Assembly: GCF_000317125.1 (NCBI RefSeq)
Contig: NC_019695.1
Coordinates: 4,638,336 to 4,702,335, forward strand
DNA length: 64,000 bases
Direction: 5' to 3'
DNA from: Chroococcidiopsis thermalis PCC 7203
GTDB taxonomy: Bacteria; Cyanobacteriota; Cyanobacteriia; Cyanobacteriales; Chroococcidiopsidaceae
Shown here: positions 1 to 64,000 of the stretch, piece after piece
Numbering within the stretch: position 1 is the stretch's first letter
Layout: every line of letters starts with the position of its first letter
The notes under the pieces: generated by a model
Databases searched by the model: none
Told to the model about the DNA's origin: nothing
Seen by the model: only the letters and a program-made list of their open reading frames with translations
Program-made: the position numbers and the translations under genes

Positions 1-2
1 TG

Positions 3-236
3 CGCGATGTCGATCGCAGTGTCGAACAAATTGAAATTATCCGTACCATCATTGCCCTAGCTTGGAACTTGGGTATGGATGTCGTTGCCGAAGGCATAGA
101 GACAAAAAAACAACTCTTCCAACTGCGATCGCTCAAATGCGAATACGGACAAGGTTATCTATTTGCTAAACCTTTAGATCGAGCCGCGATTGAAACTCTA
201 CTCGCTCAAGATCTGCCACTGCAATACTTAAGTTAG
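3..236 (+). CDS. EAL-domain protein, C-terminal fragment
   Basis: This is the last 77 codons of a gene that begins before the window; the frame is open from base 3 to a TAG. The residues VVAEGIET followed by CEYGQGYLFAKPL are the closing motifs of EAL domains, which hydrolyse cyclic di-GMP. The Glu in AEGIE and the QGY(L)FAKP loop are conserved in active members, but the catalytic EAL signature itself lies outside the window, so activity cannot be judged. Such domains in cyanobacteria usually end multi-domain sensor proteins with PAS, GAF or GGDEF modules. That part is not visible here. Confidence 0.85.
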   Translation, partial: RDVDRSVEQIEIIRTIIALAWNLGMDVVAEGIETKKQLFQLRSLKCEYGQGYLFAKPLDRAAIETLLAQDLPLQYLS

Positions 237-240
237 TAGT

Positions 241-268
241 GTAGAGACGTTGCATGTAACGTCTCTAC
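241..268. repeat. 28-bp palindromic repeat, copy 1
   Basis: The half-site GTAGAGACGTTGCA is followed by its near-exact inverse. This is one of eight copies of the same palindrome in the window. Bases 265-267 serve as the TAG stop of the neighbouring minus-strand lytic transglycosylase gene. Confidence 0.9.
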
Positions 269-1047
269 AAGTTTGAATTTTGAATTTTGAATTTTGAATT
301 TTCTCCTACCTCTCCAACGTTTTGCTTGTATTTTTGCAAAATAGAATTGCTGTATTTAGCAACAGAAGGATAGCGATGTAATTTGCCGTCTGTTCCTCTA
401 TACCACTGAACTGCTTTAGATTTATATAAGTCAGGACTACCGCTATACCAGTGGCTTGCTACTCTTAATACTGCTATCTCTTCATCACCTTGACTTGTAA
501 CTAAAGCGTCGTGCCAATATTGCTCTAATTTGTAATGAATAATTTGCTTTTGAACTGTGGGATTGCTGAGAAATTCATCAACAGATATGCTATGACCGAG
601 TGCTTCCTTACTCCAAGCACCAATATTTGCAGGCATAATTTGAGCTAGTCCCAAAGCTTGAGAATGGGGATTCAGCGATTGATGATTATTCGTACTTTCT
701 TGATTAATAATGGCATGGCTGAGCGCATCTACTGGAGAAACCAAAATTGGTGCTGGTTGAGATCGAAAAGTACTTGCTTGAGAAAACTGAGTTTGCAGCG
801 ATAGCAGCCATTTTGATAACAACAAACTGAGAACAACTGTAGGGATTAAAATAACTAACTTGTGCCAGCGATCGCGCCTTAGTCGTCGCTGGCGGCGGCG
901 AGATGGATGTATCCGCGTCTGTTGGGTGGATGGTCGATCTACAAGCGTCTGCTTACGTCTAGTAGGTTTAGAATGTATTGTTCGCTGTCTTTCCGGCTCG
1001 ATTTGCTGCTGAGTAGCTAGCTCTAAAATAATTTTTTGATGCCTCAT
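265..1047 (-). CDS. Membrane-anchored lytic transglycosylase-like (SLT) protein
   Basis: A protein of about 260 residues with a basic, Arg-rich N-terminal stretch, one membrane segment (VILIPTVVLSLLLSKWLL) and an SLT/goose-lysozyme-type domain. The motif ISQ-like INQESTNN contains the expected catalytic Glu, and GLAQIMP is the matching downstream motif. The family cleaves peptidoglycan glycan strands, so the domain should face the periplasm. I prefer the ATG at 1047; a GTG nine codons upstream (1074) is possible. The last residues (NSKFKIQNSNL) are encoded by intergenic TTTTGAA heptamers and the stop lies in the palindromic repeat, so the C-terminus seems to have been remade by repeat DNA. 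Confidence 0.75.
   Translation of the reverse strand: MRHQKIILELATQQQIEPERQRTIHSKPTRRKQTLVDRPSTQQTRIHPSRRRQRRLRRDRWHKLVILIPTVVLSLLLSKWLLSLQTQFSQASTFRSQPAPILVSPVDALSHAIINQESTNNHQSLNPHSQALGLAQIMPANIGAWSKEALGHSISVDEFLSNPTVQKQIIHYKLEQYWHDALVTSQGDEEIAVLRVASHWYSGSPDLYKSKAVQWYRGTDGKLHRYPSVAKYSNSILQKYKQNVGEVGENSKFKIQNSNL
272..302. repeat. TTTTGAA heptamer array
   Basis: About four tandem copies of a 7-bp unit (TTTTGAA). They are read on the minus strand as the last codons of the SLT-domain gene. Confidence 0.8.
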
Positions 1048-1473
1048 TACGCGATCGAAGTCATATATCGTCACGAAAAAGGAATTATAGAGGACAAAAA
1101 ACTTTTTTCTTCGTTTTACAGGTTCTCTTTAGCTTTTGTGCAGCTATTTACAGGGGTAGTTGTCAGCAACTCGCGATTGAATGACGCTACGATCGGCAAA
1201 GATACTAATACGTCTCTATCCAATCGATAAATTTCGACTTGAGTGAAAAATATCAGTTTTTAAAATCGGTGAATTGCCGTTGAAAATTAGCCTCATTTTA
1301 TGATATTGTTTTCTTTATAGTGGAGATATAATTAAAATTTTATTTCAAGGTATACTTTTATATTTTTATAATTAAGTCAACCATTCGGTTGTTAACTATT
1401 ATCACAAGCGATCGCAACTTTTCTATTAAAAAATAGACAAAAAATTAGGTGGGCAATGCCCACCCTACAAAAT
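1048..1473. other. AT-rich intergenic region between SLT gene and secA
   Basis: No convincing gene. The sequence is AT-rich with an isolated GCGATCGC octamer near 1407. The only clear structure is the palindromic hairpin just past the secA stop, listed separately. A short plus-strand frame at 1036-1230 has no recognisable content and overlaps the start of the SLT gene. Confidence 0.6.
1434..1465 (-). terminator. Putative secA terminator built from GTGGGCAATGCCCAC repeat
   Basis: On the minus strand, downstream of the secA stop, a strong hairpin (GGTGGGC-AT-TGCCCACC type) is followed by TAATTTTTT. The palindrome GTGGGCAATGCCCAC recurs near 13497, 18160 and 18270, so a dispersed repeat seems to act as a terminator here. 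Confidence 0.65.
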
Positions 1474-4266
1474 TTAAACCATTTCTGACTGCGCCGTAAC
1501 TGACGGCTCGATTTGAGGTTGGAATTGGAAGAGAGAATATACCACATTTCGACGAATGTTGGTCATCATATCCAAGAACATCTCAAACCCTTCTGTCTTG
1601 TATTCAATCAGCGGGTCTTTTTGTCCGTAACCGCGTAAGCCTACAGATTCTCGCAGTCCATCCATTTGTTGTAGATGTTCTCGCCACAGGCTATCGATTT
1701 GCTGCAAGATAAAGAAGCGTTCGGCTTGGCGCATCAATCCTGGGCGAATTTGCTCGATTTCGGCTTCTTTGATGTCGTAGGCGATTCTGACTTGTTCGTG
1801 AAGGAAGGCTTTAATGTCGCTGACCGTCAAATCTTCCATTTGCTCAGGTTCTAAGTCTGCCAGCAAGTAGACAAACTCCTTCACCTTGCTCACCAATTTT
1901 GGTATATCCCAATCTTCCGAAGGCAAGTCAGGATTGATGTAGTAATCGACAATTTCGTTCATTGTCTGCTCGCCGTACTTGAGTACCTGCTCTTTTAAGT
2001 CTTGACCTTCGAGGACGCGACGACGTTCGGCGTAAATTGCCCGCCGCTGCTTGTTCATTACCTCGTCATACTCAAATACCTGTTTGCGGATGTCGTAGTA
2101 GTAGGTTTCTACTTTGCGCTGCGCCCCTTCTAAGCTGCGCGTGAGCAATCCCGATTCGATGGGCATATCTTCTTCGACATTGAAGGCTTGCATCAACCCA
2201 GCAACGCGATCGCCACCAAAAATCCGCAATAAGTTATCCTCTAAACTGAGGAAGAACCGTGTCGAGCCAGGGTCGCCTTGCCGTCCGGCACGTCCCCGCA
2301 ACTGGTTGTCAATCCGGCGCGATTCGTGGCGTTCCGTCCCAATGACGTGCAGTCCACCTAACCCTACCACTTCATCGTGTTCTTTAGTGGTGAATTGTTC
2401 GTATTCGTGCTTGATCTGGTTGTAAACTTCCCGCAAGCGTTGAATTACCACATCATCTGTAGGGGCTTTTTCCGAAGCAACGGCGACTTTATCTTCGGCT
2501 TCGAGTTCCGATAAACTTCTTTCCCCATACTCTTGCGCCGCAACTTCTACGGCTGCTTTGAGCATTTGCTCGGTTTCTCGCGATAACTCGACGGGATAAA
2601 TTTGGGGCGATGCTTTCCAGGTCTTGACCTTCTTTCCAGGGACAAAACCCTGACCGCTGCTACTACCTGTAGGTAAACCAGCCGCCCGTTGTACGGCAAA
2701 TACGTCTTCATCCTCTGGCATCACGATCCGCGGCATGAAGTATTCCCGCAGTTTCAGGCGTGCCATATAATCGGCATTACCACCCAAGATGATATCCGTA
2801 CCTCGTCCTGCCATGTTGGTAGCAATCGTAACAGCCCCTTTTCTACCTGCTTGGGCGATAATTTCCGATTCCCGTTCGACGTTCTCCGGTCTAGCATTGA
2901 GTAGGTTATATGGGATTTCTAACTGGTTGAGCAGCCGACTGAGAACTTCAGAGTTTTCCACGCTAGTCGTACCGACTAGGACAGGGCGACCTTTTTCGTG
3001 CATCTCAGCACATTCTTGAGCGATCGCCCGCCACTTACCTGCTTCATTCTTGTAAACTACATCAGATAAGTCTCGGCGTTTTGTCGTTCTATTGGTAGGA
3101 ATACTTGCAACTTCGAGTTTGTAAATCTTCTCAAACTCTGCCTGTTCTGTTTTTGCCGTCCCTGTCATCCCCGACAGTTTTGGATAGAGCAAAAATAGGT
3201 TTTGGTAGGTAATCGTGGCTAAAGTTTGAGTTTCCGGTTGAATTTCTACCCTTTCCTTGGCTTCAATGGCTTGGTGCAATCCGTCACTCCAGCGTCTGCC
3301 TGGTAGCACCCGTCCGGTAAACTCGTCTACGATGACTATCTCATCTTCGCGAACGATGTAGTTTACATCCCCGAGGAATAATTCTTTAGCTTTGAGGGCG
3401 TTAAAAACGAAATGCGCCCAAGGGTCATCGGGGTTGAATAAATCCGTCACTCCCAACAATTCTTCGGCAGCAGCAAAACCCTCATCTGTTAGTAGCACGT
3501 TCCGCGCTTTTTCATCAACTTCGTAATGCTCGTCTTTTTGCAAGGCAGCGGCAATTTGAGAGGCACGGATATATTTTTCTGTCGGTTTTTCTACTTGTCC
3601 AGAGATAATTAAAGGCGTGCGTGCTTCATCAATTAAGATTGAGTCTACTTCGTCAATGACGCAGAAGTTGAAGGGACGCTGCACGACATCATCCATGTGG
3701 GTAGCCATGTTGTCGCGCAGGTAGTCAAAACCCACCTCGCTATTGGTGACATAGGTAATATCGCAAGCATAGTTGCGCTTGCGCTCGTCTGGGGTCATGC
3801 TTTGTTGAATCAGTCCGACGCTCAACCCCAAGAAACGATGCACTTGACCCATCCATTCAGCGTCCCGCTTTGCCAGGTAATCGTTGACGGTGACTACGTG
3901 CGCTCCTTTCCCTGTCAATGCATTGAGGTAAGATGGCAGGGTTGCCACTAAGGTCTTACCCTCACCCGTTTTCATCTCGGCAATTTGACCTTGGTGGAGG
4001 ATAATACCACCTAGTAACTGCACGTCAAAGTGCCGCATTCCCAATACTCTGCGTCCCGCCTCGCGCACGACAGCAAATGCTTCTGGCAGAATGTCATCCA
4101 AGCTTTCACCTTTTTCGAGGCGCTGTTTAAACTCTGCTGTCTTACCAATTAGTTGCTCGTCAGGGAGAGCTTTAATGTCTTCTTCTAATAAATTAATTTC
4201 TGTGACGTAAGGCTGATATTTTTTGAGCTTACGAGCGTTGGGATCGCCCAGCAAGGTTTTTAGCAT
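1474..4266 (-). CDS. secA: Protein translocase subunit SecA
   Basis: SecA is the ATPase motor of the Sec pathway. It pushes unfolded preproteins through SecYEG at the plasma and thylakoid membranes. The 930-residue protein has the Walker A motif GEGKT at about 101-105, the Walker B/DEAD-like stretch [13 protein letters not shown] near 205-217, the [21 protein letters not shown] preprotein region, and NMAGRGTDI and GRAGRQGD helicase motifs. A charged insert at roughly 515-590 is typical of cyanobacterial and plastid SecA. The C-terminal zinc-binding tail of proteobacterial SecA is absent, also typical. It is transcribed alone; the ATG at 4266 gives the usual N-terminus MLKTLLGD. Confidence 0.98.
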
Positions 4267-4592
4267 GGTAGGTCAGGAGAACTTAAGGATTTCTAGGAAG
4301 TTTAATTTGTGAGTTTTGATTTTGCCATCAGCTCATACTGGTGGGACGCTAGAACTCAAATACTAGCCTTTTGGATGGACAAAATTGGTCAATTGTACAG
4401 TGTTTCGGCTATCGGTCTTGATATAAACTTTATAGATCGTATCATTTTACCCTAATTCTATAATGGTGCGGATAGGCGATCGCTTTTGGTCGGGAGTCGG
4501 GAGTGGTTCGAGTATGGGAGTTGGGGATAAGGAGGACGAGGAGGACAAGGGAGAATAACTACAAATGACCGATGACCAATGAGCAATGACAA
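4267..4592. other. secA upstream region
   Basis: No gene seen. It should contain the secA promoter. A GA-rich heptamer-like stretch (GGAGGACGAGGAGGACAAGG) lies near 4528-4552, next to the end of the cytochrome gene. Confidence 0.5.
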
Positions 4593-5132
4593 TTATGGGG
4601 AATTCTCCCATTCTGATGTAAGGCTACGGAAGTTGAAGGCGTTGGCGTTGGGATGACAGGTGACGCAACTGCTGAGTTGAGTTGGTTTTGGTAATTTGAC
4701 TTTGGGATGCAAAGCTTTGAAATAACGCGAGTTGGCAATGCGGTATGGTATTTCTTCGTCTTGGTTGAGGGGACGGGAAGCAAATCTGAGATAATTCCAC
4801 ACTAGAATGCGGGGTGGATCGACTAAGGGTTTGATTTGTACGCCGTAGTGCTGGGTATCTTGTAGCAGCCGCTGCCAAGTTTGCACGGGTAAGACGGCTG
4901 GTGGAACGGCGATGTGGCAAGTCGCGCAGTTTTCCAAGTAGAGTTCTTGTCCTAGTTGATAGCGTTGGGGAACTGCATCAATGGTGTTAGCTGGTTGGGC
5001 GTGCGTTGCCATTGCTAAAACCCAAGCAGCAGCAATACTCCAAGCTAAAATTAACAGAAAGAGGATCGCAGGCGATCGCTTGCTTTTTGGGCGATGTGGT
5101 TTCGATTTGAGGGCAGGTAACATAGTTGTCAT
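4593..5132 (-). CDS. Diheme cytochrome c family protein
   Basis: A 179-residue protein with a basic N-terminus, one hydrophobic segment (AILFLLILAWSIAAAWVLAMA, a signal anchor or signal peptide) and two c-type haem-binding motifs, CATCH and CVTCH, about 90 residues apart. Cytochromes of this kind are exported by Sec, and haem is attached on the p-side of the membrane. The electron-transfer partner is unknown. A conserved cyanobacterial diheme cytochrome of about this size exists, which I think this is. ATG codons at 5132 and 5123 are both possible starts. It is transcribed towards secA with no operon partner. Confidence 0.8.
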   Translation of the reverse strand: MTTMLPALKSKPHRPKSKRSPAILFLLILAWSIAAAWVLAMATHAQPANTIDAVPQRYQLGQELYLENCATCHIAVPPAVLPVQTWQRLLQDTQHYGVQIKPLVDPPRILVWNYLRFASRPLNQDEEIPYRIANSRYFKALHPKVKLPKPTQLSSCVTCHPNANAFNFRSLTSEWENSP

Positions 5133-5288
5133 TAGTCATTAGTCATTAGTCATTTGTAAGCAAGTTGGTGACTGATGGCAGTCAAATTTAGAAAATTTTA
5201 CACTTTGGGTTATTAGTCATTAGTCATTTGTCAGCGAACAACTACCAACTACCAACTACCAATTACCAATTACCAATTACTAATTACC

Positions 5289-6365
5289 ATGAATTATTCT
5301 CCTAGCAAATGCGATCGCATTCTACTCAAGTTTAATGACAGCTTCAAAAAAAGTCGAACAGATCTTTCAGCAGTACTCCTTTTTCCCAAACATCATTTGT
5401 GGGTTGGTTCGGATGAAACATCGACTATCGAACGTCTAACTTTTGTAGAGCAGCAAAACTGCTTTGCCGAACATCACACATTTCACGTTCAAGATTTTAT
5501 TGAGCTACCAAAACCGGAAGACGAGGAAATTGATATTGAAGGATTAGCTTATCACGATTACTATCTCTGGTTTATTGGTTCTCATAGTTGGAAGCGCAAA
5601 AAGCCAAAACCAGAACATACTGATGTGGAGAATATTGAACGATTAGCTAAGATAAAAACGGAAGAAAATCGTTATATTATTGGACGTATTCCCTTAGTTG
5701 ATGGCACTTTGCGGCAGTCTTGTCCTCATCCTGAAGCTCCAGATGTCACCTTGACTGCGGCAAAAGTTAAACTAACAGAGGGGGGTAATATGCTTACTGA
5801 AGCTTTAGCAACAGATCCCCATCTTGGCGATTTTGTCAAGACTAATATTCCCGGTAAAGATAATGGTTTTGACGTAGAAGGAATAGCAATCTATCAACAA
5901 AAAGTTTTTCTTGGTTTACGGGGTCCAGTATTGCGGGGCTGGGCAGCGATCTTAGAGTTAGAGTTAGAAATAGATGATCGAGAAGACACTTTAAAGCTAA
6001 AGCCAATTGGAGCAGAACAAAATCTTTATAAAAAGCATTTTGTTTATTTGAATGGCTTAGGTATTCGAGATCTACACGTAGATGAAAAAGATTTTTTAAT
6101 CTTAGCGGGACCGACAATGGATTTAGATGGTCCAGTCCGAGTTTATCGCTGGCACAATGGTGTAAATATAGCTGAAAATACGCTATCTTACCCAGAGGTT
6201 ATGTTAGAAATCCCTTTCGGTATTGGAGACGACCACGCAGAAGGAATGATTACGTTTAATGAATATACTCAAACTCCGTCGCTTTTGGTGATTTACGACG
6301 CACCCGCCGCAGCAAGATTGGAGGGTGAAGGTGGCGTGTGGGCAGATGTATTCAGTTATCAGTAG
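5289..6365 (+). CDS. DUF3616-like protein
   Basis: A 358-residue protein without a signal peptide or membrane segments. The openings LSAVLLFPKHHLWVGSDE and STIERL, followed by DVEGIAIYQQKVFLGLRGPV, look like repeated strands of a beta-propeller-like fold and match my memory of the DUF3616 family. No catalytic residues are evident and no function is known to me. It is flanked by heptamer arrays and faces an oppositely oriented ferredoxin gene, so the context gives no further clue. Confidence 0.65.
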   Translation: MNYSPSKCDRILLKFNDSFKKSRTDLSAVLLFPKHHLWVGSDETSTIERLTFVEQQNCFAEHHTFHVQDFIELPKPEDEEIDIEGLAYHDYYLWFIGSHSWKRKKPKPEHTDVENIERLAKIKTEENRYIIGRIPLVDGTLRQSCPHPEAPDVTLTAAKVKLTEGGNMLTEALATDPHLGDFVKTNIPGKDNGFDVEGIAIYQQKVFLGLRGPVLRGWAAILELELEIDDREDTLKLKPIGAEQNLYKKHFVYLNGLGIRDLHVDEKDFLILAGPTMDLDGPVRVYRWHNGVNIAENTLSYPEVMLEIPFGIGDDHAEGMITFNEYTQTPSLLVIYDAPAAARLEGEGGVWADVFSYQ

Positions 6366-6434
6366 AGAGTGACTAGTGACTAGTGCTAGTGACTAGAAAA
6401 GAGTAGTTAGCAATAACTTACGACTTACGACTTA

Positions 6435-6839
6435 TTAAAGGTTTGTTGAGATGGCTTGCGTTGGACAGGTAGGAATGCACTGTTCGCAGACAATACAGCG
6501 CGATCGCGTGAATGTCAGTTCAAATGTGGCAGAATTAAGGGTTAAGGCTTCGGTGGGACAAACTCCGGTACACAAACCGCAGTCTACGCAAAGTTCGCGA
6601 TCGATGGTAATTTCAGCCATTGCCGAAGAGACGTTGATGTTTTGCGATCGCATCCAATCAACCGCCGCATCGAGTTGATCGATATCTCCTGACAATTCTA
6701 CAACTAACGTACCAACTTGATTAGGGGCAACTTGAGCGCGGATAATATTAGCAGCAACGTTAAAATCTTTTGCCAGTCTGTATGTCACTGGTACTTGTAT
6801 GGCACGACGAGGGAAGGTCAGGGTAACTCTTTTTTTCAT
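6435..6839 (-). CDS. NIL-domain ferredoxin (2[4Fe-4S])
   Basis: The first about 75 residues form a NIL domain, an ACT-like module found at the end of methionine ABC transporter ATPases. The second half is a 2[4Fe-4S] ferredoxin with CVDCGLCTGVCPTEA and CIVCEQCIPTCPTQA, so both cluster sets of four Cys are complete. The family is common in cyanobacteria and methanogens. It is thought to be linked to sulfur-amino-acid metabolism, for example homocysteine formation, but that is family knowledge and not shown here. It is a single gene with an ATG at 6839. Confidence 0.9.
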   Translation of the reverse strand: MKKRVTLTFPRRAIQVPVTYRLAKDFNVAANIIRAQVAPNQVGTLVVELSGDIDQLDAAVDWMRSQNINVSSAMAEITIDRELCVDCGLCTGVCPTEALTLNSATFELTFTRSRCIVCEQCIPTCPTQAISTNL

Positions 6840-6981
6840 TAGGGAGCAGGGAGTTGGGAGCAGGGAGTAGTTATGTCCTACTTCCGAATTTTCCTATCTT
6901 CTCTAATTTGTAACAAAAACCTTTGATGACCGTTCGATTAAAATGAAAACTGTTGCTTGATTAAGTTTTGATAAAAGCTTT

Positions 6982-7572
6982 ATGAGTTTGAATACTCCAG
7001 ATCCTCCAATTGAGCCTACTGAGTTGACGGTAGGAAAACGGGTTAGAAATTTAATTGTAGTTTTAGTTGCGATCGCTCTGAGTGTCGCCTTATTCCTTGG
7101 CTTACGGACTCAAACGGGTGCAGTGACGCTAGCAACATTAAGCGATCGCTCGACACCGCTAGAAGTGGCTTTGAGCAACAGCAAGCCAACGCTGATGGAG
7201 TTTTATGCTGACTGGTGTACGGTATGTCAGAAAATGGTTCCAGATATTGCTCAGCTAGAACAAGAGTACGCCGGCAAGGTAAACTTTGTCATGCTGAATG
7301 TGGATAACAGCAAGTGGTTGCCAGAGATTCTGAAATATCGAGTTGACGGGATTCCCCATTTCGTGTATCTAGGTAAACAAGGAGAGGCGATCGCGCAGGC
7401 GATCGGAGAACAACCGCGCAGTATTATGGCAAGTAACTTAGAAGCTTTATTAAATGATGCGCCCTTGCCTTATACTTCCGCTAGCGGTCAAGTCTCCAAA
7501 TACGAAGCAAATGTTACTCCATCCTCTGAAACTGACGATCCACGTTTACATAGCTCCCAGGTGGTGAAGTGA
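6982..7572 (+). CDS. txlA: Thioredoxin-like TxlA/HCF164 family protein
   Basis: A 196-residue protein with one N-terminal membrane anchor (LIVVLVAIALSVALFLGL) and a thioredoxin domain with active site WCTVC (residues about 78-82) and the cis-Pro region IPHFVYLG. This matches TxlA of cyanobacteria and HCF164 of plastids. These are thylakoid-anchored lumenal thioredoxins that pass reducing power from CcdA to apocytochromes, so it should help cytochrome b6f and c6 assembly. The last 45 residues are Ser/Thr-rich and likely disordered. ATG at 6982; it is transcribed alone. Confidence 0.88.
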   Translation: MSLNTPDPPIEPTELTVGKRVRNLIVVLVAIALSVALFLGLRTQTGAVTLATLSDRSTPLEVALSNSKPTLMEFYADWCTVCQKMVPDIAQLEQEYAGKVNFVMLNVDNSKWLPEILKYRVDGIPHFVYLGKQGEAIAQAIGEQPRSIMASNLEALLNDAPLPYTSASGQVSKYEANVTPSSETDDPRLHSSQVVK

Positions 7573-7716
7573 TCGATGGTAGTTGGTAGTTGGTAATTGG
7601 TAGTTGGCTAAACTGTTAAGCTGTCACGCATTTAACTTGTACTATCAGTAAGATCGAAACGCTTACCACTACCAACTTCAGACATTTTGACTTTTAACTT
7701 TTGACTTTTGACTTAC

Positions 7717-8628
7717 TTATTTGGGATTGTACGGCGAGTATTGTGCAAATTCCCAGCATAGATTAGTCGCATGTGTTGTTTCTAACACCCAATCGATGTG
7801 GACTTCTACTAAGCGTTCTGCACCGATAAATTGTGCTATGCGATTTGTATCCCAGATAATATTGGCTGTGCCAGTTAGTTGTAAGGTATGTCCGTAGACA
7901 AAATCAAGGAACAGTAAGCCGATTTGAGCATACTGGGCAATGTTACCAAGAGTGTTGAACATATTATTGCCCGTATAATCGGGAAATACCAATTCAGTCG
8001 CGTTCAACACTTGTACGAAACCTGGATATCCTCCCCGATGAGATGCATCAGCACCACTTTGGGGGTGGAAGCTAGCGATGAAAAATGTGTCTGCTTGAGT
8101 AATCCATTGCTGTTGTGCCGGAGTCAAGGCTGTATAACTATAAACTTCGGGTATCGCTGTTTGGCGATCGCTTTCAGCAACTAAATCTCTGGTTTGAATA
8201 TATTTAGGACAGTTGAAATAGACTTGCTGAGTCTGCACGTCAATACGTCCATTTTGCTTCAGTTCTGCTTTGCCGTTAATCCGTAAGCGCCGCCGAGTCG
8301 CTAAATCGATAACAAGAATACCGATATCGTCATGTATTGACAGGTTTTTTAGTAACGGATCGCTAGAATTAGCTGTTGTTTGAACCTGAACGAGTTGTTC
8401 TGCTACTACTTGTACAAAACCAGGTTTTCCTGTTAGCAGCGATGCCCAAACTTTACCATGTTTGTCAATCGTACTCGCGATCGCCAATCTTTGCGTGCGT
8501 AGAAAGTCGCGTGCAGTTGGATTAATACTCGCACCAATAATTTTAGTTAAATGTGCTGCTTCTGTCTGCACTCCCGCTTGTGCTTGAACTGTTAGTTCCC
8601 CTGCATGATAAGTTGATATGTTACGCAT
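7717..8628 (-). CDS. Pyridoxamine 5'-phosphate oxidase-fold protein
   Basis: A 303-residue soluble protein. Two segments, around residues 45-125 and 175-275, have the split-barrel flavin-binding pattern, including IASTIDKHGKVWASLLTGKPGFVQV and FIASFHPQSGADASHRGGYPGFVQV. It looks like the PPOX-fold FMN-binding family sometimes annotated as an oxidoreductase-associated protein. The substrate is not known, and true PNPO activity is unlikely at this length. It lies just downstream of the GST gene on the same strand (about 80 bp gap), so the two may be co-transcribed under the nearby TetR regulator. That is inference. Confidence 0.75.
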   Translation of the reverse strand: MRNISTYHAGELTVQAQAGVQTEAAHLTKIIGASINPTARDFLRTQRLAIASTIDKHGKVWASLLTGKPGFVQVVAEQLVQVQTTANSSDPLLKNLSIHDDIGILVIDLATRRRLRINGKAELKQNGRIDVQTQQVYFNCPKYIQTRDLVAESDRQTAIPEVYSYTALTPAQQQWITQADTFFIASFHPQSGADASHRGGYPGFVQVLNATELVFPDYTGNNMFNTLGNIAQYAQIGLLFLDFVYGHTLQLTGTANIIWDTNRIAQFIGAERLVEVHIDWVLETTHATNLCWEFAQYSPYNPK

Positions 8629-8708
8629 TTAGTTTACAAAATGTCTGAAACCAAAACACTCTGCATAATGAGTGTCACAATTTTGACTTTTAACTTTTGA
8701 TTTTTGAC

Positions 8709-9305
8709 TTACAGTCCTGGCATACTGACGTAACCTGGTAACCGCTTGATGCGATCGCACCAAGCGATAACGTGAGGATAGTTATCTAAAGCAACTTTTG
8801 CGTCTGCGGCTAGTCCGACATAGGGGAAGCAGGCAAGATCGGCTATTGTAGGATGGCTGCTTTCTAACCACTGGTTATTCGTTAAATGGCGATCGAGAAT
8901 TTGCAATACTTGATAAGCTTTCTGTTGAGTTAAATCTATATCGAGTTGCCCTTTAAAGATAAAATATCTCCTCGCCGCCGCCAGACTATTGGCAATCTCA
9001 TTCGCGGCAAAAGACAACCACTGCATAATTTTTGCGATCGCTTCAAGCTCTAGAGGTAACCAATCTTCGCCGCCGTAGCGTCGGGCTAGGTACACTAAAA
9101 TAGCCTGGGAATCTCGTAATATTACATCACCATCCACAAAAACTGGTACTTGTCCGCAAGGGTTGAGTTGCAGAAATCGTTCGGTTTTGTGTTCTCCTGC
9201 CTTTAAGTTGACGGGTACTGACTCATAATCTAAGTTCAATATCGACAGCAACAGCCTGACTTTATGGCAATTACCAGATAGTACAAAGTCATATAGCTGA
9301 ATCAT
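8709..9305 (-). CDS. Glutathione S-transferase family protein
   Basis: A 198-residue protein with an N-terminal thioredoxin-like half (IQLYDFVLSGNCHKVRLLLSI, with NPCGQVPVFVDGD and the glutathione-contacting DSQAI) and a C-terminal helical half. I place the start at the ATG at 9305, which has GAGG five bases upstream on its strand; the TTG at 9329 has no ribosome binding site. The gene is divergent from a TetR-type regulator, and the 112-bp gap holds two copies of an ACCGATCGTTCGGT-like palindrome. This is a classic layout for a repressed detoxification gene. The inducer is unknown. Confidence 0.88.
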   Translation of the reverse strand: MIQLYDFVLSGNCHKVRLLLSILNLDYESVPVNLKAGEHKTERFLQLNPCGQVPVFVDGDVILRDSQAILVYLARRYGGEDWLPLELEAIAKIMQWLSFAANEIANSLAAARRYFIFKGQLDIDLTQQKAYQVLQILDRHLTNNQWLESSHPTIADLACFPYVGLAADAKVALDNYPHVIAWCDRIKRLPGYVSMPGL

Positions 9306-9338
9306 TAGTTCCTCTATGTGGAGCGTCAATTTTTTTGT

Positions 9339-9379
9339 ACCGATCGTTCGGTGTAAATTTACTATACCGATCGTTCAGT
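9339..9379. promoter_or_regulatory. Two TetR-type operator half-palindrome pairs
   Basis: ACCGATCGTTCGGT at 9339-9352 and ACCGATCGTTCAGT at 9366-9379, start to start 27 bp. Both are imperfect palindromes of the ACCGAACGWTCGGT kind bound by many TetR regulators. They lie between the divergent GST and TetR genes, so one regulator could control both promoters. Confidence 0.65.
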
Positions 9380-9417
9380 ACAATGTCAATTAGAATCAAA
9401 AATTTTAATCTTTGTAA

Positions 9418-9972
9418 ATGTCCAAAGCAGAAGCGATCGCCCAAATCTTAAAAGTCTTTCGCCAGTATGGTTATGAAGGAACAACCCTATCGCGATTGTC
9501 CAAAGCGACGGGTTTGGGTAAAGCCAGTCTCTACCACTACTTTCCCAATGGCAAAGAAGAGATGGCACAAGCCGTACTTAACTTTGTTGATGAATGGATG
9601 AAAGCGAATATTTTTGTTCCCTTAAAAGGTGCGGGTACGCCTCGCGATCGCCTAGAGAAAATGAGCGAGAATGTAGATCGGTTGTATTGCGGCGGCGAAC
9701 AAACTTGTATATTAGCCGTGCTGTCTTTGGGAGAAGCCAAGGATTTATTTAACATTCAAATTCAGCAAGCACTTAAGAGCTGGATCGATACTTTAGCTGA
9801 AGTTCTAGTAGAAGCAAGGATCGAGCCAACACTTGCCCGCCAAAAAGCAGAAGACGCTATTATTCAAATTCAAGGCTCTCTCGTCTTAGCTAGAAGCATG
9901 GACGACACTGCACCCTTTCAAAGAGTACTGAAGCGGTTGCCAGAAATGTTATTGGAAAATGGTAATGGGTAG
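9418..9972 (+). CDS. TetR/AcrR family transcriptional regulator
   Basis: A 184-residue protein with an N-terminal helix-turn-helix (about residues 20-50; TTLSRLSKATGLGKASLYHYF is the recognition region). The C-terminal domain is helical and should bind a ligand. It resembles the YcdC/LmrA-like TetR group that often sits next to stress or detoxification genes. It is divergent from the GST gene with paired palindromes between them, so auto-repression and repression of GST is the simplest model. ATG at 9418; no odd codon use noticed. Confidence 0.88.
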   Translation: MSKAEAIAQILKVFRQYGYEGTTLSRLSKATGLGKASLYHYFPNGKEEMAQAVLNFVDEWMKANIFVPLKGAGTPRDRLEKMSENVDRLYCGGEQTCILAVLSLGEAKDLFNIQIQQALKSWIDTLAEVLVEARIEPTLARQKAEDAIIQIQGSLVLARSMDDTAPFQRVLKRLPEMLLENGNG

Positions 9973-10008
9973 TTGGTAGTTGGTAGTTGGTAGTTGAGCG
10001 ATAACTGG

Positions 10009-10722
10009 TCACTGGTCACTGGTCACTGCAATAAAGGCAACTTGAGCCGCAGCTTGTTCGGCATCTTTTTTTGAGCGTCCCGTCCCTTGACCTAGTAAAC
10101 GCCCTTGCAACCAAACTTCAGCACTAAAACGCTCGAAAGCTCCGTGAGGCTGTAGAGATTCTCGGACGCGATATTCTGGCAAAATCTTAAATTGTGCTTG
10201 AGTCCACTCTTGCAGGGCTGCTTTGTAGTTGTGTCTTGCTGGATCGGTGCGAATTTCTGCTGCTAGTTGCTTAAAATGCGGATCGAGCCAAGGACGCACG
10301 AGTTCTTGGGTGCGGGTGCTGAGATAAAGAGCGCCGAGAACAGCTTCAAAAGCATCTGCTAGGCGCGATTCTCGTCCGGCTCTATCGGTAGAAGCACTGT
10401 TAGAAACAAGCAGATAGAGTTCCAAGCCGTATTCTGTGGCTAGTTGCGCCAAAATGCGATCGCTGACCAAAACTGACCGAATTGCGGCAAATTCTCCCAC
10501 TGGACATTCGGGGTAAGTTTCCCATAAGACTTCGGCTGCTACGAGTCTCACAACTGCATCTCCGACAAATTCTAATTGTTCGTAGTTTGCTTGAGCTGAG
10601 ACAGTAGGATGGGTTAATGCTAAATCTAGCAATTGCCAATTGATTTGAGCTGAGGTCGAGATTCCCAGTTTATTGACTAAGCTTTGTAATTGCTTTTGCC
10701 GACGCGGATAGAATAAGGTCAT
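10009..10722 (-). CDS. rnc: Ribonuclease III
   Basis: A 237-residue protein. The catalytic endonuclease domain contains YEQLEFVGDAVVRLVAAE, the RNase III signature with the metal-binding Glu and Asp, and a second acidic cluster LADAFEAVLGALYLS. A double-stranded RNA-binding domain follows from about residue 160 (NYKAALQEWTQAQ to GRSKKDAEQAAAQVA). It cleaves dsRNA in rRNA precursors and other transcripts. Cyanobacteria often carry more than one rnc-type gene, so this may be one of several. The start ATG at 10722 runs directly into a CATTGGT heptamer array. Confidence 0.93.
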   Translation of the reverse strand: MTLFYPRRQKQLQSLVNKLGISTSAQINWQLLDLALTHPTVSAQANYEQLEFVGDAVVRLVAAEVLWETYPECPVGEFAAIRSVLVSDRILAQLATEYGLELYLLVSNSASTDRAGRESRLADAFEAVLGALYLSTRTQELVRPWLDPHFKQLAAEIRTDPARHNYKAALQEWTQAQFKILPEYRVRESLQPHGAFERFSAEVWLQGRLLGQGTGRSKKDAEQAAAQVAFIAVTSDQ

Positions 10723-10768
10723 TGGTCATTGGTCATTGGTCATTGGTCATTGGTCGTTGGTCATTGGT
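10720..10768. repeat. CATTGGT heptamer array
   Basis: About six tandem copies of the 7-bp unit CATTGGT (one with GT instead of AT), abutting the start codon of rnc. Any rnc promoter must lie upstream of, or inside, this repeat. Confidence 0.85.
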
Positions 10769-10978
10769 CAATAATAAATAATAGACGATCGCTCGCCTGC
10801 TATATCTTCTATCTTGTCGCGATCGCGCTCAGGGAGACATGTGCGAAAGTCATCCTTAAGACACAGAGAAAATTTAACTACTGTGGTCTAATTACTACGG
10901 TCAGCTTCCCAATAGCTAGATACAACTATCAGTTTTGCCTTTTGACTTTTAACTTTTGACTTTTGAGGAGCGATTGCT

Positions 10979-11842
10979 ATGTCCGTACTAGAAGGTACTT
11001 GGCAACACGAATACATTATCAGTAACGGGCTGAGGCTGCACTACGTCACCCAAGGTGAAGGTCCGTTGATGTTGATGTTACACGGCTTTCCTGAGTTTTG
11101 GTACTCTTGGCGACATCAAATCCCTGAGTTTGCCAAGGATTACAAAGTCGTAGCATTAGACTTGCGGGGATATAACGACAGCGACAAACCAAAAGCGCAA
11201 TCAGCTTATGTCATGGCTGAGTTTATCAAAGATATTGAGGGTGTCATTAAGGGACTGGGATACGACAAGTGTATTTTAGTCGGACACGACTGGGGAGGAG
11301 CGATCGCGTGGAGTTTTGCCTACGCTCACCCAGAAATGGTAGAACGGCTGATCGTACTAAATATACCCCATCCTGCCAAATTTGCTGAGGGTTTCCGCAC
11401 GCCGCAACAATTGCTGAAGAGTTCTTATATGTTTCTATTCCAGCTTCCTGTCTTACCAGAAATGCTGCTTCAAGCGGGAGATTACCAAGCAATTGAAAAT
11501 GGCTTGAAAGGTATGGCTGTGAATAAGAGCGCTTTTACTCCCGCAGATATTGAGGCTTACAAAGATGCAGCAGCTAAGCGTGGAGCGCTAACAGCAGCCC
11601 TCAATTATTATCGCAATATGTTGCAACAAGGTATGACTAACCCAAATTGGGGTGTACTCAACGTACCAACATTGATGATTTGGGGTGAAAAAGATACAGC
11701 CTTGGGTAGGGAATTGAGTTATGGTACTGCTACTTACGTAAATCCATTCCAAGTTAGATACATTCCAGATGCTAGCCACTGGGTACAACAGGAAAAACCC
11801 GAATTAGTCAATGAGTATATGCGGGAGTTTTTGAGTAGTTAG
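10979..11842 (+). CDS. Alpha/beta hydrolase, epoxide hydrolase/haloalkane dehalogenase-like
   Basis: A 287-residue protein with the oxyanion motif HGFPEFWYSWRHQIPEF, the nucleophile elbow VGHDWGGAIAW (Asp is the nucleophile), and a late ASHWVQQEKP carrying the catalytic His. IWGEKDTALG would position the acid. The Asp nucleophile and HGxP motif point to epoxide hydrolase or haloalkane dehalogenase chemistry, and the cap domain lies at about 125-210. The physiological substrate cannot be told. ATG at 10979 with GAGGAG upstream; transcribed alone. Confidence 0.88.
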   Translation: MSVLEGTWQHEYIISNGLRLHYVTQGEGPLMLMLHGFPEFWYSWRHQIPEFAKDYKVVALDLRGYNDSDKPKAQSAYVMAEFIKDIEGVIKGLGYDKCILVGHDWGGAIAWSFAYAHPEMVERLIVLNIPHPAKFAEGFRTPQQLLKSSYMFLFQLPVLPEMLLQAGDYQAIENGLKGMAVNKSAFTPADIEAYKDAAAKRGALTAALNYYRNMLQQGMTNPNWGVLNVPTLMIWGEKDTALGRELSYGTATYVNPFQVRYIPDASHWVQQEKPELVNEYMREFLSS

Positions 11843-11996
11843 TGAGTGGCTAGTGGTTGGTGACTAGTAACTAGACTCTTTTCTAGCCACTAGCCACCAG
11901 TTACTAGGAACTGATACCTGATTGACATTTTAGTAATAAAAATTCATACTAAGGTAAAAATACTCAAAGAACTTTCATCAAAAGCAGGGTTCAGTC

Positions 11997-12602
11997 ATGA
12001 TAGATGGCTATTACGCTTTTGTACTGCGACGACTGGCTACAGTTCTGGCTGTAGTGATGTTGACTTTAAGCTCGATCGCCGCACTGACAGGAATTTTACT
12101 GGCATTTTACTACGAACCAACAGCAGGGGGAGCGTACAATTCTCTGAGGGCGATCGCAACTCAGCTCCCTAACGGTTGGTTAATCCGACGGATTCACTCT
12201 CTTGCTGGTAATGGCTTAATCGGTGTCTCCTTAGTTGAAATCGTTGTCATGTTTTTAGGAGAAAGATTTCGCCCAAGCTGGATAACTGCCTGGATTAGCG
12301 GTATTTTACTAACACTTACTGCGATCGGCTTAAGCTGGACGGCAATATTACTTGATTGGACGCAAATTGGTTACTGGCGATTCACAATTGAGTTAGGTAC
12401 GATTGAAGCGCTTCCAGCGATTGGTTCTCAGCTTCGTAATATTCTTACGGGTGGCGGCGCGGTAAATACTGTCACAGTTCAGCACCTGTTTACCATCCAC
12501 AGTTACCTGCTTTCCGGTGGCGCGATCGTTCTATCTATTATTCATTTGACAGGTTTATTGCTACAGGAAAAAGAGGTGAAGCAGATCGAATCGGCAAATT
12601 AG
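11997..12602 (+). CDS. Cytochrome b6-like (cytochrome b N-terminal domain) protein
   Basis: A 201-residue protein with four membrane helices that aligns throughout with PetB, which is encoded elsewhere in this window (25132-25800). The shared landmarks are TGxxxAFYYEPT, GWLIRRIHSLAGN, the WxxxQIGYWRFTIELGTIEALP loop, and the final IHSYLLSGG...IIHLTG. Three of the four haem-ligand His are kept; the second (fourteen residues after the first) is Glu. The Cys that binds haem ci in PetB is Val. So haem bp could bind normally, but bn and ci probably not. No petD-like gene is adjacent. Its role is unknown; it may act as a separate quinol- or membrane-bound electron carrier. Confidence 0.85.
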   Translation: MIDGYYAFVLRRLATVLAVVMLTLSSIAALTGILLAFYYEPTAGGAYNSLRAIATQLPNGWLIRRIHSLAGNGLIGVSLVEIVVMFLGERFRPSWITAWISGILLTLTAIGLSWTAILLDWTQIGYWRFTIELGTIEALPAIGSQLRNILTGGGAVNTVTVQHLFTIHSYLLSGGAIVLSIIHLTGLLLQEKEVKQIESAN

Positions 12603-12613
12603 ATACCTTTAAT

Positions 12614-12641
12614 GTAGAGACGTTACATGTAACGTCTCTAC
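12614..12641. repeat. 28-bp palindromic repeat, copy 2
   Basis: Perfect palindrome, half-site GTAGAGACGTTACA. Bases 12638-12640 form the TAG stop of fghA on the minus strand. Confidence 0.95.
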
Positions 12642-13483
12642 CCACACAAAGTCTCAGCGTGGTGGCGAATATGATCCCCCACAAAGGTAGAAATAAAGTA
12701 ATAACTGTGGTCGTAACCTTCTTGCAAACGCAGGGTTAAAGGTTGTTTAACCTGATGACAAGCTCGTTCAAATATTTCTGGCATCAACTGTTGACTTAAA
12801 AACTTATCTGCTGTACCTTGGTCGATGAGAATTGGGGAAGTGTATTTGTTAGTGATTATTAGTTCACTTGCATCATAATTTCGCCAAGTTTCCCGCTCGG
12901 TTCCCAAATAATTTGTAAAAGCCTTTTGTCCCCAAGCACACTGCATTGGCGCAGCAATTGGTGCAAAAGCAGAAACAGATTTGAATAGTTCGGGGTTACG
13001 TAAAGCACAAACTAACGCCCCGTGTCCGCCCATAGAATGACCAAAGATTCCTTGTCGTTCGACTTGGACGGGAAAATGTGAAGCAATTAACGTGGGTAAT
13101 TCTTTCACTACATAACTATACATTTGATAGTGCGATCGCCACGGTTCCTCTGTCGCATCCACGTAAAAACCCGCACCCGTACCAAAATCCCAATCCTTAT
13201 CTTCTCCTACGATTCCCGTATTGCGGGGACTCGTATCGGGAGCTACTATGATTAATCCGTACTCGGCAGCATACCTTTGCGCTCCGGCTTTGGTGATAAA
13301 ATTTTCTTCGGTGCAGGTTAAGCCAGAGAGAAAATAGAGGACGGGAACGGCTTGCGATCGCGCTTGAGGAGGTTGATAAACTGCAAATCGCATTTCGATA
13401 TTGCAAGTTTGAGAATGATGGCTGTAAAAACCTTGCGTACCGTCAAAGCATTTATATTCTGAAATTAAATTAATTTCGGTCAT
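12638..13483 (-). CDS. fghA: S-formylglutathione hydrolase
   Basis: A 281-residue esterase-D family enzyme. The nucleophile elbow is GHSMGGHGALVCAL; the Asp region is DQGTADKFL and the His region YDHSYYF. It hydrolyses S-formylglutathione to formate and glutathione, the last step of glutathione-dependent formaldehyde oxidation. The alcohol dehydrogenase partner is not in the window. I choose the ATG at 13483 (MTEINLISEYKCFDG), which fits the family; the frame extends further but into the repeat-derived region. The stop codon is supplied by the palindromic repeat. Confidence 0.92.
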   Translation of the reverse strand: MTEINLISEYKCFDGTQGFYSHHSQTCNIEMRFAVYQPPQARSQAVPVLYFLSGLTCTEENFITKAGAQRYAAEYGLIIVAPDTSPRNTGIVGEDKDWDFGTGAGFYVDATEEPWRSHYQMYSYVVKELPTLIASHFPVQVERQGIFGHSMGGHGALVCALRNPELFKSVSAFAPIAAPMQCAWGQKAFTNYLGTERETWRNYDASELIITNKYTSPILIDQGTADKFLSQQLMPEIFERACHQVKQPLTLRLQEGYDHSYYFISTFVGDHIRHHAETLCG

Positions 13484-13514
13484 GAATTTTCCTGTATGGG
13501 CATTGCCCACTCTA

Positions 13515-14825
13515 CTAACAATCGCTCGCTTCCAGCAATATATCTCTAAGAATTTGCAGGGCAACTTGAATTTGAGCGCTGTCAATAACTAATGGCGGAC
13601 AAAAACGAATTGCTGCTTTGCCACAACCTAAGAGCAACAAACCCTTTAAAAAGGCAAAATCGATAATGCGATCGCGCCGCTCTGAATCTAACTTACCATC
13701 CGCATCCAAGACATCAAATGCTACCATCAATCCTTTACCGCGTGGAGGGGAGATCCAAGAAAATTGCTGTGACAGCTCCGTAAGCCCGGACATCAATAAG
13801 TTGCCCATGTTTTGAGCATTTTCAATCAAACCACCTTCCAACAACCGTAAGGTTACGTTAGCCGCCGCACAAGCCACGGGATTACCTCCAAATGTCGTAG
13901 CGTGAGAGCCAGGTTGCCAAGTCATCAGGTGCGATCGCGCTAAAATTGCCCCCAAAGGTAGACCGCTAGCAATGCCTTTTGCCAAAGTAATAATATCCGG
14001 CACTACACCCCAATGCTCGATCGCGAATAAGCGCCCAGTCCGACCCATTCCCGCTTGCACTTCATCGACAATCATCAAAATACCGTGGCGATCGCAAATC
14101 TGCCGAATTCGTTTTAAAAAACCATCTTCCGGTACGATATAGCCGCCTTCCCCTTGAATTGGTTCGACGAAAATTGCTGCAATATCTTCTGGAGGCAGAA
14201 CGGTAGGAAAAAGCTTTGATTCTAGATAGTCTAACGCTGCATGAGTACCATAGGGAATGTGAGTCACTCCTGGTAATAGAGGACCGAAGTGCTGTCGTTG
14301 CACGGCTTTAGAACCCGTCAGCGACATTGCCCCGTAGGTACGCCCGTGGAATGCACCCAAGAAAGCAACAACTTGAGAACGTCTGGTATAGTAACGAGCA
14401 AGTTTCAGCGCCCCCTCATTAGACTCAGCCCCAGAATTGCTAAAAAAGACTTTTGCCGGAATCAGAAAGGGGGCGCGAGTTGCTAAATTTTCCGCCAACT
14501 CCACCATCGACTCGTAGTAAAAATCAGTTCCCGACATATGGAGCAAATTGGCAGCTTGTGCTTGAACTGCTGCGACAACTTCAGGATGAGCGTGTCCAGT
14601 CGATGCTACGGCAATACCGGCGGTTAGATCTAAAAATACGTTACCATCGACATCTTCCACCATGCAGCCCTCACCACGGGCAACCACAAGCGGATAGCCA
14701 CGGGTATAGGAAGGTGACGTGACAGCGCGATCGCGTTCTACCAATACTTGAGCGCGGGGACCAGGTAAGGAAGTCACTAAGTGAGGCACAAGCGGCAGAG
14801 GGCGTTTAGTTGGGATACTTAGCAT
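13515..14825 (-). CDS. Class III aminotransferase (acetylornithine/GABA aminotransferase family)
   Basis: A 436-residue PLP enzyme. The lysine that binds PLP is in ITLAKGIASGLPLGA; the co-factor Asp is in LMIVDEVQAGMGRTG; the N-terminal part has GNVFLDLTAGIAVAS. It belongs to the acetylornithine/4-aminobutyrate family, but the name ArgD or GabT cannot be decided from sequence alone. The open frame continues upstream through a GC-rich minisatellite giving a Pro-rich stretch, which is not real; MLSIPTKRPLPLVPHL from the ATG at 14825 is the natural start. It sits 31 bp before fghA on the same strand. Confidence 0.88.
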   Translation of the reverse strand: MLSIPTKRPLPLVPHLVTSLPGPRAQVLVERDRAVTSPSYTRGYPLVVARGEGCMVEDVDGNVFLDLTAGIAVASTGHAHPEVVAAVQAQAANLLHMSGTDFYYESMVELAENLATRAPFLIPAKVFFSNSGAESNEGALKLARYYTRRSQVVAFLGAFHGRTYGAMSLTGSKAVQRQHFGPLLPGVTHIPYGTHAALDYLESKLFPTVLPPEDIAAIFVEPIQGEGGYIVPEDGFLKRIRQICDRHGILMIVDEVQAGMGRTGRLFAIEHWGVVPDIITLAKGIASGLPLGAILARSHLMTWQPGSHATTFGGNPVACAAANVTLRLLEGGLIENAQNMGNLLMSGLTELSQQFSWISPPRGKGLMVAFDVLDADGKLDSERRDRIIDFAFLKGLLLLGCGKAAIRFCPPLVIDSAQIQVALQILRDILLEASDC

Positions 14826-14957
14826 GGGTAAGGACAAGGGGGACAAGGGGGACAAGGGGACAAGGGGGACAAGGGGGACAAGGGGGAACTCGGGGACCCC
14901 ACGACCGAAGGGAGTGGGGATTAGGGGACAAGGGGGACAAGGGGGACAAGGGGGAAT
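14826..14957. repeat. GGGGGACAA minisatellite with embedded unique segment
   Basis: Tandem GGGGGACAA units interrupted at about 14885-14930 by a non-repetitive GC-rich segment (ACCCCACGACCGAAGGGAGT in part). The same segment recurs in inverse orientation near 30280-30330. It abuts the aminotransferase start and must cover or displace its promoter. Confidence 0.9.
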
Positions 14958-14959
14958 AA

Positions 14960-14994
14960 CTACCAACTACCAACTACCAACTACCAACTACCAC
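14960..14994. repeat. CTACCAA heptamer array
   Basis: Five tandem copies of a 7-bp unit, directly after the minisatellite. Confidence 0.85.
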
Positions 14995-15129
14995 TTTTCA
15001 CTGATAACTGATAACTGGTCACCGATCGCTGATTCTGTCTTCTTTTTGACAAAAGATACACCATAAGCCCGATACCTCTACGATGACTTCTAAATTAATA
15101 ATTATGAATTCTGAGTTCTCAATTTTGCC

Positions 15130-16158
15130 ATGCTTGCCTTAGTTGTTGCCGTACTGATCGTCATTTCTGGTTCTGCCCTCTGTTCTAGCGTAGAAGCCGC
15201 TTTATTTTCTGTCTCTACGCTTAAAGCCAGACAGCTAGCACAGTCAAAAAATCCTGCCGCAGTCGCACTACTAGCAATTCGCGATCGCATGAATCGCCCG
15301 ATCGCGACAATCGTGGTTCTAAATAATATTTTTAATATTGTTGGTAGTATTGCGATCGCCCGCATTGCCGAGACAGTTTTAGGTAACACTTTATTGGGGG
15401 TTTTTTCTGGACTTTTGACTTTTCTCATCATCATTTTTGGTGAAATCATTCCCAAAACTTTAGGTGAACGATATTCTCAAAGATTAGCGCTCCTTGCTGC
15501 TCTACCTGTGACTGCACTGACTTTTATTTTCACTCCCTTAGTTTGGATTATGGAGAAAGTCACAGCACCTTTTACCCGCAAAGAAAAACTGCCGACTACA
15601 AATGAATCGGAAATCATGCTACTAGCCAAGATTGGCTATCAAGAGGGAATTATTGAAGATGATGAAGCCGAAATGATTCAGAGAGTGTTTATGCTAAACG
15701 ACCTCACGGCTGCCGATTTAATGACTCCTAGAACAGCTTTAACTTACTTACGAGGTGATTTGACTCTAGCTGCAAGCCGAGTGGACATAATTAATTCTCA
15801 GCACACGCGAATTATTGTTATAGAAGATTCATTAGATCGAGTTATTGGAGTTACTTTAAAAGACGAACTTCTGACCGCAATGGTAGAAGGAAAGCGCGAG
15901 CGTAAAATTGCTGAATTCACCCGTAAAGTTCGATTTGTGCCAGAAACGATTCATGCCGATCGCTTGTTGAGAGCATTTCAAAAAAGCCGCAATCACCTCG
16001 TCGTCGTCGTCGATGAATATGGCACGGTTTCCGGTGTTGTCACTCTCGAAGACGTATTAGAAATCCTTACAGGGGAAATTGTCGATGAAACAGATAGAAT
16101 CATCGATTTGCAAGCAGCAGCACGCAACAGGTTAGCCAGAATGTTAAAAATACAGTAG
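15130..16158 (+). CDS. CNNM/HlyC-CorC family transporter with CBS pair
   Basis: A 342-residue membrane protein. The N-terminal about 140 residues (DUF21/CNNM module) have four hydrophobic helices, including NIFNIVGSIAIARI and FLIIIFGEIIPKTLGERYS. A CBS pair follows from about residue 195 (MTPRTALTYL...HTRIIVIEDS) to 310 (HLVVVVDEYGTVSGVVTLEDVLEILTGEI). These proteins are related to Mg2+/Co2+ efflux systems; the old hemolysin label is misleading. The C-terminal CorC_HlyC domain seems absent, so this is a short form. ATG at 15130. Confidence 0.88.
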   Translation: MLALVVAVLIVISGSALCSSVEAALFSVSTLKARQLAQSKNPAAVALLAIRDRMNRPIATIVVLNNIFNIVGSIAIARIAETVLGNTLLGVFSGLLTFLIIIFGEIIPKTLGERYSQRLALLAALPVTALTFIFTPLVWIMEKVTAPFTRKEKLPTTNESEIMLLAKIGYQEGIIEDDEAEMIQRVFMLNDLTAADLMTPRTALTYLRGDLTLAASRVDIINSQHTRIIVIEDSLDRVIGVTLKDELLTAMVEGKRERKIAEFTRKVRFVPETIHADRLLRAFQKSRNHLVVVVDEYGTVSGVVTLEDVLEILTGEIVDETDRIIDLQAAARNRLARMLKIQ

Positions 16159-16243
16159 GTTCGGGTTTGCTAACATTATTCGGTCGCTAAAAGTTTGACA
16201 ATCACATCTATTTTTAACTTTTGACTTTTGACTTTTGACTTGC

Positions 16244-17740
16244 TTAATCGCGATTATCAATTTGGGCGCGTTGCAAACTCCCAGAATAATCTACATAAAC
16301 AGTTTTCCATTCCGTAAACACATCTAAAGCCGCAGTTCCCACCTCCCGATGCCCGTTTCCCGTCTGTTTCATACCACCAAAAGGCAAATGGACTTCTGCC
16401 CCAATTGTAGGACCGTTAATATAAGTAATTCCAGCTTCAATATCGCGCATTGCCTGAAACGCTAGATTGACATCGCGGGTATAAACCGAAGAAGATAAAC
16501 CGTATGGGGTGTTGTTGAGAATCGCGATCGCCTCTTCAAAAGAATCAACTTCTATTAGCCCCACTACAGGACCAAAAATTTCTTCTTTCGCTACGCGCAT
16601 CTCTGGCGTGACTCGATCTAATACTGTCGGTTGAAAGAAAAAGCCATGTGCGAGATTTTCCGTATTAGCTGTCTCCCCACCAGTTAATACTTTTGTTCCC
16701 TCAGCACGGGCAATTTCTAAATAATGGTTCACTCTTTGCAATTGGGCAGAATTAATCAGCGGTCCCACTTCAGTTTGCGGATCTGTACCAAGACCTAATC
16801 GTAACTGATGAACTCTTTCTAACAACAAGTTAGTAAATTCTTCCTTAATATCGCGGTGGAGGATCAGCCGACTCGTAGCAGTACAACGCTGCCCGCTAGT
16901 GCCAAAAGCGCCCCAAACAGCCCCATCTAAAGCCAGTTGCAAATCGGCATCTGCCATCACGATTTGAGCATTCTTACCTCCCATTTCCAAGCAGGAACGC
17001 TTGTGAGTGCGTCCGCAAACAGAACCCACTTCAGCCCCCGTTTCCGAAGATCCGGTAAACGACACCAAATTTACGTCAGGATGTTCGACTAACGCCCGTC
17101 CTGTCTCTTCTCCCAAACCATGCACGATATTAACAACGCCATTTGGTAAGCCTGCTTTGTGAAATAACTGGCTGAGATAATGAACGCAAGTTGGAGTATC
17201 TTCCGCTGGCTTTAGAATGACTGTATTACCGCAAATCAAAGCGGGAAAAGCTTTCCAGCAAGGAATAGCCACAGGAAAATTCCAGGGAGTGATGAGGGCG
17301 CAAACTCCTACAGGTATCCGCATTGTCATCGCGAACTTATTGGGCATTTCTGAAGGGGTAGTTTGCCCAAACATCCTTCGTCCTTCTCCTGCCATGTAGA
17401 GGGCGCAATCAATGCCTTCTTGCACGTCTCCTCGGGCTTCTGTCAGGGGTTTACCCATTTCCCTGCTAATGAGTTGAGCGAGTTTCTCTTTGTGTTGGAG
17501 CAATAATTCTCCTACACGATAAATTATTTCGGCTCGGGCGGGAGCAGGTACGAGTCGCCAAGATTTAAAGGCTTTACGGGCAGCTGCTACGGCTGCATCG
17601 ACATCAGCAGCGCTGGAACGGGGAAAAGTTGCTACTACGTCACGCCAATCAGAGGGATTGCGGCTTTCTAGAGTTTCACCTGATGCGGCAACCCATTGAC
17701 CGTTGATGTAATTCTGGCACTCTATCAGGGGGGCGGTCAT
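16244..17740 (-). CDS. NAD(P)-dependent aldehyde dehydrogenase
   Basis: A 498-residue ALDH superfamily member. The catalytic Cys is in TSGQRCTATSR, the general base Glu in LEMGGKNAQ, and the oxyanion Asn in ITPWNFPVAIP. The cofactor loop is FTGSSETGAEVG. It resembles alpha-ketoglutaric semialdehyde or aminoadipic semialdehyde dehydrogenases, but the substrate cannot be fixed. All active residues are present, so it should be functional. It is a single gene with an ATG at 17740. No neighbouring pathway genes point to the substrate. Confidence 0.92.
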   Translation of the reverse strand: MTAPLIECQNYINGQWVAASGETLESRNPSDWRDVVATFPRSSAADVDAAVAAARKAFKSWRLVPAPARAEIIYRVGELLLQHKEKLAQLISREMGKPLTEARGDVQEGIDCALYMAGEGRRMFGQTTPSEMPNKFAMTMRIPVGVCALITPWNFPVAIPCWKAFPALICGNTVILKPAEDTPTCVHYLSQLFHKAGLPNGVVNIVHGLGEETGRALVEHPDVNLVSFTGSSETGAEVGSVCGRTHKRSCLEMGGKNAQIVMADADLQLALDGAVWGAFGTSGQRCTATSRLILHRDIKEEFTNLLLERVHQLRLGLGTDPQTEVGPLINSAQLQRVNHYLEIARAEGTKVLTGGETANTENLAHGFFFQPTVLDRVTPEMRVAKEEIFGPVVGLIEVDSFEEAIAILNNTPYGLSSSVYTRDVNLAFQAMRDIEAGITYINGPTIGAEVHLPFGGMKQTGNGHREVGTAALDVFTEWKTVYVDYSGSLQRAQIDNRD

Positions 17741-18388
17741 GAGGCAAAACCTCCAACAATTTCTGTAATTCTATGGTAGTTGGTAGTCAGTAGTTGGTAG
17801 TTGACCGCTCACCCTCGCCATGCAACATAAGTTGTTTGTGGAGCGAATGAGAGCGTCGATATCAGTAAAAATACGATTATTTTGTTGATGGTGTTTATTA
17901 AAATGACAAGTTTCTATAGTCTTGAATCAAGTGAGTGTGAATTTACACTGTGATTTTAAATACCTATGCCATACTGATTTTAGTTCCACTAAGTTATAGA
18001 TCCGAAATTCTACGTAGTTCTCTGGTAGTTAGTTAAGTTTACACAAATTGATTTACAACTTCACTAAAACTGTGCCATAAAAGATCCCCCAACCCCCCTT
18101 TTTAAGGGGGGGGGCTAAGAAATGGTCTAGCTTTCACATTTTGAAAGAGAGTGTAGGGTGGGTATTGCCCACTCACAATAAAACTTGCCATAGAAGATCC
18201 CCCCAACCCCCCTTTTTAAGGGGGGCTAAGAATGGTCTGACTTTCACATTTTGAAAGAGAGTGTAGAGTGGGCATTGCCCACTCACAATAAAACTTGCTT
18301 ATCTATATTAAAACTATGTAATAAATCAGTTTTTATTACAGTCAAATATTAGAGATAAATAATTAACATTACAGGTTATCGTCAGACA
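17741..18388. other. Repeat-rich intergenic region before HlyD-like gene
   Basis: No gene seen over about 650 bp. It includes a TAGTTGG heptamer stretch near 17774-17802 and a 113-bp tandem duplication (18074-18298, listed separately). The last about 90 bases are AT-rich and could carry the promoter of the HlyD-like gene. Confidence 0.7.
18074..18298. repeat. Tandem duplication of a 113-bp hairpin-bearing unit
   Basis: Two copies, 18074-18186 and 18187-18298, differ at only a few bases. Each holds a CCCCCCTTTTTAAGGGGGG hairpin (a dispersed cyanobacterial hairpin type) and a GTGGGCATTGCCCAC-type palindrome, plus the same spacer (CTTTCACATTTTGAAAGAGA). Confidence 0.92.
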
Positions 18389-19693
18389 ATGCTTTTATTT
18401 GGAAAAAACCCTTTAAATCAATACCAACAAAATTCTAGTCAGAATGATAGCGATCGCCTCATTTTTAACTGGTTTAAAGATATCGGCTTGCGGGAATCAT
18501 TATTGCTATCAATTTATGCGTTTGGCTTAACTTCAGTCATTTATCTTACTTGCCAAAATAACCGACCTTCATTCGCATCATCAAGTGTTATCAAACAAGA
18601 TATTCCGGTGGAAAATTTAGAGTTTACTGGTACAGTTTATCCAGCCAAAAAAATGAAGGTTTCTGCTAGTACAGCAGCAATTGTAAAAGAAGTCTATATC
18701 GATATTGGCGATCGCATTCAGCCTAATCAACCAATATTAAAATTGGAAAGTCTAGCAAATAGACAAAAGCTCGATCGGTTACGACAGGAGCGATTTGACG
18801 CTAATCTAGAAATTGAAAAAGCTCGGCAACAGCGGGAGGATGTGATTCAGGAAATAGCGCAGTTCCATCAGCAAGCATCGCTTATCAAGCGTAAAATCAG
18901 TACGATTGGAAAGCTATTTGACGCGGAAATACATCTGAGTAAGACTGAATTAAATTTACAATTATGGCAACAACAGCAAGATGTTGTCCAAAAAGCTAAA
19001 GGCATATACCTAAGAGCAGCAATGCAGCACGATCGCCTCAAAAAATTAGCTAGTCAGGGTGCAGTATCCTCAAGTGAAATAGAGCGATCGCAAGCTAAGT
19101 TAGCTACCGCTAAAACAAATTTAGTTAAAGCAGAAACAGGCGCAATCCTACAAGAAATTGAGCAACAACAACGCCGACAGTGGCAACTTCGCAAACAACT
19201 AACGCTACTCGAACACCAACAACAACTTGCTGCGATCGAAGGACAGATACAACTTGCTCGTTCGCAGTCTCGTCAAGCAACTCAGAGGCTAAATCTGCTT
19301 CACCAGCAGCGCTCTTTGTTACCAAAAGAATCAGATCTCACAGAATCGTTTCCAGTCACGGCTAAAGCAACAGGCGTTGTTGTCAATTTGCCCGTAGTTG
19401 TAGGCGATCGCATCTACGCAGGTAGAAGTTTAGTAGAATTAGCGCAATTAAAATCTTTAAAAGTACGAGTTTCTATTAGTACTAGTTTAATTAATACATT
19501 ACGTTTAGGACAAAGAGCAGTCGTACAACTAGGCAAAGCAGCTGAAGCCCGACAATTTGAGGCAACAGTCGTGACAATTAATCCGATTCCAGAACAAGAT
19601 CGGACTCATATAGTCGAGGTACAATTTCAAAACCCGCAGGAAGCTTTATTAGTCGGTCAAACTGCAAAAGTTCGCTTTGTTGCAGAAGAATAG
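18389..19693 (+). CDS. HlyD-family membrane fusion (adaptor) protein
   Basis: A 434-residue protein with one N-terminal membrane segment (ESLLLSIYAFGLTSVIYLTC, about residues 34-54), a biotinyl-lipoyl half-motif (YPAKKMKVSASTAAIVKEVYIDIGDRIQPNQPILKLES), a long coiled coil (about 130-310) and the second lipoyl half and barrel (PVTAKATGVVVNLPVVVGDRIYAG). This is the layout of periplasmic adaptors for ABC or RND exporters such as DevB. No transporter gene is adjacent, so the partner pump is unknown; it must come from elsewhere if it is used. ATG at 18389. Confidence 0.88.
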   Translation: MLLFGKNPLNQYQQNSSQNDSDRLIFNWFKDIGLRESLLLSIYAFGLTSVIYLTCQNNRPSFASSSVIKQDIPVENLEFTGTVYPAKKMKVSASTAAIVKEVYIDIGDRIQPNQPILKLESLANRQKLDRLRQERFDANLEIEKARQQREDVIQEIAQFHQQASLIKRKISTIGKLFDAEIHLSKTELNLQLWQQQQDVVQKAKGIYLRAAMQHDRLKKLASQGAVSSSEIERSQAKLATAKTNLVKAETGAILQEIEQQQRRQWQLRKQLTLLEHQQQLAAIEGQIQLARSQSRQATQRLNLLHQQRSLLPKESDLTESFPVTAKATGVVVNLPVVVGDRIYAGRSLVELAQLKSLKVRVSISTSLINTLRLGQRAVVQLGKAAEARQFEATVVTINPIPEQDRTHIVEVQFQNPQEALLVGQTAKVRFVAEE

Positions 19694-19697
19694 AGCG

Positions 19698-21890
19698 CTA
19701 AGGACAACGTGGATGATATCCTCCGTAAACGCAAATATAAGCAATCTGCTGGGCATCTAAATTTTTCACCTGGCTAAAATTTACACCCTGCACTAATGCT
19801 GCTTGAGTATATTCTGGTGGCGTGGCAATGAAGCGATCGCTTGATGCCGGAGGTTGAGGACTAAACAGGATCGTCCCCTGGAAGTCAGCTCCTGCTAAAT
19901 TTGCTCCGCGCAAATCTGCCATTCGCAAATCTGCCTGACGCAGGTTGATATTTTGCATTTGGGCATGACTTAAATTACTGCTACTGAGACGCGCTAGGCT
20001 CAAGTCAGCATGACTGAGATTGGATTTACTCAGATCCGCACTCGATAAATCTGCCCCCTGCCAATTCGATTTGGTCAAATTAGCTGACTGCAAGCGCGTG
20101 CCTAAAGCGCTGACGCGGCTCAAACGAGCGGCGTGTAAATTAACATCAGACAAATTTGCCGTACTTAAGTTCGCTCCTGTCAAGCTAGCATCTACGAGAG
20201 TTGCTGCTTGTAAATTAGCCCCTACGAGTTGGGCGCTACTGAGATTAGCATGACCGAGACTAGCAGCAGATAAATTGGCTTGGTTGAGATTTGCCTGCAT
20301 CAGCTCGATCCGTTCCATCGGTACGCGGCTGAGATTAGCTTTAGTTAGGTTAGCACCCTTCATCTGGGCATGGTTCAAATTGGCGATCGCGTCGTCAAAA
20401 GTATCCCAGTGCCGATCTGCCCCAGCGTCACGCCACTGGCTGGCTGGTAAAGTAGCACGGTTCAGATTAGCGCCTTTGAATACTACGCCAGCAAAATTGA
20501 CTCGTTCTAGCTCTAGAGTAAAAGCCCGATCTTGACTGGTGCTAGGAGCGAGATTAACGCGGCTCAAATCCATGCCCTGTAACCTACCACCATAAACTGC
20601 CAGAATTTTAGCGATCGCCTGTTGAGTGGCTTGCAATTGTTGCGTCCGTTTAGCTAATTCGGTAGGGCTACTACTATAACGTCCGGCAGCTATTTCATTT
20701 GCGATCGATTGATTCAAGCGCTGTAAGTATGGCAAAGCAGCGGAACCAGAACTAACCAAAGCTTGCTGTACTGTGCCGATAATCTCGTGGCGTTGCTCTT
20801 GTCCGAGCAGATCGACAAGTAACTGAAGTACCTGCGGATCGCCAATCGTACCCAAAGCTAAAATTGCCCTTTGGCGATCGCTCAGGGTAGTGCCACGAGC
20901 ATCTAGGTGTTGAATTAGAGTGAGAAACTGCGTGCTTTTATTCTCTGCTAACTGCCGCTGGTATTTTTGCGCTTGAATGTAGATTTGAATTCCAATCAAG
21001 GTTCCTAATACTGCCACCATGCAGGACAAAAAAGCTAAAAATAGTAACACATTAGGATGTTGGCGCATCAATTGCCACCAACTACGCCGCACTTTTGGTT
21101 TAGTGGTGACAGATTTACCAACTGATGGCTGAGGCTGTAACCGAGGCGAAGGACTACTATAAAGCCCCCTACTCCCCGCTCCCTGCTCCCTACTCCCTAT
21201 TAACTGTTTCGCTCTAGTCCCAGGCAAAATAGTCATAGCGCGATTGGCATCTACCACGTAAGTGCCTGCAATTAAATCGTGCCAACAGCGACGCTGACGG
21301 TGAAAACGGGCAGTCATGCCTTCACCTAGTACGAAGAAACAAGACAAGCCGAAAAATATGCCCAAATGAGGAAAAGCCGTCGCCCGCCACATAATATAGG
21401 CTACGGAGAGTGGTAAGCCCCACATTCCCAAAGCTTCTCGGATCGCGATCCGCGATAGACCTGGAACCGTGCCAGCAGCAGAAACAACCCGTACCCCCAA
21501 CCAGCGCTTGGGTAGAGTACTGCCTGTTTTTCCCAGCAAATACAGCTGCCATCCCCCTACTAACAAAGGAGTGACGACAGCGACAGACCAAAATATATTC
21601 GTCAGGGGTGTGACGAGACGGCGATCGCTCGGCTCGGTGGATATAGTTAGGGTACTGGCGATCGCTTTTTGAGTGAGGGCGACCACTGGATTTGGGGTAA
21701 CTTGCTCCCCCGATGGCTCTAATTTTGCTTGTTCTCCCAAGCTATAAGGTATCAGTCCGCTGAGTGCAACGAGCGATACTTCTACTGCCCACGCCGCAAA
21801 GCGTCTAGTTGCTAATGGTAGCGGTTTGCTTTTCGCCTGCACCGAACGACGAGCGCGATTGGCATTTCTCCTCACACTTGAATTCGCCAT
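19698..21890 (-). CDS. RDD-domain protein with C-terminal pentapeptide repeats
   Basis: A 730-residue fusion. Residues about 20-210 form an RDD membrane domain (RRFAAWAVEVSLVALSGLIPY, several further hydrophobic segments). A further membrane helix (VLLFLAFLSCMVAVLGTLIGI) lies near 280, then a helical HEAT-like part (RAILALGTIGDPQVLQLLVDLL), and from about 450 to 700 many A(N/D)LxxA pentapeptides that fold as a right-handed beta-helix. Between RDD and the second helix the chain has a short run (REQGAGSRG) encoded by intergenic CTCCCTG-type heptamers. The function is unknown. Start set at ATG 21890 (MANSSVRRNANRARR). It ends 4 bp after the HlyD-like gene, tail to tail. Confidence 0.8.
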   Translation of the reverse strand: MANSSVRRNANRARRSVQAKSKPLPLATRRFAAWAVEVSLVALSGLIPYSLGEQAKLEPSGEQVTPNPVVALTQKAIASTLTISTEPSDRRLVTPLTNIFWSVAVVTPLLVGGWQLYLLGKTGSTLPKRWLGVRVVSAAGTVPGLSRIAIREALGMWGLPLSVAYIMWRATAFPHLGIFFGLSCFFVLGEGMTARFHRQRRCWHDLIAGTYVVDANRAMTILPGTRAKQLIGSREQGAGSRGLYSSPSPRLQPQPSVGKSVTTKPKVRRSWWQLMRQHPNVLLFLAFLSCMVAVLGTLIGIQIYIQAQKYQRQLAENKSTQFLTLIQHLDARGTTLSDRQRAILALGTIGDPQVLQLLVDLLGQEQRHEIIGTVQQALVSSGSAALPYLQRLNQSIANEIAAGRYSSSPTELAKRTQQLQATQQAIAKILAVYGGRLQGMDLSRVNLAPSTSQDRAFTLELERVNFAGVVFKGANLNRATLPASQWRDAGADRHWDTFDDAIANLNHAQMKGANLTKANLSRVPMERIELMQANLNQANLSAASLGHANLSSAQLVGANLQAATLVDASLTGANLSTANLSDVNLHAARLSRVSALGTRLQSANLTKSNWQGADLSSADLSKSNLSHADLSLARLSSSNLSHAQMQNINLRQADLRMADLRGANLAGADFQGTILFSPQPPASSDRFIATPPEYTQAALVQGVNFSQVKNLDAQQIAYICVYGGYHPRCP

Positions 21891-21941
21891 CTTAATAGTT
21901 CCCCTTATCTTTGTTTTCACTCCTCGATCGCGGGCATCAAG

Positions 21942-22295
21942 CTATCGGTTATTTGTTTCAGCTCGACTGACAAAAAACCGATATCCCACATACAACACCA
22001 GTGCCAGCACTCCTAAGCTGATGACAGCTGCTACTAGGTTTAGCACCGCTCTGAGAATTGCAATTCCAAATACAGCTCCAACACTTATGACTATAAGCTT
22101 GCTGACGCTCGATAGATTACGAAACCAGTTAAAAAACTGTCCCAAAGGCGATGGCTCGCTAGCAGCGATTTTTGTCTCTTGTATTATTTGAGGTGTTGCA
22201 GGCTGCGGTCTTGTCACCTCCGCAGATGCAGAATTAGCTTCTCTTTCTAGTTGTTCTAAGCGTTGTTGCAAATCTCGATCTGATTGAGGATTCAT
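21942..22295 (-). CDS. Small membrane protein of unknown function
   Basis: A 117-residue protein with an acidic, coiled N-terminal half and two hydrophobic stretches (LSSVSKLIVISVGAVFGIAIL and LVAAVISLGVLALVLYVGY). I do not recognise a family name. It is 51 bp upstream of the RDD-pentapeptide gene on the same strand, so the two may be co-transcribed and could act together at the membrane. That is inference. Confidence 0.65.
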   Translation of the reverse strand: MNPQSDRDLQQRLEQLEREANSASAEVTRPQPATPQIIQETKIAASEPSPLGQFFNWFRNLSSVSKLIVISVGAVFGIAILRAVLNLVAAVISLGVLALVLYVGYRFFVSRAETNNR

Positions 22296-22784
22296 ATGCT
22301 TTTACCAAAAAGTAAGAGAGTGGTGAGCGGTTACAAGTCACGAGTCACCAGTCACATGTCGGAAGCATCTAGCCACCAGCCACTAGTCACTGCTCACTGC
22401 TCACTGTTATTAGGGCGATTGTAGCTAATGCAAAGCACAACTACACACTGACTTGGATAGGAAAACTTGACAAACAACTATATATGTTTGTTATGAATGG
22501 TTTTCCGCCCAAAAAATGGAGAAATTACGCAAGTTTTTGAGAAAATTCAATTGTTATAATTAGATTCAATAGCAGTTCAACCGTCTCTGTAAATTAATTG
22601 CAAATTACAGCTATAACTCTATCGGAAGATGCAGATTTAGCGGCGGAGGTTATGAGGTAGTAACAGATTCAGCCTTGTGATAGTTGCAGTAGATTCAAGC
22701 ATTTGATTCTCGAAAAGCAAATAAATGACCTGCATTTCAGGTGGTTTAAACCTAGTAATTTAAAGTCCGTAATGGATAAATAAA
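22296..22784. other. Intergenic region, no gene seen
   Basis: About 490 bp. The first 110 bases hold GTCAC/CACTGCT heptamer-like repeats; the rest is AT-rich with no open frame of interest. It should hold two divergent promoters. Confidence 0.55.
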
Positions 22785-23240
22785 ATGACAAAGCAAGCTA
22801 CTATGTACAAGTTAATAAAGTGGAATATACTACCTTCCGTTTTAATTATGAGTTGTGCGACCGCAGCTACAACTTTCGCTCAGGAAGCAGTGGTAAAAGT
22901 TCCCCCCCAATTAGAAGCAGACCCCTTAGTTGTTAAAGGTAGATCTGGAGGAGAAAAAAACAGCGATTGCGGTAACATCAGTACGACTCCCAGTCAGGTG
23001 CTACAAGTACCAGAACCTTTACCATATCTCAAGCTACAAGTACAGAGCGAAGGAGAACCTACACTACTGATTGAAGGACCAGGAAAACGACGTTTTTGCG
23101 TACTGGCAGATACAGCAGCAGGAGAAGCTCCCGAAATATCAGGTTACTGGGAAGCAGGAAAATACTCGCTATACGTTGGCGATCGCACTCAAGGACAATA
23201 TCCCTATACCCTTTCAATCTCTCAGAAAAAAGGTGAATAG
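22785..23240 (+). CDS. Secreted protein of unknown function
   Basis: A 151-residue protein. After a basic start comes a hydrophobic signal (ILPSVLIMSCATAATTFAQEA) with a likely AQE-type cleavage site. The mature part has two cysteines (NSDCG and RRFCVL) that may form a disulfide, and a beta-rich C-terminus ending GQYPYTLSIS. The late strand (WEAGKYSLYVGDR) resembles the pre-peptidase/PPC-like beta sandwich, but I cannot be sure. A later ATG at 22803 is another possible start. No operon context. Confidence 0.6.
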   Translation: MTKQATMYKLIKWNILPSVLIMSCATAATTFAQEAVVKVPPQLEADPLVVKGRSGGEKNSDCGNISTTPSQVLQVPEPLPYLKLQVQSEGEPTLLIEGPGKRRFCVLADTAAGEAPEISGYWEAGKYSLYVGDRTQGQYPYTLSISQKKGE

Positions 23241-23307
23241 ATTTGTCATTCGTCATTTGTCATTGGTTAACACTGCACTCACGACCAATGACAACTGATA
23301 ACTTTGT

Positions 23308-23333
23308 ACAGGCGTTACATGTAACGTCTCTAC
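23308..23333. repeat. 28-bp palindromic repeat, copy 3 (left arm eroded)
   Basis: GCGTTACATGTAACGTCTCTAC: the right arm is intact while the left arm's GTAGAGAC is altered. Confidence 0.8.
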
Positions 23334-23349
23334 ACTGACAACTGAATTA

Positions 23350-23718
23350 TCACTCTTCCGAGCTGGCTGCGACTTCCACGGCTTGCACGTCAATCGTCCC
23401 TGGAGGTGTTAAGCGACTCAACTTGCCTTGCTCTACTTTCAAGAGTTCGCCACAACTAGGACACTGAAGTTGGGTACGATTGAGTGCTGCTAGTTCGTAG
23501 CTACACACCGGACATTCAGACTGAACGAGGTTGCGTTGCAGCCACCAGCGAAACCAGACGAATGCGATCGCGGGAGCCAACAACAGCAGTCCCATTAAAA
23601 TTAGAAATGAGTTGACCAACCAGCCAAGACCTACCGCACCCAATAACCAGATGAAGAGGAATAGGGTGAGCCAACCGGAGAGGCGGGAAAAACTAAGTTG
23701 AAAAGACTTGAGGCTCAT
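23350..23718 (-). CDS. Membrane protein with C-terminal zinc ribbon
   Basis: A 122-residue protein. Two hydrophobic helices (LTLFLFIWLLGAVGLGWLV and LILMGLLLLAPAIAFVWF) are followed by a zinc ribbon with paired motifs CPVC and CPSC about 20 residues apart. No known enzyme motif. It is probably a small conserved cyanobacterial membrane protein; function unknown. ATG at 23718. Confidence 0.65.
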   Translation of the reverse strand: MSLKSFQLSFSRLSGWLTLFLFIWLLGAVGLGWLVNSFLILMGLLLLAPAIAFVWFRWWLQRNLVQSECPVCSYELAALNRTQLQCPSCGELLKVEQGKLSRLTPPGTIDVQAVEVAASSEE

Positions 23719-23772
23719 GTTCTTTCTATTAAGCTGCTCTGCCTCTAGGATAGCTAGGGGTCGGGAGTTTTA

Positions 23773-23834
23773 GGGGCGGGTTTTCAGCACACCTATCGAA
23801 GAGCAAACAATTCTACGGTTAAACCCGCCCGTAC
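23773..23834. repeat. GGCGGGTTT...AAACCCGCC dispersed element, copy 1
   Basis: About 62 bp with terminal inverted ends (GGGGCGGGTTTT and AAACCCGCCCGTAC). Two other elements share these ends (46218-46280 and 53845-53910). Confidence 0.7.
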
Positions 23835-23898
23835 AGGGGAGTAGGAGAATTGTAAAAAATTTGTCATTAATTACACAATACCAATTACCCTGCGCGAT

Positions 23899-24342
23899 TT
23901 ATGTCTTAACTTCTTGGCGGTTTTTATCGCTTTTTACAATTAGTAAGCAGTTTCTGCCGTCAGCAGCCCGTTCGTATACGACTCGATCTGCTAAGCGCCG
24001 CAATAGAAACCAGCCATAGCCTCCTTCTTGTAAGGTTCCTGGTTTAGGTTCGGCAATTGCATCGGGGTTAAAAGGCTGACCCCGATCCCAAATTCTAATC
24101 TCAATGCGATCGCTCCATAATAACAGATCGATATCTATTGCCGTTTCTCGCGGTAGGGCTTGATGGGCGTGTCTGACCGCATTCGTAAATCCTTCTGCTA
24201 AAGCTAAATTTAAGCGATATAGTTGACCCTCAGACCAAGGTATTTGACCGCTATGTTGAAGACAAAAATCTTCAAACCAGTCTTGTACCTGGTTCAGTAA
24301 CTTTAAATCGCTACACACCCTCAGATGATTTTGCTCCAACAT
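23899..24342 (-). CDS. Anti-sigma factor/RsbW-like serine kinase (HATPase)
   Basis: About 147 residues. The ATPase motifs of the GHKL family are present: LNLALAEGFTNAVRHAH (N box), IRIWDRGQPFNPD (G1) and GGYGWFLLRRLADRVVYE (G2 and following). Such proteins bind or phosphorylate anti-sigma-factor antagonists in partner-switching circuits. No antagonist or sigma gene lies nearby, so the partner is unknown. The ATG at 24342 is chosen; a TTG at 24387 would add 15 residues. Confidence 0.82.
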   Translation of the reverse strand: MLEQNHLRVCSDLKLLNQVQDWFEDFCLQHSGQIPWSEGQLYRLNLALAEGFTNAVRHAHQALPRETAIDIDLLLWSDRIEIRIWDRGQPFNPDAIAEPKPGTLQEGGYGWFLLRRLADRVVYERAADGRNCLLIVKSDKNRQEVKT

Positions 24343-24452
24343 GCCACGGCTTGACCGCGATCCGATGTTAATTGCTTGCCAACTCAATAAATGTTTACTT
24401 ATTCTTTTTTTATTCTGTAATCGCGACTACTATCAAGTCTCTGTAACTAAAA

Positions 24453-24514
24453 TTGACACCTGTTAACGTTTCTCATTCGGTAGATCCACTTTTTGAGAAA
24501 CCCACAGGTGTCAA
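24453..24514. terminator. Long hairpin between anti-sigma gene and petD
   Basis: Outer arms TTGACACCTG (24453-24462) and CAGGTGTCAA (24505-24514), inner arms GTTTCTCA (24468-24475) and TGAGAAAC (24494-24501). No U-run follows at once on the minus strand, so it may stabilise the petBD transcript end and not terminate by itself. Confidence 0.5.
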
Positions 24515-24560
24515 GACAAATCTGTACTTAATACACTTGATTAAGTGCAGAACTGAACAA

Positions 24561-25043
24561 TTAGAACAGACCGAAAGTGAAAGATTTGTCAATCGGGAAA
24601 GCAGCACCAATACCGAGCCACAAGGTAACTAAAGTTCCAACTAAAAACACAGTTGTTGCGACTGGACGGCGGAAGGGATTTTGGAACTTATTGACACTCT
24701 CAATAAATGGAACCAGAATTAACCCCAGTGGTACGGAAGCCATCAGCACGACTCCCAATAATTTATTGGGGACTGACCGCAGAATTTGGAATACTGGGTA
24801 TAAATACCACTCAGGTAAAATTTCCAGAGGCGTAGCGAAAGGATTTGCTGGTTCGCCTACCATTGCTGGGTCTAGTACGGACAAAGCGACTATACAAGCA
24901 CCCGTTCCCAAAATTACCACAGGGAAAATATAGAGCAAGTCGTTAGGCCAAGCAGGTTCGCCATAATAATTATGACCCATGCCCTTAGCCAGCTTGGCAC
25001 GTAATTGAGGGTCGCTCAGGTCTGGTTTTTTTAGTGTTCCCAT
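24561..25043 (-). CDS. petD: Cytochrome b6f complex subunit IV
   Basis: A 160-residue protein, full length. It begins [21 protein letters not shown] and has the quinol-site motif [18 protein letters not shown] (PEWY), followed by three membrane helices. It forms, with cytochrome b6, the quinol-oxidising core of the b6f complex in the thylakoid membrane, which passes electrons from plastoquinol to plastocyanin or cytochrome c6. It follows petB by 88 bp on the same strand, the usual petBD operon. Confidence 0.98.
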
Positions 25044-25131
25044 CTTTAAAGTTGTTCTCCTTTGTTTCAGTTATCAGTTATCGGTTAACAGTTAACAGTG
25101 ACAACTGATAGCTGTTAACTGCTAACTGTAA

Positions 25132-25800
25132 TTACAACGGACCAGAAATACCTTGCTTGCGGATCATCAAGAAATGCAGCAGCATGAAGACAGCGATCGC
25201 CCAAGGTAAGACAAAGGTATGAGCGCTGTAGTAGCGAGTTAGCGTTGCTTGACCTACACTCGAACCGCCGCGCAACAAGTCAGCAATGAGAGTACCGACG
25301 ACTGGAATCGCTTCTGGTACACCACTAACGATTTTTACCGCCCAATAGCCGACCTGATCCCAAGGTAAGGAGTAACCCGTTACACCAAAGGAAACGGTAA
25401 TTACTGCCAAAATTACGCCTGTTACCCATGTCAGTTCGCGGGGCTTTTTGAAACCGCCAGTTAAGTAAACTCTGAATGTATGCAAGATCATCATCAGCAC
25501 CATCATGCTGGCTGACCAGCGGTGAATGGAGCGGATCAACCAGCCGAAGTTTACATCCGTCATGAGGTACTGTACGGAAGCATAAGCTTCAGTTACAGTC
25601 GGTTTGTAATAAAAAGTCATGGCGAATCCAGTCGCAAACTGGATTAAAAAGCAAACCAGGGTGATACCACCGAGACAGTAAAAAATATTGACGTGTGGGG
25701 GGACGTACTTACTGGTTACATCTTCAGCAAGAGCCTGGATCTCCAAGCGCTCCTCAAACCAGTTGTATGCTTTTGAATCAGTTACCTGTTTACTAAACAT
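25132..25800 (-). CDS. petB: Cytochrome b6
   Basis: A 222-residue protein, four membrane helices. All ligands are visible: [18 protein letters not shown] holds the first two haem His (fourteen apart), and [18 protein letters not shown] the second pair (fifteen apart). The Cys in [10 protein letters not shown] is the haem ci ligand. It heads the petBD operon. I use the ATG at 25800; the TTG just before it is unlikely. It is divergent from ctpA across about 300 bp, a known arrangement in cyanobacteria. Confidence 0.98.
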
Positions 25801-25993
25801 CAACCAAAAGTTCCTAAAAATGGATTGCGTCTGTTCAAATTCCCGATTGTCTTTGCAGGGATCGTCTTTTCAAGGTTTCTTAATGGCTGGAAATCCAGTC
25901 ATTTCGATCTTAATCGCGATCGCGAACAATTTGCTCGTCCAGACTGCATCAGATTCTATAAAAAAAGTAACATAGTCGAGAGGACAGTTGGAA

Positions 25994-26028
25994 GAAGTCG
26001 GAAGTCGGAAGTCGGAAGTCGGAAGTCA
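25994..26028. repeat. GTCGGAA heptamer array
   Basis: Five tandem units in the petB-ctpA gap, where both promoters must lie. Confidence 0.85.
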
Positions 26029-26098
26029 GAATTTGCTTGCTCCCTACTCCCTGTCCCCTGTTCCCTAGTTCCACTGATAACTGAGTAATTGATAACTG

Positions 26099-27337
26099 AT
26101 GATGTCAAAGCGAATTTTCCAGATCGGAGTTTTGTTGGTCATGCCAATTCTGCTAGCGTTGAGTATTTGGACTCAGCCAGCAACCGCCATCACGGAAGAG
26201 CAGAGAGTGGTAGTAGAAGCATGGCGAATTGTCAATCGCGCCTATCTGGACGATACGTTTAACCATCAAAATTGGTCGGCAGTACGGCAACAAGCACTCA
26301 AACAACCCCTTGACAACCCAGAGTCAGCATATACAACAGTCGAGAAAATGCTGGCAAGTTTGAACGAGCCTTTTACTCGCTTTTTACGACCAGAACAGTA
26401 TCGTAGTTTACAAGTTAATACTTCTGGCGAACTGACGGGTGTAGGACTGCAAATTGCCCTCAATTCCAAAACAGGACAGTTAGAGGTCGTAGCACCAATT
26501 GCTGGTTCTCCAGCGGAAAAAGCAGGTATTCAATCTCGCGATCGCATTCTCAAAATCGATGGTATCCCGACTACCCAATTAACTCTTGATGAAGCAGCAG
26601 CCAAAATGCGGGGTCCGGCAGGTAGTAAAGTCCTGCTGATAGTAGAACGGGATGGTTCGCCAAAAGAAATCCAAGTAGCCCGCGATCGCATTGCCGTCAA
26701 TCCCGTAGTTGCCCAACTCCAAACCTCACCTAGCGGAGCAGAGATCGGCTACATACGCCTGATTCAATTTAATGCCAACGCCACAGCAGAAGTTGCCCAC
26801 GCGATCGCCAATTTAGAAAAACAAGGTGCTGACGCATACATTTTGGATTTACGCAATAATCCTGGAGGCTTATTGCAATCGGGAATTGAAATTGCCCGTC
26901 TGTGGTTAGATGAAGGCACAATCGTCTATACGGTTAACCGCCAAGGTATCCAAGGAAATTTTGAAGCTTTTGGCTCGGCATTAACTCACGACCCCCTAGT
27001 CGTCTTAGTCGATCGCGGTACGGCTAGCGCCAGTGAAATTCTCGCTGGAGCGCTGCAAGACAACAGACGAGCAAAAATTGTTGGTGAAAAGACGTTTGGT
27101 AAAGGCTTAATTCAATCTTTGTTTGAACTATCGGATGGCTCGGGTATGGCTGTTACCGTTGCCAAATACGAAACCCCAAATCATCGAGACATTCACAAGC
27201 AGGGCATTGTCCCAGATCTTAACGTAGCGACCGATCGCCTCAGTCGCGACCAAATCGCCACGGCAGCAGATCCACAATATTTAGCAGCAGTAGAATTATT
27301 GGACAATACATCAACAATTGCTAAAAGTAACGAATGA
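26099..27337 (+). CDS. ctpA: C-terminal processing peptidase (S41)
   Basis: A 412-residue protein with an N-terminal signal (LLVMPILLALSIWTQPATA), a PDZ domain (GVGLQIALNSKTGQLEVVAP to GIPTTQLTLDEAAAKMRGPAGSKV in parts, about 115-195) and an S41 peptidase domain. The catalytic Ser is in DRGTASASEILAGAL and the Lys in GEKTFGKGLIQ. CtpA trims the D1 precursor of photosystem II in the lumen, which permits assembly of the oxygen-evolving cluster; other Ctp paralogues exist, so the exact type is inferred from the petBD neighbourhood. Two tandem ATGs (26099 and 26102) are both possible. Confidence 0.9.
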   Translation: MMSKRIFQIGVLLVMPILLALSIWTQPATAITEEQRVVVEAWRIVNRAYLDDTFNHQNWSAVRQQALKQPLDNPESAYTTVEKMLASLNEPFTRFLRPEQYRSLQVNTSGELTGVGLQIALNSKTGQLEVVAPIAGSPAEKAGIQSRDRILKIDGIPTTQLTLDEAAAKMRGPAGSKVLLIVERDGSPKEIQVARDRIAVNPVVAQLQTSPSGAEIGYIRLIQFNANATAEVAHAIANLEKQGADAYILDLRNNPGGLLQSGIEIARLWLDEGTIVYTVNRQGIQGNFEAFGSALTHDPLVVLVDRGTASASEILAGALQDNRRAKIVGEKTFGKGLIQSLFELSDGSGMAVTVAKYETPNHRDIHKQGIVPDLNVATDRLSRDQIATAADPQYLAAVELLDNTSTIAKSNE

Positions 27338-27441
27338 TTTGTTGGTAATGGGTAATGGGTAATTGGTTGACGATTGACTACTCGTGCGCTCCCTGCTCCC
27401 CGATCGCTGATAATAAAGCAGAAGTTGTTAAGCGATCGTGT

Positions 27442-28005
27442 ATGTTGCGACAAGTATCTTTAGGAAAGCTAGGTTTAGTTGTTGGTGGTTTAATTACAAT
27501 TGTGGGATTCGTTGCCTATTTTATTGATAATCCCACACTCAACCTTGTGGGTTTTTTTTATGGCATTCCCCTTTTATTAGGAGGTTTAGCTTTGACGGCA
27601 GCGGAACTGAAGCCAGTGCCATATACTCAACCAACTTCCCCTGAAGTAGTTGCTTTGCGCCAACAGCAAGCTACAGCAACTCAAAATCAAGTCCGTCAGG
27701 ATATTACCCGCTATCGTTACGGTCAGTCAGCTCATTTAGATACAGCGTTAGAACGGCTGGGACTTGCGCCAACGGATGAAGAAAGACCGATTGTTAAGGG
27801 CGTGCGAGAAACGCAAATCGATGGTGCTTATGGGTTAATTTTAGAATTTGATTCTCCTTTCGTGACACTGGAACAGTGGCAAAAAAAACAAGACAAAATG
27901 GAAAGTTTTTTTGGTCCTGGGATACGTATTGAAGTCACACAACCTACTGAAGATGAGATTGAAATAGCAATGATTGCGGCTTCTAGTCAAGGGACTTCCA
28001 GCTAG
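27442..28005 (+). CDS. DUF2854 membrane protein
   Basis: A 187-residue protein that starts MLRQVSLGKLGLVVGGL, with two membrane helices (about 10-30 and 38-55) and a soluble C-terminal part (RQDITRYRYGQSAHLDTALERLGL). It matches DUF2854, found in cyanobacteria and plastids. The function is unknown. The upstream frame extension runs through repeat DNA, so I use the ATG at 27442. A terminator-like CCCAC...GTGGG hairpin followed by eight Ts lies inside codons 31-40. Confidence 0.8.
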   Translation: MLRQVSLGKLGLVVGGLITIVGFVAYFIDNPTLNLVGFFYGIPLLLGGLALTAAELKPVPYTQPTSPEVVALRQQQATATQNQVRQDITRYRYGQSAHLDTALERLGLAPTDEERPIVKGVRETQIDGAYGLILEFDSPFVTLEQWQKKQDKMESFFGPGIRIEVTQPTEDEIEIAMIAASSQGTSS

Positions 28006-28050
28006 GTGTTAGAACAGTAGCTAACATGATATTTAGCAGGAAGCGATCGA

Positions 28051-28641
28051 ATGCTTGAAGGAATGACGGATGCTATTAACTCTTTTGGATATCTGGGCAT
28101 CTTCCTGCTAGTCTTAATCGCTCCAACTCCTCCAGAAATTGTTTTACCCTTCGCGGGCTTTTTAGCTGCACAAGGCAAGCTGAGCTTGCCACACGCGATT
28201 TTAGCTGGAGTTTTGGGTTGTACTCTATCAATCGTACCTTGGTACTTAGCAGGTAAATACTTGGGCGAACGGCGCTTGAAAGTATTTGCTAGGCGCAACC
28301 GTAAGTGGTTAAAACTGTCCTTTGGAGAAATAGAGCGAGCCAAACAATGGTTCGATCGCCACGGTGGGAAAACAGTCTTTTTTAGTCGCCCCATCCCCAG
28401 CGTCCGCACGTTAATTGCGCTACCAGCAGGTATCAGTGGAATGAGATTGCTACCATTCTTATTCCATGTCATATCTGGTGAGGCAATCTGGCAAACTGCC
28501 TTAGCTTACGCTGGATACCTGCTTGGTAGGCGTTATGAAATTGTCGTTTGGTATACTGCCCCCATTGCCAGAATTTCAATTGCTGTACTACTGTTAGTAC
28601 TTCTGTTCTGGTTAATTAGGCATAATAGATCGAATAGTTAA
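28051..28641 (+). CDS. DedA/VTT family membrane protein
   Basis: A 196-residue polytopic protein. It shows the DedA signature, with a glycine- and proline-rich half (LLVLIAPTPPEIVLPFAGFLAAQGKL), a basic cytoplasmic loop, FFSRPIPSVRTLIALPAGISGM and the C-terminal helices. Members handle membrane lipid scrambling or undecaprenyl phosphate recycling, or support the proton motive force. The individual role is not fixed. It starts 45 bp after the DUF2854 gene on the same strand, so an operon is possible. Confidence 0.88.
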   Translation: MLEGMTDAINSFGYLGIFLLVLIAPTPPEIVLPFAGFLAAQGKLSLPHAILAGVLGCTLSIVPWYLAGKYLGERRLKVFARRNRKWLKLSFGEIERAKQWFDRHGGKTVFFSRPIPSVRTLIALPAGISGMRLLPFLFHVISGEAIWQTALAYAGYLLGRRYEIVVWYTAPIARISIAVLLLVLLFWLIRHNRSNS

Positions 28642-28711
28642 ACTGCGGTGACGTTAAGCTAGTTTACCAGCGCGATCGCCTGCCAAACACTTACACCCAG
28701 CTCCCTACTCC

Positions 28712-29698
28712 CTACTCCCTGCTCCCTGATGTAGCAGAAATTTGTTGCAAGAAAAACTCTTCCAAAGAAGGACGAGACAAATTCATGCCAACGATCTGCC
28801 CGCCGAGAGAACGTAACTTTGCCAGAAAATCGTAGGGCTCGCCGCTAAGTTCGCCTTTCCAAGTTCCATCAGCTTCTACTTGCAAATTAGTTAACCATTG
28901 GCGGAGTATTTCTACATCACCACCTTTGCCTTTGACATGATAAGCATCAGTCGTTCCCAATAATTCATCCAGGGAACCGCTACAAATTAAATGTCCTTGG
29001 GATAAGATGGCAACGCGATCGCAAATTTGCTCGACTTCAGACAAGATATGACTGTTGAAAAAAATAGTCTTGCCTTGAGCTTTGAGAGAAAGAATAATCT
29101 GTCGCATCTGGTAGCGTCCTAACGGATCTAAACCAGACATCGGCTCGTCTAAAAACACTAATTCAGGGTCATTGATCAAAGCTTGTGCCATCCCTACCCG
29201 CTGCACCATACCTTTAGAATATTGGCGGAGTTGCTTTTTGCGGGCAGCAATTAAAGGCAGTCCGACTAATTCCAGCAGTTGAGGAATGCGCTGACGTTGA
29301 ACGCTGCGGGGAATTTGAAACAGTCCCGCTGCCATTTCTAAAACTTCCCAACCAGTTAGATAGTCGTAGTAATAAGCATTTTCTGGTAGATAGCCGATGC
29401 GTTGTTTGATTGGGCGATCGCCTAAAGGTTGACCTAATAATAAACCTTGTCCGCTCGTGGGGCGAAGAATACCCAATAATAATTTTAATAGCGTTGTTTT
29501 ACCCGCTCCATTGGGACCTAAAAGACCAAAAGTTTCGCCCCGATATACCGTTAGAGAGCAACCTTTGAGCGAGGGAATTTTCTGATTCATCCAAAAGCCA
29601 GTACGGTAAACTTTTCGCAACTGAGAAGTTTGAATGACTGCTGGGCGCTCGGAAGGATTAGATTCAAAAGTAGGCGAATCAGTAGTAACAGTCTTCAT
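28712..29698 (-). CDS. ABC transporter ATP-binding protein
   Basis: A 328-residue ATPase. Walker A GPNGAGKTTLLK, signature YSKGMVQRVGMAQ, Walker B LVFLDEPMSGLDP and the switch His in FNSHILSEVEQ are complete. The class resembles ATPases that pair with ABC-2 permeases (daunorubicin/NatA group). The C-terminal about 70 residues are a typical extension. No permease gene is adjacent, so the partner is elsewhere. ATG at 29698. Confidence 0.88.
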   Translation of the reverse strand: MKTVTTDSPTFESNPSERPAVIQTSQLRKVYRTGFWMNQKIPSLKGCSLTVYRGETFGLLGPNGAGKTTLLKLLLGILRPTSGQGLLLGQPLGDRPIKQRIGYLPENAYYYDYLTGWEVLEMAAGLFQIPRSVQRQRIPQLLELVGLPLIAARKKQLRQYSKGMVQRVGMAQALINDPELVFLDEPMSGLDPLGRYQMRQIILSLKAQGKTIFFNSHILSEVEQICDRVAILSQGHLICSGSLDELLGTTDAYHVKGKGGDVEILRQWLTNLQVEADGTWKGELSGEPYDFLAKLRSLGGQIVGMNLSRPSLEEFFLQQISATSGSRE

Positions 29699-29785
29699 CG
29701 CGTCAAACTACCTTTGCTCCAAACAAAAATGACAACAGTTATTATGGCTCACTCGATCGCCCAATGCCGACAGCAATCGCACCTA

Positions 29786-30061
<276 letters not shown>

Positions 30062-30063
30062 TC

Positions 30064-30243
30064 ATGAACCGCTCGAAAATCGTTGCTATCATCACAGGGG
30101 CAATTTCAATCCTACTGGCGATCGCCTATCTCCTCCTCGTACAACTACTAGACTTTCGTGGCGAAATGCAACCAGCACCAGTCAGTCAGTTGTCAGTTGT
30201 CAGTTGTCAGTTATCAGTTGTCAGTGGTAGTTGTCAGTGGTAG
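30064..30243 (+). CDS. Small single-pass membrane protein
   Basis: A 59-residue frame starting MNRSKIVAIITGAISI with a membrane helix (GAISILLAIAYLLLVQLLDF, about 12-31). Its first about 42 residues look like a conserved small cyanobacterial protein that I recall but cannot name. From codon 43 on, the frame is made of TTGTCAG heptamers, giving Ser/Val/Cys repeats. So the natural tail was replaced or lengthened by repeat DNA. It follows the 18-bp minisatellite. Confidence 0.55.
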   Translation: MNRSKIVAIITGAISILLAIAYLLLVQLLDFRGEMQPAPVSQLSVVSCQLSVVSGSCQW

Positions 30244-30256
30244 TTGGTAGTTGGTA
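30182..30256. repeat. TTGTCAG and TAGTTGG heptamer arrays
   Basis: About seven TTGTCAG or near units, then TAGTTGG units. The first forms the 3' end of the small gene before it. Confidence 0.85.
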
Positions 30257-30257
30257 G

Positions 30258-30415
30258 TTGTCCCCCTTGTCCCCCTTCGCCCCTAATCCCCACTCCCTTC
30301 GGTCGTGGGGTCCCCGAGTTCCCCCTTGTCCCCCTTGTCCCCCTCAGCTCTCTTCTCTCCCTTGTCCCCCTTGTCCCCCTTGTCCCCCTCAGCTCTCTTC
30401 TCTCCCTTGTCTCCC
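30258..30415. repeat. CTTGTCCCC minisatellite with inverse copy of the 14.9-kb segment
   Basis: The inverse complement of the array at 14826-14957, including the unique ACCGAAGGGAGTGGGG segment (here read as CCCACTCCCTTCGGTCGT), then CAGCTCTCTTCTCTCC units. Confidence 0.92.
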
Positions 30416-30417
30416 AA

Positions 30418-33165
30418 TTAACGGGGATAATGCTCAAATAGATAACTCTCAGCCTCCGTGCGATCGCGGATAATTCCATCTAAAGTGGCAGCAAGTAGAT
30501 CGTCGAGAATTTGACGATATTGAGGTCCTGGTTTGTATCCCAGTTGTTTCAAGTCGTGACCGCTTAATAGTGGTTGGACGTTAGCCCACTGAGTGACGTA
30601 TTGCCAGACAAGCGATCGCACTGGGCGAGGACTGCGTAGAGCAATTAAAATTAGCATCGGTAGGTCGTACTGCCGCAACAAGTCAAATACTTGACTGGGT
30701 AGCCGACAGGAAGGCAAAGCTGTTGAGACTCGCTCTTGTGCCTGTTGTAAGTGGCGCAAGCGATAGATACTGTCATCGGGTAATTGTAAATTTTGGGCAA
30801 CGCGATCGCGGTATTCTGGGGCAAGATATGCAATGAGAACCTCTAGACGTAACAGCCAAGGAGGGATAGGAACATTTTGACTTTTAACTTTTGACTTTCG
30901 ACTTTCTCGATTAAATCGTCTCAAACAACGTTCTAAAAATCGCAACTGCTGCCAAAGAGTTTTATCCAGTTTCAAAGTTTCATGCAGGCATTGCAAAGCA
31001 TCTAAATCTCCCAGTAAACTTAATGCTGCTTGCCAGTAGGGTGCTTGCAAAATGTATTTCAGCTCGTTTTTCAATCGCGTTTGTAAAGCAGGCGCTCTGG
31101 AATTATTGCCTTGGGTACGCTTGTAAACCCCGCTGTCAATGGCATAGCGAATATAATTTTCCGTCTGAGGTTCGATCGCAAATTCTAAACGTACGGCAAA
31201 GCGGACGGCACGATAAATCCGAGTCGGGTCTTCAATAAAGCTGTTGGCGTGTAAAACCCGAATTTGCTTTGCCTGTAAATCGAGCAATCCACCAAAGAAA
31301 TCTAACATTTCCCCTGCTCTTGGTGGTGTCAAACGGACGGCAAGGGAATTAATTGTAAAGTCGCGTCGATATAAGTCTTGGCGAATGGAACTCGCTTCTA
31401 CTTCAGGATTGGCAGCAGGATAGGGATAAAATTCCGTGCGTGCAGTGGCAATATCAATCCAAAGAGAGCCGAAAATAGGGTCTTTGTGCCACAACAATGC
31501 TGCTGTTTGAAATGCCCCATGAATTTCGAGACGAGCAGCAGGGTAAAGTTGCTGAAGGGCGCGAGCTAACTCCACTCCCGCGCCTACATCAGCAGTGCGA
31601 TGAAAGCCATCTACAACTAGATCGATATCTTGTAGATACAGGGGTGCTGCACCGTTCTGTTTTGCCAACAGTAAATCGCGCACTCCTCCCCCAACCAAAT
31701 ACAAGTGCCAACCTCGCTGTTCTGCCTGAGCAGAGGCTTGAGTCAGCAGTTCCCAAAAAGGTGCGGCGAGGCGATCGCTCAACAATCTCAAGAATGCCGC
31801 AGGTGGAATAATCCCAACAGCATTCCCTCTTACCCCTAGCTCCTCGCTCCTCGCTCCTTCCTGATGCAATTCCCGCAGTACGTCGGTACGGGTGACGATG
31901 CCACGCAATTCTCCGTCTTGCAACACTGGCAAGCGTCCGATATCATATGTCACCATCAACGCTTGAATTTCTGGCAGAGTCGTTTCTGGAGTAATAGTCT
32001 TGATATTTGTCGTCATATACCCCTTGGCGGGTGCGTGACTGAAGCCGTGGTGCAGGGCAATATCAATATCGCGGCGGGAAATAATTCCTACCAACTTGCC
32101 TGTAGGATCGACCACAGACAATCCAGAGTGACCGTAACGCAGCAAAATCCGCTGTGCCTCGGCAATCGTCGTATCTGGGCGGATCGTGCGGACGGGGGAT
32201 GACATTAATTCCCTAGCTGTCGGCGGATGGGGAATCGTGGCTTTGAGTCGTTCGACCAATTGTTGTAAAGTTACCTGCCCATCGACACCCCGTAACGAGA
32301 GAGACGCAGCTTGAGAATGTCCCCCACCACCGAGGGGCTGAAACAATTCATTCAGATTTGTCCCAGGAATTTGCGATCGCCCAATAACTGTCAGCCTTTC
32401 TTCGCCACTATCTCCCAAAGCATACCTTGCCCCCAGTAGGACGGCATCGCTTTCGGTCAATTCCATTAGTCGCGCTGCCAAGCTAGATAATCCAGATACA
32501 TAACCTGGAGTTTTTAGCAAGACCCAAGCGACTGTATATCCTCGCAAGCGATCGCAGTGGAAGTTATCCAGTGCCTCAGTTAATAACACCTGTAACTGCG
32601 GCGAAAACCCAGGATCGATGTAATCCCGCACGACATGCAAGCTAGTTCCTTGCTGCATCAACCATGCTAGAGCCAATGCATCGCGATGGTTGGCTTGGTC
32701 AAATGACAGCGATCCCGTATCGACGTGGATGCCTAACGCCATCACAGTTGCTTCAAACGGCGTGATTTCCACCTGCTGAGCTTGTAATTCTTCGACAATT
32801 AGCGTCGTCGTCGCTCCCACATCAGCAATATGAGTTGCCGTAGCCGAAATATCGCGATCGATCTCTAAGTGGTGGTCGTAAACAACAATCTGTTCGATTT
32901 GGGGCAAATCCAGCCACTCCGCCGCCGCACCCAAGCGATCGCGGTGTTGTGTATCGACGACAATCAGCGATCGAATTTGTTTTGGATTCACAGAACGGCG
33001 TTCGATCAATGCATATTCGTCCCGATGCAGTGCCAAAAAATCCTTTACCGCTGGATGACTACCACCCGTCAGCACGATCTTCGCTCCCGCCCACAGCCGC
33101 GACAGCCCCACAGCCGCCCCCAGCGCATCAAAATCTGCTGTTGTATGACAAAGAATTAGATCCAT
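30418..33165 (-). CDS. DHH-CBS-poly(A)polymerase/CCA-adding fusion protein
   Basis: A 915-residue fusion. DHH phosphoesterase: DFDALGAA, VVDTQ, VVYDHHLEID near 95-103, HVDTGSLSF. DHHA1: about 210-288 with LGGGGHSQAAS. CBS pair: 318-430. Nucleotidyltransferase head: LYLVGGGVRDLLL near 490 and DIDLVVDG, then RRDFTINSLAVRL; a basic RNA-binding C-terminus. The head domain adds A or CCA to tRNA 3' ends; cyanobacterial two-enzyme systems use such proteins for A addition. The DHH part may act as a nuclease. Two linkers (about residues 437-449 and 755-765) are encoded by intergenic heptamer DNA. ATG at 33165. Confidence 0.88.
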   Translation of the reverse strand: MDLILCHTTADFDALGAAVGLSRLWAGAKIVLTGGSHPAVKDFLALHRDEYALIERRSVNPKQIRSLIVVDTQHRDRLGAAAEWLDLPQIEQIVVYDHHLEIDRDISATATHIADVGATTTLIVEELQAQQVEITPFEATVMALGIHVDTGSLSFDQANHRDALALAWLMQQGTSLHVVRDYIDPGFSPQLQVLLTEALDNFHCDRLRGYTVAWVLLKTPGYVSGLSSLAARLMELTESDAVLLGARYALGDSGEERLTVIGRSQIPGTNLNELFQPLGGGGHSQAASLSLRGVDGQVTLQQLVERLKATIPHPPTARELMSSPVRTIRPDTTIAEAQRILLRYGHSGLSVVDPTGKLVGIISRRDIDIALHHGFSHAPAKGYMTTNIKTITPETTLPEIQALMVTYDIGRLPVLQDGELRGIVTRTDVLRELHQEGARSEELGVRGNAVGIIPPAAFLRLLSDRLAAPFWELLTQASAQAEQRGWHLYLVGGGVRDLLLAKQNGAAPLYLQDIDLVVDGFHRTADVGAGVELARALQQLYPAARLEIHGAFQTAALLWHKDPIFGSLWIDIATARTEFYPYPAANPEVEASSIRQDLYRRDFTINSLAVRLTPPRAGEMLDFFGGLLDLQAKQIRVLHANSFIEDPTRIYRAVRFAVRLEFAIEPQTENYIRYAIDSGVYKRTQGNNSRAPALQTRLKNELKYILQAPYWQAALSLLGDLDALQCLHETLKLDKTLWQQLRFLERCLRRFNRESRKSKVKSQNVPIPPWLLRLEVLIAYLAPEYRDRVAQNLQLPDDSIYRLRHLQQAQERVSTALPSCRLPSQVFDLLRQYDLPMLILIALRSPRPVRSLVWQYVTQWANVQPLLSGHDLKQLGYKPGPQYRQILDDLLAATLDGIIRDRTEAESYLFEHYPR

Positions 33166-33411
33166 GTAGTGCGTGATGAGCAGGGTGTGGGAAATTGGTA
33201 GTTGGTAGTTGGTGGTTGGTAATGGGTAATAGGTAATGGGTTGTTATTCTCCTCAGCTCCCTCAGCCCCGATCGCTCCCTCAGCTCTCTTCACCGACTCC
33301 CTATATTGTGCCAATTTCTGATAGGTTACATATAGGTTATAAGCAAAATTAGCAAGCTTTAAGCTTAATCTAGATCTATTCTGGTTTGTTGCTGTGTAGG
33401 GAGACATACTG

Positions 33412-33603
33412 ATGTTATCTGCTCTGTTTCAATTGGCTTTAGTTGCCCTGGTATTCTTGTCCTTTGCTTTGGTAATTGGCGTTCCCGTGGCTTACGCTAC
33501 TCCCCAAAATTGGGTGGAATCAAAAAGGCTGCTTTGGATCGGTTCGATCGCCTGGTTCGGTCTAGTGATCGTCATCGGTGTTTTGAACTTTTTGGTCGTA
33601 TAA
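33412..33603 (+). CDS. psbZ: Photosystem II reaction centre protein Z
   Basis: A 63-residue protein with two membrane helices ([21 protein letters not shown] and [21 protein letters not shown]) and the PsbZ landmark [14 protein letters not shown] between them. It sits at the edge of the PSII core, near CP43, and stabilises the supercomplex. A GGGAGA Shine-Dalgarno-like stretch precedes the ATG at 33412. It precedes ribH by 128 bp, an order seen in other cyanobacteria. Confidence 0.96.
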
Positions 33604-33664
33604 GCAACTTGAGGCGATCGCCCTTGTCGATCGTCGCGATTGACAAGTAAGCGATCGCTACTTT

Positions 33665-33691
33665 GTAGAGACTTACACGTAATGTCTCTAC
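33665..33691. repeat. 28-bp palindromic repeat, copy 4 (diverged)
   Basis: GTAGAGACTTACACGTAATG followed by TCTCTAC: same family with a few base changes and one base shorter. Confidence 0.8.
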
Positions 33692-33695
33692 GCTG

Positions 33696-33723
33696 ACAAC
33701 TGACAACTGACAACTGACAACTG
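33696..33723. repeat. GACAACT heptamer array
   Basis: Four tandem units between psbZ and ribH. Confidence 0.85.
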
Positions 33724-33731
33724 ATTTAGTA

Positions 33732-34316
33732 ATGGCAGTTTTCGAGGGAACTTTTACTCAGACAGAACCTTTACGGTTTGCGATCGTCATCGGTCGGTTT
33801 AACGATTTAGTGATTGGTAAGCTGTTAGAAGGATGTCAAGATTGCTTGAAACGTCATGGCATCGATCCGAATCCTCACGGCAGTCAAGTCGATTACGCTT
33901 ACGTCCCTGGTAGTTTTGAAGTGCCAATTGTGGCGCGACAATTAGCATTATCTCATCGCTATGATGCCGTGATCTGTCTTGGAGCAGTCATTCGCGGTCA
34001 AACTCCCCATTTCGATTATGTTGCGGGAGAAGTAGCTAAGGGCATTGCTGCGGCAGGATTTCAAACTGGCGTACCAGTCATTTTTGGTATTCTGACTGTA
34101 GACTCGATGCAGCAAGCTCTGGAAAGAGCCGGAATTAAGAGCAACAAGGGTTGGGACTACGCCATGAACGCGATTGAGATGGCTAGCTTGATGCGGCAAC
34201 TACATTCCGATATTACTGTAGAATCCTACAACAATAATTCTCAATCCTTGCCCGCTGCATCGCTGAAAAGTGCCATTGCTAACGAGCGATCGCCAATTAC
34301 AGAAAGTGGCGAGTGA
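33732..34316 (+). CDS. ribH: 6,7-dimethyl-8-ribityllumazine synthase
   Basis: A 194-residue enzyme of the riboflavin pathway that condenses 5-amino-6-ribitylamino-uracil with 3,4-dihydroxy-2-butanone phosphate. It shows [49 protein letters not shown] (His of the active site) and [20 protein letters not shown]. It is longer than usual (about 155-160) by a C-terminal tail of about 30 Ser/Ala-rich residues. Tandem 7-bp repeats precede it; a hairpin terminator follows it. Confidence 0.95.
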
Positions 34317-34368
34317 CAATGCAGGAGTGGCAAGTGAAAAATGCTACTCAATACTCTGAAAAATGGTA

Positions 34369-34399
34369 GGTAGCGTTAGTTATATGCGCTACCTTTTTT
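34369..34399 (+). terminator. Rho-independent terminator after ribH
   Basis: Stem GGTAGCG (34369-34375) and CGCTACC (34387-34393), 11-base loop, then TTTTTT. It ends the psbZ-ribH transcript. Confidence 0.8.
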
Positions 34400-34595
34400 G
34401 TCTAGTAAAAATCCTCCAATCGAGGTATATCAATAAGTTGAAATTAGGTTAAGTTCGTGGCAGTTGAAGTCTTTGCTTTGAGCCGATCTCCAGCACATAT
34501 ATTGGCATTAAGTTAATGACAAACTATAAGCCAGTAATGTACGCTATCAAACATAAGTTTTCAGTTTGTAGTTCAGACTAAATTAGGTAGCACAA

Positions 34596-34925
34596 ATGCG
34601 AGGAAACACAATTGGTATTGAGTTAGAACCAGAAGATATAGAGTTATTGACCAGAATTGAACGGGAAACAGGTAAGTCAATTCACCAACTCACAGGTGAA
34701 GCTATTAAAAATACTTATATTAAAAAATCCGATAGCGATGGCGATGGTGGTACTGCACTCTTAGAGGCGATAGACAAAATTGGCAAACAAGTACAGCAAG
34801 TCATGGTAGCTGTAGAAAGACAGCGCCAGGAGATCGAGCTATTTTCAGGCAGCTCAAAAAACCACTTGCGACAATCTACCCCCCCCCCCCCCCGCATAGT
34901 ATTTATACCTAGTACTGAAAGTTAG
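34596..34925 (+). CDS. Small protein of unknown function with poly-C tract
   Basis: A 109-residue soluble protein. The first about 50 residues (LEPEDIELLTRIERETGKSIHQLTGEAIKN) could be a ribbon-helix-helix-like fold, but this is a guess. A coiled helix (about 62-85, KIGKQVQQVMVAVERQRQEIEL) follows. Near the end, 15 consecutive Cs (34879-34893) encode a Pro run. Loss of one C would give TPPPPA-stop; gain of one, five further residues after the prolines. The tract may be hypermutable. No neighbours in the same direction before tRNA-Gly. Confidence 0.55.
   Translation: MRGNTIGIELEPEDIELLTRIERETGKSIHQLTGEAIKNTYIKKSDSDGDGGTALLEAIDKIGKQVQQVMVAVERQRQEIELFSGSSKNHLRQSTPPPPRIVFIPSTES
34879..34893. repeat. 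Homopolymeric C15 tract
   Basis: Fifteen uninterrupted C residues inside the 3' end of a small gene; the length is a multiple of three in the given assembly. Confidence 0.95.
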
Positions 34926-34933
34926 AAGGGAGA

Positions 34934-34957
34934 AGTCGTAAGTCGTAAGTCGTAAGT
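34934..34957. repeat. CGTAAGT heptamer array
   Basis: Three to four tandem units between the poly-C gene and tRNA-Gly. Confidence 0.8.
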
Positions 34958-35081
34958 AGAGAATTAACTGCTTCCTGCTCGTGCGCTCCCTGCTCCCCAC
35001 TCGCTGATAACTGACAACCTCGCAAAAAAAAACTTGACAAACTCAGCCAAATCTGAGATATTAATAAATACACAGTAAATT

Positions 35082-35153
35082 GCGGGTATAGCTCAGTGGT
35101 AGAGCGCAACCTTGCCAAGGTTGATGTCGCGCGTTCGAATCGCGTTACCCGCT
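35082..35153 (+). tRNA. trnG: tRNA-Gly (anticodon GCC)
   Basis: A 72-nt cloverleaf. Acceptor GCGGGTA pairs with TACCCGC, discriminator T; D-arm TAGCTCAGTGGTAGAGC; anticodon stem CAACC/GGTTG with loop TTGCCAA (anticodon GCC); T-arm has GTTCGAATC. CCA is not encoded. Confidence 0.97.
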
Positions 35154-35417
35154 TAAAGTAAATTGAAAAATAGAAGAGAAAAGATTTAGAACGAATAAGT
35201 TAATTAAATAATCGCTCTGCCTAGAGTCAAAGCGAATTTTATCTGTTCTAGAATCTCAGATAGGAGGGAAAACCTACTAACCTCGCGTTGCGTTAAGCAA
35301 CAAGAAGCAATCTAAGTCGAGAGTAAATAACTTGGCATTTGGAAAATGTAATGGAAAGCTGAGAATTATTTGGTTAGACTTAGAAAGTATTATGTAAACT
35401 CGTAGGATAGCCACATT
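35154..35417. other. tRNA-Gly to DUF-like gene gap
   Basis: About 260 bp with no open frame or repeat that I can name. It should hold the end of the tRNA and the promoter of the next gene. Confidence 0.5.
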
Positions 35418-35843
35418 TTGGTTCTACGGCGGCTCGTGCAACCTCAAAAGACCCAAAAAATCGATCTGAGTGTAGATTACCCTTGTCCCTGTCGCCGACA
35501 CGGGCGATTAATTCCGATTACGCTGACAGAAGCGTTTGGTTGCGATCGCTGTCAGCAACTCTTCGTTGTGGAAGAAAACGGGTATGTATTAGAACAATTA
35601 TCCACTAGCTACCCTTACAAGAGAGCATGGCGCTGGCTGGGCAATCGCTGGAGCGTAGCTAAGCCACGTTTGGGACAGAGCTATCTTCCAGTAGCACTAT
35701 TAGTAGTGTTTGGGCTGCTAATTTTTTGGTTGCCTTTGGCACTGCGATCGCCACACCATGCCAGTATTCTAGTATGGGCATTAGTAGCAGTACTGCTAGC
35801 AGTACTGCCAGCACTAATGGTCTGGCTGATTTACAGACGTTAA
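35418..35843 (+). CDS. Small membrane protein with cysteine pairs
   Basis: A 141-residue protein. Near the N-terminus it has CPCRRHG and CDRCQQLF, paired motifs that suggest a zinc ribbon, then two membrane helices (LPVALLVVFGLLIFWLPLAL and ILVWALVAVLLAVLPALMVWL). No known function; I recall similar proteins upstream of a ProA-like gene in cyanobacteria. It ends 4 bp before the ProA-like start, so translational coupling is likely. A TTG start at 35418 or GTG at 35436 is uncertain. Confidence 0.65.
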   Translation: MVLRRLVQPQKTQKIDLSVDYPCPCRRHGRLIPITLTEAFGCDRCQQLFVVEENGYVLEQLSTSYPYKRAWRWLGNRWSVAKPRLGQSYLPVALLVVFGLLIFWLPLALRSPHHASILVWALVAVLLAVLPALMVWLIYRR

Positions 35844-35847
35844 GTCG

Positions 35848-37113
35848 ATGACAGGTGACACATCTCATACTCACTCAGGCTTGGTCGCTACTGCTCGTCG
35901 CGCCTACGGAGCTTCCCTAAAACTAGGAATTAGTAAGGGAGCAGACCGCAGCCGTGCCGTGCAAAAGATGGCAGAAGCACTCAAGCAATCTTTCGATGAC
36001 ATTTTGGAAGCCAACACTTTGGACTTGGAAGCTAGTCGCGAAATGGCAGTGCCAGAATTAATCGTGGATTGGCTGAAGTTGACTCCCGAACGCCTCCAAG
36101 CTGCGGTAGAAATTTTGCAACGTCTGAGCGAACTGTCAGACCCTTTGCGACGGATTAGAAATGCTGACTACCAGCTTGCCGATTCTCAAACTTACTGCCA
36201 GCTCATGCCGTTGGGAACGATCGCCTTAGTTTACGAAGCATTTCCAGAACTTGGGGCGATCGCCGCAGGACTGTGTATCAAAACTGGTAACAGCCTCATT
36301 CTCAAAGGTGGAGGAGAAGCCAGTCACTCTAATGCTGCTATTGCCAAGGTTCTGCAAATTGCCTTAGAGGAAAGCGGAATGCCTTCCGGTTGTCTGGAAA
36401 GAATTGAGACAGAGGAAGGGAGCTTAACACAGGAATTAATTACCCAAGACCAATACATAAACCTTGTCATTCCCTACGGTCGCCCCAGCTTAGTTCAGCA
36501 AGTCGTGCGACAGTCCACCGCCCCAGTTTTGAAATCGGCGATGGGGAACTGTTACCTTTACTGGTCGCTATCTGGCAGCATTGAAATGATGCGCTGGACG
36601 ATTTTAGACAGTCATGCTAGCGAACCCGATCCGGTCAATGCGATCGAGAAAGTCTTGATTCACCGCACCACCAATCCCTCGTCCCTCGTTACCCTGTGGA
36701 ACAGCTTGCAAGAAAAAGGTTTTCAAGTTAGGGGAGATACCGCATTAGTTGAAGCATTTCCCCAGCTACAACTAGCAAAGGATTCTGAGTGGAGTCAATC
36801 ATATTTAAACAAAACAGTAGCTTTTAAGGTAGTAGACAACTTAGAAGCAGCCATTTCGTGGATCAATCGTTATAGTAGCGGTCATGCCGACTGCATCGTT
36901 ACTGAGTCCTATCAAGAAAGCCGTCACTTTGCTTTGCGGGTGAATAGCGCCTCCACTTATATCAACGCCTCCCCGCGCTTTTGCCGCAATCCCGCCCGAG
37001 GAGAGTCGATCTTTTTGGGCATGTCAAATCAGAAAGGACACCGCCGAGGACTAATTAGCCCCGAAAGCCTGACGACGGTAAAGCATATCGTGCAGGGGAA
37101 TAGTAGATTTTAG
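35848..37113 (+). CDS. Glutamate-5-semialdehyde dehydrogenase-like (ProA homologue)
   Basis: A 421-residue ProA-fold protein. ProA reduces glutamyl-5-phosphate in proline synthesis. Family marks seen: PLGTIALVYEAFPELGAIAAGLCIKTGNSLILKGG and the final SASTYINASPRF. In ProA the nucleophile Cys lies in a QRPxxCNAxE motif; here the same place reads SEPDPVNAIEKVLIH, so Val replaces Cys. The nearby GNCYLYW keeps its Cys, but normally this motif is GNCHVYVD. Thus it may be inactive or act differently, and a second, normal proA is expected elsewhere. It is translationally coupled to the preceding membrane protein gene. Confidence 0.75.
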   Translation: MTGDTSHTHSGLVATARRAYGASLKLGISKGADRSRAVQKMAEALKQSFDDILEANTLDLEASREMAVPELIVDWLKLTPERLQAAVEILQRLSELSDPLRRIRNADYQLADSQTYCQLMPLGTIALVYEAFPELGAIAAGLCIKTGNSLILKGGGEASHSNAAIAKVLQIALEESGMPSGCLERIETEEGSLTQELITQDQYINLVIPYGRPSLVQQVVRQSTAPVLKSAMGNCYLYWSLSGSIEMMRWTILDSHASEPDPVNAIEKVLIHRTTNPSSLVTLWNSLQEKGFQVRGDTALVEAFPQLQLAKDSEWSQSYLNKTVAFKVVDNLEAAISWINRYSSGHADCIVTESYQESRHFALRVNSASTYINASPRFCRNPARGESIFLGMSNQKGHRRGLISPESLTTVKHIVQGNSRF

Positions 37114-37205
37114 TGGCTGGTGGCTAGTGGCTAGTGGTTAGCGGTTAGAGACAGATAGAGTGGCTAGTGGCTAGTGGCTAGTGGCTGGTGCTTAGCGGTT
37201 AGAGA
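37113..37205. repeat. CTAGTGG heptamer arrays
   Basis: Two blocks of GGCTAGTGG-type tandem units separated by GCGGTTAGAGACAGATAGA, itself present twice; no gene in this gap. Confidence 0.8.
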
Positions 37206-37327
37206 CAGATAGAAATGAAAAGGTAAGCAAGGAGATGGACTACAAGTAGCACTCCAGCTACAACTCTCACTCACATCTGTTAAGGAAGAATTTTATTCAC
37301 TAGCCGCCAGTCACTAGCTACTAACCA

Positions 37328-38140
37328 CTACTTTTCAGCCAGCTTCACATTTTTAGCCAAGCCAAGAGCTTGTAGCAAGCAGATCGTCATCCAGGTGAGA
37401 TCGACTTCCCACCACTCTAAGCCGTGTCGGGCAGAGTATTGGAAGGCGTGGTGGTTGTTGTGCCAGCCTTCGCCAAACACCAACAGGGCTACCCACCAAC
37501 AGTTGGTCGAGCGATCGCCGGATTCATGGCTGCGATAGCCAAATTTGTGCGTGGCGCTGTTTACCAACCAGGTGCAGTGGTAGACGAACACGACTCGCAC
37601 AAAAATTCCCCAGACGACAAACGACCAGCCACCAAGTAATAATAGGACGACACCCAGAGCGATCTGGATGAAAATCATATTTTTTTCTAGAAATTGATAA
37701 ACTGGATCGCCAGCAATATCTTTTGTAAAACGAGCAAGATCTAATTCAATCGGTCTGCGATAAATTAACCAGCCGATGTGACTCCACCAAAAACCTTTGT
37801 TAGAGTCGTGGGGATCGGGTTCGGTATCGGAGTAAAGATGATGGGCGCGGTGCGTCCCTACCCATTCAATCGGTCCTCCTTGACAGGCGAGTGTTCCGCA
37901 AAAGACCAAGAAATACTCCAGCCATTTTGGAGTTTGAAAGCTGCGGTGGGTGACAAGACGGTGAAAGCCTAGAGTAACTCCCAAACCGCCAGTGACCCAG
38001 TAGAGAAACACGGCAACACCAACTGCTTGCCAGCTGAAGTTGCTAGGGAGTAGAGCAAATAAAGCTCCAAAATGCAAACCAATAAAAAATAGGGTATTGA
38101 CCCAGTTGATTGTCAGTTTGGTTGGGGTAGCAATCGTCAT
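37328..38140 (-). CDS. Delta-9 acyl-lipid desaturase
   Basis: A 270-residue membrane enzyme. The three histidine boxes are complete: HRLVTH, HRAHH and HNNHH. Boxes and length fit the stearoyl-CoA/acyl-lipid C9 desaturase family of cyanobacteria (DesC). It introduces the first double bond in fatty acids of membrane lipids and adapts membrane fluidity. Whether it acts at sn-1 or sn-2 cannot be told. Start taken at ATG 38140 (MTIATPTKLTINW); a longer start at 38158 is less likely. Confidence 0.92.
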   Translation of the reverse strand: MTIATPTKLTINWVNTLFFIGLHFGALFALLPSNFSWQAVGVAVFLYWVTGGLGVTLGFHRLVTHRSFQTPKWLEYFLVFCGTLACQGGPIEWVGTHRAHHLYSDTEPDPHDSNKGFWWSHIGWLIYRRPIELDLARFTKDIAGDPVYQFLEKNMIFIQIALGVVLLLLGGWSFVVWGIFVRVVFVYHCTWLVNSATHKFGYRSHESGDRSTNCWWVALLVFGEGWHNNHHAFQYSARHGLEWWEVDLTWMTICLLQALGLAKNVKLAEK

Positions 38141-38227
38141 GCGATAACCTAAATTCAAAAACTAGCGTCCGATCTGCCAGAATCAAAGATCCACCTATTA
38201 AGTTAATCTAAAGCGATAAATTTGACG

Positions 38228-39460
38228 ATGAACAGCTACGAACAGCTGCAACTAGCAGAACAGGCACTATCTCCGATTTTTTCTGGAATTGACGCTCAGG
38301 TCAAGCAAAATCTTCAACGAGTGCTGAGTGCTTTTCGCCACCAGCGGGTGGGGGCGCATCATTTTGCTTCTGTCAGCGGCTACGGTCACGACGATCTGGG
38401 TCGTCAGACGTTAGATCGGGTATTTGCTGAGGTGATGCAAGCAGAAGCAGCCGCAGTGAGAGTCCAGTTTGTCTCTGGAACCCACGCGATCGCCTGTGCT
38501 TTGTTCGGTGTATTGCGCCCAGGGGATGAGATGCTGGCGGTTGCAGGTGCGCCCTACGATACGCTGGAAGAAGCGATCGGGCTTAGGGGCAGCGGACAAG
38601 GCTCCTTGATAGAGTTTGGCATTAATTATCGCCAAATAGATCTAACCGCAGCCGGAACGATTGATTGGCAGGCGTTAGAAACGGCGGTGCGCGATCGCAC
38701 CCGTTTAGTCTCGATCCAGCGGTCTTGCGGTTATTCCTGGCGTTCTAGCCTTTCCATTGCCGAGATTGAAAAGATCGTCCACATCGTCAAACAGCAAAAC
38801 CCGAATACAGTTTGTTTTGTCGATAACTGCTACGGCGAATTTATTGAAGATCGAGAACCTACGGCGGTCGGTGCGGATTTGATGGCGGGGTCTTTGATTA
38901 AAAATCCTGGTGGCACGATTGTCACGGCTGGCGGCTATGTCGCAGGGAAAGAAGAGTTCGTAGAAGCAGCTACCTGTCGCCTCACAGCCCCAGGAATTGG
39001 TAGTGCTGGCGGGGCGACATTCGACCAGCATCGACTGATGTTTCAGGGACTATTTCTCGCTCCACAAATGGTAGGAGAGGCGATGAAAGGTAATCACCTG
39101 ACTGCATACGTGTTCGACAAGTTAGGATATTCGGTGAATCCCGCCCCACTGGTTCCGCGTCGAGACACGATTCAAGCAGTTCGATTGGGTTCGCCACAAA
39201 AATTAGTGGCTTTTTGTCGGGCAATTCAGCAAAACTCGCCCATCGGTTCTTATCTCGACCCCGTACCCGCCGAAATGCCTGGTTATGAGAGCGAGTTAGT
39301 CATGGCTGGGGGGACGTTTATTGATGGCAGTACCTCGGAATTTTCGGCTGATGGTCCTTTACGGGAGCCATACGCGATCTTTTGTCAAGGGGGTACTCAT
39401 TGGACGCACGTGGCGATCGCCTTAGAAGCTGCGATTGAGGCAGTAAGAGCTGCCGATTAA
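38228..39460 (+). CDS. Methionine gamma-lyase family PLP protein
   Basis: A 410-residue PLP-dependent protein of the fold-type I family once named aluminium-resistance proteins (YnbB). FASVSGYGHDDLGRQTLDRVFA, FVSGTHAIACALFGVLRPGD, and the likely PLP Lys in DLMAGSLIKNPGGTIV are visible. The substrate is unknown; the family is annotated as methionine gamma-lyase-like. Start ATG 38228 (preceded by an upstream TTG). The stop overlaps the stop of the opposing DUF4082 gene by 3 bases. Confidence 0.88.
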   Translation: MNSYEQLQLAEQALSPIFSGIDAQVKQNLQRVLSAFRHQRVGAHHFASVSGYGHDDLGRQTLDRVFAEVMQAEAAAVRVQFVSGTHAIACALFGVLRPGDEMLAVAGAPYDTLEEAIGLRGSGQGSLIEFGINYRQIDLTAAGTIDWQALETAVRDRTRLVSIQRSCGYSWRSSLSIAEIEKIVHIVKQQNPNTVCFVDNCYGEFIEDREPTAVGADLMAGSLIKNPGGTIVTAGGYVAGKEEFVEAATCRLTAPGIGSAGGATFDQHRLMFQGLFLAPQMVGEAMKGNHLTAYVFDKLGYSVNPAPLVPRRDTIQAVRLGSPQKLVAFCRAIQQNSPIGSYLDPVPAEMPGYESELVMAGGTFIDGSTSEFSADGPLREPYAIFCQGGTHWTHVAIALEAAIEAVRAAD

Positions 39461-40512
39461 TCTCCAATCGGAGTGTATAGAACGTCTACCCAGTAATTGC
39501 TACTTTTATATGTTTGGCTGGGGAAACTGGAGTTACCGTATTTATACACGCCATTATTACCATCAAGAAATTGCAAACCAGAATTGCTCATAGGGCTGGC
39601 AAAGTGATTCAGCGTGTAAGCGTAGTTACCTTTTGGAGCGTGATAGGAAGCTACGTAAATCGTATCTGCCGAGATCCGAATTGGCTGGTCGAATTTAAGT
39701 TGTTGCCAGCCAGAAGTTGTTTCGGAAACAAACGTACCGCGTGCGACGAGCTGACCCCCAGCAGTCCATAAAGAGCCGACGTGCGTACCAGTGTTAGTCG
39801 CGGCTTTGTAGAATCGAATGCCAGTCACAAAGCCTTCTTTCGTGGCTTTAAACTTTACACCTACCTCTATTGCTCTAGAATCAAAAGTGGCAATGGAAGA
39901 TGGAGCTACAGAATCAGTCCAAATACTCGTTGTTTTAGGTTTGAAGACAACATCTATCCAGTAGTTAGTGCTATTGTATGACTGAGTTGGAAAACCACCG
40001 CCGTAACCGTAAATGTATGTACTGTTACTTCCAGCTTCACCATTACGCAGAGCGTGTAAAAACCCATTATCTACCCCAGCATTCTCGAAGAATTTTTCGC
40101 TGGCGACATATCGCCCAGAGTTGACGTAATAAGAAGCAATATATATTTGTTTCGCCTTAACTGGTATGGGTGGATAGAATTGTACGGTTTGCCAACCTGG
40201 AGCAGGTTGCTGTCCTTCAAAAGCCATGCCCGTACCGAGTAATTCTCCAGTACTAGACCAAAGATGAACGAAGTAACCGCTTTCGTTTGCTACGGCTCGA
40301 TAAAATCTAATTGCCGATACTTCCCCATCTACATCGCTACGGAACTTTAGACCTAGCTCCACAGGTTTAGTATCTTTGTCTACAACTGCATTTAAAGGTG
40401 TAGAGTCAGACCAAATAGAATAACTTGACGGTTCGGCTAGAGAGCGCGGAGCGGCGATCGCCAGTAATGCTGTAATGACACTGACACTCGATAATAATAA
40501 TCTTTTATACAT
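39457..40512 (-). CDS. DUF4082 protein (two tandem repeats)
   Basis: A 351-residue exported protein. A signal peptide (LLLSSVSVITALLAIAAPRSLA) precedes two about 150-residue DUF4082 domains, about 33-190 and 195-348. Both contain SIW, VELGLKF/IEVGVKF, IRFYKA/IRFYRA, LW, GWQ and YVASYH-type motifs. DUF4082 domains are often attached to cell-surface carbohydrate-active enzymes in bacteria. Here nothing else is attached, so a carbohydrate-binding or matrix role is a guess. It is convergent with the PLP enzyme. Confidence 0.85.
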   Translation of the reverse strand: MYKRLLLSSVSVITALLAIAAPRSLAEPSSYSIWSDSTPLNAVVDKDTKPVELGLKFRSDVDGEVSAIRFYRAVANESGYFVHLWSSTGELLGTGMAFEGQQPAPGWQTVQFYPPIPVKAKQIYIASYYVNSGRYVASEKFFENAGVDNGFLHALRNGEAGSNSTYIYGYGGGFPTQSYNSTNYWIDVVFKPKTTSIWTDSVAPSSIATFDSRAIEVGVKFKATKEGFVTGIRFYKAATNTGTHVGSLWTAGGQLVARGTFVSETTSGWQQLKFDQPIRISADTIYVASYHAPKGNYAYTLNHFASPMSNSGLQFLDGNNGVYKYGNSSFPSQTYKSSNYWVDVLYTPIGD

Positions 40513-40876
40513 AGTTTCCCCAGTTTTTTATAATTAATACAAGCATCTACAAACGAACAGCTTAAATCGAATTCAAATTGCTATTTCAACTTAGTTTCAC
40601 CTACTGCAAACTTTCAAATAATCCGTGATGAATTTGGATTTTTGATTCTGCATAGTTTTCAAAACAAAGCTGTATAACTTTTCAATGAATCACACTGAAG
40701 GTGGCATGGACAACACTAGTATGACTCACTTTTAGGAATTATTAAACTAATTCATAAAGTCTACATTTATTCAGTAATTTTACAGATAGAAAAATAAATA
40801 TATGTTAAAGCTTGGCAAGGTAAATCGATGAGTATCGAAAATTAAATAACGTATGAAAAACTCAAACTCTATCGAA
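40513..40876. other. Intergenic AT-rich region
   Basis: About 360 bp between the DUF4082 gene and the 265-residue gene, no gene or repeat of note. It should hold the DUF4082 promoter. Confidence 0.5.
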
Positions 40877-41674
40877 TTAATGGAATGAAACTAAATCGTA
40901 CTGAAGGATGAGAAGAGTAGATTTTGCCACAGCACGACCGCTAATTCTAGTGATGCCGTAATGCAAAATTCCTCGTCCATTATGCGTCATTCTACCCAAA
41001 CTAAATTGGATTTTAATATTAGAGTTAGTATGGCGATCGAATTGTTCTAATTTCCACATGAATCCACTCCACGCACCAGTCAGGCGTTGTCGCTCTGCAT
41101 CAGCTACAACTTCTAATATTTCTACCGTTGTCCCATACGGAGTTTCTAGAAGATTGCGGTCAAGATCGAGTGTGATTCCGGCTAAATCAGATAAAGAATT
41201 ATTACCTAAAAATACGTATTTATTCCCCTCACGTTTGATTTGTAACATAGACGTTCCTATCTTCTTCATAATTAATTTGTGAGAGAGGCTAAGAAATTCT
41301 TGATACTCAGTTTTAGAAACACCAAGCCGAGAATCGTAAGGTAGAGGTTGTCCGGCAGAGGTATTTTTGATTAAGCTCGATAACCATTCACTATCGGATT
41401 TTTTTTGTAATGCTATTTTAAATTTCTGGCTCAGTTCGACCAAACGAATTGGTGGTACAATTTGCATCAAATCGACAGTTGTACGATCGCTAGGGATGAG
41501 AGCTTCGACATCATATATGGGAATGTTATATAAGTTGATTTTATTTATCTGAGGAGAAGATTTTATGCTTGTATGTGAAATAGCGATCGCCTTGACAACT
41601 GTATTTAGATAAAATAATAATCCCGTTACTAAATAGCAGAGCGAGAGATAAGAGATTTTAACTTTTATTTTCAT
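40877..41674 (-). CDS. Secreted protein of unknown function
   Basis: A 265-residue protein with an N-terminal hydrophobic signal (ISYLSLCYLVTGLLFYLNTVV). I do not recognise it. The late segment (YVFLGNNSLSDLAGITLDLDRN and WSGFMWKLEQFD) seems beta-rich. The gene is AT-rich compared with its neighbours and lies in an AT-rich stretch together with the methyltransferase gene, which may mean lateral origin. ATG at 41674. Confidence 0.6.
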   Translation of the reverse strand: MKIKVKISYLSLCYLVTGLLFYLNTVVKAIAISHTSIKSSPQINKINLYNIPIYDVEALIPSDRTTVDLMQIVPPIRLVELSQKFKIALQKKSDSEWLSSLIKNTSAGQPLPYDSRLGVSKTEYQEFLSLSHKLIMKKIGTSMLQIKREGNKYVFLGNNSLSDLAGITLDLDRNLLETPYGTTVEILEVVADAERQRLTGAWSGFMWKLEQFDRHTNSNIKIQFSLGRMTHNGRGILHYGITRISGRAVAKSTLLILQYDLVSFH

Positions 41675-41991
41675 AGAATTAAGTCATATAACTTCACTAT
41701 AATAATGAGTTTTAGGTCGGCACGATTAGCGATCGCCTCGGTAATATTGACGAACGCGATCGATCGCACTAAAATTTAAAGTTTAGCCGGATCGACTTAT
41801 TTTTTTGTAGAAATAACTCGATTTGATAAATACCTATTTTAGATAGACCGAGTTGAATCTATCAGAAATAACAAAATATCCAGTCAAAGGTTTACAATTC
41901 TAATTTTGATGCAATAAATCTATTTTTAGATGCGATCGCGTTGAGAAAACATTAGTAACAATATTTAATCAACTATGCGATGAGTATCGAA
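41675..41991. other. AT-rich intergenic region
   Basis: About 320 bp with no gene seen; two GCGATCGC octamers (one near 41730, another near 41933). Confidence 0.5.
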
Positions 41992-42951
41992 TCACTTCAA
42001 AGCTACTGTCTGCGAACTTGACATCAACTGAGTGTATAGAGTATTAGCTTGTGATTGATTCAGATTAGCATCAACAAATCGAAATGCAGAAGTTGCGAGA
42101 TACGATCTGTTTTGTTCAAACGCGATCCAATGTCGTTGTAATGATTCGGCTGCTACACCTGTAGTATTAGAACCTGCAAAGATATCGAGGACTGTATCGC
42201 CTGGTTCTGTCAAAAAATTAATAAAGAACTGGGGAAGTTTCTGCGGAAAACGTGCTGGATGTGCGCCAATCTTAGCTGCTTTACATAATTGGATGTAACG
42301 AGAGCCACTTTCAGTATTGGGTATTTGTAATAAATTAGAAGGGATTGCTCCTCCATTATTGTTAGCAAAAGCTTTACCGATATCGTGTCCTGATGGACGT
42401 TCTTTTGGTTGATAAAATTTTTCTGGATTCTGAAGTAATTTTTTCATGCGCTCTGAGTAAGGCACGAGTACATTACTCACATTAGCTTTGGGATTATCAG
42501 TTTTTGATAACCACCAAATAGTATTGACAGCATCCTTAGTGCGGATCTTGCGTTTATTGACCCACTCAATCGGAGATGGTAATTTTGAGGGATTATACCA
42601 AAAAAACTCTTCTGCAAGACGGAAATCTAGCTCGTCGCAAAGTTTAATTAAAATACGGTAATTATAGAGCGATCGCACGGGACGTTTACTTTGATATGCT
42701 CCTCCTAAATCGAGGACAAAACTACCGTGTGGTGCTAAGACTCGATAGACTTTTTCACAAAAATTAAATAACCAATTTACATAAGCCTCTTGCTCGACAT
42801 TACCATAACTCTTTTCACGTTGTAGGGCAAAAGGTGGAGAAGTAATAACTAAATCGATAGAATTGGATTCGAGGCAGTCAAGTAATTCCAAAGCATTACC
42901 AACATATGCAGAGCCATAATCAGTATTGTATAAAGGGCAACATAGAAACAT
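41992..42951 (-). CDS. DNA (cytosine-N4)-methyltransferase, M.PvuII-like
   Basis: About 319 residues from the ATG at 42951 (upstream starts at 42987 or TTG 43023 possible). The catalytic motif SPPFALQREKSYGN and, later, the AdoMet motif GDTVLDIFAGSNTTGVAAE come in the beta-class order. The intermediate stretch (FFWYNPSKLPSPIEWVNKRK, PSGHDIGKAF and HPARFPQKLPQFF) is close to M.PvuII as I remember it, so CAGCTG N4-cytosine methylation is the prediction. No restriction gene lies next to it. CAGCTG is present in the window, for example at 38243. A solitary modification enzyme is the simplest reading. Confidence 0.88.
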   Translation of the reverse strand: MFLCCPLYNTDYGSAYVGNALELLDCLESNSIDLVITSPPFALQREKSYGNVEQEAYVNWLFNFCEKVYRVLAPHGSFVLDLGGAYQSKRPVRSLYNYRILIKLCDELDFRLAEEFFWYNPSKLPSPIEWVNKRKIRTKDAVNTIWWLSKTDNPKANVSNVLVPYSERMKKLLQNPEKFYQPKERPSGHDIGKAFANNNGGAIPSNLLQIPNTESGSRYIQLCKAAKIGAHPARFPQKLPQFFINFLTEPGDTVLDIFAGSNTTGVAAESLQRHWIAFEQNRSYLATSAFRFVDANLNQSQANTLYTQLMSSSQTVALK

Positions 42952-43023
42952 ATTTACTTTGCTATGAAAACACAATGCGTAACTCATTTTATTTGCAGTC
43001 GATAGAATATATTTATGCAACAA

Positions 43024-43225
43024 GTTGAAATAATTTAGGAAATATCTACTTGTACTTGGCGACTGCGAGTCGTGGAACTATACAGATACAACCTGCCGAT
43101 CGCGCTGGCACTGTGTGAAGCGCACCACACAGGTTCAAAAGCTGTAAATTTCCTCAGTCCGCGCCAGCGAACTTCCCTTTGGGAAGCCGCTACGCACTCA
43201 TATTTGTGTAGTTGGAGTTTGGAAC
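43024..43225. other. Intergenic region between methyltransferase and unknown gene
   Basis: Short gap. A CTTCCCTTTGGGAAG palindrome followed by CCGCTACGC at about 43165-43195 matches a dispersed cyanobacterial repeat type. No gene. Confidence 0.55.
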
Positions 43226-44434
43226 ATGGTGCTAGAAAGCTGGCAGCCTCATGATGGTAAACAGGAAGATGCTATTTTACTCTTTAACTTCAATAGCAAG
43301 GACGAGGAGAGCGTTGCGCTATTACACCATCTACTTTCTAGGGTGAAAAAAAGTTATCAGCAGTTGGCTGACTTACAATTCCTACCTGTCCGCTTACCAG
43401 TACCCGATCTGAAGTTGTGGAGTTACTGGTTGGCGGCTCAACTGATTGCACAATGGCGCGATCGCTCGGCAGAGCAAATTGCTGTAGGGACAATTCTCGA
43501 TCGACTGGGGTTCATCAAGACAGAAAATAGTTATCCCATTGTTACAGCTCTGGATCGGATGGAGCAAGGAACGCTGATTTCTGTAGAGTTGGTGGCGAAC
43601 GTGAAGTCGATTGACAAATTCGGCTGGCAATCTTCAGATTCTGATATCAAAGAATGGATCGAGCAGAAAGCTGCCGATCTAGTTGAATTTACTCAACGCA
43701 CATCTTCTTACCCAGCCGACGGCTTCAGAGCGCAATTACAGTCCAATGTGGAAGCAATGCGATCGCAGCACCAAGTTCAGATGCAGGAGTTCTTCAACTC
43801 ACTACAGCACTCCGGTTCGCGCTCGGTGCTAAGAGTATTAGAAACTTTGAGCGCGATCTTCCAGCGATTAGCAGAGGAATGCGAGGCTCAAAAACAAGAG
43901 TTATTGCAAAAAGCGATGGCAGCGGAACGCGCTTACAGCAATTTAAAAACCAGAATTGAACCGCGCGATCGGCAATTCGGTCGGCGACAGACTGACTGGG
44001 AAGCAGTTGTAGAAGCGCTTGCCAAGCGATACTACTTTACATTTAATGCTGAAATTTACGACCGCTTCGGTCAATTAGTTAGCCAGCTCATACAACAGAC
44101 AGGCGATCGCGTTGCCTCCATAACTCATACAGATCGCTCTCTGACGATTTTGGAAAGTTGGTTTAGCCAACAATGTCCTCAAGAGCCAGTCTTTGCACCT
44201 ATTTTAAAACAGCGCTTAGAGCAAAAGGTAGACATAATCAAATTACTTAGCGAGATAGAAGCAACAGTAAGCTGTCCTCTGCAAAAATGGCATAGTTTAA
44301 GCTGGACTCAAACAGAATTATTGTGTCAGGAAATTTTGATAAAACTGCATCCAGTTTGTATGGAAGTATATATAGAGTGCTACCAATATTTACTAAAAAT
44401 TAATCGAGCTGAAATTTTAGACCAAGATAGTTAA
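43226..44434 (+). CDS. Unknown protein with coiled coil
   Basis: A 402-residue soluble protein. The N-terminal about 170 residues look helical/beta mixed (LWSYWLAAQLIAQWRDRSAEQ), a coiled coil (about 170-250, QRLAEECEAQKQELLQKAMAAERAY in parts) lies mid-chain, and a helical C-terminus has several Cys. No known family. It precedes the zinc-ribbon/SBP/OmpA fusion by 30 bp on the same strand, so they likely form an operon and could act together. Confidence 0.7.
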   Translation: MVLESWQPHDGKQEDAILLFNFNSKDEESVALLHHLLSRVKKSYQQLADLQFLPVRLPVPDLKLWSYWLAAQLIAQWRDRSAEQIAVGTILDRLGFIKTENSYPIVTALDRMEQGTLISVELVANVKSIDKFGWQSSDSDIKEWIEQKAADLVEFTQRTSSYPADGFRAQLQSNVEAMRSQHQVQMQEFFNSLQHSGSRSVLRVLETLSAIFQRLAEECEAQKQELLQKAMAAERAYSNLKTRIEPRDRQFGRRQTDWEAVVEALAKRYYFTFNAEIYDRFGQLVSQLIQQTGDRVASITHTDRSLTILESWFSQQCPQEPVFAPILKQRLEQKVDIIKLLSEIEATVSCPLQKWHSLSWTQTELLCQEILIKLHPVCMEVYIECYQYLLKINRAEILDQDS

Positions 44435-44464
44435 GCAAATAATTGGTTTTTGTCAAGCAGAAAT

Positions 44465-46168
44465 ATGGCTCCAAAACCACCAAAATCATCCATAACTTGT
44501 CATAACTGTGGCTATGATGGCAATTCTATTACTGCCATTCGGTGCGATTTATGCAAGCAGCCACTAGAGCTAAATTATGCTTTAAATAGCAATAGTACTA
44601 TTAGAAATAGTGTATCTAATAGTAAAAAAACAACTCGGTATCGGTTTTATCTCCCTAATACTTGGTTGACATTAGTGTCAATACTATCACTGCTACTGGG
44701 AGGAAGCTTGTTCTTTTGGCGCAGTCAAAGCGTTAGCACTCAAAATTTTCAGCGGTTAGGAGATCGGGGTAACTCAAAAGCAATCGTAATTTTGGGCGAC
44801 ACCTTTAGCGGCTACAGTACTTTTCGGAGCGATCGATTGCGGCAAGCACTCAAAGAATTTCAAATTGAAGCGCACTATAAAGATGAATTTAATCAAGCTA
44901 GACGCGCTCGACTTTTAAATGAAGGACAAGCCGATTTCTTAGTCACAACTCTAGATCAGTTTTTGAAACAAAAACCCCAAGGGAAAATAGTTGGTTTGAT
45001 TAACTATACAATCGGAGGTGATGCAGTTGTTTTAAACACGAAACAATATCCTAACCTCAGATCGCTCCAAGCTCTGAACCAATTAGTACAGCAGAGGCGA
45101 TCGCAGAACCAGTTAAGCATTATTTTTGCTGGCGATTCTCCCAGTGAATATCTAGGTTTGTTGCTAGATGCTAAATTTGAAGCATTTAGATTATTAGATT
45201 TTCAAACAATAAAAGTAGTCGATGCTGCTGATGCCTGGAAGCAATTGCAATCTAATTCAAATCTAGCAGCAGCTATACTTTGGGAACCTTTTGTCACGAA
45301 AGCTCGGCAACAAGGATATACAGTAGTCTTATCAAGTCGAGATACTCCAGGTGCAATTGTCGATGTTATTGTTGCTGGCGATCGCCTTCTCCAATCGCAA
45401 CCTGAAAAAATCTCCGCTTTTTTAGAAGCTTATTATCGTTTAATTGATACATCCACTAGCGATCGTCTGTTGTTGCAAAATCAAATCGCTCGGGATGGTA
45501 ATTTATCAGCTAGCGATGCAACAACGGTCATGCAAGGAATTGATTTTTTTACGTCAGTTGAGGCGAAAAACTGGATGAGGGATGGCACGCTAGAAAAAAG
45601 AATAAATTCTACAGCTGCGGTGTTGGCACTAACAGGTAGGATGGAGCAAGTGCCTCCAGCTCCTCAAAACTTATTTACTTACCAGTTCCTCGATCGCGCC
45701 GCTAGTCATACCCAGAAACTCATTAGTTCGATCCGCTCTGACAATCCAAAACTAGCTGATAGTCTACTAGAAGGAGTAGCGAACGATACTAATTCTAAAT
45801 TTGAAACTGCCTCTAATCTGGGAAATTTGCGCGTACAAGGAGAGATAGAGTTTCAATTTGGCTCGACTACACTCACTAGGAAAGGTAAGCAAACACTCGA
45901 TAGATTGGCTAAGCAAATAGCCGAGTTTAATTCGCAGACTGTAGCTATAAGAGTAATCGGTCATACTTCTAGAAAAGGATTAGCCGATTTGAATCAAAAA
46001 TTAAGTCAGCAAAGAGCGCAAGAAGTTATTAATTATCTCAAACAACGCGGTCTGCAACACAAAATGTTTGCAGTAGGAAAAGGTTTTAGCCAACTCAGAG
46101 GGGATATTTCTCCCTATGATAATCGGAACCAACGAACAGAGATTCAATTGTTGCGATTGAAGAGTTAA
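44465..46168 (+). CDS. Zinc ribbon-TM-substrate-binding-OmpA fusion protein
   Basis: A 567-residue protein. A short N-terminal zinc ribbon (CHNCGYDG and CDLCKQ) is followed by one membrane helix (LTLVSILSLLLGGSLFFW), then a periplasmic-binding-protein-like domain (about 95-390; LGDTFSGYSTFRSDRLRQAL, ADFLVTTLDQFLK, AAILWEPFVTKARQQG), which resembles NMT1/SsuA-type substrate binders, and a C-terminal OmpA peptidoglycan-binding domain (about 455-565; IEFQFGSTTLTRKGKQTLDRLA and VIGHTSRKG). The zinc ribbon should lie in the cytoplasm and the rest in the periplasm. The function is unknown. Start at ATG 44465. Confidence 0.8.
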   Translation: MAPKPPKSSITCHNCGYDGNSITAIRCDLCKQPLELNYALNSNSTIRNSVSNSKKTTRYRFYLPNTWLTLVSILSLLLGGSLFFWRSQSVSTQNFQRLGDRGNSKAIVILGDTFSGYSTFRSDRLRQALKEFQIEAHYKDEFNQARRARLLNEGQADFLVTTLDQFLKQKPQGKIVGLINYTIGGDAVVLNTKQYPNLRSLQALNQLVQQRRSQNQLSIIFAGDSPSEYLGLLLDAKFEAFRLLDFQTIKVVDAADAWKQLQSNSNLAAAILWEPFVTKARQQGYTVVLSSRDTPGAIVDVIVAGDRLLQSQPEKISAFLEAYYRLIDTSTSDRLLLQNQIARDGNLSASDATTVMQGIDFFTSVEAKNWMRDGTLEKRINSTAAVLALTGRMEQVPPAPQNLFTYQFLDRAASHTQKLISSIRSDNPKLADSLLEGVANDTNSKFETASNLGNLRVQGEIEFQFGSTTLTRKGKQTLDRLAKQIAEFNSQTVAIRVIGHTSRKGLADLNQKLSQQRAQEVINYLKQRGLQHKMFAVGKGFSQLRGDISPYDNRNQRTEIQLLRLKS

Positions 46169-46217
46169 ATGTCTGTCTGAATACAGATAACAGTTATCAG
46201 TTATCAGTTATCGTAGG

Positions 46218-46280
46218 AACGGGTTTTGACCAAAAATTTAGAGCTTTGGTTGTCAATCTATATGCTAAACCCGCTCGTAC
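46218..46280. repeat. GGGTTTTGACC...GCTAAACCCG dispersed element, copy 2
   Basis: About 63 bp. Inverse orientation relative to copy 3 at 53845-53910; the middle (CAAAAATTTA, TGTCAATCTA) is also shared. Confidence 0.85.
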
Positions 46281-46290
46281 AGTTACCAGT

Positions 46291-46318
46291 GTAGAGACTT
46301 TACATGTGACGTCTCTAC
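46291..46318. repeat. 28-bp palindromic repeat, copy 5
   Basis: GTAGAGACTTTACATGTGAC then GTCTCTAC; two mismatches to the consensus. Confidence 0.9.
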
Positions 46319-46475
46319 AAAGCGATCGGTGAAGAAAGGGTGTGGGGTGTAGAGATGAGCGAGAAATTATCAGATTATTTTTATAATTGGTTAATATTGT
46401 CTGTAGCAATATATGGAGTCTTAAGCAGTCAAGTGTAGATCGGGGGTGCGATCGCCTGAAAAGTCACGCGCGACT

Positions 46476-49400
46476 ATGACTAAGCTTTATTGCTATCTTA
46501 GGCTGATATTCTGTAATTTGAAGCGACGAATGAAAGCAAACTTATTTGGGAGGTATTTACAACCACGTCGAAGCTGGATTCCCTATTTTGTTTTGACGAT
46601 CTCGCTCTTATTTACTACAGCAGCTACTTATTATGTATCGAGTACGGTTCAAAATAAAGAGCGGTTGCGGTTTGAAAATGATGTCCAAACAACTCAAGCC
46701 AAGATTCAAGATCGGATTGAGGCTTACATAACTCTGTTGCGGGCAGGAAGTGGTCTATTTGCCGCGAGTGAAACAGTAACATCGCAAGAATTTCGGGCTT
46801 TTGTGAATCGGATGAAATTGCGCGGTAGCTATCCTGGGATTCAAGGAATTGGCTATTCGGCGCGAGTGCCAGCAGCAGCGAAAGATGCCTTTGTCACCCA
46901 AATGCGGCAACAGGGAATCGCTAACTTCAATATCCGCCCCAACTATCCTCGTTTGGAATATCATGCCATTATTTATCTAGAACCACAAGATCGTCGCAAC
47001 CGAGTTGCAGTTGGTTACGATATGTTCTCCGAGCCAGTGCGCCGCGCTGCGATGGAACGCGCCCGCGATACTGGTATTCCCGCTGCTTCAGGTAAAGTGA
47101 CTTTAGTTCAAGAAATTGACAAACACAAGCAAGCGGGTTTTCTAATCTACGTTCCGGTTTACCGTGGTGGTAATATTCCCGCCACAAAAAGGCAAAGGCA
47201 AACAGAGTTAATGGGTTTTATTTACAGTCCTTTTCGGGCTGACGATCTGATGAATGGTATTTTTGGCGATGAAGACCGCTTGGTGAATTTTGAAATTTAC
47301 GATAGTCACAATGTCAGCTCGGCAAATTTGCTACACTCATCCAGATCTCATACGCTAAATAACCGCGATCGTCCACAATTTCAGACTAACAAAAAGATCG
47401 ATCTTGGCGGACGTACTTGGAGTTTAGTTTTTACCTCTCGCCCTGAATTAGAACTAGCTTCAGACATCGATCTTGCGCCTTTCGTTGCCTTTATTGGAGT
47501 GGCAATGAGTATGATTCTATTTGCCATGACACACTCGCTCTCTTCGTCGCGCAAAGCCGCCGAGCGATCGGCAGCAGCTCTTACAGAAAGTGAAAAGCGG
47601 TTTCGACGTTTGGTAGAGTCAAATATTTTTGGCGTTGCCTTTGGGAACTTTCAGGGAAAAATTCATTACGCAAACGACTATTTTCTCCAACTCATAGGTT
47701 ACGAGCGAGAAGATTTGCTGGCAGGGAGATTGCATTGGGACAGTTTAACTCCTGCGGAGTTTCTTCCTTTAGATCTTCAAGCAGCTGAAGAACTGAAAAA
47801 ACGCGGAATTGCAGCTCCATTTGAGAAACAATATATTCGTAAAGATGGTACGCGAGTCCCAATTCTAATTGGTGCAGCTTTGTTAGCAGATACAAATACG
47901 CCTCAACCAGAAATTATCGGCTTTATTCTAGATTTGAGCGATCGTAAAGCTGCGCAGGAAGCTCTACGTTGGAGTGAAGAACGTTATCGTTCTTTGGTAG
48001 AAGCGACGACAAACATTATTTGGGATACCAAAGCAGAAGGTGAAGTCGTTACCGAACTGCCTGGATGGAGTGCTTTTACCGGACAAAAGTTTGAAGAGTA
48101 TCAGAGATGGGGATGGATTGCAGCGATTCATCCAGAAGATCGCGATCGCACTGCGCAAGCATGGTTAAAAGCTCTGGCTCATCGCAGCGTGTACGAGATG
48201 GAGCATCGGGTGCGGCGCTATGACGGCGAGTATAGGTATATGAATGCCCGTGGCGTGCCAGTTTTAGAAACAGATGGTAGCGTGAGGGAATGGATCGGCG
48301 TTCATACGGACATTACGGAACGCAAGCAAGCAGAAGTAGAACGAGAACGATTGTTACAACGGGAAAAGGTAGCTCGCGAAGAAGCAGAAACAGCCAACCG
48401 AATCAAGGACGAGTTTTTGGCTACTCTATCTCACGAATTACGCACGCCTTTAAATGCAATGCTGGGGTGGACGCAGTTACTTCGTAACCGCAAGTTTAAT
48501 GAAGAGACGACAGCACGCGCTTTAGAGACTATCGATCGCAACACAAAATCTCTGGCGCAGTTGATCGAAGATATTTTAGATATGTCGCGGATCGTTACGG
48601 GAAAGCTGCATTTAGAGATCCGTAAAATAGACATCGTACCAGTTATCGTTGCTGCGATTGAAACCGTCTTACCCGCAGCAACAGCCAAAAACATTCAGAT
48701 TGAATCGAAATTAGATTCTAGCATTGGATCGGTCATGGGAGATGCCAATCGCTTGCAGCAGGTATTCTGGAATTTGCTTGCTAATGCCGTTAAATTTACT
48801 CCCAGAGACGGACGAATTGAAGTGCGTTTATTTCAGTTTGATTCTCAAGTACAAGTACGAGTTGCTGATAACGGACAAGGTATTAGTCCTGAGTTTTTAC
48901 CCCACGTCTTCGATCGCTTCCTGCAAGCAGACAGCACTACGACCAGAGAGTATGGTGGTTTAGGACTGGGTTTATCGATCGTGCGTCAATTGGTAGAACT
49001 GCATGGTGGTACGGTAGGAGCTGAAAGTGCGGGATTGGGTAAAGGGGCTACATTTACTGTCGCTCTGCCAATTCGCGCCGTAGATTACAATCTGAATGAG
49101 CCAGAGCAACCTCACAGCCAAAAAGAAGAAACTGCGATCGCGCCTCCATCCCTAGACGGTTTACGGATTGTCGTCGTCGATGATGAAGCCGATGCCAGAG
49201 ACTTACTCAATACAGTTTTGACCCAGTATGGCGCTAAAGTCGTGACTCGTGAAACTGCCCGGGAGACAATTGAGGCGATCGCTCAATTTCAGCCGCACGT
49301 CCTCGTCAGCGATATTGGAATGCCAGAAGAGGATGGATATGCTTTGATTCATCGCTTGCGACAACTACCACCAGAACAAGGCGGACAAATTCCCGCGATC

Positions 49401-49535
49401 GCGCTTACAGCCTATGCTAGAACAGAAGACCGCGATCGCGCTTTAGCAGCAGGTTTTCAACAACATATTGCCAAGCCAGTCAATCCCGATAAATTAGCTG
49501 CGGTTGTGAGTGAATTGGCTCGAAAAGTGAGTTGA
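46476..49535 (+). CDS. Hybrid sensor histidine kinase (CHASE-PAS-PAS-HisKA-HATPase-REC)
   Basis: A protein of about 1,019 residues. Membrane helix (WIPYFVLTISLLFTTAATYYV), periplasmic CHASE domain (about 75-300; FVNRMKLRGSYPGIQGIGY, EYHAIIYLEP), second helix (FVAFIGVAMSMILFAM), two PAS domains (about 375-630), HisKA with SHELRTPLNA (His), HATPase (NLLANAVKF, GQGISPEF and GGLGLGLS) and a C-terminal receiver (VVVDDEADARDLL, phospho-acceptor Asp in LVSDIGMP, Lys in HIAKPV). It senses an unknown ligand or redox state. No partner regulator is adjacent. Starts at GTG 46446 or ATG 46530 are alternatives. Confidence 0.92.
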   Translation: MTKLYCYLRLIFCNLKRRMKANLFGRYLQPRRSWIPYFVLTISLLFTTAATYYVSSTVQNKERLRFENDVQTTQAKIQDRIEAYITLLRAGSGLFAASETVTSQEFRAFVNRMKLRGSYPGIQGIGYSARVPAAAKDAFVTQMRQQGIANFNIRPNYPRLEYHAIIYLEPQDRRNRVAVGYDMFSEPVRRAAMERARDTGIPAASGKVTLVQEIDKHKQAGFLIYVPVYRGGNIPATKRQRQTELMGFIYSPFRADDLMNGIFGDEDRLVNFEIYDSHNVSSANLLHSSRSHTLNNRDRPQFQTNKKIDLGGRTWSLVFTSRPELELASDIDLAPFVAFIGVAMSMILFAMTHSLSSSRKAAERSAAALTESEKRFRRLVESNIFGVAFGNFQGKIHYANDYFLQLIGYEREDLLAGRLHWDSLTPAEFLPLDLQAAEELKKRGIAAPFEKQYIRKDGTRVPILIGAALLADTNTPQPEIIGFILDLSDRKAAQEALRWSEERYRSLVEATTNIIWDTKAEGEVVTELPGWSAFTGQKFEEYQRWGWIAAIHPEDRDRTAQAWLKALAHRSVYEMEHRVRRYDGEYRYMNARGVPVLETDGSVREWIGVHTDITERKQAEVERERLLQREKVAREEAETANRIKDEFLATLSHELRTPLNAMLGWTQLLRNRKFNEETTARALETIDRNTKSLAQLIEDILDMSRIVTGKLHLEIRKIDIVPVIVAAIETVLPAATAKNIQIESKLDSSIGSVMGDANRLQQVFWNLLANAVKFTPRDGRIEVRLFQFDSQVQVRVADNGQGISPEFLPHVFDRFLQADSTTTREYGGLGLGLSIVRQLVELHGGTVGAESAGLGKGATFTVALPIRAVDYNLNEPEQPHSQKEETAIAPPSLDGLRIVVVDDEADARDLLNTVLTQYGAKVVTRETARETIEAIAQFQPHVLVSDIGMPEEDGYALIHRLRQLPPEQGGQIPAIALTAYARTEDRDRALAAGFQQHIAKPVNPDKLAAVVSELARKVS

Positions 49536-49628
49536 TGGCTATTTGGTTGTTTTCTCCCTTGTCCCCCTTGTCTCCCCTGTCTCCCTTGTCTCCCTCAGCT
49601 CTCTTCCCTCTGCTCCCTGCTCCCAATT

Positions 49629-49889
49629 TTATGCATGTAAATTCGCTTGTTCTTGCAACCAAGGATCGACTGGTTGTCCGTCTTTGCGCCGTAGTTCGAT
49701 TTCAACTGCAATGACGGCTTTGGAGCCAGGTGGAGCTGGTTTTTGATGGAAAAGAATGTCGTAGTCAGCAGGATTTTCGTTACGTTGTTTTAACCAATCT
49801 TGCACCTTGATTGTGGCAAAAAACGATTGTCCCTGCTCGAACAAGCGAGTAATTTCCATCTGCAAGTTGTAGGGATTGTGTCGCGGCAT
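49629..49889 (-). CDS. Small conserved protein of unknown function
   Basis: An 86-residue soluble protein starting MPRHNPYNLQMEITRLFEQG. It is rich in charged residues; DYDILFHQKPAPPGSKAVIAVEIELRRKDG looks beta-rich. No family recognised, though small cyanobacterial proteins like this occur. It lies before a GTCTCCC heptamer region and converges with the hybrid kinase gene. Confidence 0.55.
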   Translation of the reverse strand: MPRHNPYNLQMEITRLFEQGQSFFATIKVQDWLKQRNENPADYDILFHQKPAPPGSKAVIAVEIELRRKDGQPVDPWLQEQANLHA

Positions 49890-49928
49890 AGTAATATTTT
49901 TTGTTAGGTTTTTCTAATAAATGCTCTT

Positions 49929-50381
49929 CTAAAAAATGTAAATCGATCCACTCTTAGCAATTCTGACTACACTCATTCTGCTATCTTCTCTAGATAAAAC
50001 TTGGACTGTCACATCATTGTTTTGTTTATCAACAGTCGTTTTATACTTCAATCCGCCAGTCTTGCTAGTAGGAGTTTGAGGTGCGGGATCGTAAATAGCA
50101 ACATCGATGGGGAGGAAGGAAATTTTTTCTTGAACGCTGTCCCCGACTGGTAAATCTTTCTCGTCGCGATCGTCGAGAAAATTGTATTTTAAAGGTGACT
50201 TGGTGCGATTAACTAACATCACATTAACAGGACCACCAGGATTCACTCGCGATACTGGCTGCCAGTAATTAGATTGATAAGCGCTGACAGGAGAGTTTTG
50301 GGCAAAAATTGGCACGGCTATGCTGATACAGAGCGAAACTATCGTCAGCCAAAGTAATTTTTTCCAAGCTTGCCCTAGCAT
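49929..50381 (-). CDS. Exported protein of unknown function
   Basis: A 150-residue protein with a signal peptide (LLWLTIVSLCISIAVPIFAQN) and an apparently beta-rich mature part (VNRTKSPLKYNFLDDRDEK, VTVQVLSREDSRMSVVRI). No known family. It lies 39 bp upstream of the 86-residue gene on the same strand, so they may be co-transcribed. ATG at 50381; an upstream alternative at 50399 exists. Confidence 0.6.
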   Translation of the reverse strand: MLGQAWKKLLWLTIVSLCISIAVPIFAQNSPVSAYQSNYWQPVSRVNPGGPVNVMLVNRTKSPLKYNFLDDRDEKDLPVGDSVQEKISFLPIDVAIYDPAPQTPTSKTGGLKYKTTVDKQNNDVTVQVLSREDSRMSVVRIAKSGSIYIF

Positions 50382-50815
50382 AACTTCCCTACCTTGCAAC
50401 GACTGCTATCTAAACAAGTGAGATGCTAATTAACTCAAGTTTGTATATTATGATTCATATTTTGCGAAGTGTGAACTATACTGGCGTAGATTTACGTAAG
50501 TAACCGCAATTGTAGGCGGGAGTCGGGAGTCGGAGACAAAATTCACGCTCGCGCATTCAAAATGGGGACAAGGGGGACAAGGAAGCAGGGGAGCAGGGGA
50601 GCAGGGGAGCAGAGGAGCGATAACCAACAACCAACAACCAACAACCAACAACAAATTTCCCACACCCTACACCCCTTCTTCACTGATAACTGATAACTGA
50701 TTATTGCCAGCCGTTCCAGTCTCTTTATAGAGTGAGTAAAGTAAACAAACATCAGCACTCATTGTCAGCTGCTCATCACTGACGACTTACAACTTACGAC
50801 TTACAACTTTTTTTA
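50382..50815. other. Heptamer-rich intergenic region
   Basis: Holds GGGGACAA/GGGGAGCA tandem units (about 50563-50615), AACCAAC units (about 50622-50652) and ATAACTG units (about 50684-50700). No gene seen. It should hold the divergent promoters. Confidence 0.7.
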
Positions 50816-52345
50816 ATGCCTCGTACTCCTACTTTATCGTTCGATCGCGGTACGTTAATTTTGCACCCACCACCCAGAGGTAAATCGTGGATGGACTATG
50901 CGACGTGGGATGACAGGGTAGAAAAATTTCGCATTCCCGCCATTCAATATCGCCAAGTTGTAGAAGCACTACAAGCAGAAGGAAGTTACTTTAGCGACGA
51001 AGCTAAAGCCTTTGAACCGCTAGAACTATCTCCTAGCATGGAAATGGAGCCATATCCGCATCAAAGCGAGGCATTGGCAGCCTGGAAACTAGCCGGACGT
51101 AGGGGAGTTGTCGTGTTACCAACAGCGGCGGGGAAAACTTATCTAGCGCAGTTGGCGATGCAAGCCACTCCCCGCAGCACGTTGATTGTCGTGCCAACTT
51201 TGGATTTGATGCACCAGTGGTACGCTCACTTAACAGCAGCATTTCCCGATGTTGAAGTGGGATTATTAGGGGGTGGTTCCCGCGATCGCACGCCCATATT
51301 AGTATCGACATACGATAGTGCGGCAATTCATGCCGAAGCATTAGGCAACCGTTACGCGCTGTTGATCTTTGACGAATGCCATCACCTACCCACAGATTTT
51401 AATCGCGTCATTGCCGAATACGCGATCGCACCATATCGTCTCGGACTGACTGCAACCCCAGAACGCACCGATGGCAAACACTCAGACTTAAATCTGCTCA
51501 TCGGACAAGAAATCTATCGCAAAACTGCCGCAGATTTAGCCGGTAAAGCGCTGGCAGAACACGAAGTCGTGCAGATTAAAGTCAAACTATCACAACACGA
51601 ACGCGATCGCTACAACCAACTGATTCAAACCCGTAACGACTTTCTCCGCGAAGCCAAAATCTCTCTTGGTAGCCTTAAAGGATGGCAATTATTCGTCCAA
51701 GCTAGTGCCAGATCCGCCGCCGGACGCAGAGCCATGATAGCACACCGCCAAGCCAAAGAAATTGCTTTAGGTACGGATGGCAAAATCAGAATTCTCGCCG
51801 ACTTGTTAGCAGAACACTATCCAGAACGAACGCTAATTTTCACCGCCGACAACGCCACAGTCTACCGCATTTCGCAAGAATTTCTCATTCCCGCCATCAC
51901 CCACCAAACCCCCGTCAAAGAACGCCACGAAGTTTTAACTAAATTTCGGGAAGGGGAATACAAAACCCTCATCGCCTCCCACGTTCTCAACGAAGGTGTA
52001 GACGTACCAGCCGCCAGAATTGCCATTATTTTATCCGGTACAGGCTCAGCACGGGAATACATTCAACGCTTAGGGCGAGTTCTACGTAAAGGTAAAGACA
52101 AAGACAAATTTGCCCTCATGTATGAAGTCGTAGCCGAAGACACCAGCGAAGAAAGAACTTCAGTGAGGAGACGAGGAGTGAAGAGGAGTGAGGAGCGAGG
52201 GGCAAGGAGTGAGGGGAAAGTTACGCAGTTAGAGATCTTACCTACCAAACAGATTACCTATGGAAGTGGCGATCGCACCAGCCAACGCGCCGCTGAATCT
52301 TCAGGAAAATGGGACGATAATAACTCCCTAGAAACCGAAGAATAA
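50816..52345 (+). CDS. XPB/Rad25-like DEAD-box helicase
   Basis: A 509-residue SF2 helicase. Walker A LPTAAGKTYLAQ (motif I), motif II FDECHH, motif III LGLTATPERTDGK, motif IV-V region (RTLIFTADNATVYRI, ASHVLNEGVDVPAA) and motif VI QRLGRVLRKGKDK. The overall layout fits archaeal and bacterial XPB, which unwinds DNA at damage sites. A 23-residue charged stretch near 447-470 (VRRRGVKRSEERGARSEG) is encoded by GAGGAGTGAG heptamer DNA. It is 48 bp before a DUF790/Bax1 gene, the established XPB partner. ATG at 50816. Confidence 0.9.
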   Translation: MPRTPTLSFDRGTLILHPPPRGKSWMDYATWDDRVEKFRIPAIQYRQVVEALQAEGSYFSDEAKAFEPLELSPSMEMEPYPHQSEALAAWKLAGRRGVVVLPTAAGKTYLAQLAMQATPRSTLIVVPTLDLMHQWYAHLTAAFPDVEVGLLGGGSRDRTPILVSTYDSAAIHAEALGNRYALLIFDECHHLPTDFNRVIAEYAIAPYRLGLTATPERTDGKHSDLNLLIGQEIYRKTAADLAGKALAEHEVVQIKVKLSQHERDRYNQLIQTRNDFLREAKISLGSLKGWQLFVQASARSAAGRRAMIAHRQAKEIALGTDGKIRILADLLAEHYPERTLIFTADNATVYRISQEFLIPAITHQTPVKERHEVLTKFREGEYKTLIASHVLNEGVDVPAARIAIILSGTGSAREYIQRLGRVLRKGKDKDKFALMYEVVAEDTSEERTSVRRRGVKRSEERGARSEGKVTQLEILPTKQITYGSGDRTSQRAAESSGKWDDNNSLETEE

Positions 52346-52393
52346 CTTTGTCCCTTTGCGCCTTTGCGTCTTTGCGCGACCAAATCTTAATCT

Positions 52394-53608
52394 ATGCTTC
52401 CAACCGACTTACTCATGCACCGCCAAAACGGGGAAGAAATCACCCCTAAACGGCTCAAAATAGACAAACACAATCTAGAAATCGCCACTGATATTATTAC
52501 CACATTCCAAGAAAATCTCGGTAATATCCAAGCAGCACTCGACCGACAACTACAAGAACTCGAAGGAGATAGCCCGGATTATCGCCTCAAACGCGGCTTA
52601 GCTTATCTCCTGCGTAGTAGCTTCTGTGAATTTGAAATTGTCAGCCCCTTAGAACCACCAATGCTGCGCGAACGAGTCTTCGCCCTTGCAGCACAATCGG
52701 CTCCCAGTCCCCAGCAAAGCCACCAGGTATTAGAACAGTTAGCATTACAACTCAGCCGCGAATTAGACAAAGAAGTCTTCCCCGAACAAATTCGCACGGG
52801 TTTGTATGCAGACTTAGCAGAAAATCGCATCATGACGCGGTTCGAGCCGCCAACACCAGAAGCACTACTGCACCGCTACAATTTATCCCAAGTTCAAGGG
52901 GTATTTTATCGCGCCAGCCACCTGACTCTCAACGCTCATCGCAACGTTCCAGGAGAATACAAGCTGTTATTTCGCTATCTCAAATTATTTCAATTAATGG
53001 CATACATCGAAGGAGATGCCGACCACGGATTTACAATTACGGTTGATGGTCCGGCGAGTTTATTTAATCCTAGTACGAGATATGGGCTGGCGATCGCCAA
53101 ACTTATTCCGGCTTTACTCCACGTCACCAAATGGAGTTTGAGCGCAATTTTACAAACCCGCGATTTCTACACTAATAACTGGAAAACAGGACGATTTACG
53201 CTGAATTCTGAGTGCGGTTTAGTCTCTCATTATCCACCAGGTAAACCTTATGACAGTATGCTAGAAGCGGCTTTTGTCGAGCGTTGGAATGCTACAAAAA
53301 CCGAATGGGTACTAGAGCGAGAAGTCGATCTAATTCCAATTCCTGGTAGCGTCATGATTCCCGATTTTCGTTTGGTACATCCTGACGGACGAGTATTTTT
53401 GTTAGAAATTGTGGGGTACTGGCGACCGGAATATTTACAAAAGAAATTTTCTCAAGTTCGTCGCGCTCAATCCGATAATTTGATTTTGGCAATTTCCGAA
53501 CGATTGAATTTAGAAAAAGCAGGTGTCAAAATGAATGATGTGCCAGCTAGGATTGTTTGGTTTAAAGATAAGCTCTTGCCAAGAGATGTATTGAAGGTGA
53601 TGGATTAA
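52394..53608 (+). CDS. DUF790/Bax1-like nuclease
   Basis: A 404-residue protein of the DUF790 family. Bax1 in archaea is a nuclease that binds XPB and incises damaged DNA. The N-terminal part has a helical region (FYRASHLTLNAHRNVPGEYKLLFRYLKLFQLM). The C-terminal part holds the restriction-like core: EAAFVERWNATKTEWVL, then PGSVMIPDFRLVHPDGRVFLLEIVGYW, with the typical catalytic Asp (DFR) and Glu (LEIVG). It is on the same strand and 48 bp after the XPB helicase. The pair thus should form a two-protein repair module. Confidence 0.88.
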   Translation: MLPTDLLMHRQNGEEITPKRLKIDKHNLEIATDIITTFQENLGNIQAALDRQLQELEGDSPDYRLKRGLAYLLRSSFCEFEIVSPLEPPMLRERVFALAAQSAPSPQQSHQVLEQLALQLSRELDKEVFPEQIRTGLYADLAENRIMTRFEPPTPEALLHRYNLSQVQGVFYRASHLTLNAHRNVPGEYKLLFRYLKLFQLMAYIEGDADHGFTITVDGPASLFNPSTRYGLAIAKLIPALLHVTKWSLSAILQTRDFYTNNWKTGRFTLNSECGLVSHYPPGKPYDSMLEAAFVERWNATKTEWVLEREVDLIPIPGSVMIPDFRLVHPDGRVFLLEIVGYWRPEYLQKKFSQVRRAQSDNLILAISERLNLEKAGVKMNDVPARIVWFKDKLLPRDVLKVMD

Positions 53609-53648
53609 ACTTGGCTCAATAACTGGCGATCTCCTGACAGTTTCCCGT

Positions 53649-53676
53649 GTAGAGACGTTACATGTAACGTCTCTAC
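53649..53676. repeat. 28-bp palindromic repeat, copy 6
   Basis: Perfect palindrome, flanked by extra GT/AC giving a 32-bp perfect palindrome. The flanking TTTCCC is shared with copy 7 in the inverse sense. Confidence 0.95.
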
Positions 53677-53844
53677 ACGGACAACCGATTTCACGATTCA
53701 TCTAGGATTGCTACAGAAAAATCAGTTTATCTACCAGTACAGCGATCGCAATTCTCAGCTGTCCTAGTTCAAATACACTGAATTGTACCGGGTACAGTTT
53801 GGAAAAATCTTTTATAGTGCAATTATCAGTTATCAGTTATCGTT

Positions 53845-53910
53845 GGGGCGGGTTTAGCCAATAGATTGACAATTAAAACGGTAAATTTTTGGTCAAAACC
53901 CGCCCGTACA
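53845..53910. repeat. GGCGGGTTTAGCC...GGTCAAAACCCGCCC dispersed element, copy 3
   Basis: About 66 bp, inverse relative to copy 2 (46218-46280); terminal inverted repeats (GGCGGGTTT/AAACCCGCC). Confidence 0.85.
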
Positions 53911-53985
53911 CAAGTCAGTTATCAGTTATCAGTGGTGCGTGACAAGTGAAATAACCAATTACCCATTACCCATTACCAATTTATT

Positions 53986-55530
53986 ATGAAAATTATTTTA
54001 AATCGCCATTCTTCCCAACCGCTTTATTTACAAATTCGCAATTATTTGAGTCGTTTGATTCAATCTGGTAAACTCCCACCTGGGGAAAAATTGCCTTCAA
54101 TTCGGAATTTAGCAGCAAGTGTTGGTGTGAATAAATTGACGATTGTTGAGGCTTATGCTGTATTAGAAGCTGACGGTTTAATTCAATCTCGTCCAGGTGC
54201 GGGATATTTTGTCAGCAATACTGTATCCTCACCACAATGGCGATCGCATTTTGCTCCAACTCAAAAAGTGACGATTTCTGAAACGGGAGAAACTTTTTGC
54301 GAGCAAATTATGGCTACTTTGCAAGCTCAACAACAAAAAGACATTATTAATTTTAGTTCTGGATTTCCTCTAACACAAGAATCGGCTAATTTTCAACGCA
54401 TTGCCAAACGAGCGATCGCCAATTCTACCGATACTTTATTTCGCTACGATCTGCCACAAGGACAGCTTGTTTTACGCCAACAAATAGCTCAGATGCTATT
54501 AAACCAAGGTCTAGAAGTTTCCCCTGAAGAAATTATCGTGACCAATGGTTCGGAACAAGGATTATCGCTGGCAATGCGTTACTATCTTCAGCCTGGAGAT
54601 TGGGTAATAGTTGAAACGCCTACCTATCACGGAGCTTTGGGAATACTAGCAAATTTGGGCGTTAAAGTTATTGGTATTCCCATGACAGCAGAAGGTATGA
54701 ATTTGGAGTTACTGGAACAATATCTTTGCAGTCATCGCCCTAAATTAATTTATACAATTAGTACTTTACACAATCCGACTGGGATTACGACTTCCCAAAC
54801 TCATCGCCAAAAATTGTTAGCTCTGGCTCAACAATACGAATGTCCCATTTTGGAAGATAATGCTTATGAAGCGCTAAATTTTGAATCTGAGCCTGTTGCA
54901 GCTCCAATTAAAGCTTTAGATCGCAGCGATATTGTCACCTATATTAGTACGTTTTCTAAAACTTTAATGCCTGGATTGCGAGTCGGTTACACGGTTGTGA
55001 CGGGCAAGCATTATCAACCAATTTTAGAACAGAAAATTCTGCAAGATTTGCACTCATCTACAGTTTCGCAAGCAATTGTCAGCGAGTTTTTGGCTGGCGG
55101 ACATTATCGTCGCTATCTCAACCGCTTGCGGACAAACCATCTTCACAGCCGTAACGCCATGCTTCAGGCTTTAGAGCGTTATTTTCCTGCCCAAGCCAGT
55201 TGGACTATTCCCCAGGGAGGGCTATTTCTTTGGGTACATTTACCAGAAGGTATATCCGTACAAGCGATTTGTCGAGAAGCATTATCTCGTAAGATTCTTG
55301 TCGCCTCTGGAACGGCATTTTTTCCCAATCACCAAGGTTATCCAGCCCTGCGCTTAAATTTTTCTAATTCCCTTGCAGACATCGATCGCGGGGTTGCTGT
55401 GTTGGGCGAGCTAGTACAAAAATATTTAGTAGCAGTCGTGCCTCAACCTAGTCGCGCGATTAGCGATCGCTCTCTGGAAATAGCGAGCAACGTGCGCGTT
55501 CCAAATCTGGGAATGTTGACAAAAAATTAG
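53986..55530 (+). CDS. MocR/PdxR-type regulator (GntR HTH-aminotransferase fusion)
   Basis: A 514-residue fusion. The first about 75 residues form a GntR winged helix (YLQIRNYLSRLIQSGKLPPGEKLPSIRNLAAS); the rest is a fold-type I aminotransferase domain with the PLP Lys in YISTFSKTLMPGLRVGY and NGSEQGLSLAMRYYL, TLHNPTGITT and DNAYEALNFE. MocR proteins use PLP as an effector and often regulate PLP or amino acid metabolism genes. The target is unknown. No divergent partner; the closest neighbours are Bax1 and a pentapeptide gene. ATG at 53986. Confidence 0.92.
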   Translation: MKIILNRHSSQPLYLQIRNYLSRLIQSGKLPPGEKLPSIRNLAASVGVNKLTIVEAYAVLEADGLIQSRPGAGYFVSNTVSSPQWRSHFAPTQKVTISETGETFCEQIMATLQAQQQKDIINFSSGFPLTQESANFQRIAKRAIANSTDTLFRYDLPQGQLVLRQQIAQMLLNQGLEVSPEEIIVTNGSEQGLSLAMRYYLQPGDWVIVETPTYHGALGILANLGVKVIGIPMTAEGMNLELLEQYLCSHRPKLIYTISTLHNPTGITTSQTHRQKLLALAQQYECPILEDNAYEALNFESEPVAAPIKALDRSDIVTYISTFSKTLMPGLRVGYTVVTGKHYQPILEQKILQDLHSSTVSQAIVSEFLAGGHYRRYLNRLRTNHLHSRNAMLQALERYFPAQASWTIPQGGLFLWVHLPEGISVQAICREALSRKILVASGTAFFPNHQGYPALRLNFSNSLADIDRGVAVLGELVQKYLVAVVPQPSRAISDRSLEIASNVRVPNLGMLTKN

Positions 55531-55707
55531 GTGCAAGGCTATTGACAAAATACATCTTTTTTGCTGCAAGCCTTGATATTTTCTCTCTAAGGTTGAGTAT
55601 AATTGCTATCCAGTTCCACCTATTGCCTGATGGAAATAGCATTTTAGTTGCGCGATCCTAGTAACAAGCTACTAGATAGCTGCATCCGTGAATTGAGGTG
55701 AAGCAAG

Positions 55708-56133
55708 ATGAAACTAGCAATGCTCTCTACTACGGTTGCGATCGCTGCTCTTTCGATTGCGACTCCTGTACGGGCAGAAAACCCAGCTCATGTCAGACAA
55801 TTACTGGCAACCGGAGAATGCCCGAGTTGCGATCTTTCTGGGGCAGATTTGAGTGGCGCTCATTTAATTGGTGCGGATTTGCGAAATGCAAATTTATCAG
55901 GTGCTAACCTGACAAATGCCAATTTAGAAGGTGCAGATTTAGAGGGTGCTAACTTACAAAAAGCCAATTTGCAGAAAGTTTTGGCTAGCGATACAAGTTT
56001 AATTGATGCAAATTTAAAAGGTGCTAATTTTCAACAAGCACAATTAGCAAGTACAATTTTTGACGGTGCTGTTGTAACTGGCGCGAATTTCCAAGGTGCG
56101 AAACTCTACACGGCAAATTTTAGCGATCGGTAG
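55708..56133 (+). CDS. Secreted pentapeptide repeat protein
   Basis: A 141-residue protein with a signal peptide (LAMLSTTVAIAALSIATPVRA) and about 16 A(D/N)LxxA pentapeptides from about residue 46 to 135 (CDLSGADLSGAHLIGADLRN). A pair of Cys (CPSCDL) lies at the entry of the beta-helix. The right-handed beta-helix fold is expected; function unknown. A GAGGTGA ribosome binding site precedes the ATG at 55708. Confidence 0.85.
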   Translation: MKLAMLSTTVAIAALSIATPVRAENPAHVRQLLATGECPSCDLSGADLSGAHLIGADLRNANLSGANLTNANLEGADLEGANLQKANLQKVLASDTSLIDANLKGANFQQAQLASTIFDGAVVTGANFQGAKLYTANFSDR

Positions 56134-56219
56134 TCAGTTTCAGTTATCAGTTATCAAACGTTGCTGCCTTCTTGCACTAGACTATAATACGTGTGTCTGC
56201 ATTCCCAGGTTTAAATGCG

Positions 56220-56990
56220 ATGTCCCTGGCAAAAGACCTAGAAACTCCAGAAATTGAACCAGAAGATGTTATCTTTCCTCCTGGGGACTTATGGAGTGAC
56301 GAACCGCCTTTGGAAAGCGAACTGCATTTACGCCAACTGCTACTGCTAATTGAATGCTTGGAATTGTGGTGGAAAGACCGTCAAGATTTCTATGCTTTCG
56401 GCAATCTCACCATATACTACAGTCCTCGCCAACTTAAATCAGAACAATTTCGGGGTCCCGATTTCTTTGTCGTGCTGGGTACAGAACGCAAACCGCGCAA
56501 AAGCTGGGTTGTTTGGCAAGAGGATGGCAAGTATCCGAATGTCATTGTAGAAGTTCTCTCCGATACAACCGCCAAAACTGACAGGGGTTTAAAAAAACAA
56601 ATTTACCAAGATACTTTTCGCACTCCAGAATATTTCTGGTTCGACCCAAAAACTTTTGAATTTAAGGGCTTTCAATTGGTTGGAGGTCAATACCAAGAAC
56701 TACAGCCAAATCCTCAAGGTTGGTTGTGGAGTCAGCAGCTAGAGTTGTATTTAGGGATTTCTGAAGAAAAGTTACGGTTTTTTACTCCTGATGGTCAATT
56801 AATACCGACTCCGCAAGAAGTGGCGATCGCCGAACAGCAGCAAAGAGAACTAGCGCAACAGCAAGCACAAGCAGCGCAACAGCAAGCACAAGCAGCGCAA
56901 CAGCAAGCACAAGCAGCGCAACAACAGGCAATAGAGTTAGAGTCTATGTTGGCACGCTACCGAGAACGCTTCGGTGAATTGCCAGATTGA
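56220..56990 (+). CDS. Uma2 family (DUF820) endonuclease-like protein
   Basis: A 256-residue protein. The PD-(D/E)XK-like core of the Uma2 family is visible: GPDFFVVLG (Asp), PNVIVEVLSDTTAKTDRGLKKQIYQ (Glu and Lys), PEYFWFDP. Uma2 proteins are very abundant in cyanobacteria and most have no tested function. The C-terminus has three tandem 21-bp units encoding AQQQAQA-type heptads, so a coiled coil. I use ATG 56220; a GTG at 56193 is possible. Confidence 0.85.
   Translation: MSLAKDLETPEIEPEDVIFPPGDLWSDEPPLESELHLRQLLLLIECLELWWKDRQDFYAFGNLTIYYSPRQLKSEQFRGPDFFVVLGTERKPRKSWVVWQEDGKYPNVIVEVLSDTTAKTDRGLKKQIYQDTFRTPEYFWFDPKTFEFKGFQLVGGQYQELQPNPQGWLWSQQLELYLGISEEKLRFFTPDGQLIPTPQEVAIAEQQQRELAQQQAQAAQQQAQAAQQQAQAAQQQAIELESMLARYRERFGELPD
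56858..56924. repeat. 21-bp tandem repeat within Uma2 gene
   Basis: Three copies of CAAGCACAAGCAGCGCAACA (about 21 bp) encoding a heptad of Gln/Ala, adding a coiled coil to the C-terminal helix. Confidence 0.85.
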
Positions 56991-57013
56991 AATAATGACT
57001 ATAATCTCAAAAA

Positions 57014-57598
57014 TTAAACTTTAGTTAATACGAAGATACTACCCTCATTCCCCCGTCCGATGCGTAAATCGCTATCAAGGTAGGTAATATCTACCCAGCC
57101 TTGTTGTCTGTTACTGTTAATCTTGGTATCCAAAGCCGGAAATTTTTTTCCTGCTTCTATCTCTTGAATAAAACTAGCAGGAGATTGATAGCTAAATAAG
57201 CGTTGTAACCCAATAATCGATCGCTCGAATTTAACTTCAATCCGGCGTTCGGAGACAGGAGTAAATTTAGCTACAACGCTAACTACCCCTTCAAGAAAAG
57301 GTAAACCGTAAACCTCGGCAATATTGTAAAGACTTTGAGTTTGAACGCGAACGCATTGATAAATTTGTCCGAGTTTGAGTAATGGGAATTGGTCGATATT
57401 TAACAATCCTTTACTTGTCGTATAGAGCAAGCGCCAGTCTCCATTCAAAAGTTCGCTAGCTTCTACCGGACGAGGTGTAGGATTACGGTCTTCTAACTGA
57501 GCGATCGCGGCAAGGACAGCTTGTTTATCTACTTCTGTTGATAACAACCCGCGATTCTTACCAGCAATCTTTTCCAAAAGTGTTTCTTTTCCTAACAT
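57014..57598 (-). CDS. PAP/fibrillin family (plastid-lipid-associated) protein
   Basis: A 194-residue protein. Family marks: LLNGDWRLLYTTSKGLL, FPLLKLGQIYQCVRV and the C-terminal WVDITYLDSDLRIGRGNEGSIFVLTK. These lipocalin-like proteins associate with thylakoid membranes and plastoglobule-like lipids and support photoprotection. Start at ATG 57598 (MLGKETLLEK); the longer frame runs into the palindromic repeat. Probably transcribed alone. Confidence 0.88.
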   Translation of the reverse strand: MLGKETLLEKIAGKNRGLLSTEVDKQAVLAAIAQLEDRNPTPRPVEASELLNGDWRLLYTTSKGLLNIDQFPLLKLGQIYQCVRVQTQSLYNIAEVYGLPFLEGVVSVVAKFTPVSERRIEVKFERSIIGLQRLFSYQSPASFIQEIEAGKKFPALDTKINSNRQQGWVDITYLDSDLRIGRGNEGSIFVLTKV

Positions 57599-57620
57599 TT
57601 TTATCTCCTCTTGGTCGGGT

Positions 57621-57648
57621 GTAGAGACGTTACATGTAACGTCTCTAC
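57621..57648. repeat. 28-bp palindromic repeat, copy 7
   Basis: Perfect palindrome just upstream of the PAP/fibrillin start, in its likely 5' UTR or promoter. Confidence 0.95.
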
Positions 57649-57875
57649 ACGGGAAACGTTCAAAAATCAATTTGGATTGCTATATATAATCTCATCATAC
57701 GGAGCTACGTAGTTTTTGCTATCTATTATTAGATAAATCTTTTTGTCAGAGCTGTTATTGCAGTCATCTGTCACTTACAACAACCAACAACCAACTACCA
57801 ATTACCAACTACCAATTACCAAGTGATAAACTTTAGGTGTATAATTACATCCCCCTGTCTAGATAAAGCTTAGGT

Positions 57876-58133
57876 ATGCACAACTCTCCGCTTAGAGAAG
57901 AACCACGGGAACAGCCAGCTCGTGTCATTCCTTTAAAACAAGAATCGTCACTCATTGACTGGTTGCAATCTAACGGTCGGTTGATCCCCCGCGATGGCGT
58001 TCAGGAACCAGATCTGCTAACCGAAGTGGAAGACGGCGACTCTTCTCTCGACTTGCTTGAAGGTGATGATGTTGGCGATTTCTACGATGATGACGATGAT
58101 TTAGGAGATATTGATGAAGCTGATGATGCGTAG
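57876..58133 (+). CDS. DUF3134 acidic protein
   Basis: An 85-residue protein, MHNSPLREEPREQPARVIPLKQESSLIDWL at the start (in parts) and a strongly acidic tail (DDDDDLGDIDEADD). It matches DUF3134, a cyanobacterial family of unknown function. It lies 169 bp before mraY on the same strand. Confidence 0.85.
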   Translation: MHNSPLREEPREQPARVIPLKQESSLIDWLQSNGRLIPRDGVQEPDLLTEVEDGDSSLDLLEGDDVGDFYDDDDDLGDIDEADDA

Positions 58134-58302
58134 CTGAGAGTCATTTGTCATCTGTCATTGGTCATTAGCAACTCACAAATGATGAAGAATCAATGACCAA
58201 TGACTCTTCAAAAATATTACATTTAAATACTTTCAAGGCAGCACTTTCGATTCAGTTCCGATAATGTCCTCAGCACGTATCTAGTCAAAAGGCAACTTTG
58301 TT

Positions 58303-59412
58303 GTGGACGCGAAATCATCTTCTTTCTGGTCTTTCCATCTCTCCGGTACGAGACTGCTTATCGTCCTAAGCCTTGCACTCGCTACCGCCTCGCTGACTCT
58401 CGATCTAACAGCGCAGCGCCTACCCTGGCAAGGGCGATCGCTAACTTTTCCTTTCTTATTCTGCGCTGCTGTCACTGCCGCAGTTGGTTTTTGGATAGTC
58501 CCGATCCTTCAGCAGTTAAAAGCCGGACAAGTCATTCGCGAAGACGGTCCCCAAGCACACTTAAAAAAAGCAGGTACGCCGACGATGGGTGGCATATTTT
58601 TTGTACCTGTAGCGGTCATCGCTAGCATCATCTTATCGGCGCTGGTGCTGGGAATCCAAAACCTCGCCCCTGTATTGGCGATCGCTGGAATTACGGTCGG
58701 TTACGGGTTTATTGGCTGGTTGGATGATTGGCAAATTTTGCGTCGCCAGTCTAATAAAGGTATTTCCCCACGTCTGAAACTGGCTCTGCAAGTTGGTTTC
58801 GGTTGCCTATATTGCCTGTGGCTGTGGAGTCGATCGGGGGATCTGACGACGATCTCGTTACCTTTTGGGTTTGCTCTACCCTTGGGTTTGCTATTCTGGG
58901 CGTTAGCAGTGTTTGTCTTGACTGCCGAAAGCAATGCCACTAATTTAACCGATGGTGTGGATGGCTTGGCAGGAGGAACGGTAGCGATCGCGCTTTTAGG
59001 ATTGGGAGCGATCGTCGCGCCTAATTTCCCCAGTTTGGCAATTTTCTGTGCTTGTTTGAGCGGTAGCTGTATCGGCTTTTTAGTACATAACCGCAATCCC
59101 GCTCGCGTCTTTATGGGAGATACGGGTTCTTTAGCACTAGGAGGCGCGTTAGCAGGAGTCGCTCTCATGAGTAACACCCTCTGGGCGCTATTTATTCTCA
59201 GTGGGATCTTTTTTGTCGAATCTTTATCAGTGATCGCACAAGTTAGTTATTACAAAGCCACCAAAGGAGCCGATGGTAAAGGAAAGCGTCTGTTTAAAAT
59301 GGCTCCCTTTCACCACCATTTAGAATTGTCTGGATGGTCGGAACTACAAGTGGTTGCCGTATTCTATGCAATTAATGCTTTTTTGGCTTTGGTATCTATT
59401 TGGCTGGCTTGA
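58303..59412 (+). CDS. mraY: Phospho-N-acetylmuramoyl-pentapeptide transferase
   Basis: A 369-residue integral membrane enzyme that starts lipid-linked peptidoglycan synthesis (UDP-MurNAc-pentapeptide + undecaprenyl phosphate to lipid I). Motifs: HLKKAGTPTMGGIFF, IGWLDDWQILRR (Asp pair), NATNLTDGVDGLAGG, FMGDTGSLALGG and MAPFHHHLELSGWSE (His cluster). About ten membrane helices. The start is a GTG at 58303. Confidence 0.96.
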   Translation: MDAKSSSFWSFHLSGTRLLIVLSLALATASLTLDLTAQRLPWQGRSLTFPFLFCAAVTAAVGFWIVPILQQLKAGQVIREDGPQAHLKKAGTPTMGGIFFVPVAVIASIILSALVLGIQNLAPVLAIAGITVGYGFIGWLDDWQILRRQSNKGISPRLKLALQVGFGCLYCLWLWSRSGDLTTISLPFGFALPLGLLFWALAVFVLTAESNATNLTDGVDGLAGGTVAIALLGLGAIVAPNFPSLAIFCACLSGSCIGFLVHNRNPARVFMGDTGSLALGGALAGVALMSNTLWALFILSGIFFVESLSVIAQVSYYKATKGADGKGKRLFKMAPFHHHLELSGWSELQVVAVFYAINAFLALVSIWLA

Positions 59413-59565
59413 GCGATTGAAAAACAAACCACAAACATTTCGTAGGGGCGTAGACATAGACATTTTGTAGGGATATTTCGTAGGGGCGCACAGCTGTGCG
59501 CCCCTACAAGTTTTATGCACTGGACTGAGAATCGCGATCAGTTAAACGGCGATCGCGCCACAGAA

Positions 59566-60267
59566 CTACATGAATCCGCCGCCAGCACCACCGCCGAAAG
59601 GATTGCCCCCGCCACCGAAGGGATTTTCACCACCGCCAGCACCACCGCCGAAGGGATTTTCACCACCGCCAGCACCGCCGCCGAAGGGATTTTCGCCACC
59701 GCCAGCACCGCCACCGAAGGGGTTTTCACCACCACCAGAAGCGCCAACATTGCCGAAGACATCTTCAAAGCTGTCGATGCCAACTTCTTGCAACGAACCC
59801 CAAGGCGATCGTTGAAAGAGGCTATCCATATCGGTGCTGTCGCTCATCCCAGTGCTGTCACCACTACCTTCACTACCTTCACTACCTTCACTATCGGGGT
59901 TGGACTCCCCGCCAGATACCTGACTAAAATCCCATGTATAACTACCGGAATCGCCAGTAGCACCACCAGTTAGAGAATCGCTACCTTCTGATGTTTCACC
60001 TGAATCGCTCGAAGTCTCGCGATCGCCCCAAGGGGCTGAGTTTGTTCCTACAATGTTATCCGAACTTAACTGTTCGCCTTGTGGTTGACCGCTCTCATCT
60101 GTGAATTGTATTGTCATATTCGTACCTACAGCAAAGGGTTCGCTACTATCAGTTGGTAGATTGCTATCAGCAGGAAGTTGCAATGTAACGTTCGATCCAA
60201 CAGCAAAAGGTGTATCTTCACTGTTGGTCATATCGTTACCGTTATTGTCATTTTCAGACGTTGCCAT
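59566..60267 (-). CDS. Glycine-rich acidic repeat protein
   Basis: A 233-residue protein. The N-terminal half is acidic and Ser/Thr/Asn-rich with a near repeat (PFAVGSNVTLQLP and PFAVGTNMTIQF, 27 residues apart). The C-terminus is four to five copies of an 11-residue unit ENPFGGGAGGG encoded by a 33-bp tandem repeat. No signal peptide or enzyme motif. I do not recognise a family; it is likely disordered or structural. The repeats will vary in number between isolates. Confidence 0.7.
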   Translation of the reverse strand: MATSENDNNGNDMTNSEDTPFAVGSNVTLQLPADSNLPTDSSEPFAVGTNMTIQFTDESGQPQGEQLSSDNIVGTNSAPWGDRETSSDSGETSEGSDSLTGGATGDSGSYTWDFSQVSGGESNPDSEGSEGSEGSGDSTGMSDSTDMDSLFQRSPWGSLQEVGIDSFEDVFGNVGASGGGENPFGGGAGGGENPFGGGAGGGENPFGGGAGGGENPFGGGGNPFGGGAGGGFM

Positions 60268-60665
60268 TCAACAAGAATCCTCTTAACTTTTATGACTGAA
60301 ATTGCATAGAGCCTAAGCACATTTTTTGCCAAAAATATTTTTGACCAGCAATTTGTTTGTACTTAAAAACCCGAAGATTGTCTTTTTACTTCTAGTTTTG
60401 GCAATTTAAGCTAGAAGAATGTAGAAAAGAGAGCATGGCAAGCTCGACAATTTGCTCGATCGCAGTCAAATTGCAAGCTTAATTCCATCGATAAAAATGC
60501 AACAATCGCTACACTATGCCTAGCAGTTTATGCAAGTTACGAAAAGATTACTATGAGAAATATTTAGATTAACTTGTCAGTTCTTTTGAATGGTGGAGAG
60601 ATAAAATTTTATATTTCTACTTATATCTTTTGCTAGATGTCTGCACATCGATCGGCGATCGCCAA
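60268..60665. other. AT-rich intergenic region
   Basis: About 400 bp, AT-rich, no gene seen. It should hold the promoter of the glycine-rich gene. Confidence 0.5.
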
Positions 60666-61169
60666 CTACTTGCGTAACTGTCTGACTAAATGAGTCAACT
60701 CTGGCAAAATTAGCTTTTCCATTGCCAGTTGTACGGCGTTAGTAGAACCTGGAAGCGAAAAAATGAGTTTACCCTGATATACACCCGCGATCGCTCGCGA
60801 AGCTATGGCGCGGGAACCAATGTCTTGATAGCTCAGATACCGAAATAATTCGCCAAATCCTGGTAAAGTTTTCTCTAGTAAAGAGGCGATCGCGTCGTAG
60901 GTTGTATCTCTGGGGGCGATACCCGTACCCCCATTAAAAATTGCCACATCTAAATTTACACGCTGGCTGAACGATTCTATCTGCGATCGAATTTGCTCTG
61001 GTTCGTCTTTAACAATCGCATAAAATCCCACAGTATGACGCGCTGCTACGAGCAATTGCTCGATTCGGCGACCGCTTTTATCTGTTTCTGGGGAACGGGT
61101 ATCGCTGACGGTGATAACAGCACAACTGACTGTCAATCCTGGTATGTCAGGGTGAGGCTGATGTGTCAC
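60666..61169 (-). CDS. moaB: MoaB/MogA family molybdenum cofactor protein
   Basis: A 167-residue protein. The motifs [40 protein letters not shown] and [22 protein letters not shown] define the MoaB/MogA fold, which adenylates molybdopterin. The GTG at 61169 gives a normal start ([12 protein letters not shown]). It lies 14 bp after psb28 on the same strand, so they are probably co-transcribed, an order seen in some cyanobacteria. Confidence 0.92.
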
Positions 61170-61183
61170 AGATTTCTAAAAAA

Positions 61184-61519
61184 CTACGATTTGTTGAATC
61201 CCAAGCCGTGTTCGTTGGCGTATCTTTCCATAAACCGCATAAACCGATCCCACTCTTCGGTCGATTTCATCAGGTAGATCGCTTCAATGGCTTCTGGTTT
61301 ACCGTTGATAAATTTTCCTTTGACTTCGCGGGTCACAAGTTCCCCTTCTTCATCAATCAAGTACATCCCCGTCACTTCTTCATTGCTACCCTCGCTCAAA
61401 ATTTGGGGGTTTTGAAAATAAAAAGTTGCCGTACCATTACTCCCATCTCGCGATCGCGTCAAGCGTACATCTGGGACTGTTTCTTCGGTAACACCTTTAG
61501 AAAACTGAATCTGAGCCAT
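61184..61519 (-). CDS. psb28: Photosystem II assembly protein Psb28
   Basis: A 111-residue soluble protein ([20 protein letters not shown], then [13 protein letters not shown] and [19 protein letters not shown]). Psb28 binds the cytoplasmic face of PSII assembly intermediates near CP47 and protects the unfinished acceptor side. It is upstream of moaB by 14 bp. Palindrome copy 8 lies beyond its start. Confidence 0.95.
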
Positions 61520-61601
61520 AATGACGAGCTGTAAATTTCTATGATGAGTTGTTTAAGTATTTTCTCATCATTTTGAACTAGCTGACGCATCAGTTGTCAG
61601 T

Positions 61602-61629
61602 GTAGAGACGTTACATGTAACGTCTCTAC
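61602..61629. repeat. 28-bp palindromic repeat, copy 8
   Basis: Perfect palindrome between psb28 and the protease-TPR gene, 14 bp before the end of the protease frame. Confidence 0.95.
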
Positions 61630-61642
61630 ACTGACTTAACCA

Positions 61643-63409
61643 CTACCAAGTTGAGTTATTTTCGGGTTGCGCTGGTGCGGCAGATTCGGGAATATTACCC
61701 GAATCGCCAGAGTTAGTTGGTTGAGTGTTGGTTGGTTGAGAGTTAGTTGGTTGATTGAGATTGGTGGAATTATCTGATGGTGAAGTTGTTGTTGGAGTCA
61801 CTACAGGTGCGGGTACTGCGGGAATTACGGGCATTGCTTGAATGCTCTCAATTTTCTCCAATGCTTTTTGATAATTCGTGCTGTCGTTTTTTTGTTGGAA
61901 TATATTAGCAGCCAGCTGTAAGTCCTCGATCGCACCTTGGCGATCGCCTAAATCGCGTCGTACTAAACCTCGGTTGTAGTGAGCTTCGGCATTTTTCGGC
62001 TCTATACTGATGACTTTACTAAAATCATCAACTGCTCCTTGTCGGTCTCCCAAGCGGCGGCGGAGAATTGCTCTGTTGTTGTACACTGTCGTCCAACTCG
62101 GATCGAGATTTAAAGCATGGCTAAAATCGTCCAGCGCTCCTTTAGAGTCTCGCAACATCGTCCGAGCTAAGGCGCGATTGTAATATGCCCTAGAATTATC
62201 CGGTTCGAGCCGGACGACGCGATCGAAATCGTCAAACGTTCCCTGACCGTCTCCCATACTGCGGCGAATCGCACCGCGACTGTGATAGGCTTGAGCGTCG
62301 TTAGGAACGAGAGTGATGTAGCGATCGAAACTTGACAGCGCTTCCTGTTTGTTGCCCCGATTGTAAAGAATGACTGCCCGTTGATAATAAGCATTGGCAT
62401 AGTTGGGGTCAAATTTCAGCGCTTGGTCGTAGTCTGCTAGCGCCCCCTGCTTGTCTCCTTGGTCGTAACGGGCGTTTCCCCTTTGATAGTAAGCGTCGGC
62501 GTAGTTGGGGTTGCGGGCGATCGCTTGAGTGTAGTTAGCAATTGCTCTGGATCGATCGCCGCGATCGCGTTCTACCGATCCTTTAGCGAAAAAGTCTGAA
62601 GCAGATTTGGGATTTTCTAACCTTTGAGCTGGTTTATCCGTACTGGGGGCAGTATCCACCGCGACTGCTGGAGCTTGAGGGATCTGCGATCGCATTGCCA
62701 AAAACGTATTAATCGGAATTGCCCCATTAAAGCCAGTTTTCATATTCACCGCCATCGTCGCGTCGCTTCCCTGCTGCTTCACGTCTACGCGATCGCTACC
62801 TCCCAACCCGTGAATCCCAACGACTCGACCATCAATATCAAAGACAGGACCGCCGCTCATTCCACCTTTTGTCACTGAGTTATAACGCAGTGTATAGCCT
62901 TCTGGCGCACTGCTGGGACGACTAGTCACGAATCCAGGCGAAAAGACAAAATCGCGGTCTGCACCAAATTTCCGGTCTAAAGCAGGGAAGCCCATGACAA
63001 AAATTTCTGCTCCTACAGGCACGTTAGACGGCGCTAGTTTGGCAACCGGGTATACAGCCGCACTACTAAATGTCACCAATGCCAAATCGGGGTCATTGGG
63101 GCTTTTTTGCAATTTTTCCGTACTCACAACTGCATAACTCTGACCATCATGAGTACGAATCGTATGCGGTGCAGGCATTAAAGCAACATGATTGCACGTC
63201 AAGACAGTGTAAGTATTGCCCTGTCGTTGAATAATCACTCCAGAACCGCCATCTTTAACTCCCATCGGAGGATTGACCTGCACCGTCATTGGACTGCCAA
63301 TTTTGACAATTTCTTGAGGAGATAGAGCCAGCGCTAAATTATGGCTCGTTACTAACACTACTAAAGTTACCGTTCCGGTCAAAAGAGGATAAGTAAAGTT
63401 TGTTTTCAT
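61643..63409 (-). CDS. Trypsin-like serine protease with TPR repeats
   Basis: A 588-residue exported protein. Signal peptide (YPLLTGTVTLVVLVTSHNLALA), then an S1C trypsin-like domain (His in LTCNHVAL, Asp in NDPDLALVTF, Ser in KGGMSGGPVFD), then about seven TPR units (ANYTQAIARNPNYADAYYQRGNARYDQGD and onwards, about 280-520), then a Pro/Thr/Asn-rich tail. It resembles the HhoA/trypsin group fused to TPR that is common in cyanobacteria. The proteolytic triad is complete. A paralogue follows on the same strand upstream. Confidence 0.9.
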   Translation of the reverse strand: MKTNFTYPLLTGTVTLVVLVTSHNLALALSPQEIVKIGSPMTVQVNPPMGVKDGGSGVIIQRQGNTYTVLTCNHVALMPAPHTIRTHDGQSYAVVSTEKLQKSPNDPDLALVTFSSAAVYPVAKLAPSNVPVGAEIFVMGFPALDRKFGADRDFVFSPGFVTSRPSSAPEGYTLRYNSVTKGGMSGGPVFDIDGRVVGIHGLGGSDRVDVKQQGSDATMAVNMKTGFNGAIPINTFLAMRSQIPQAPAVAVDTAPSTDKPAQRLENPKSASDFFAKGSVERDRGDRSRAIANYTQAIARNPNYADAYYQRGNARYDQGDKQGALADYDQALKFDPNYANAYYQRAVILYNRGNKQEALSSFDRYITLVPNDAQAYHSRGAIRRSMGDGQGTFDDFDRVVRLEPDNSRAYYNRALARTMLRDSKGALDDFSHALNLDPSWTTVYNNRAILRRRLGDRQGAVDDFSKVISIEPKNAEAHYNRGLVRRDLGDRQGAIEDLQLAANIFQQKNDSTNYQKALEKIESIQAMPVIPAVPAPVVTPTTTSPSDNSTNLNQPTNSQPTNTQPTNSGDSGNIPESAAPAQPENNSTW

Positions 63410-63603
63410 AAATCAGTTATCAGTTATCAGTTGTGGTAGGAGAGGACAGTTGCGTGCGGGGGTATCCCCCGTTGAGCAAACTGTCCGTGCGGGTGCGCGC
63501 AAGCAGTTTCACGGGCTTTAGCCATAATCTTCGCTTCATACCCACCCGTACAGTTGTCAGTTATCAGTTATCGGTTAATTTTGACTTCTGACTTTTGACT
63601 TCT

Positions 63604-64000
63604 TCACTTCAGTGCTTGCGAAAAAGCTGTAGTGGGAATTGCCCAGCTCAATGCTTCCATTTGCTGGTACATTTGCTCGGATGGTGCAGAACCATCAGTA
63701 AATGTAAATGCACTAATACCTTGAGGCGGGTATTTCAAGCGTCCGTTGATTCCAATTAGTTGTCCTTTGCGGTTCAAAACTGGACCACCACTCATCCCTG
63801 GATCGATCTCGTTGGTATAACCCAGTTGATATCCTTCCTGTAGAGATTTTTCTGGTAGCATTGCTACTTCACCTTCCGTCACCCGTAAGGCTTTAATACC
63901 CCAAGTTCTAGTGTCTTCGACTGCATCCGCACTCGTCCATTGCCAATTAGGAAATCCAGCTGCATAGATGGAATCACCGACAGCTACAGCTTTGGTATCG
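63604..64000 (-). CDS. Trypsin-like serine protease, partial (N-terminus beyond window)
   Basis: The frame is open to the end of the window. It contains AVGDSIYAAGFPNWQW, then DPGMSGGPVLNRKGQLIGINGRLKYPPQG (catalytic Ser in GMSGGP) and the C-terminal SWAIPTTAFSQALK. The His and Asp of the triad lie outside the window. It is a paralogue of the neighbouring protease, but here no TPR follows. The two are tandem on the same strand, with repeat DNA between. Confidence 0.85.
   Translation of the reverse strand, partial: DTKAVAVGDSIYAAGFPNWQWTSADAVEDTRTWGIKALRVTEGEVAMLPEKSLQEGYQLGYTNEIDPGMSGGPVLNRKGQLIGINGRLKYPPQGISAFTFTDGSAPSEQMYQQMEALSWAIPTTAFSQALK

Follow-up and report, generated by a model that had tools for sequence, protein, structure and literature searches.

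Cytochrome b6-like proteins of cyanobacteria with glutamine, glutamate or aspartate at the position of a haem-ligand histidine

The window, that is, the whole stretch of 64,000 nucleotides of Chroococcidiopsis thermalis PCC 7203 that was analysed, contains two genes related to cytochrome b6. One is the genuine petB of the b6f complex, which adjoins petD; the other, about 12 kb away from petD, encodes a b6-like protein of 201 residues. The features on which the argument rests are given below. Residues of b6 are numbered as in Mastigocladus, which corresponds to the position in the PetB of the window minus 8, and the solved b6 chains share this offset.

10979..11842, + strand: alpha/beta hydrolase gene, upstream of the b6-like gene across a gap of 154 bases
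11997..12602, + strand: b6-like gene (Glu-bearing copy, 201 aa), ATG start, intact frame
12042..12044, + strand: Val16, where an ungapped count places b6 Cys35, the residue that attaches haem ci
12195..12197, + strand: His67, corresponding to b6 H86 (p-side haem ligand, helix B)
12237..12239, + strand: Glu81 (GAA), at the position of b6 H100 (n-side haem ligand, helix B)
12336..12338, + strand: Trp114, at b6 V133, near-invariant
12498..12500, + strand: His168, corresponding to b6 H187 (p-side haem ligand, helix D)
12543..12545, + strand: His183, corresponding to b6 H202 (n-side haem ligand, helix D)
24561-25043, - strand: petD, adjoining the true petB
25132-25803, - strand: true petB, the genuine b6f gene of the window
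G000:C1:3399210-3399791, same genome: Gln-bearing b6-like paralogue, 63% identical to the copy in the window

The 201-residue protein matches the Pfam family Cytochrome_B (PF00033) with 90.6 bits (1.5e-25), above the gathering cut-off of 27.2, and also Cytochrom_B_N_2 (1.5e-12). The first-pass annotation had aligned it with the PetB of the window, and this alignment is borne out, with 28% identity across residues 21-185. The residues and spacings reported there are all correct: positions 67 and 81, His and Glu, lie 14 residues apart, and positions 168 and 183, both His, 15 residues apart. The replacement of the haem ci cysteine by valine holds as well. The equivalence of Val16 is an ungapped count, with Val16 placed 16 residues before a conserved glycine (b6 Gly51), the Cys35 column itself being gapped in every row of the MAFFT alignment; by this count, the position is occupied by Ile, Leu or Val in 127 of the 130 family members long enough to read, and by Cys in none.

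A model calculated with AlphaFold2 from 52 family sequences (pLDDT 92.3, pTM 0.85) has four long predicted helices, comprising residues 4-36, 60-87, 93-119 and 158-200. Its nearest solved folds are those of cytochrome b6, with a TM-score of 0.80 to 7r0w_A and a Z-score of 19.9 to 2e74_A (rmsd 2.6, 188 residues aligned with the model); in the same list, two unrelated designed helix bundles reach Z-scores of 16.0 and 14.9 over 143-144 residues. The margin of the fold over the designed bundles is real but not huge, and it is sequence homology that settles the kinship with b6. The first ~24 residues of b6 are without counterpart in the alignment with the model.

Three Cytochrome_B (PF00033) domains were found in the genome from which the window derives: the true PetB, the Glu-bearing gene and a second b6-like gene, so that Glu and Gln copies coexist in one genome. 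In a sample of the phylum, 34 b6-like copies were counted by eye in 32 of 386 genomes (E 1.7e-69 or lower), and a profile search of a class sample yielded, again by eye, 82 copies in 79 of 388 genomes. A clear gap separates them from PetB, the last b6-like copy in the 388 class genomes scoring 258 bits and the best PetB-like match 129 bits. Judged by these scores, the b6-like proteins are a distinct cyanobacterial family, set apart from PetB. For the family counts 161 rows were read: 31 from the genome itself and the phylum sample, 80 from a scan of named genomes (the best 80 of 438 relatives) and 50 of the 82 class-sample copies (30 as loci and 20 fetched), few of the other 32 being represented through earlier loci. 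The 161 rows reduce to 152 and further to 131 that are non-redundant over b6 positions 51-204; loci L003-L007 (PetB, an unrelated match and second views of both copies) stand outside all counts.

Many of the holders are, by name, cyanobacteria of soil, crust or rock (Nostoc, Chroococcidiopsidaceae, Microcoleus vaginatus, Trichocoleus), and none of the listed genomes of the family f25 (1.6-3.7 Mb) in the phylum and class samples carries the gene. One b6-like gene lies on a record of Candidatus Gracilibacteria (L104), which is probably a cyanobacterial contig that was wrongly binned. In one subclade (L147-L155 and L158-L160) the protein has an additional N-terminal part of ~100 residues with one hydrophobic stretch and a motif of the type W-Q-x-Y-Q-D/G-W-L-R. 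Two examples of this extension matched no Pfam family above cut-off, and a separate gene for it was not clearly found in 194 genomes, 12 of which gave a match (five to the fused protein, seven weak).

The substitution that sets the family apart concerns the n-side ligand in helix B. At the column of b6 H100, Gln occurs in 121, Glu in eight and Asp in two of the 131 non-redundant members, and His in none. The column of H86 holds His in 129 and Tyr in two, that of H187 His in 120 and Asn in 11, and that of H202 His in 126 and Asn in five; the p-side pair H86/H187 is hence broken in 13 of the 131. Asn or Tyr at the ligand columns other than that of H100 is found in 17 of the 131 rows, which come from Nostocales, from f5, a family of the window's own order with loci that in part duplicate named Nostocales rows, or from L062 (Aff. 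Roholtiella), the order of which is unresolved in the table. In the rows outside these groups (63 of 63, L062 being set aside from this sum), H86, H187 and H202 are always His. The fewest changes that account for the columns of H86, H100, H187 and H202 are 2, 6, 7 and 3 on a tree of 111 rows and 2, 6, 6 and 4 on one of 131 rows; both trees were built without the ligand columns by quick searches that left many open forks, and the counts are therefore approximate.

Had the missing His reappeared in close relatives, the glutamate would have been an accident of one genome; none of them has it. By the alignment, the ligand substitution is real, family-wide and old, and a lone mutation or a sequencing error is ruled out by the absence of His from all 131 sequences. 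Conservation of Glu within the clade, which had been put forward for checking as well, was not found. The nearest clade of the window copy (nine rows, an open fork with support 85) mixes Glu (L001, L037, L038, L008, L040 and L041, of which L038 and L008 are identical) with Gln (L039, L042 and L043), and Glu recurs elsewhere (L059/L098 and L065); Glu as a clade signature is thereby ruled out.

Selection on the family was estimated from pairwise dN/dS (simple Nei-Gojobori counts, in groups hand-picked from the 111-row tree). The medians range from 0.076 to 0.153 in the six groups of four or more members, three single pairs have 0.069-0.108, and the highest single pairwise value is 0.346. Groups rich in Asn187 have medians of 0.125 and 0.10 and the group rich in Asn202 has 0.153, these groups including His members as well (L017 in one; L052, L061 and L072 in another). 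The values indicate strong purifying selection on the b6-like family. A pseudogene or an error in the sequence, for which nothing more than the missing ligand would speak, has next to no probability in view of these medians, the intact frame, the high-confidence fold and the absence of His across many genomes. Since 13 of the 131 members lack an intact p-side pair while dN/dS is low in the groups rich in Asn187, a bis-His haem on the p side cannot be essential family-wide. The earlier proposal of a probably intact haem bp thus fits the window copy, which has both His67 and His168, but does not extend to the whole family.

The loss of the n-side His likewise stands, whereas an empty and neglected haem bn site is not the obvious reading of it. 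The position is polar in 131 of 131 sequences, whereas a freed position in a membrane helix would be expected to turn hydrophobic; column 100 thus appears to have a job. In 15 of 190 columns, 95% or more of the 131 sequences have a strongly polar residue (D, E, N, Q, H, K, R). By our own placing of these columns on the predicted helices, the four ligand columns are the only ones that would lie deep in long helices; the remaining ones would be situated nearer the helix ends (b6 28, 29, 182 and 209), in loops or in the short helical segments that connect C with D.

These observations are compatible with a haem that persists on the n side in five-coordinate, high-spin form, with H183 as the proximal ligand and Glu, Gln or Asp on the distal side; Asn187 would likewise turn the haem of the p side high-spin. 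This reading, which we consider unlikely, would make the family a natural set of transmembrane b cytochromes with non-bis-His haem. In its favour are the persistence of Gln, Glu or Asp at column 100 despite at least six changes, the retention of His at column 202 in 126 members and the deep placement of the polar ligand columns. A laboratory mutant points in the same direction: cytochrome b H198N of Rhodobacter capsulatus keeps its haem bL, which becomes high-spin and high-potential, according to the available part of PMC8138165. The S-x-H-x-x-x-L-P motif is common to the mutagenic primer printed in that part and to the PetB of the window, for which reason we read H198N as the equivalent of b6 H187N, and the natural Asn187 variants may accordingly be high-spin rather than haem-free. 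The same pages cite an earlier report on R. sphaeroides, however, in which H198N was taken as loss of haem bL. On the n side, PMC4807273 describes the bc1 mutant H212N as a knock-out of haem bH, one that reverts to Lys. In our own reading, bc1 H212 is the equivalent of b6 H202, the partner ligand in helix D and not H100 itself; by analogy, the mutant would weigh for an empty n-side site. Asn at position 202 in five of 131 members also speaks against a five-coordinate haem.

Several other positions are changed throughout the family. R103 is replaced by Val, Ile or Leu, R114 by Trp and R207 by Leu, Ile, Val, Met or Phe, each in 131 of 131 sequences, and K208 by Trp in 72 of the 131. Ala or Ser takes the place of G37, and G51 is retained, in 151 of 152 rows each, with one gap in either column. 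On the opposite side, V133 is replaced by Trp in 151 of 152 rows and G135 by Ala in 146, Ser in five and Glu in one; R83 is poorly kept (Arg in 35 of 131). In b6f and bc1 structures, R103, R114 and R207 are situated on the haem bn side, close to the n-side haems, and V133 and G135 close to haem bp and the quinol pocket of the p side. The loss of the three arginines counts against a five-coordinate n-side haem, and the change at G37 may close the n-side pocket.

The same arginines, replaced by hydrophobic residues or Trp, also speak for a protein that has become independent of haem altogether, as a scaffold, an assembly or regulatory factor, or a binder of chlorophyll or quinone, with the former ligands serving as hydrogen-bond partners or Mg ligands. 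His, Gln, Glu, Asp and Asn all serve as Mg ligands of chlorophyll, and the ligand columns vary among polar residues only (His/Tyr; Gln/Glu/Asp; His/Asn; His/Asn), in repeated changes and at low dN/dS. A pure scaffold, on the other hand, would need none of the three histidines, which are nevertheless invariant in all 63 rows from beyond Nostocales and f5. We regard such a haem-independent role as somewhat unlikely. Much the same weight may be given to the view that selection turned the former bis-His sites into open tetrapyrrole sites with a single His ligand and a conserved Gln, Glu or Asp opposite, which would hold either a high-spin haem b able to bind a small ligand, or a chlorophyll or porphyrin. 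In Nostocales, the p-side His would then have given way to Asn several times.

The first-pass annotation had further noted the lack of a petD nearby. Taken literally, this does not hold, since petD lies within the window, ~12 kb off; what does hold is that no second PetD was found in the genome, with one PF00032 domain, located beside the true petB, vs three PF00033 domains. This bears on the idea that the protein is a second form of cytochrome b6, which would take the place of PetB in a fraction of the b6f complexes. Homology and fold would accommodate it, yet it is very improbable: the b6-like protein scores 95 bits with the NCBIfam cytochrome b6 model NF002990, the cut-off of which is 325 and with which the PetB of the window scores 389.8; the window copy has Asp at b6 Pro139, as do 88 of 111 members; Cys35 is lost; and no second PetD was found in the genome.

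The gene neighbourhood varies considerably. A relative of the alpha/beta hydrolase gene upstream in the window is also found near the b6-like gene in L037, L040 and L041 and is unlinked in G005, G062 and G308; on the other side, an opposite-strand gene of the esterase family (PF00756) then follows. In 55 of the 80 named loci, mostly Nostocaceae by name, a co-directional gene for a PGAP1-like lipase (alpha/beta hydrolase) lies upstream, and a by-eye comparison placed the lipase within ~2 kb of 25 of the 34 phylum-sample copies. The lipase is present in 28 of the 32 phylum-sample genomes with the b6-like gene and also in 31 without it, and an ancestral gene order may therefore explain the pairing. 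Labels read from translations place a putative sodium/proton antiporter downstream on the other strand in 48 of the 80 loci, and putative petJ, petE and psbV within 10 kb upstream in 33, 31 and 28; the latter lie at a median distance of ~3.9-5.3 kb, in most cases with an opposite-strand gene between. Among 27 loci drawn with 7.5 kb on each side, the majority of them from outside Nostocaceae, most have flanks that are not shared with the other loci, petJ/petE/psbV-like genes appear only at L110 and L112, and the lipase adjoins the b6-like gene in six. Neither a redox partner gene common to the family nor an operon with an obvious redox partner was found among the 80 loci (up to 10 kb on each side; reading frames of at least 120 codons, to which all neighbour counts are confined), and scans for promoters and terminators gave no more than chance.

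Several other genes lie in this part of the window. A dihaem cytochrome c (Pfam DHC, 1.2e-29) is encoded at 4593-5132 (- strand), at a distance of 7 kb from the b6-like gene; the presumed partners of DHC in Rhodobacter are a membrane b cytochrome and a high-spin haem protein. At 6435-6839 (- strand), a NIL domain is fused to a two-cluster ferredoxin. The thioredoxin-domain protein (PF00085) encoded at 6982-7572 (+ strand) has a hydrophobic N-terminal stretch and presumably resembles TxlA/HCF164, an assembly factor of cytochrome b6f. The aminotransferase reading frame at 13515-14966 (- strand) opens with a proline-rich repeat (CPPCPPCP, PLVPLVPL), which is probably an intergenic repeat read through from an upstream TTG, with a later start being likely.

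The explanation that we prefer, tentatively and with not quite even confidence, is a stand-alone family of b6 fold, probably outside the b6f complex, the window copy of which is a one-haem membrane cytochrome, or haem-dependent protein, with a pathway of its own. It could be built in the following manner: (i) on the p side, H67 and H168 would bind one low-spin bis-His haem b; (ii) the n-side site would no longer hold a bis-His haem, and haem ci would be absent; (iii) the polar residue of the n side (Gln, Glu or Asp) and H202 appear to be selected, and their site is probably still active, as an altered haem or as a proton or quinone contact. Electrons would then be unable to cross the membrane via the two-haem route of the Q-cycle, so that the protein would act as a one-haem cytochrome. 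The statement of the first-pass annotation that the normal Q-cycle cannot run fares well: given the changes at R103, R114 and R207, the loss of Cys35 and the single PetD domain, it is very unlikely that the protein has a two-haem route that includes haem ci, and His is missing at column 100 throughout the family. That a p-side pair can be critical has a precedent in b6 itself, in which, as far as the available text of PMC5730185 goes, haems bind stepwise and the double mutant H86A+H187A binds none; by analogy, this supports the one-haem explanation. Against it stands the remodelling of the p side as well, with Trp at V133, Ala at G135 and a variable R83.

In bc complexes, the transmembrane b cytochromes are distinguished by bis-His haem ligation. 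The b6-like family, present in about one-fifth of the sampled class genomes (79/388), offers natural variants of a known fold with Gln, Glu, Asp, Asn or Tyr in place of His. From their sequences, many cyanobacteria appear to retain a membrane protein that is built like b6, is probably unable to do the job of b6 and seems to be kept for another. The open-licence PMC literature, to the extent available, yielded no description of the family, although reports elsewhere could be missed, and the accessible part of PMC6616624 contains no b6-like protein. Engineered ligand swaps in bc1 prompted the question, printed in the available part of PMC4807273, of whether nature varies ligation in membrane proteins of such design; that the question was asked lends some support to a five-coordinate haem.

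Fold and superfamily of the b6-like protein are known, and within them three relatives invite comparison. (i) Cytochrome b6 (PetB) has in common with it the four-helix fold, three of the four haem b histidines, the spacing of the pairs, the FYY and GYW motifs, and W140 and Q142. It differs in having two bis-His haem b sites (H86/H187 and H100/H202), where the b6-like protein has Glu81, or elsewhere Gln or Asp, at H100; in Cys35, where the window copy has Val16; in R103, R114, R207 and K208, which are lost; in V133 and G135, replaced by Trp and Ala; and in its PetD partner, the only PetD found in the genome standing beside the true petB. A mutant described by Malnoe et al. reportedly concerns a haem ligand of b6. 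(ii) ExtP, a b-type cytochrome of selenite/tellurite reduction operons (NF040969), is likewise b6-like, with a model of 205 positions; it is the best-scoring NCBIfam model (102.1 bits), and neither Pfam nor NCBIfam gave a closer named family, yet the window protein lies far below its cut-off of 290 bits and thus fails the test for ExtP as it does that for cytochrome b6. (iii) The Rhodobacter cytochrome bc1 mutants share with the family the change of His to Asn at the p-side ligand of helix D, which occurs here naturally at b6 H187. They differ in being laboratory changes within a whole bc1 complex (H198N, H212N and the Lys variants), in which, according to the available parts of PMC8138165 and PMC4807273, H198N loses enzyme function and H212N has a defect at the haem bH/Qi site, whereas the Lys variants are functional.
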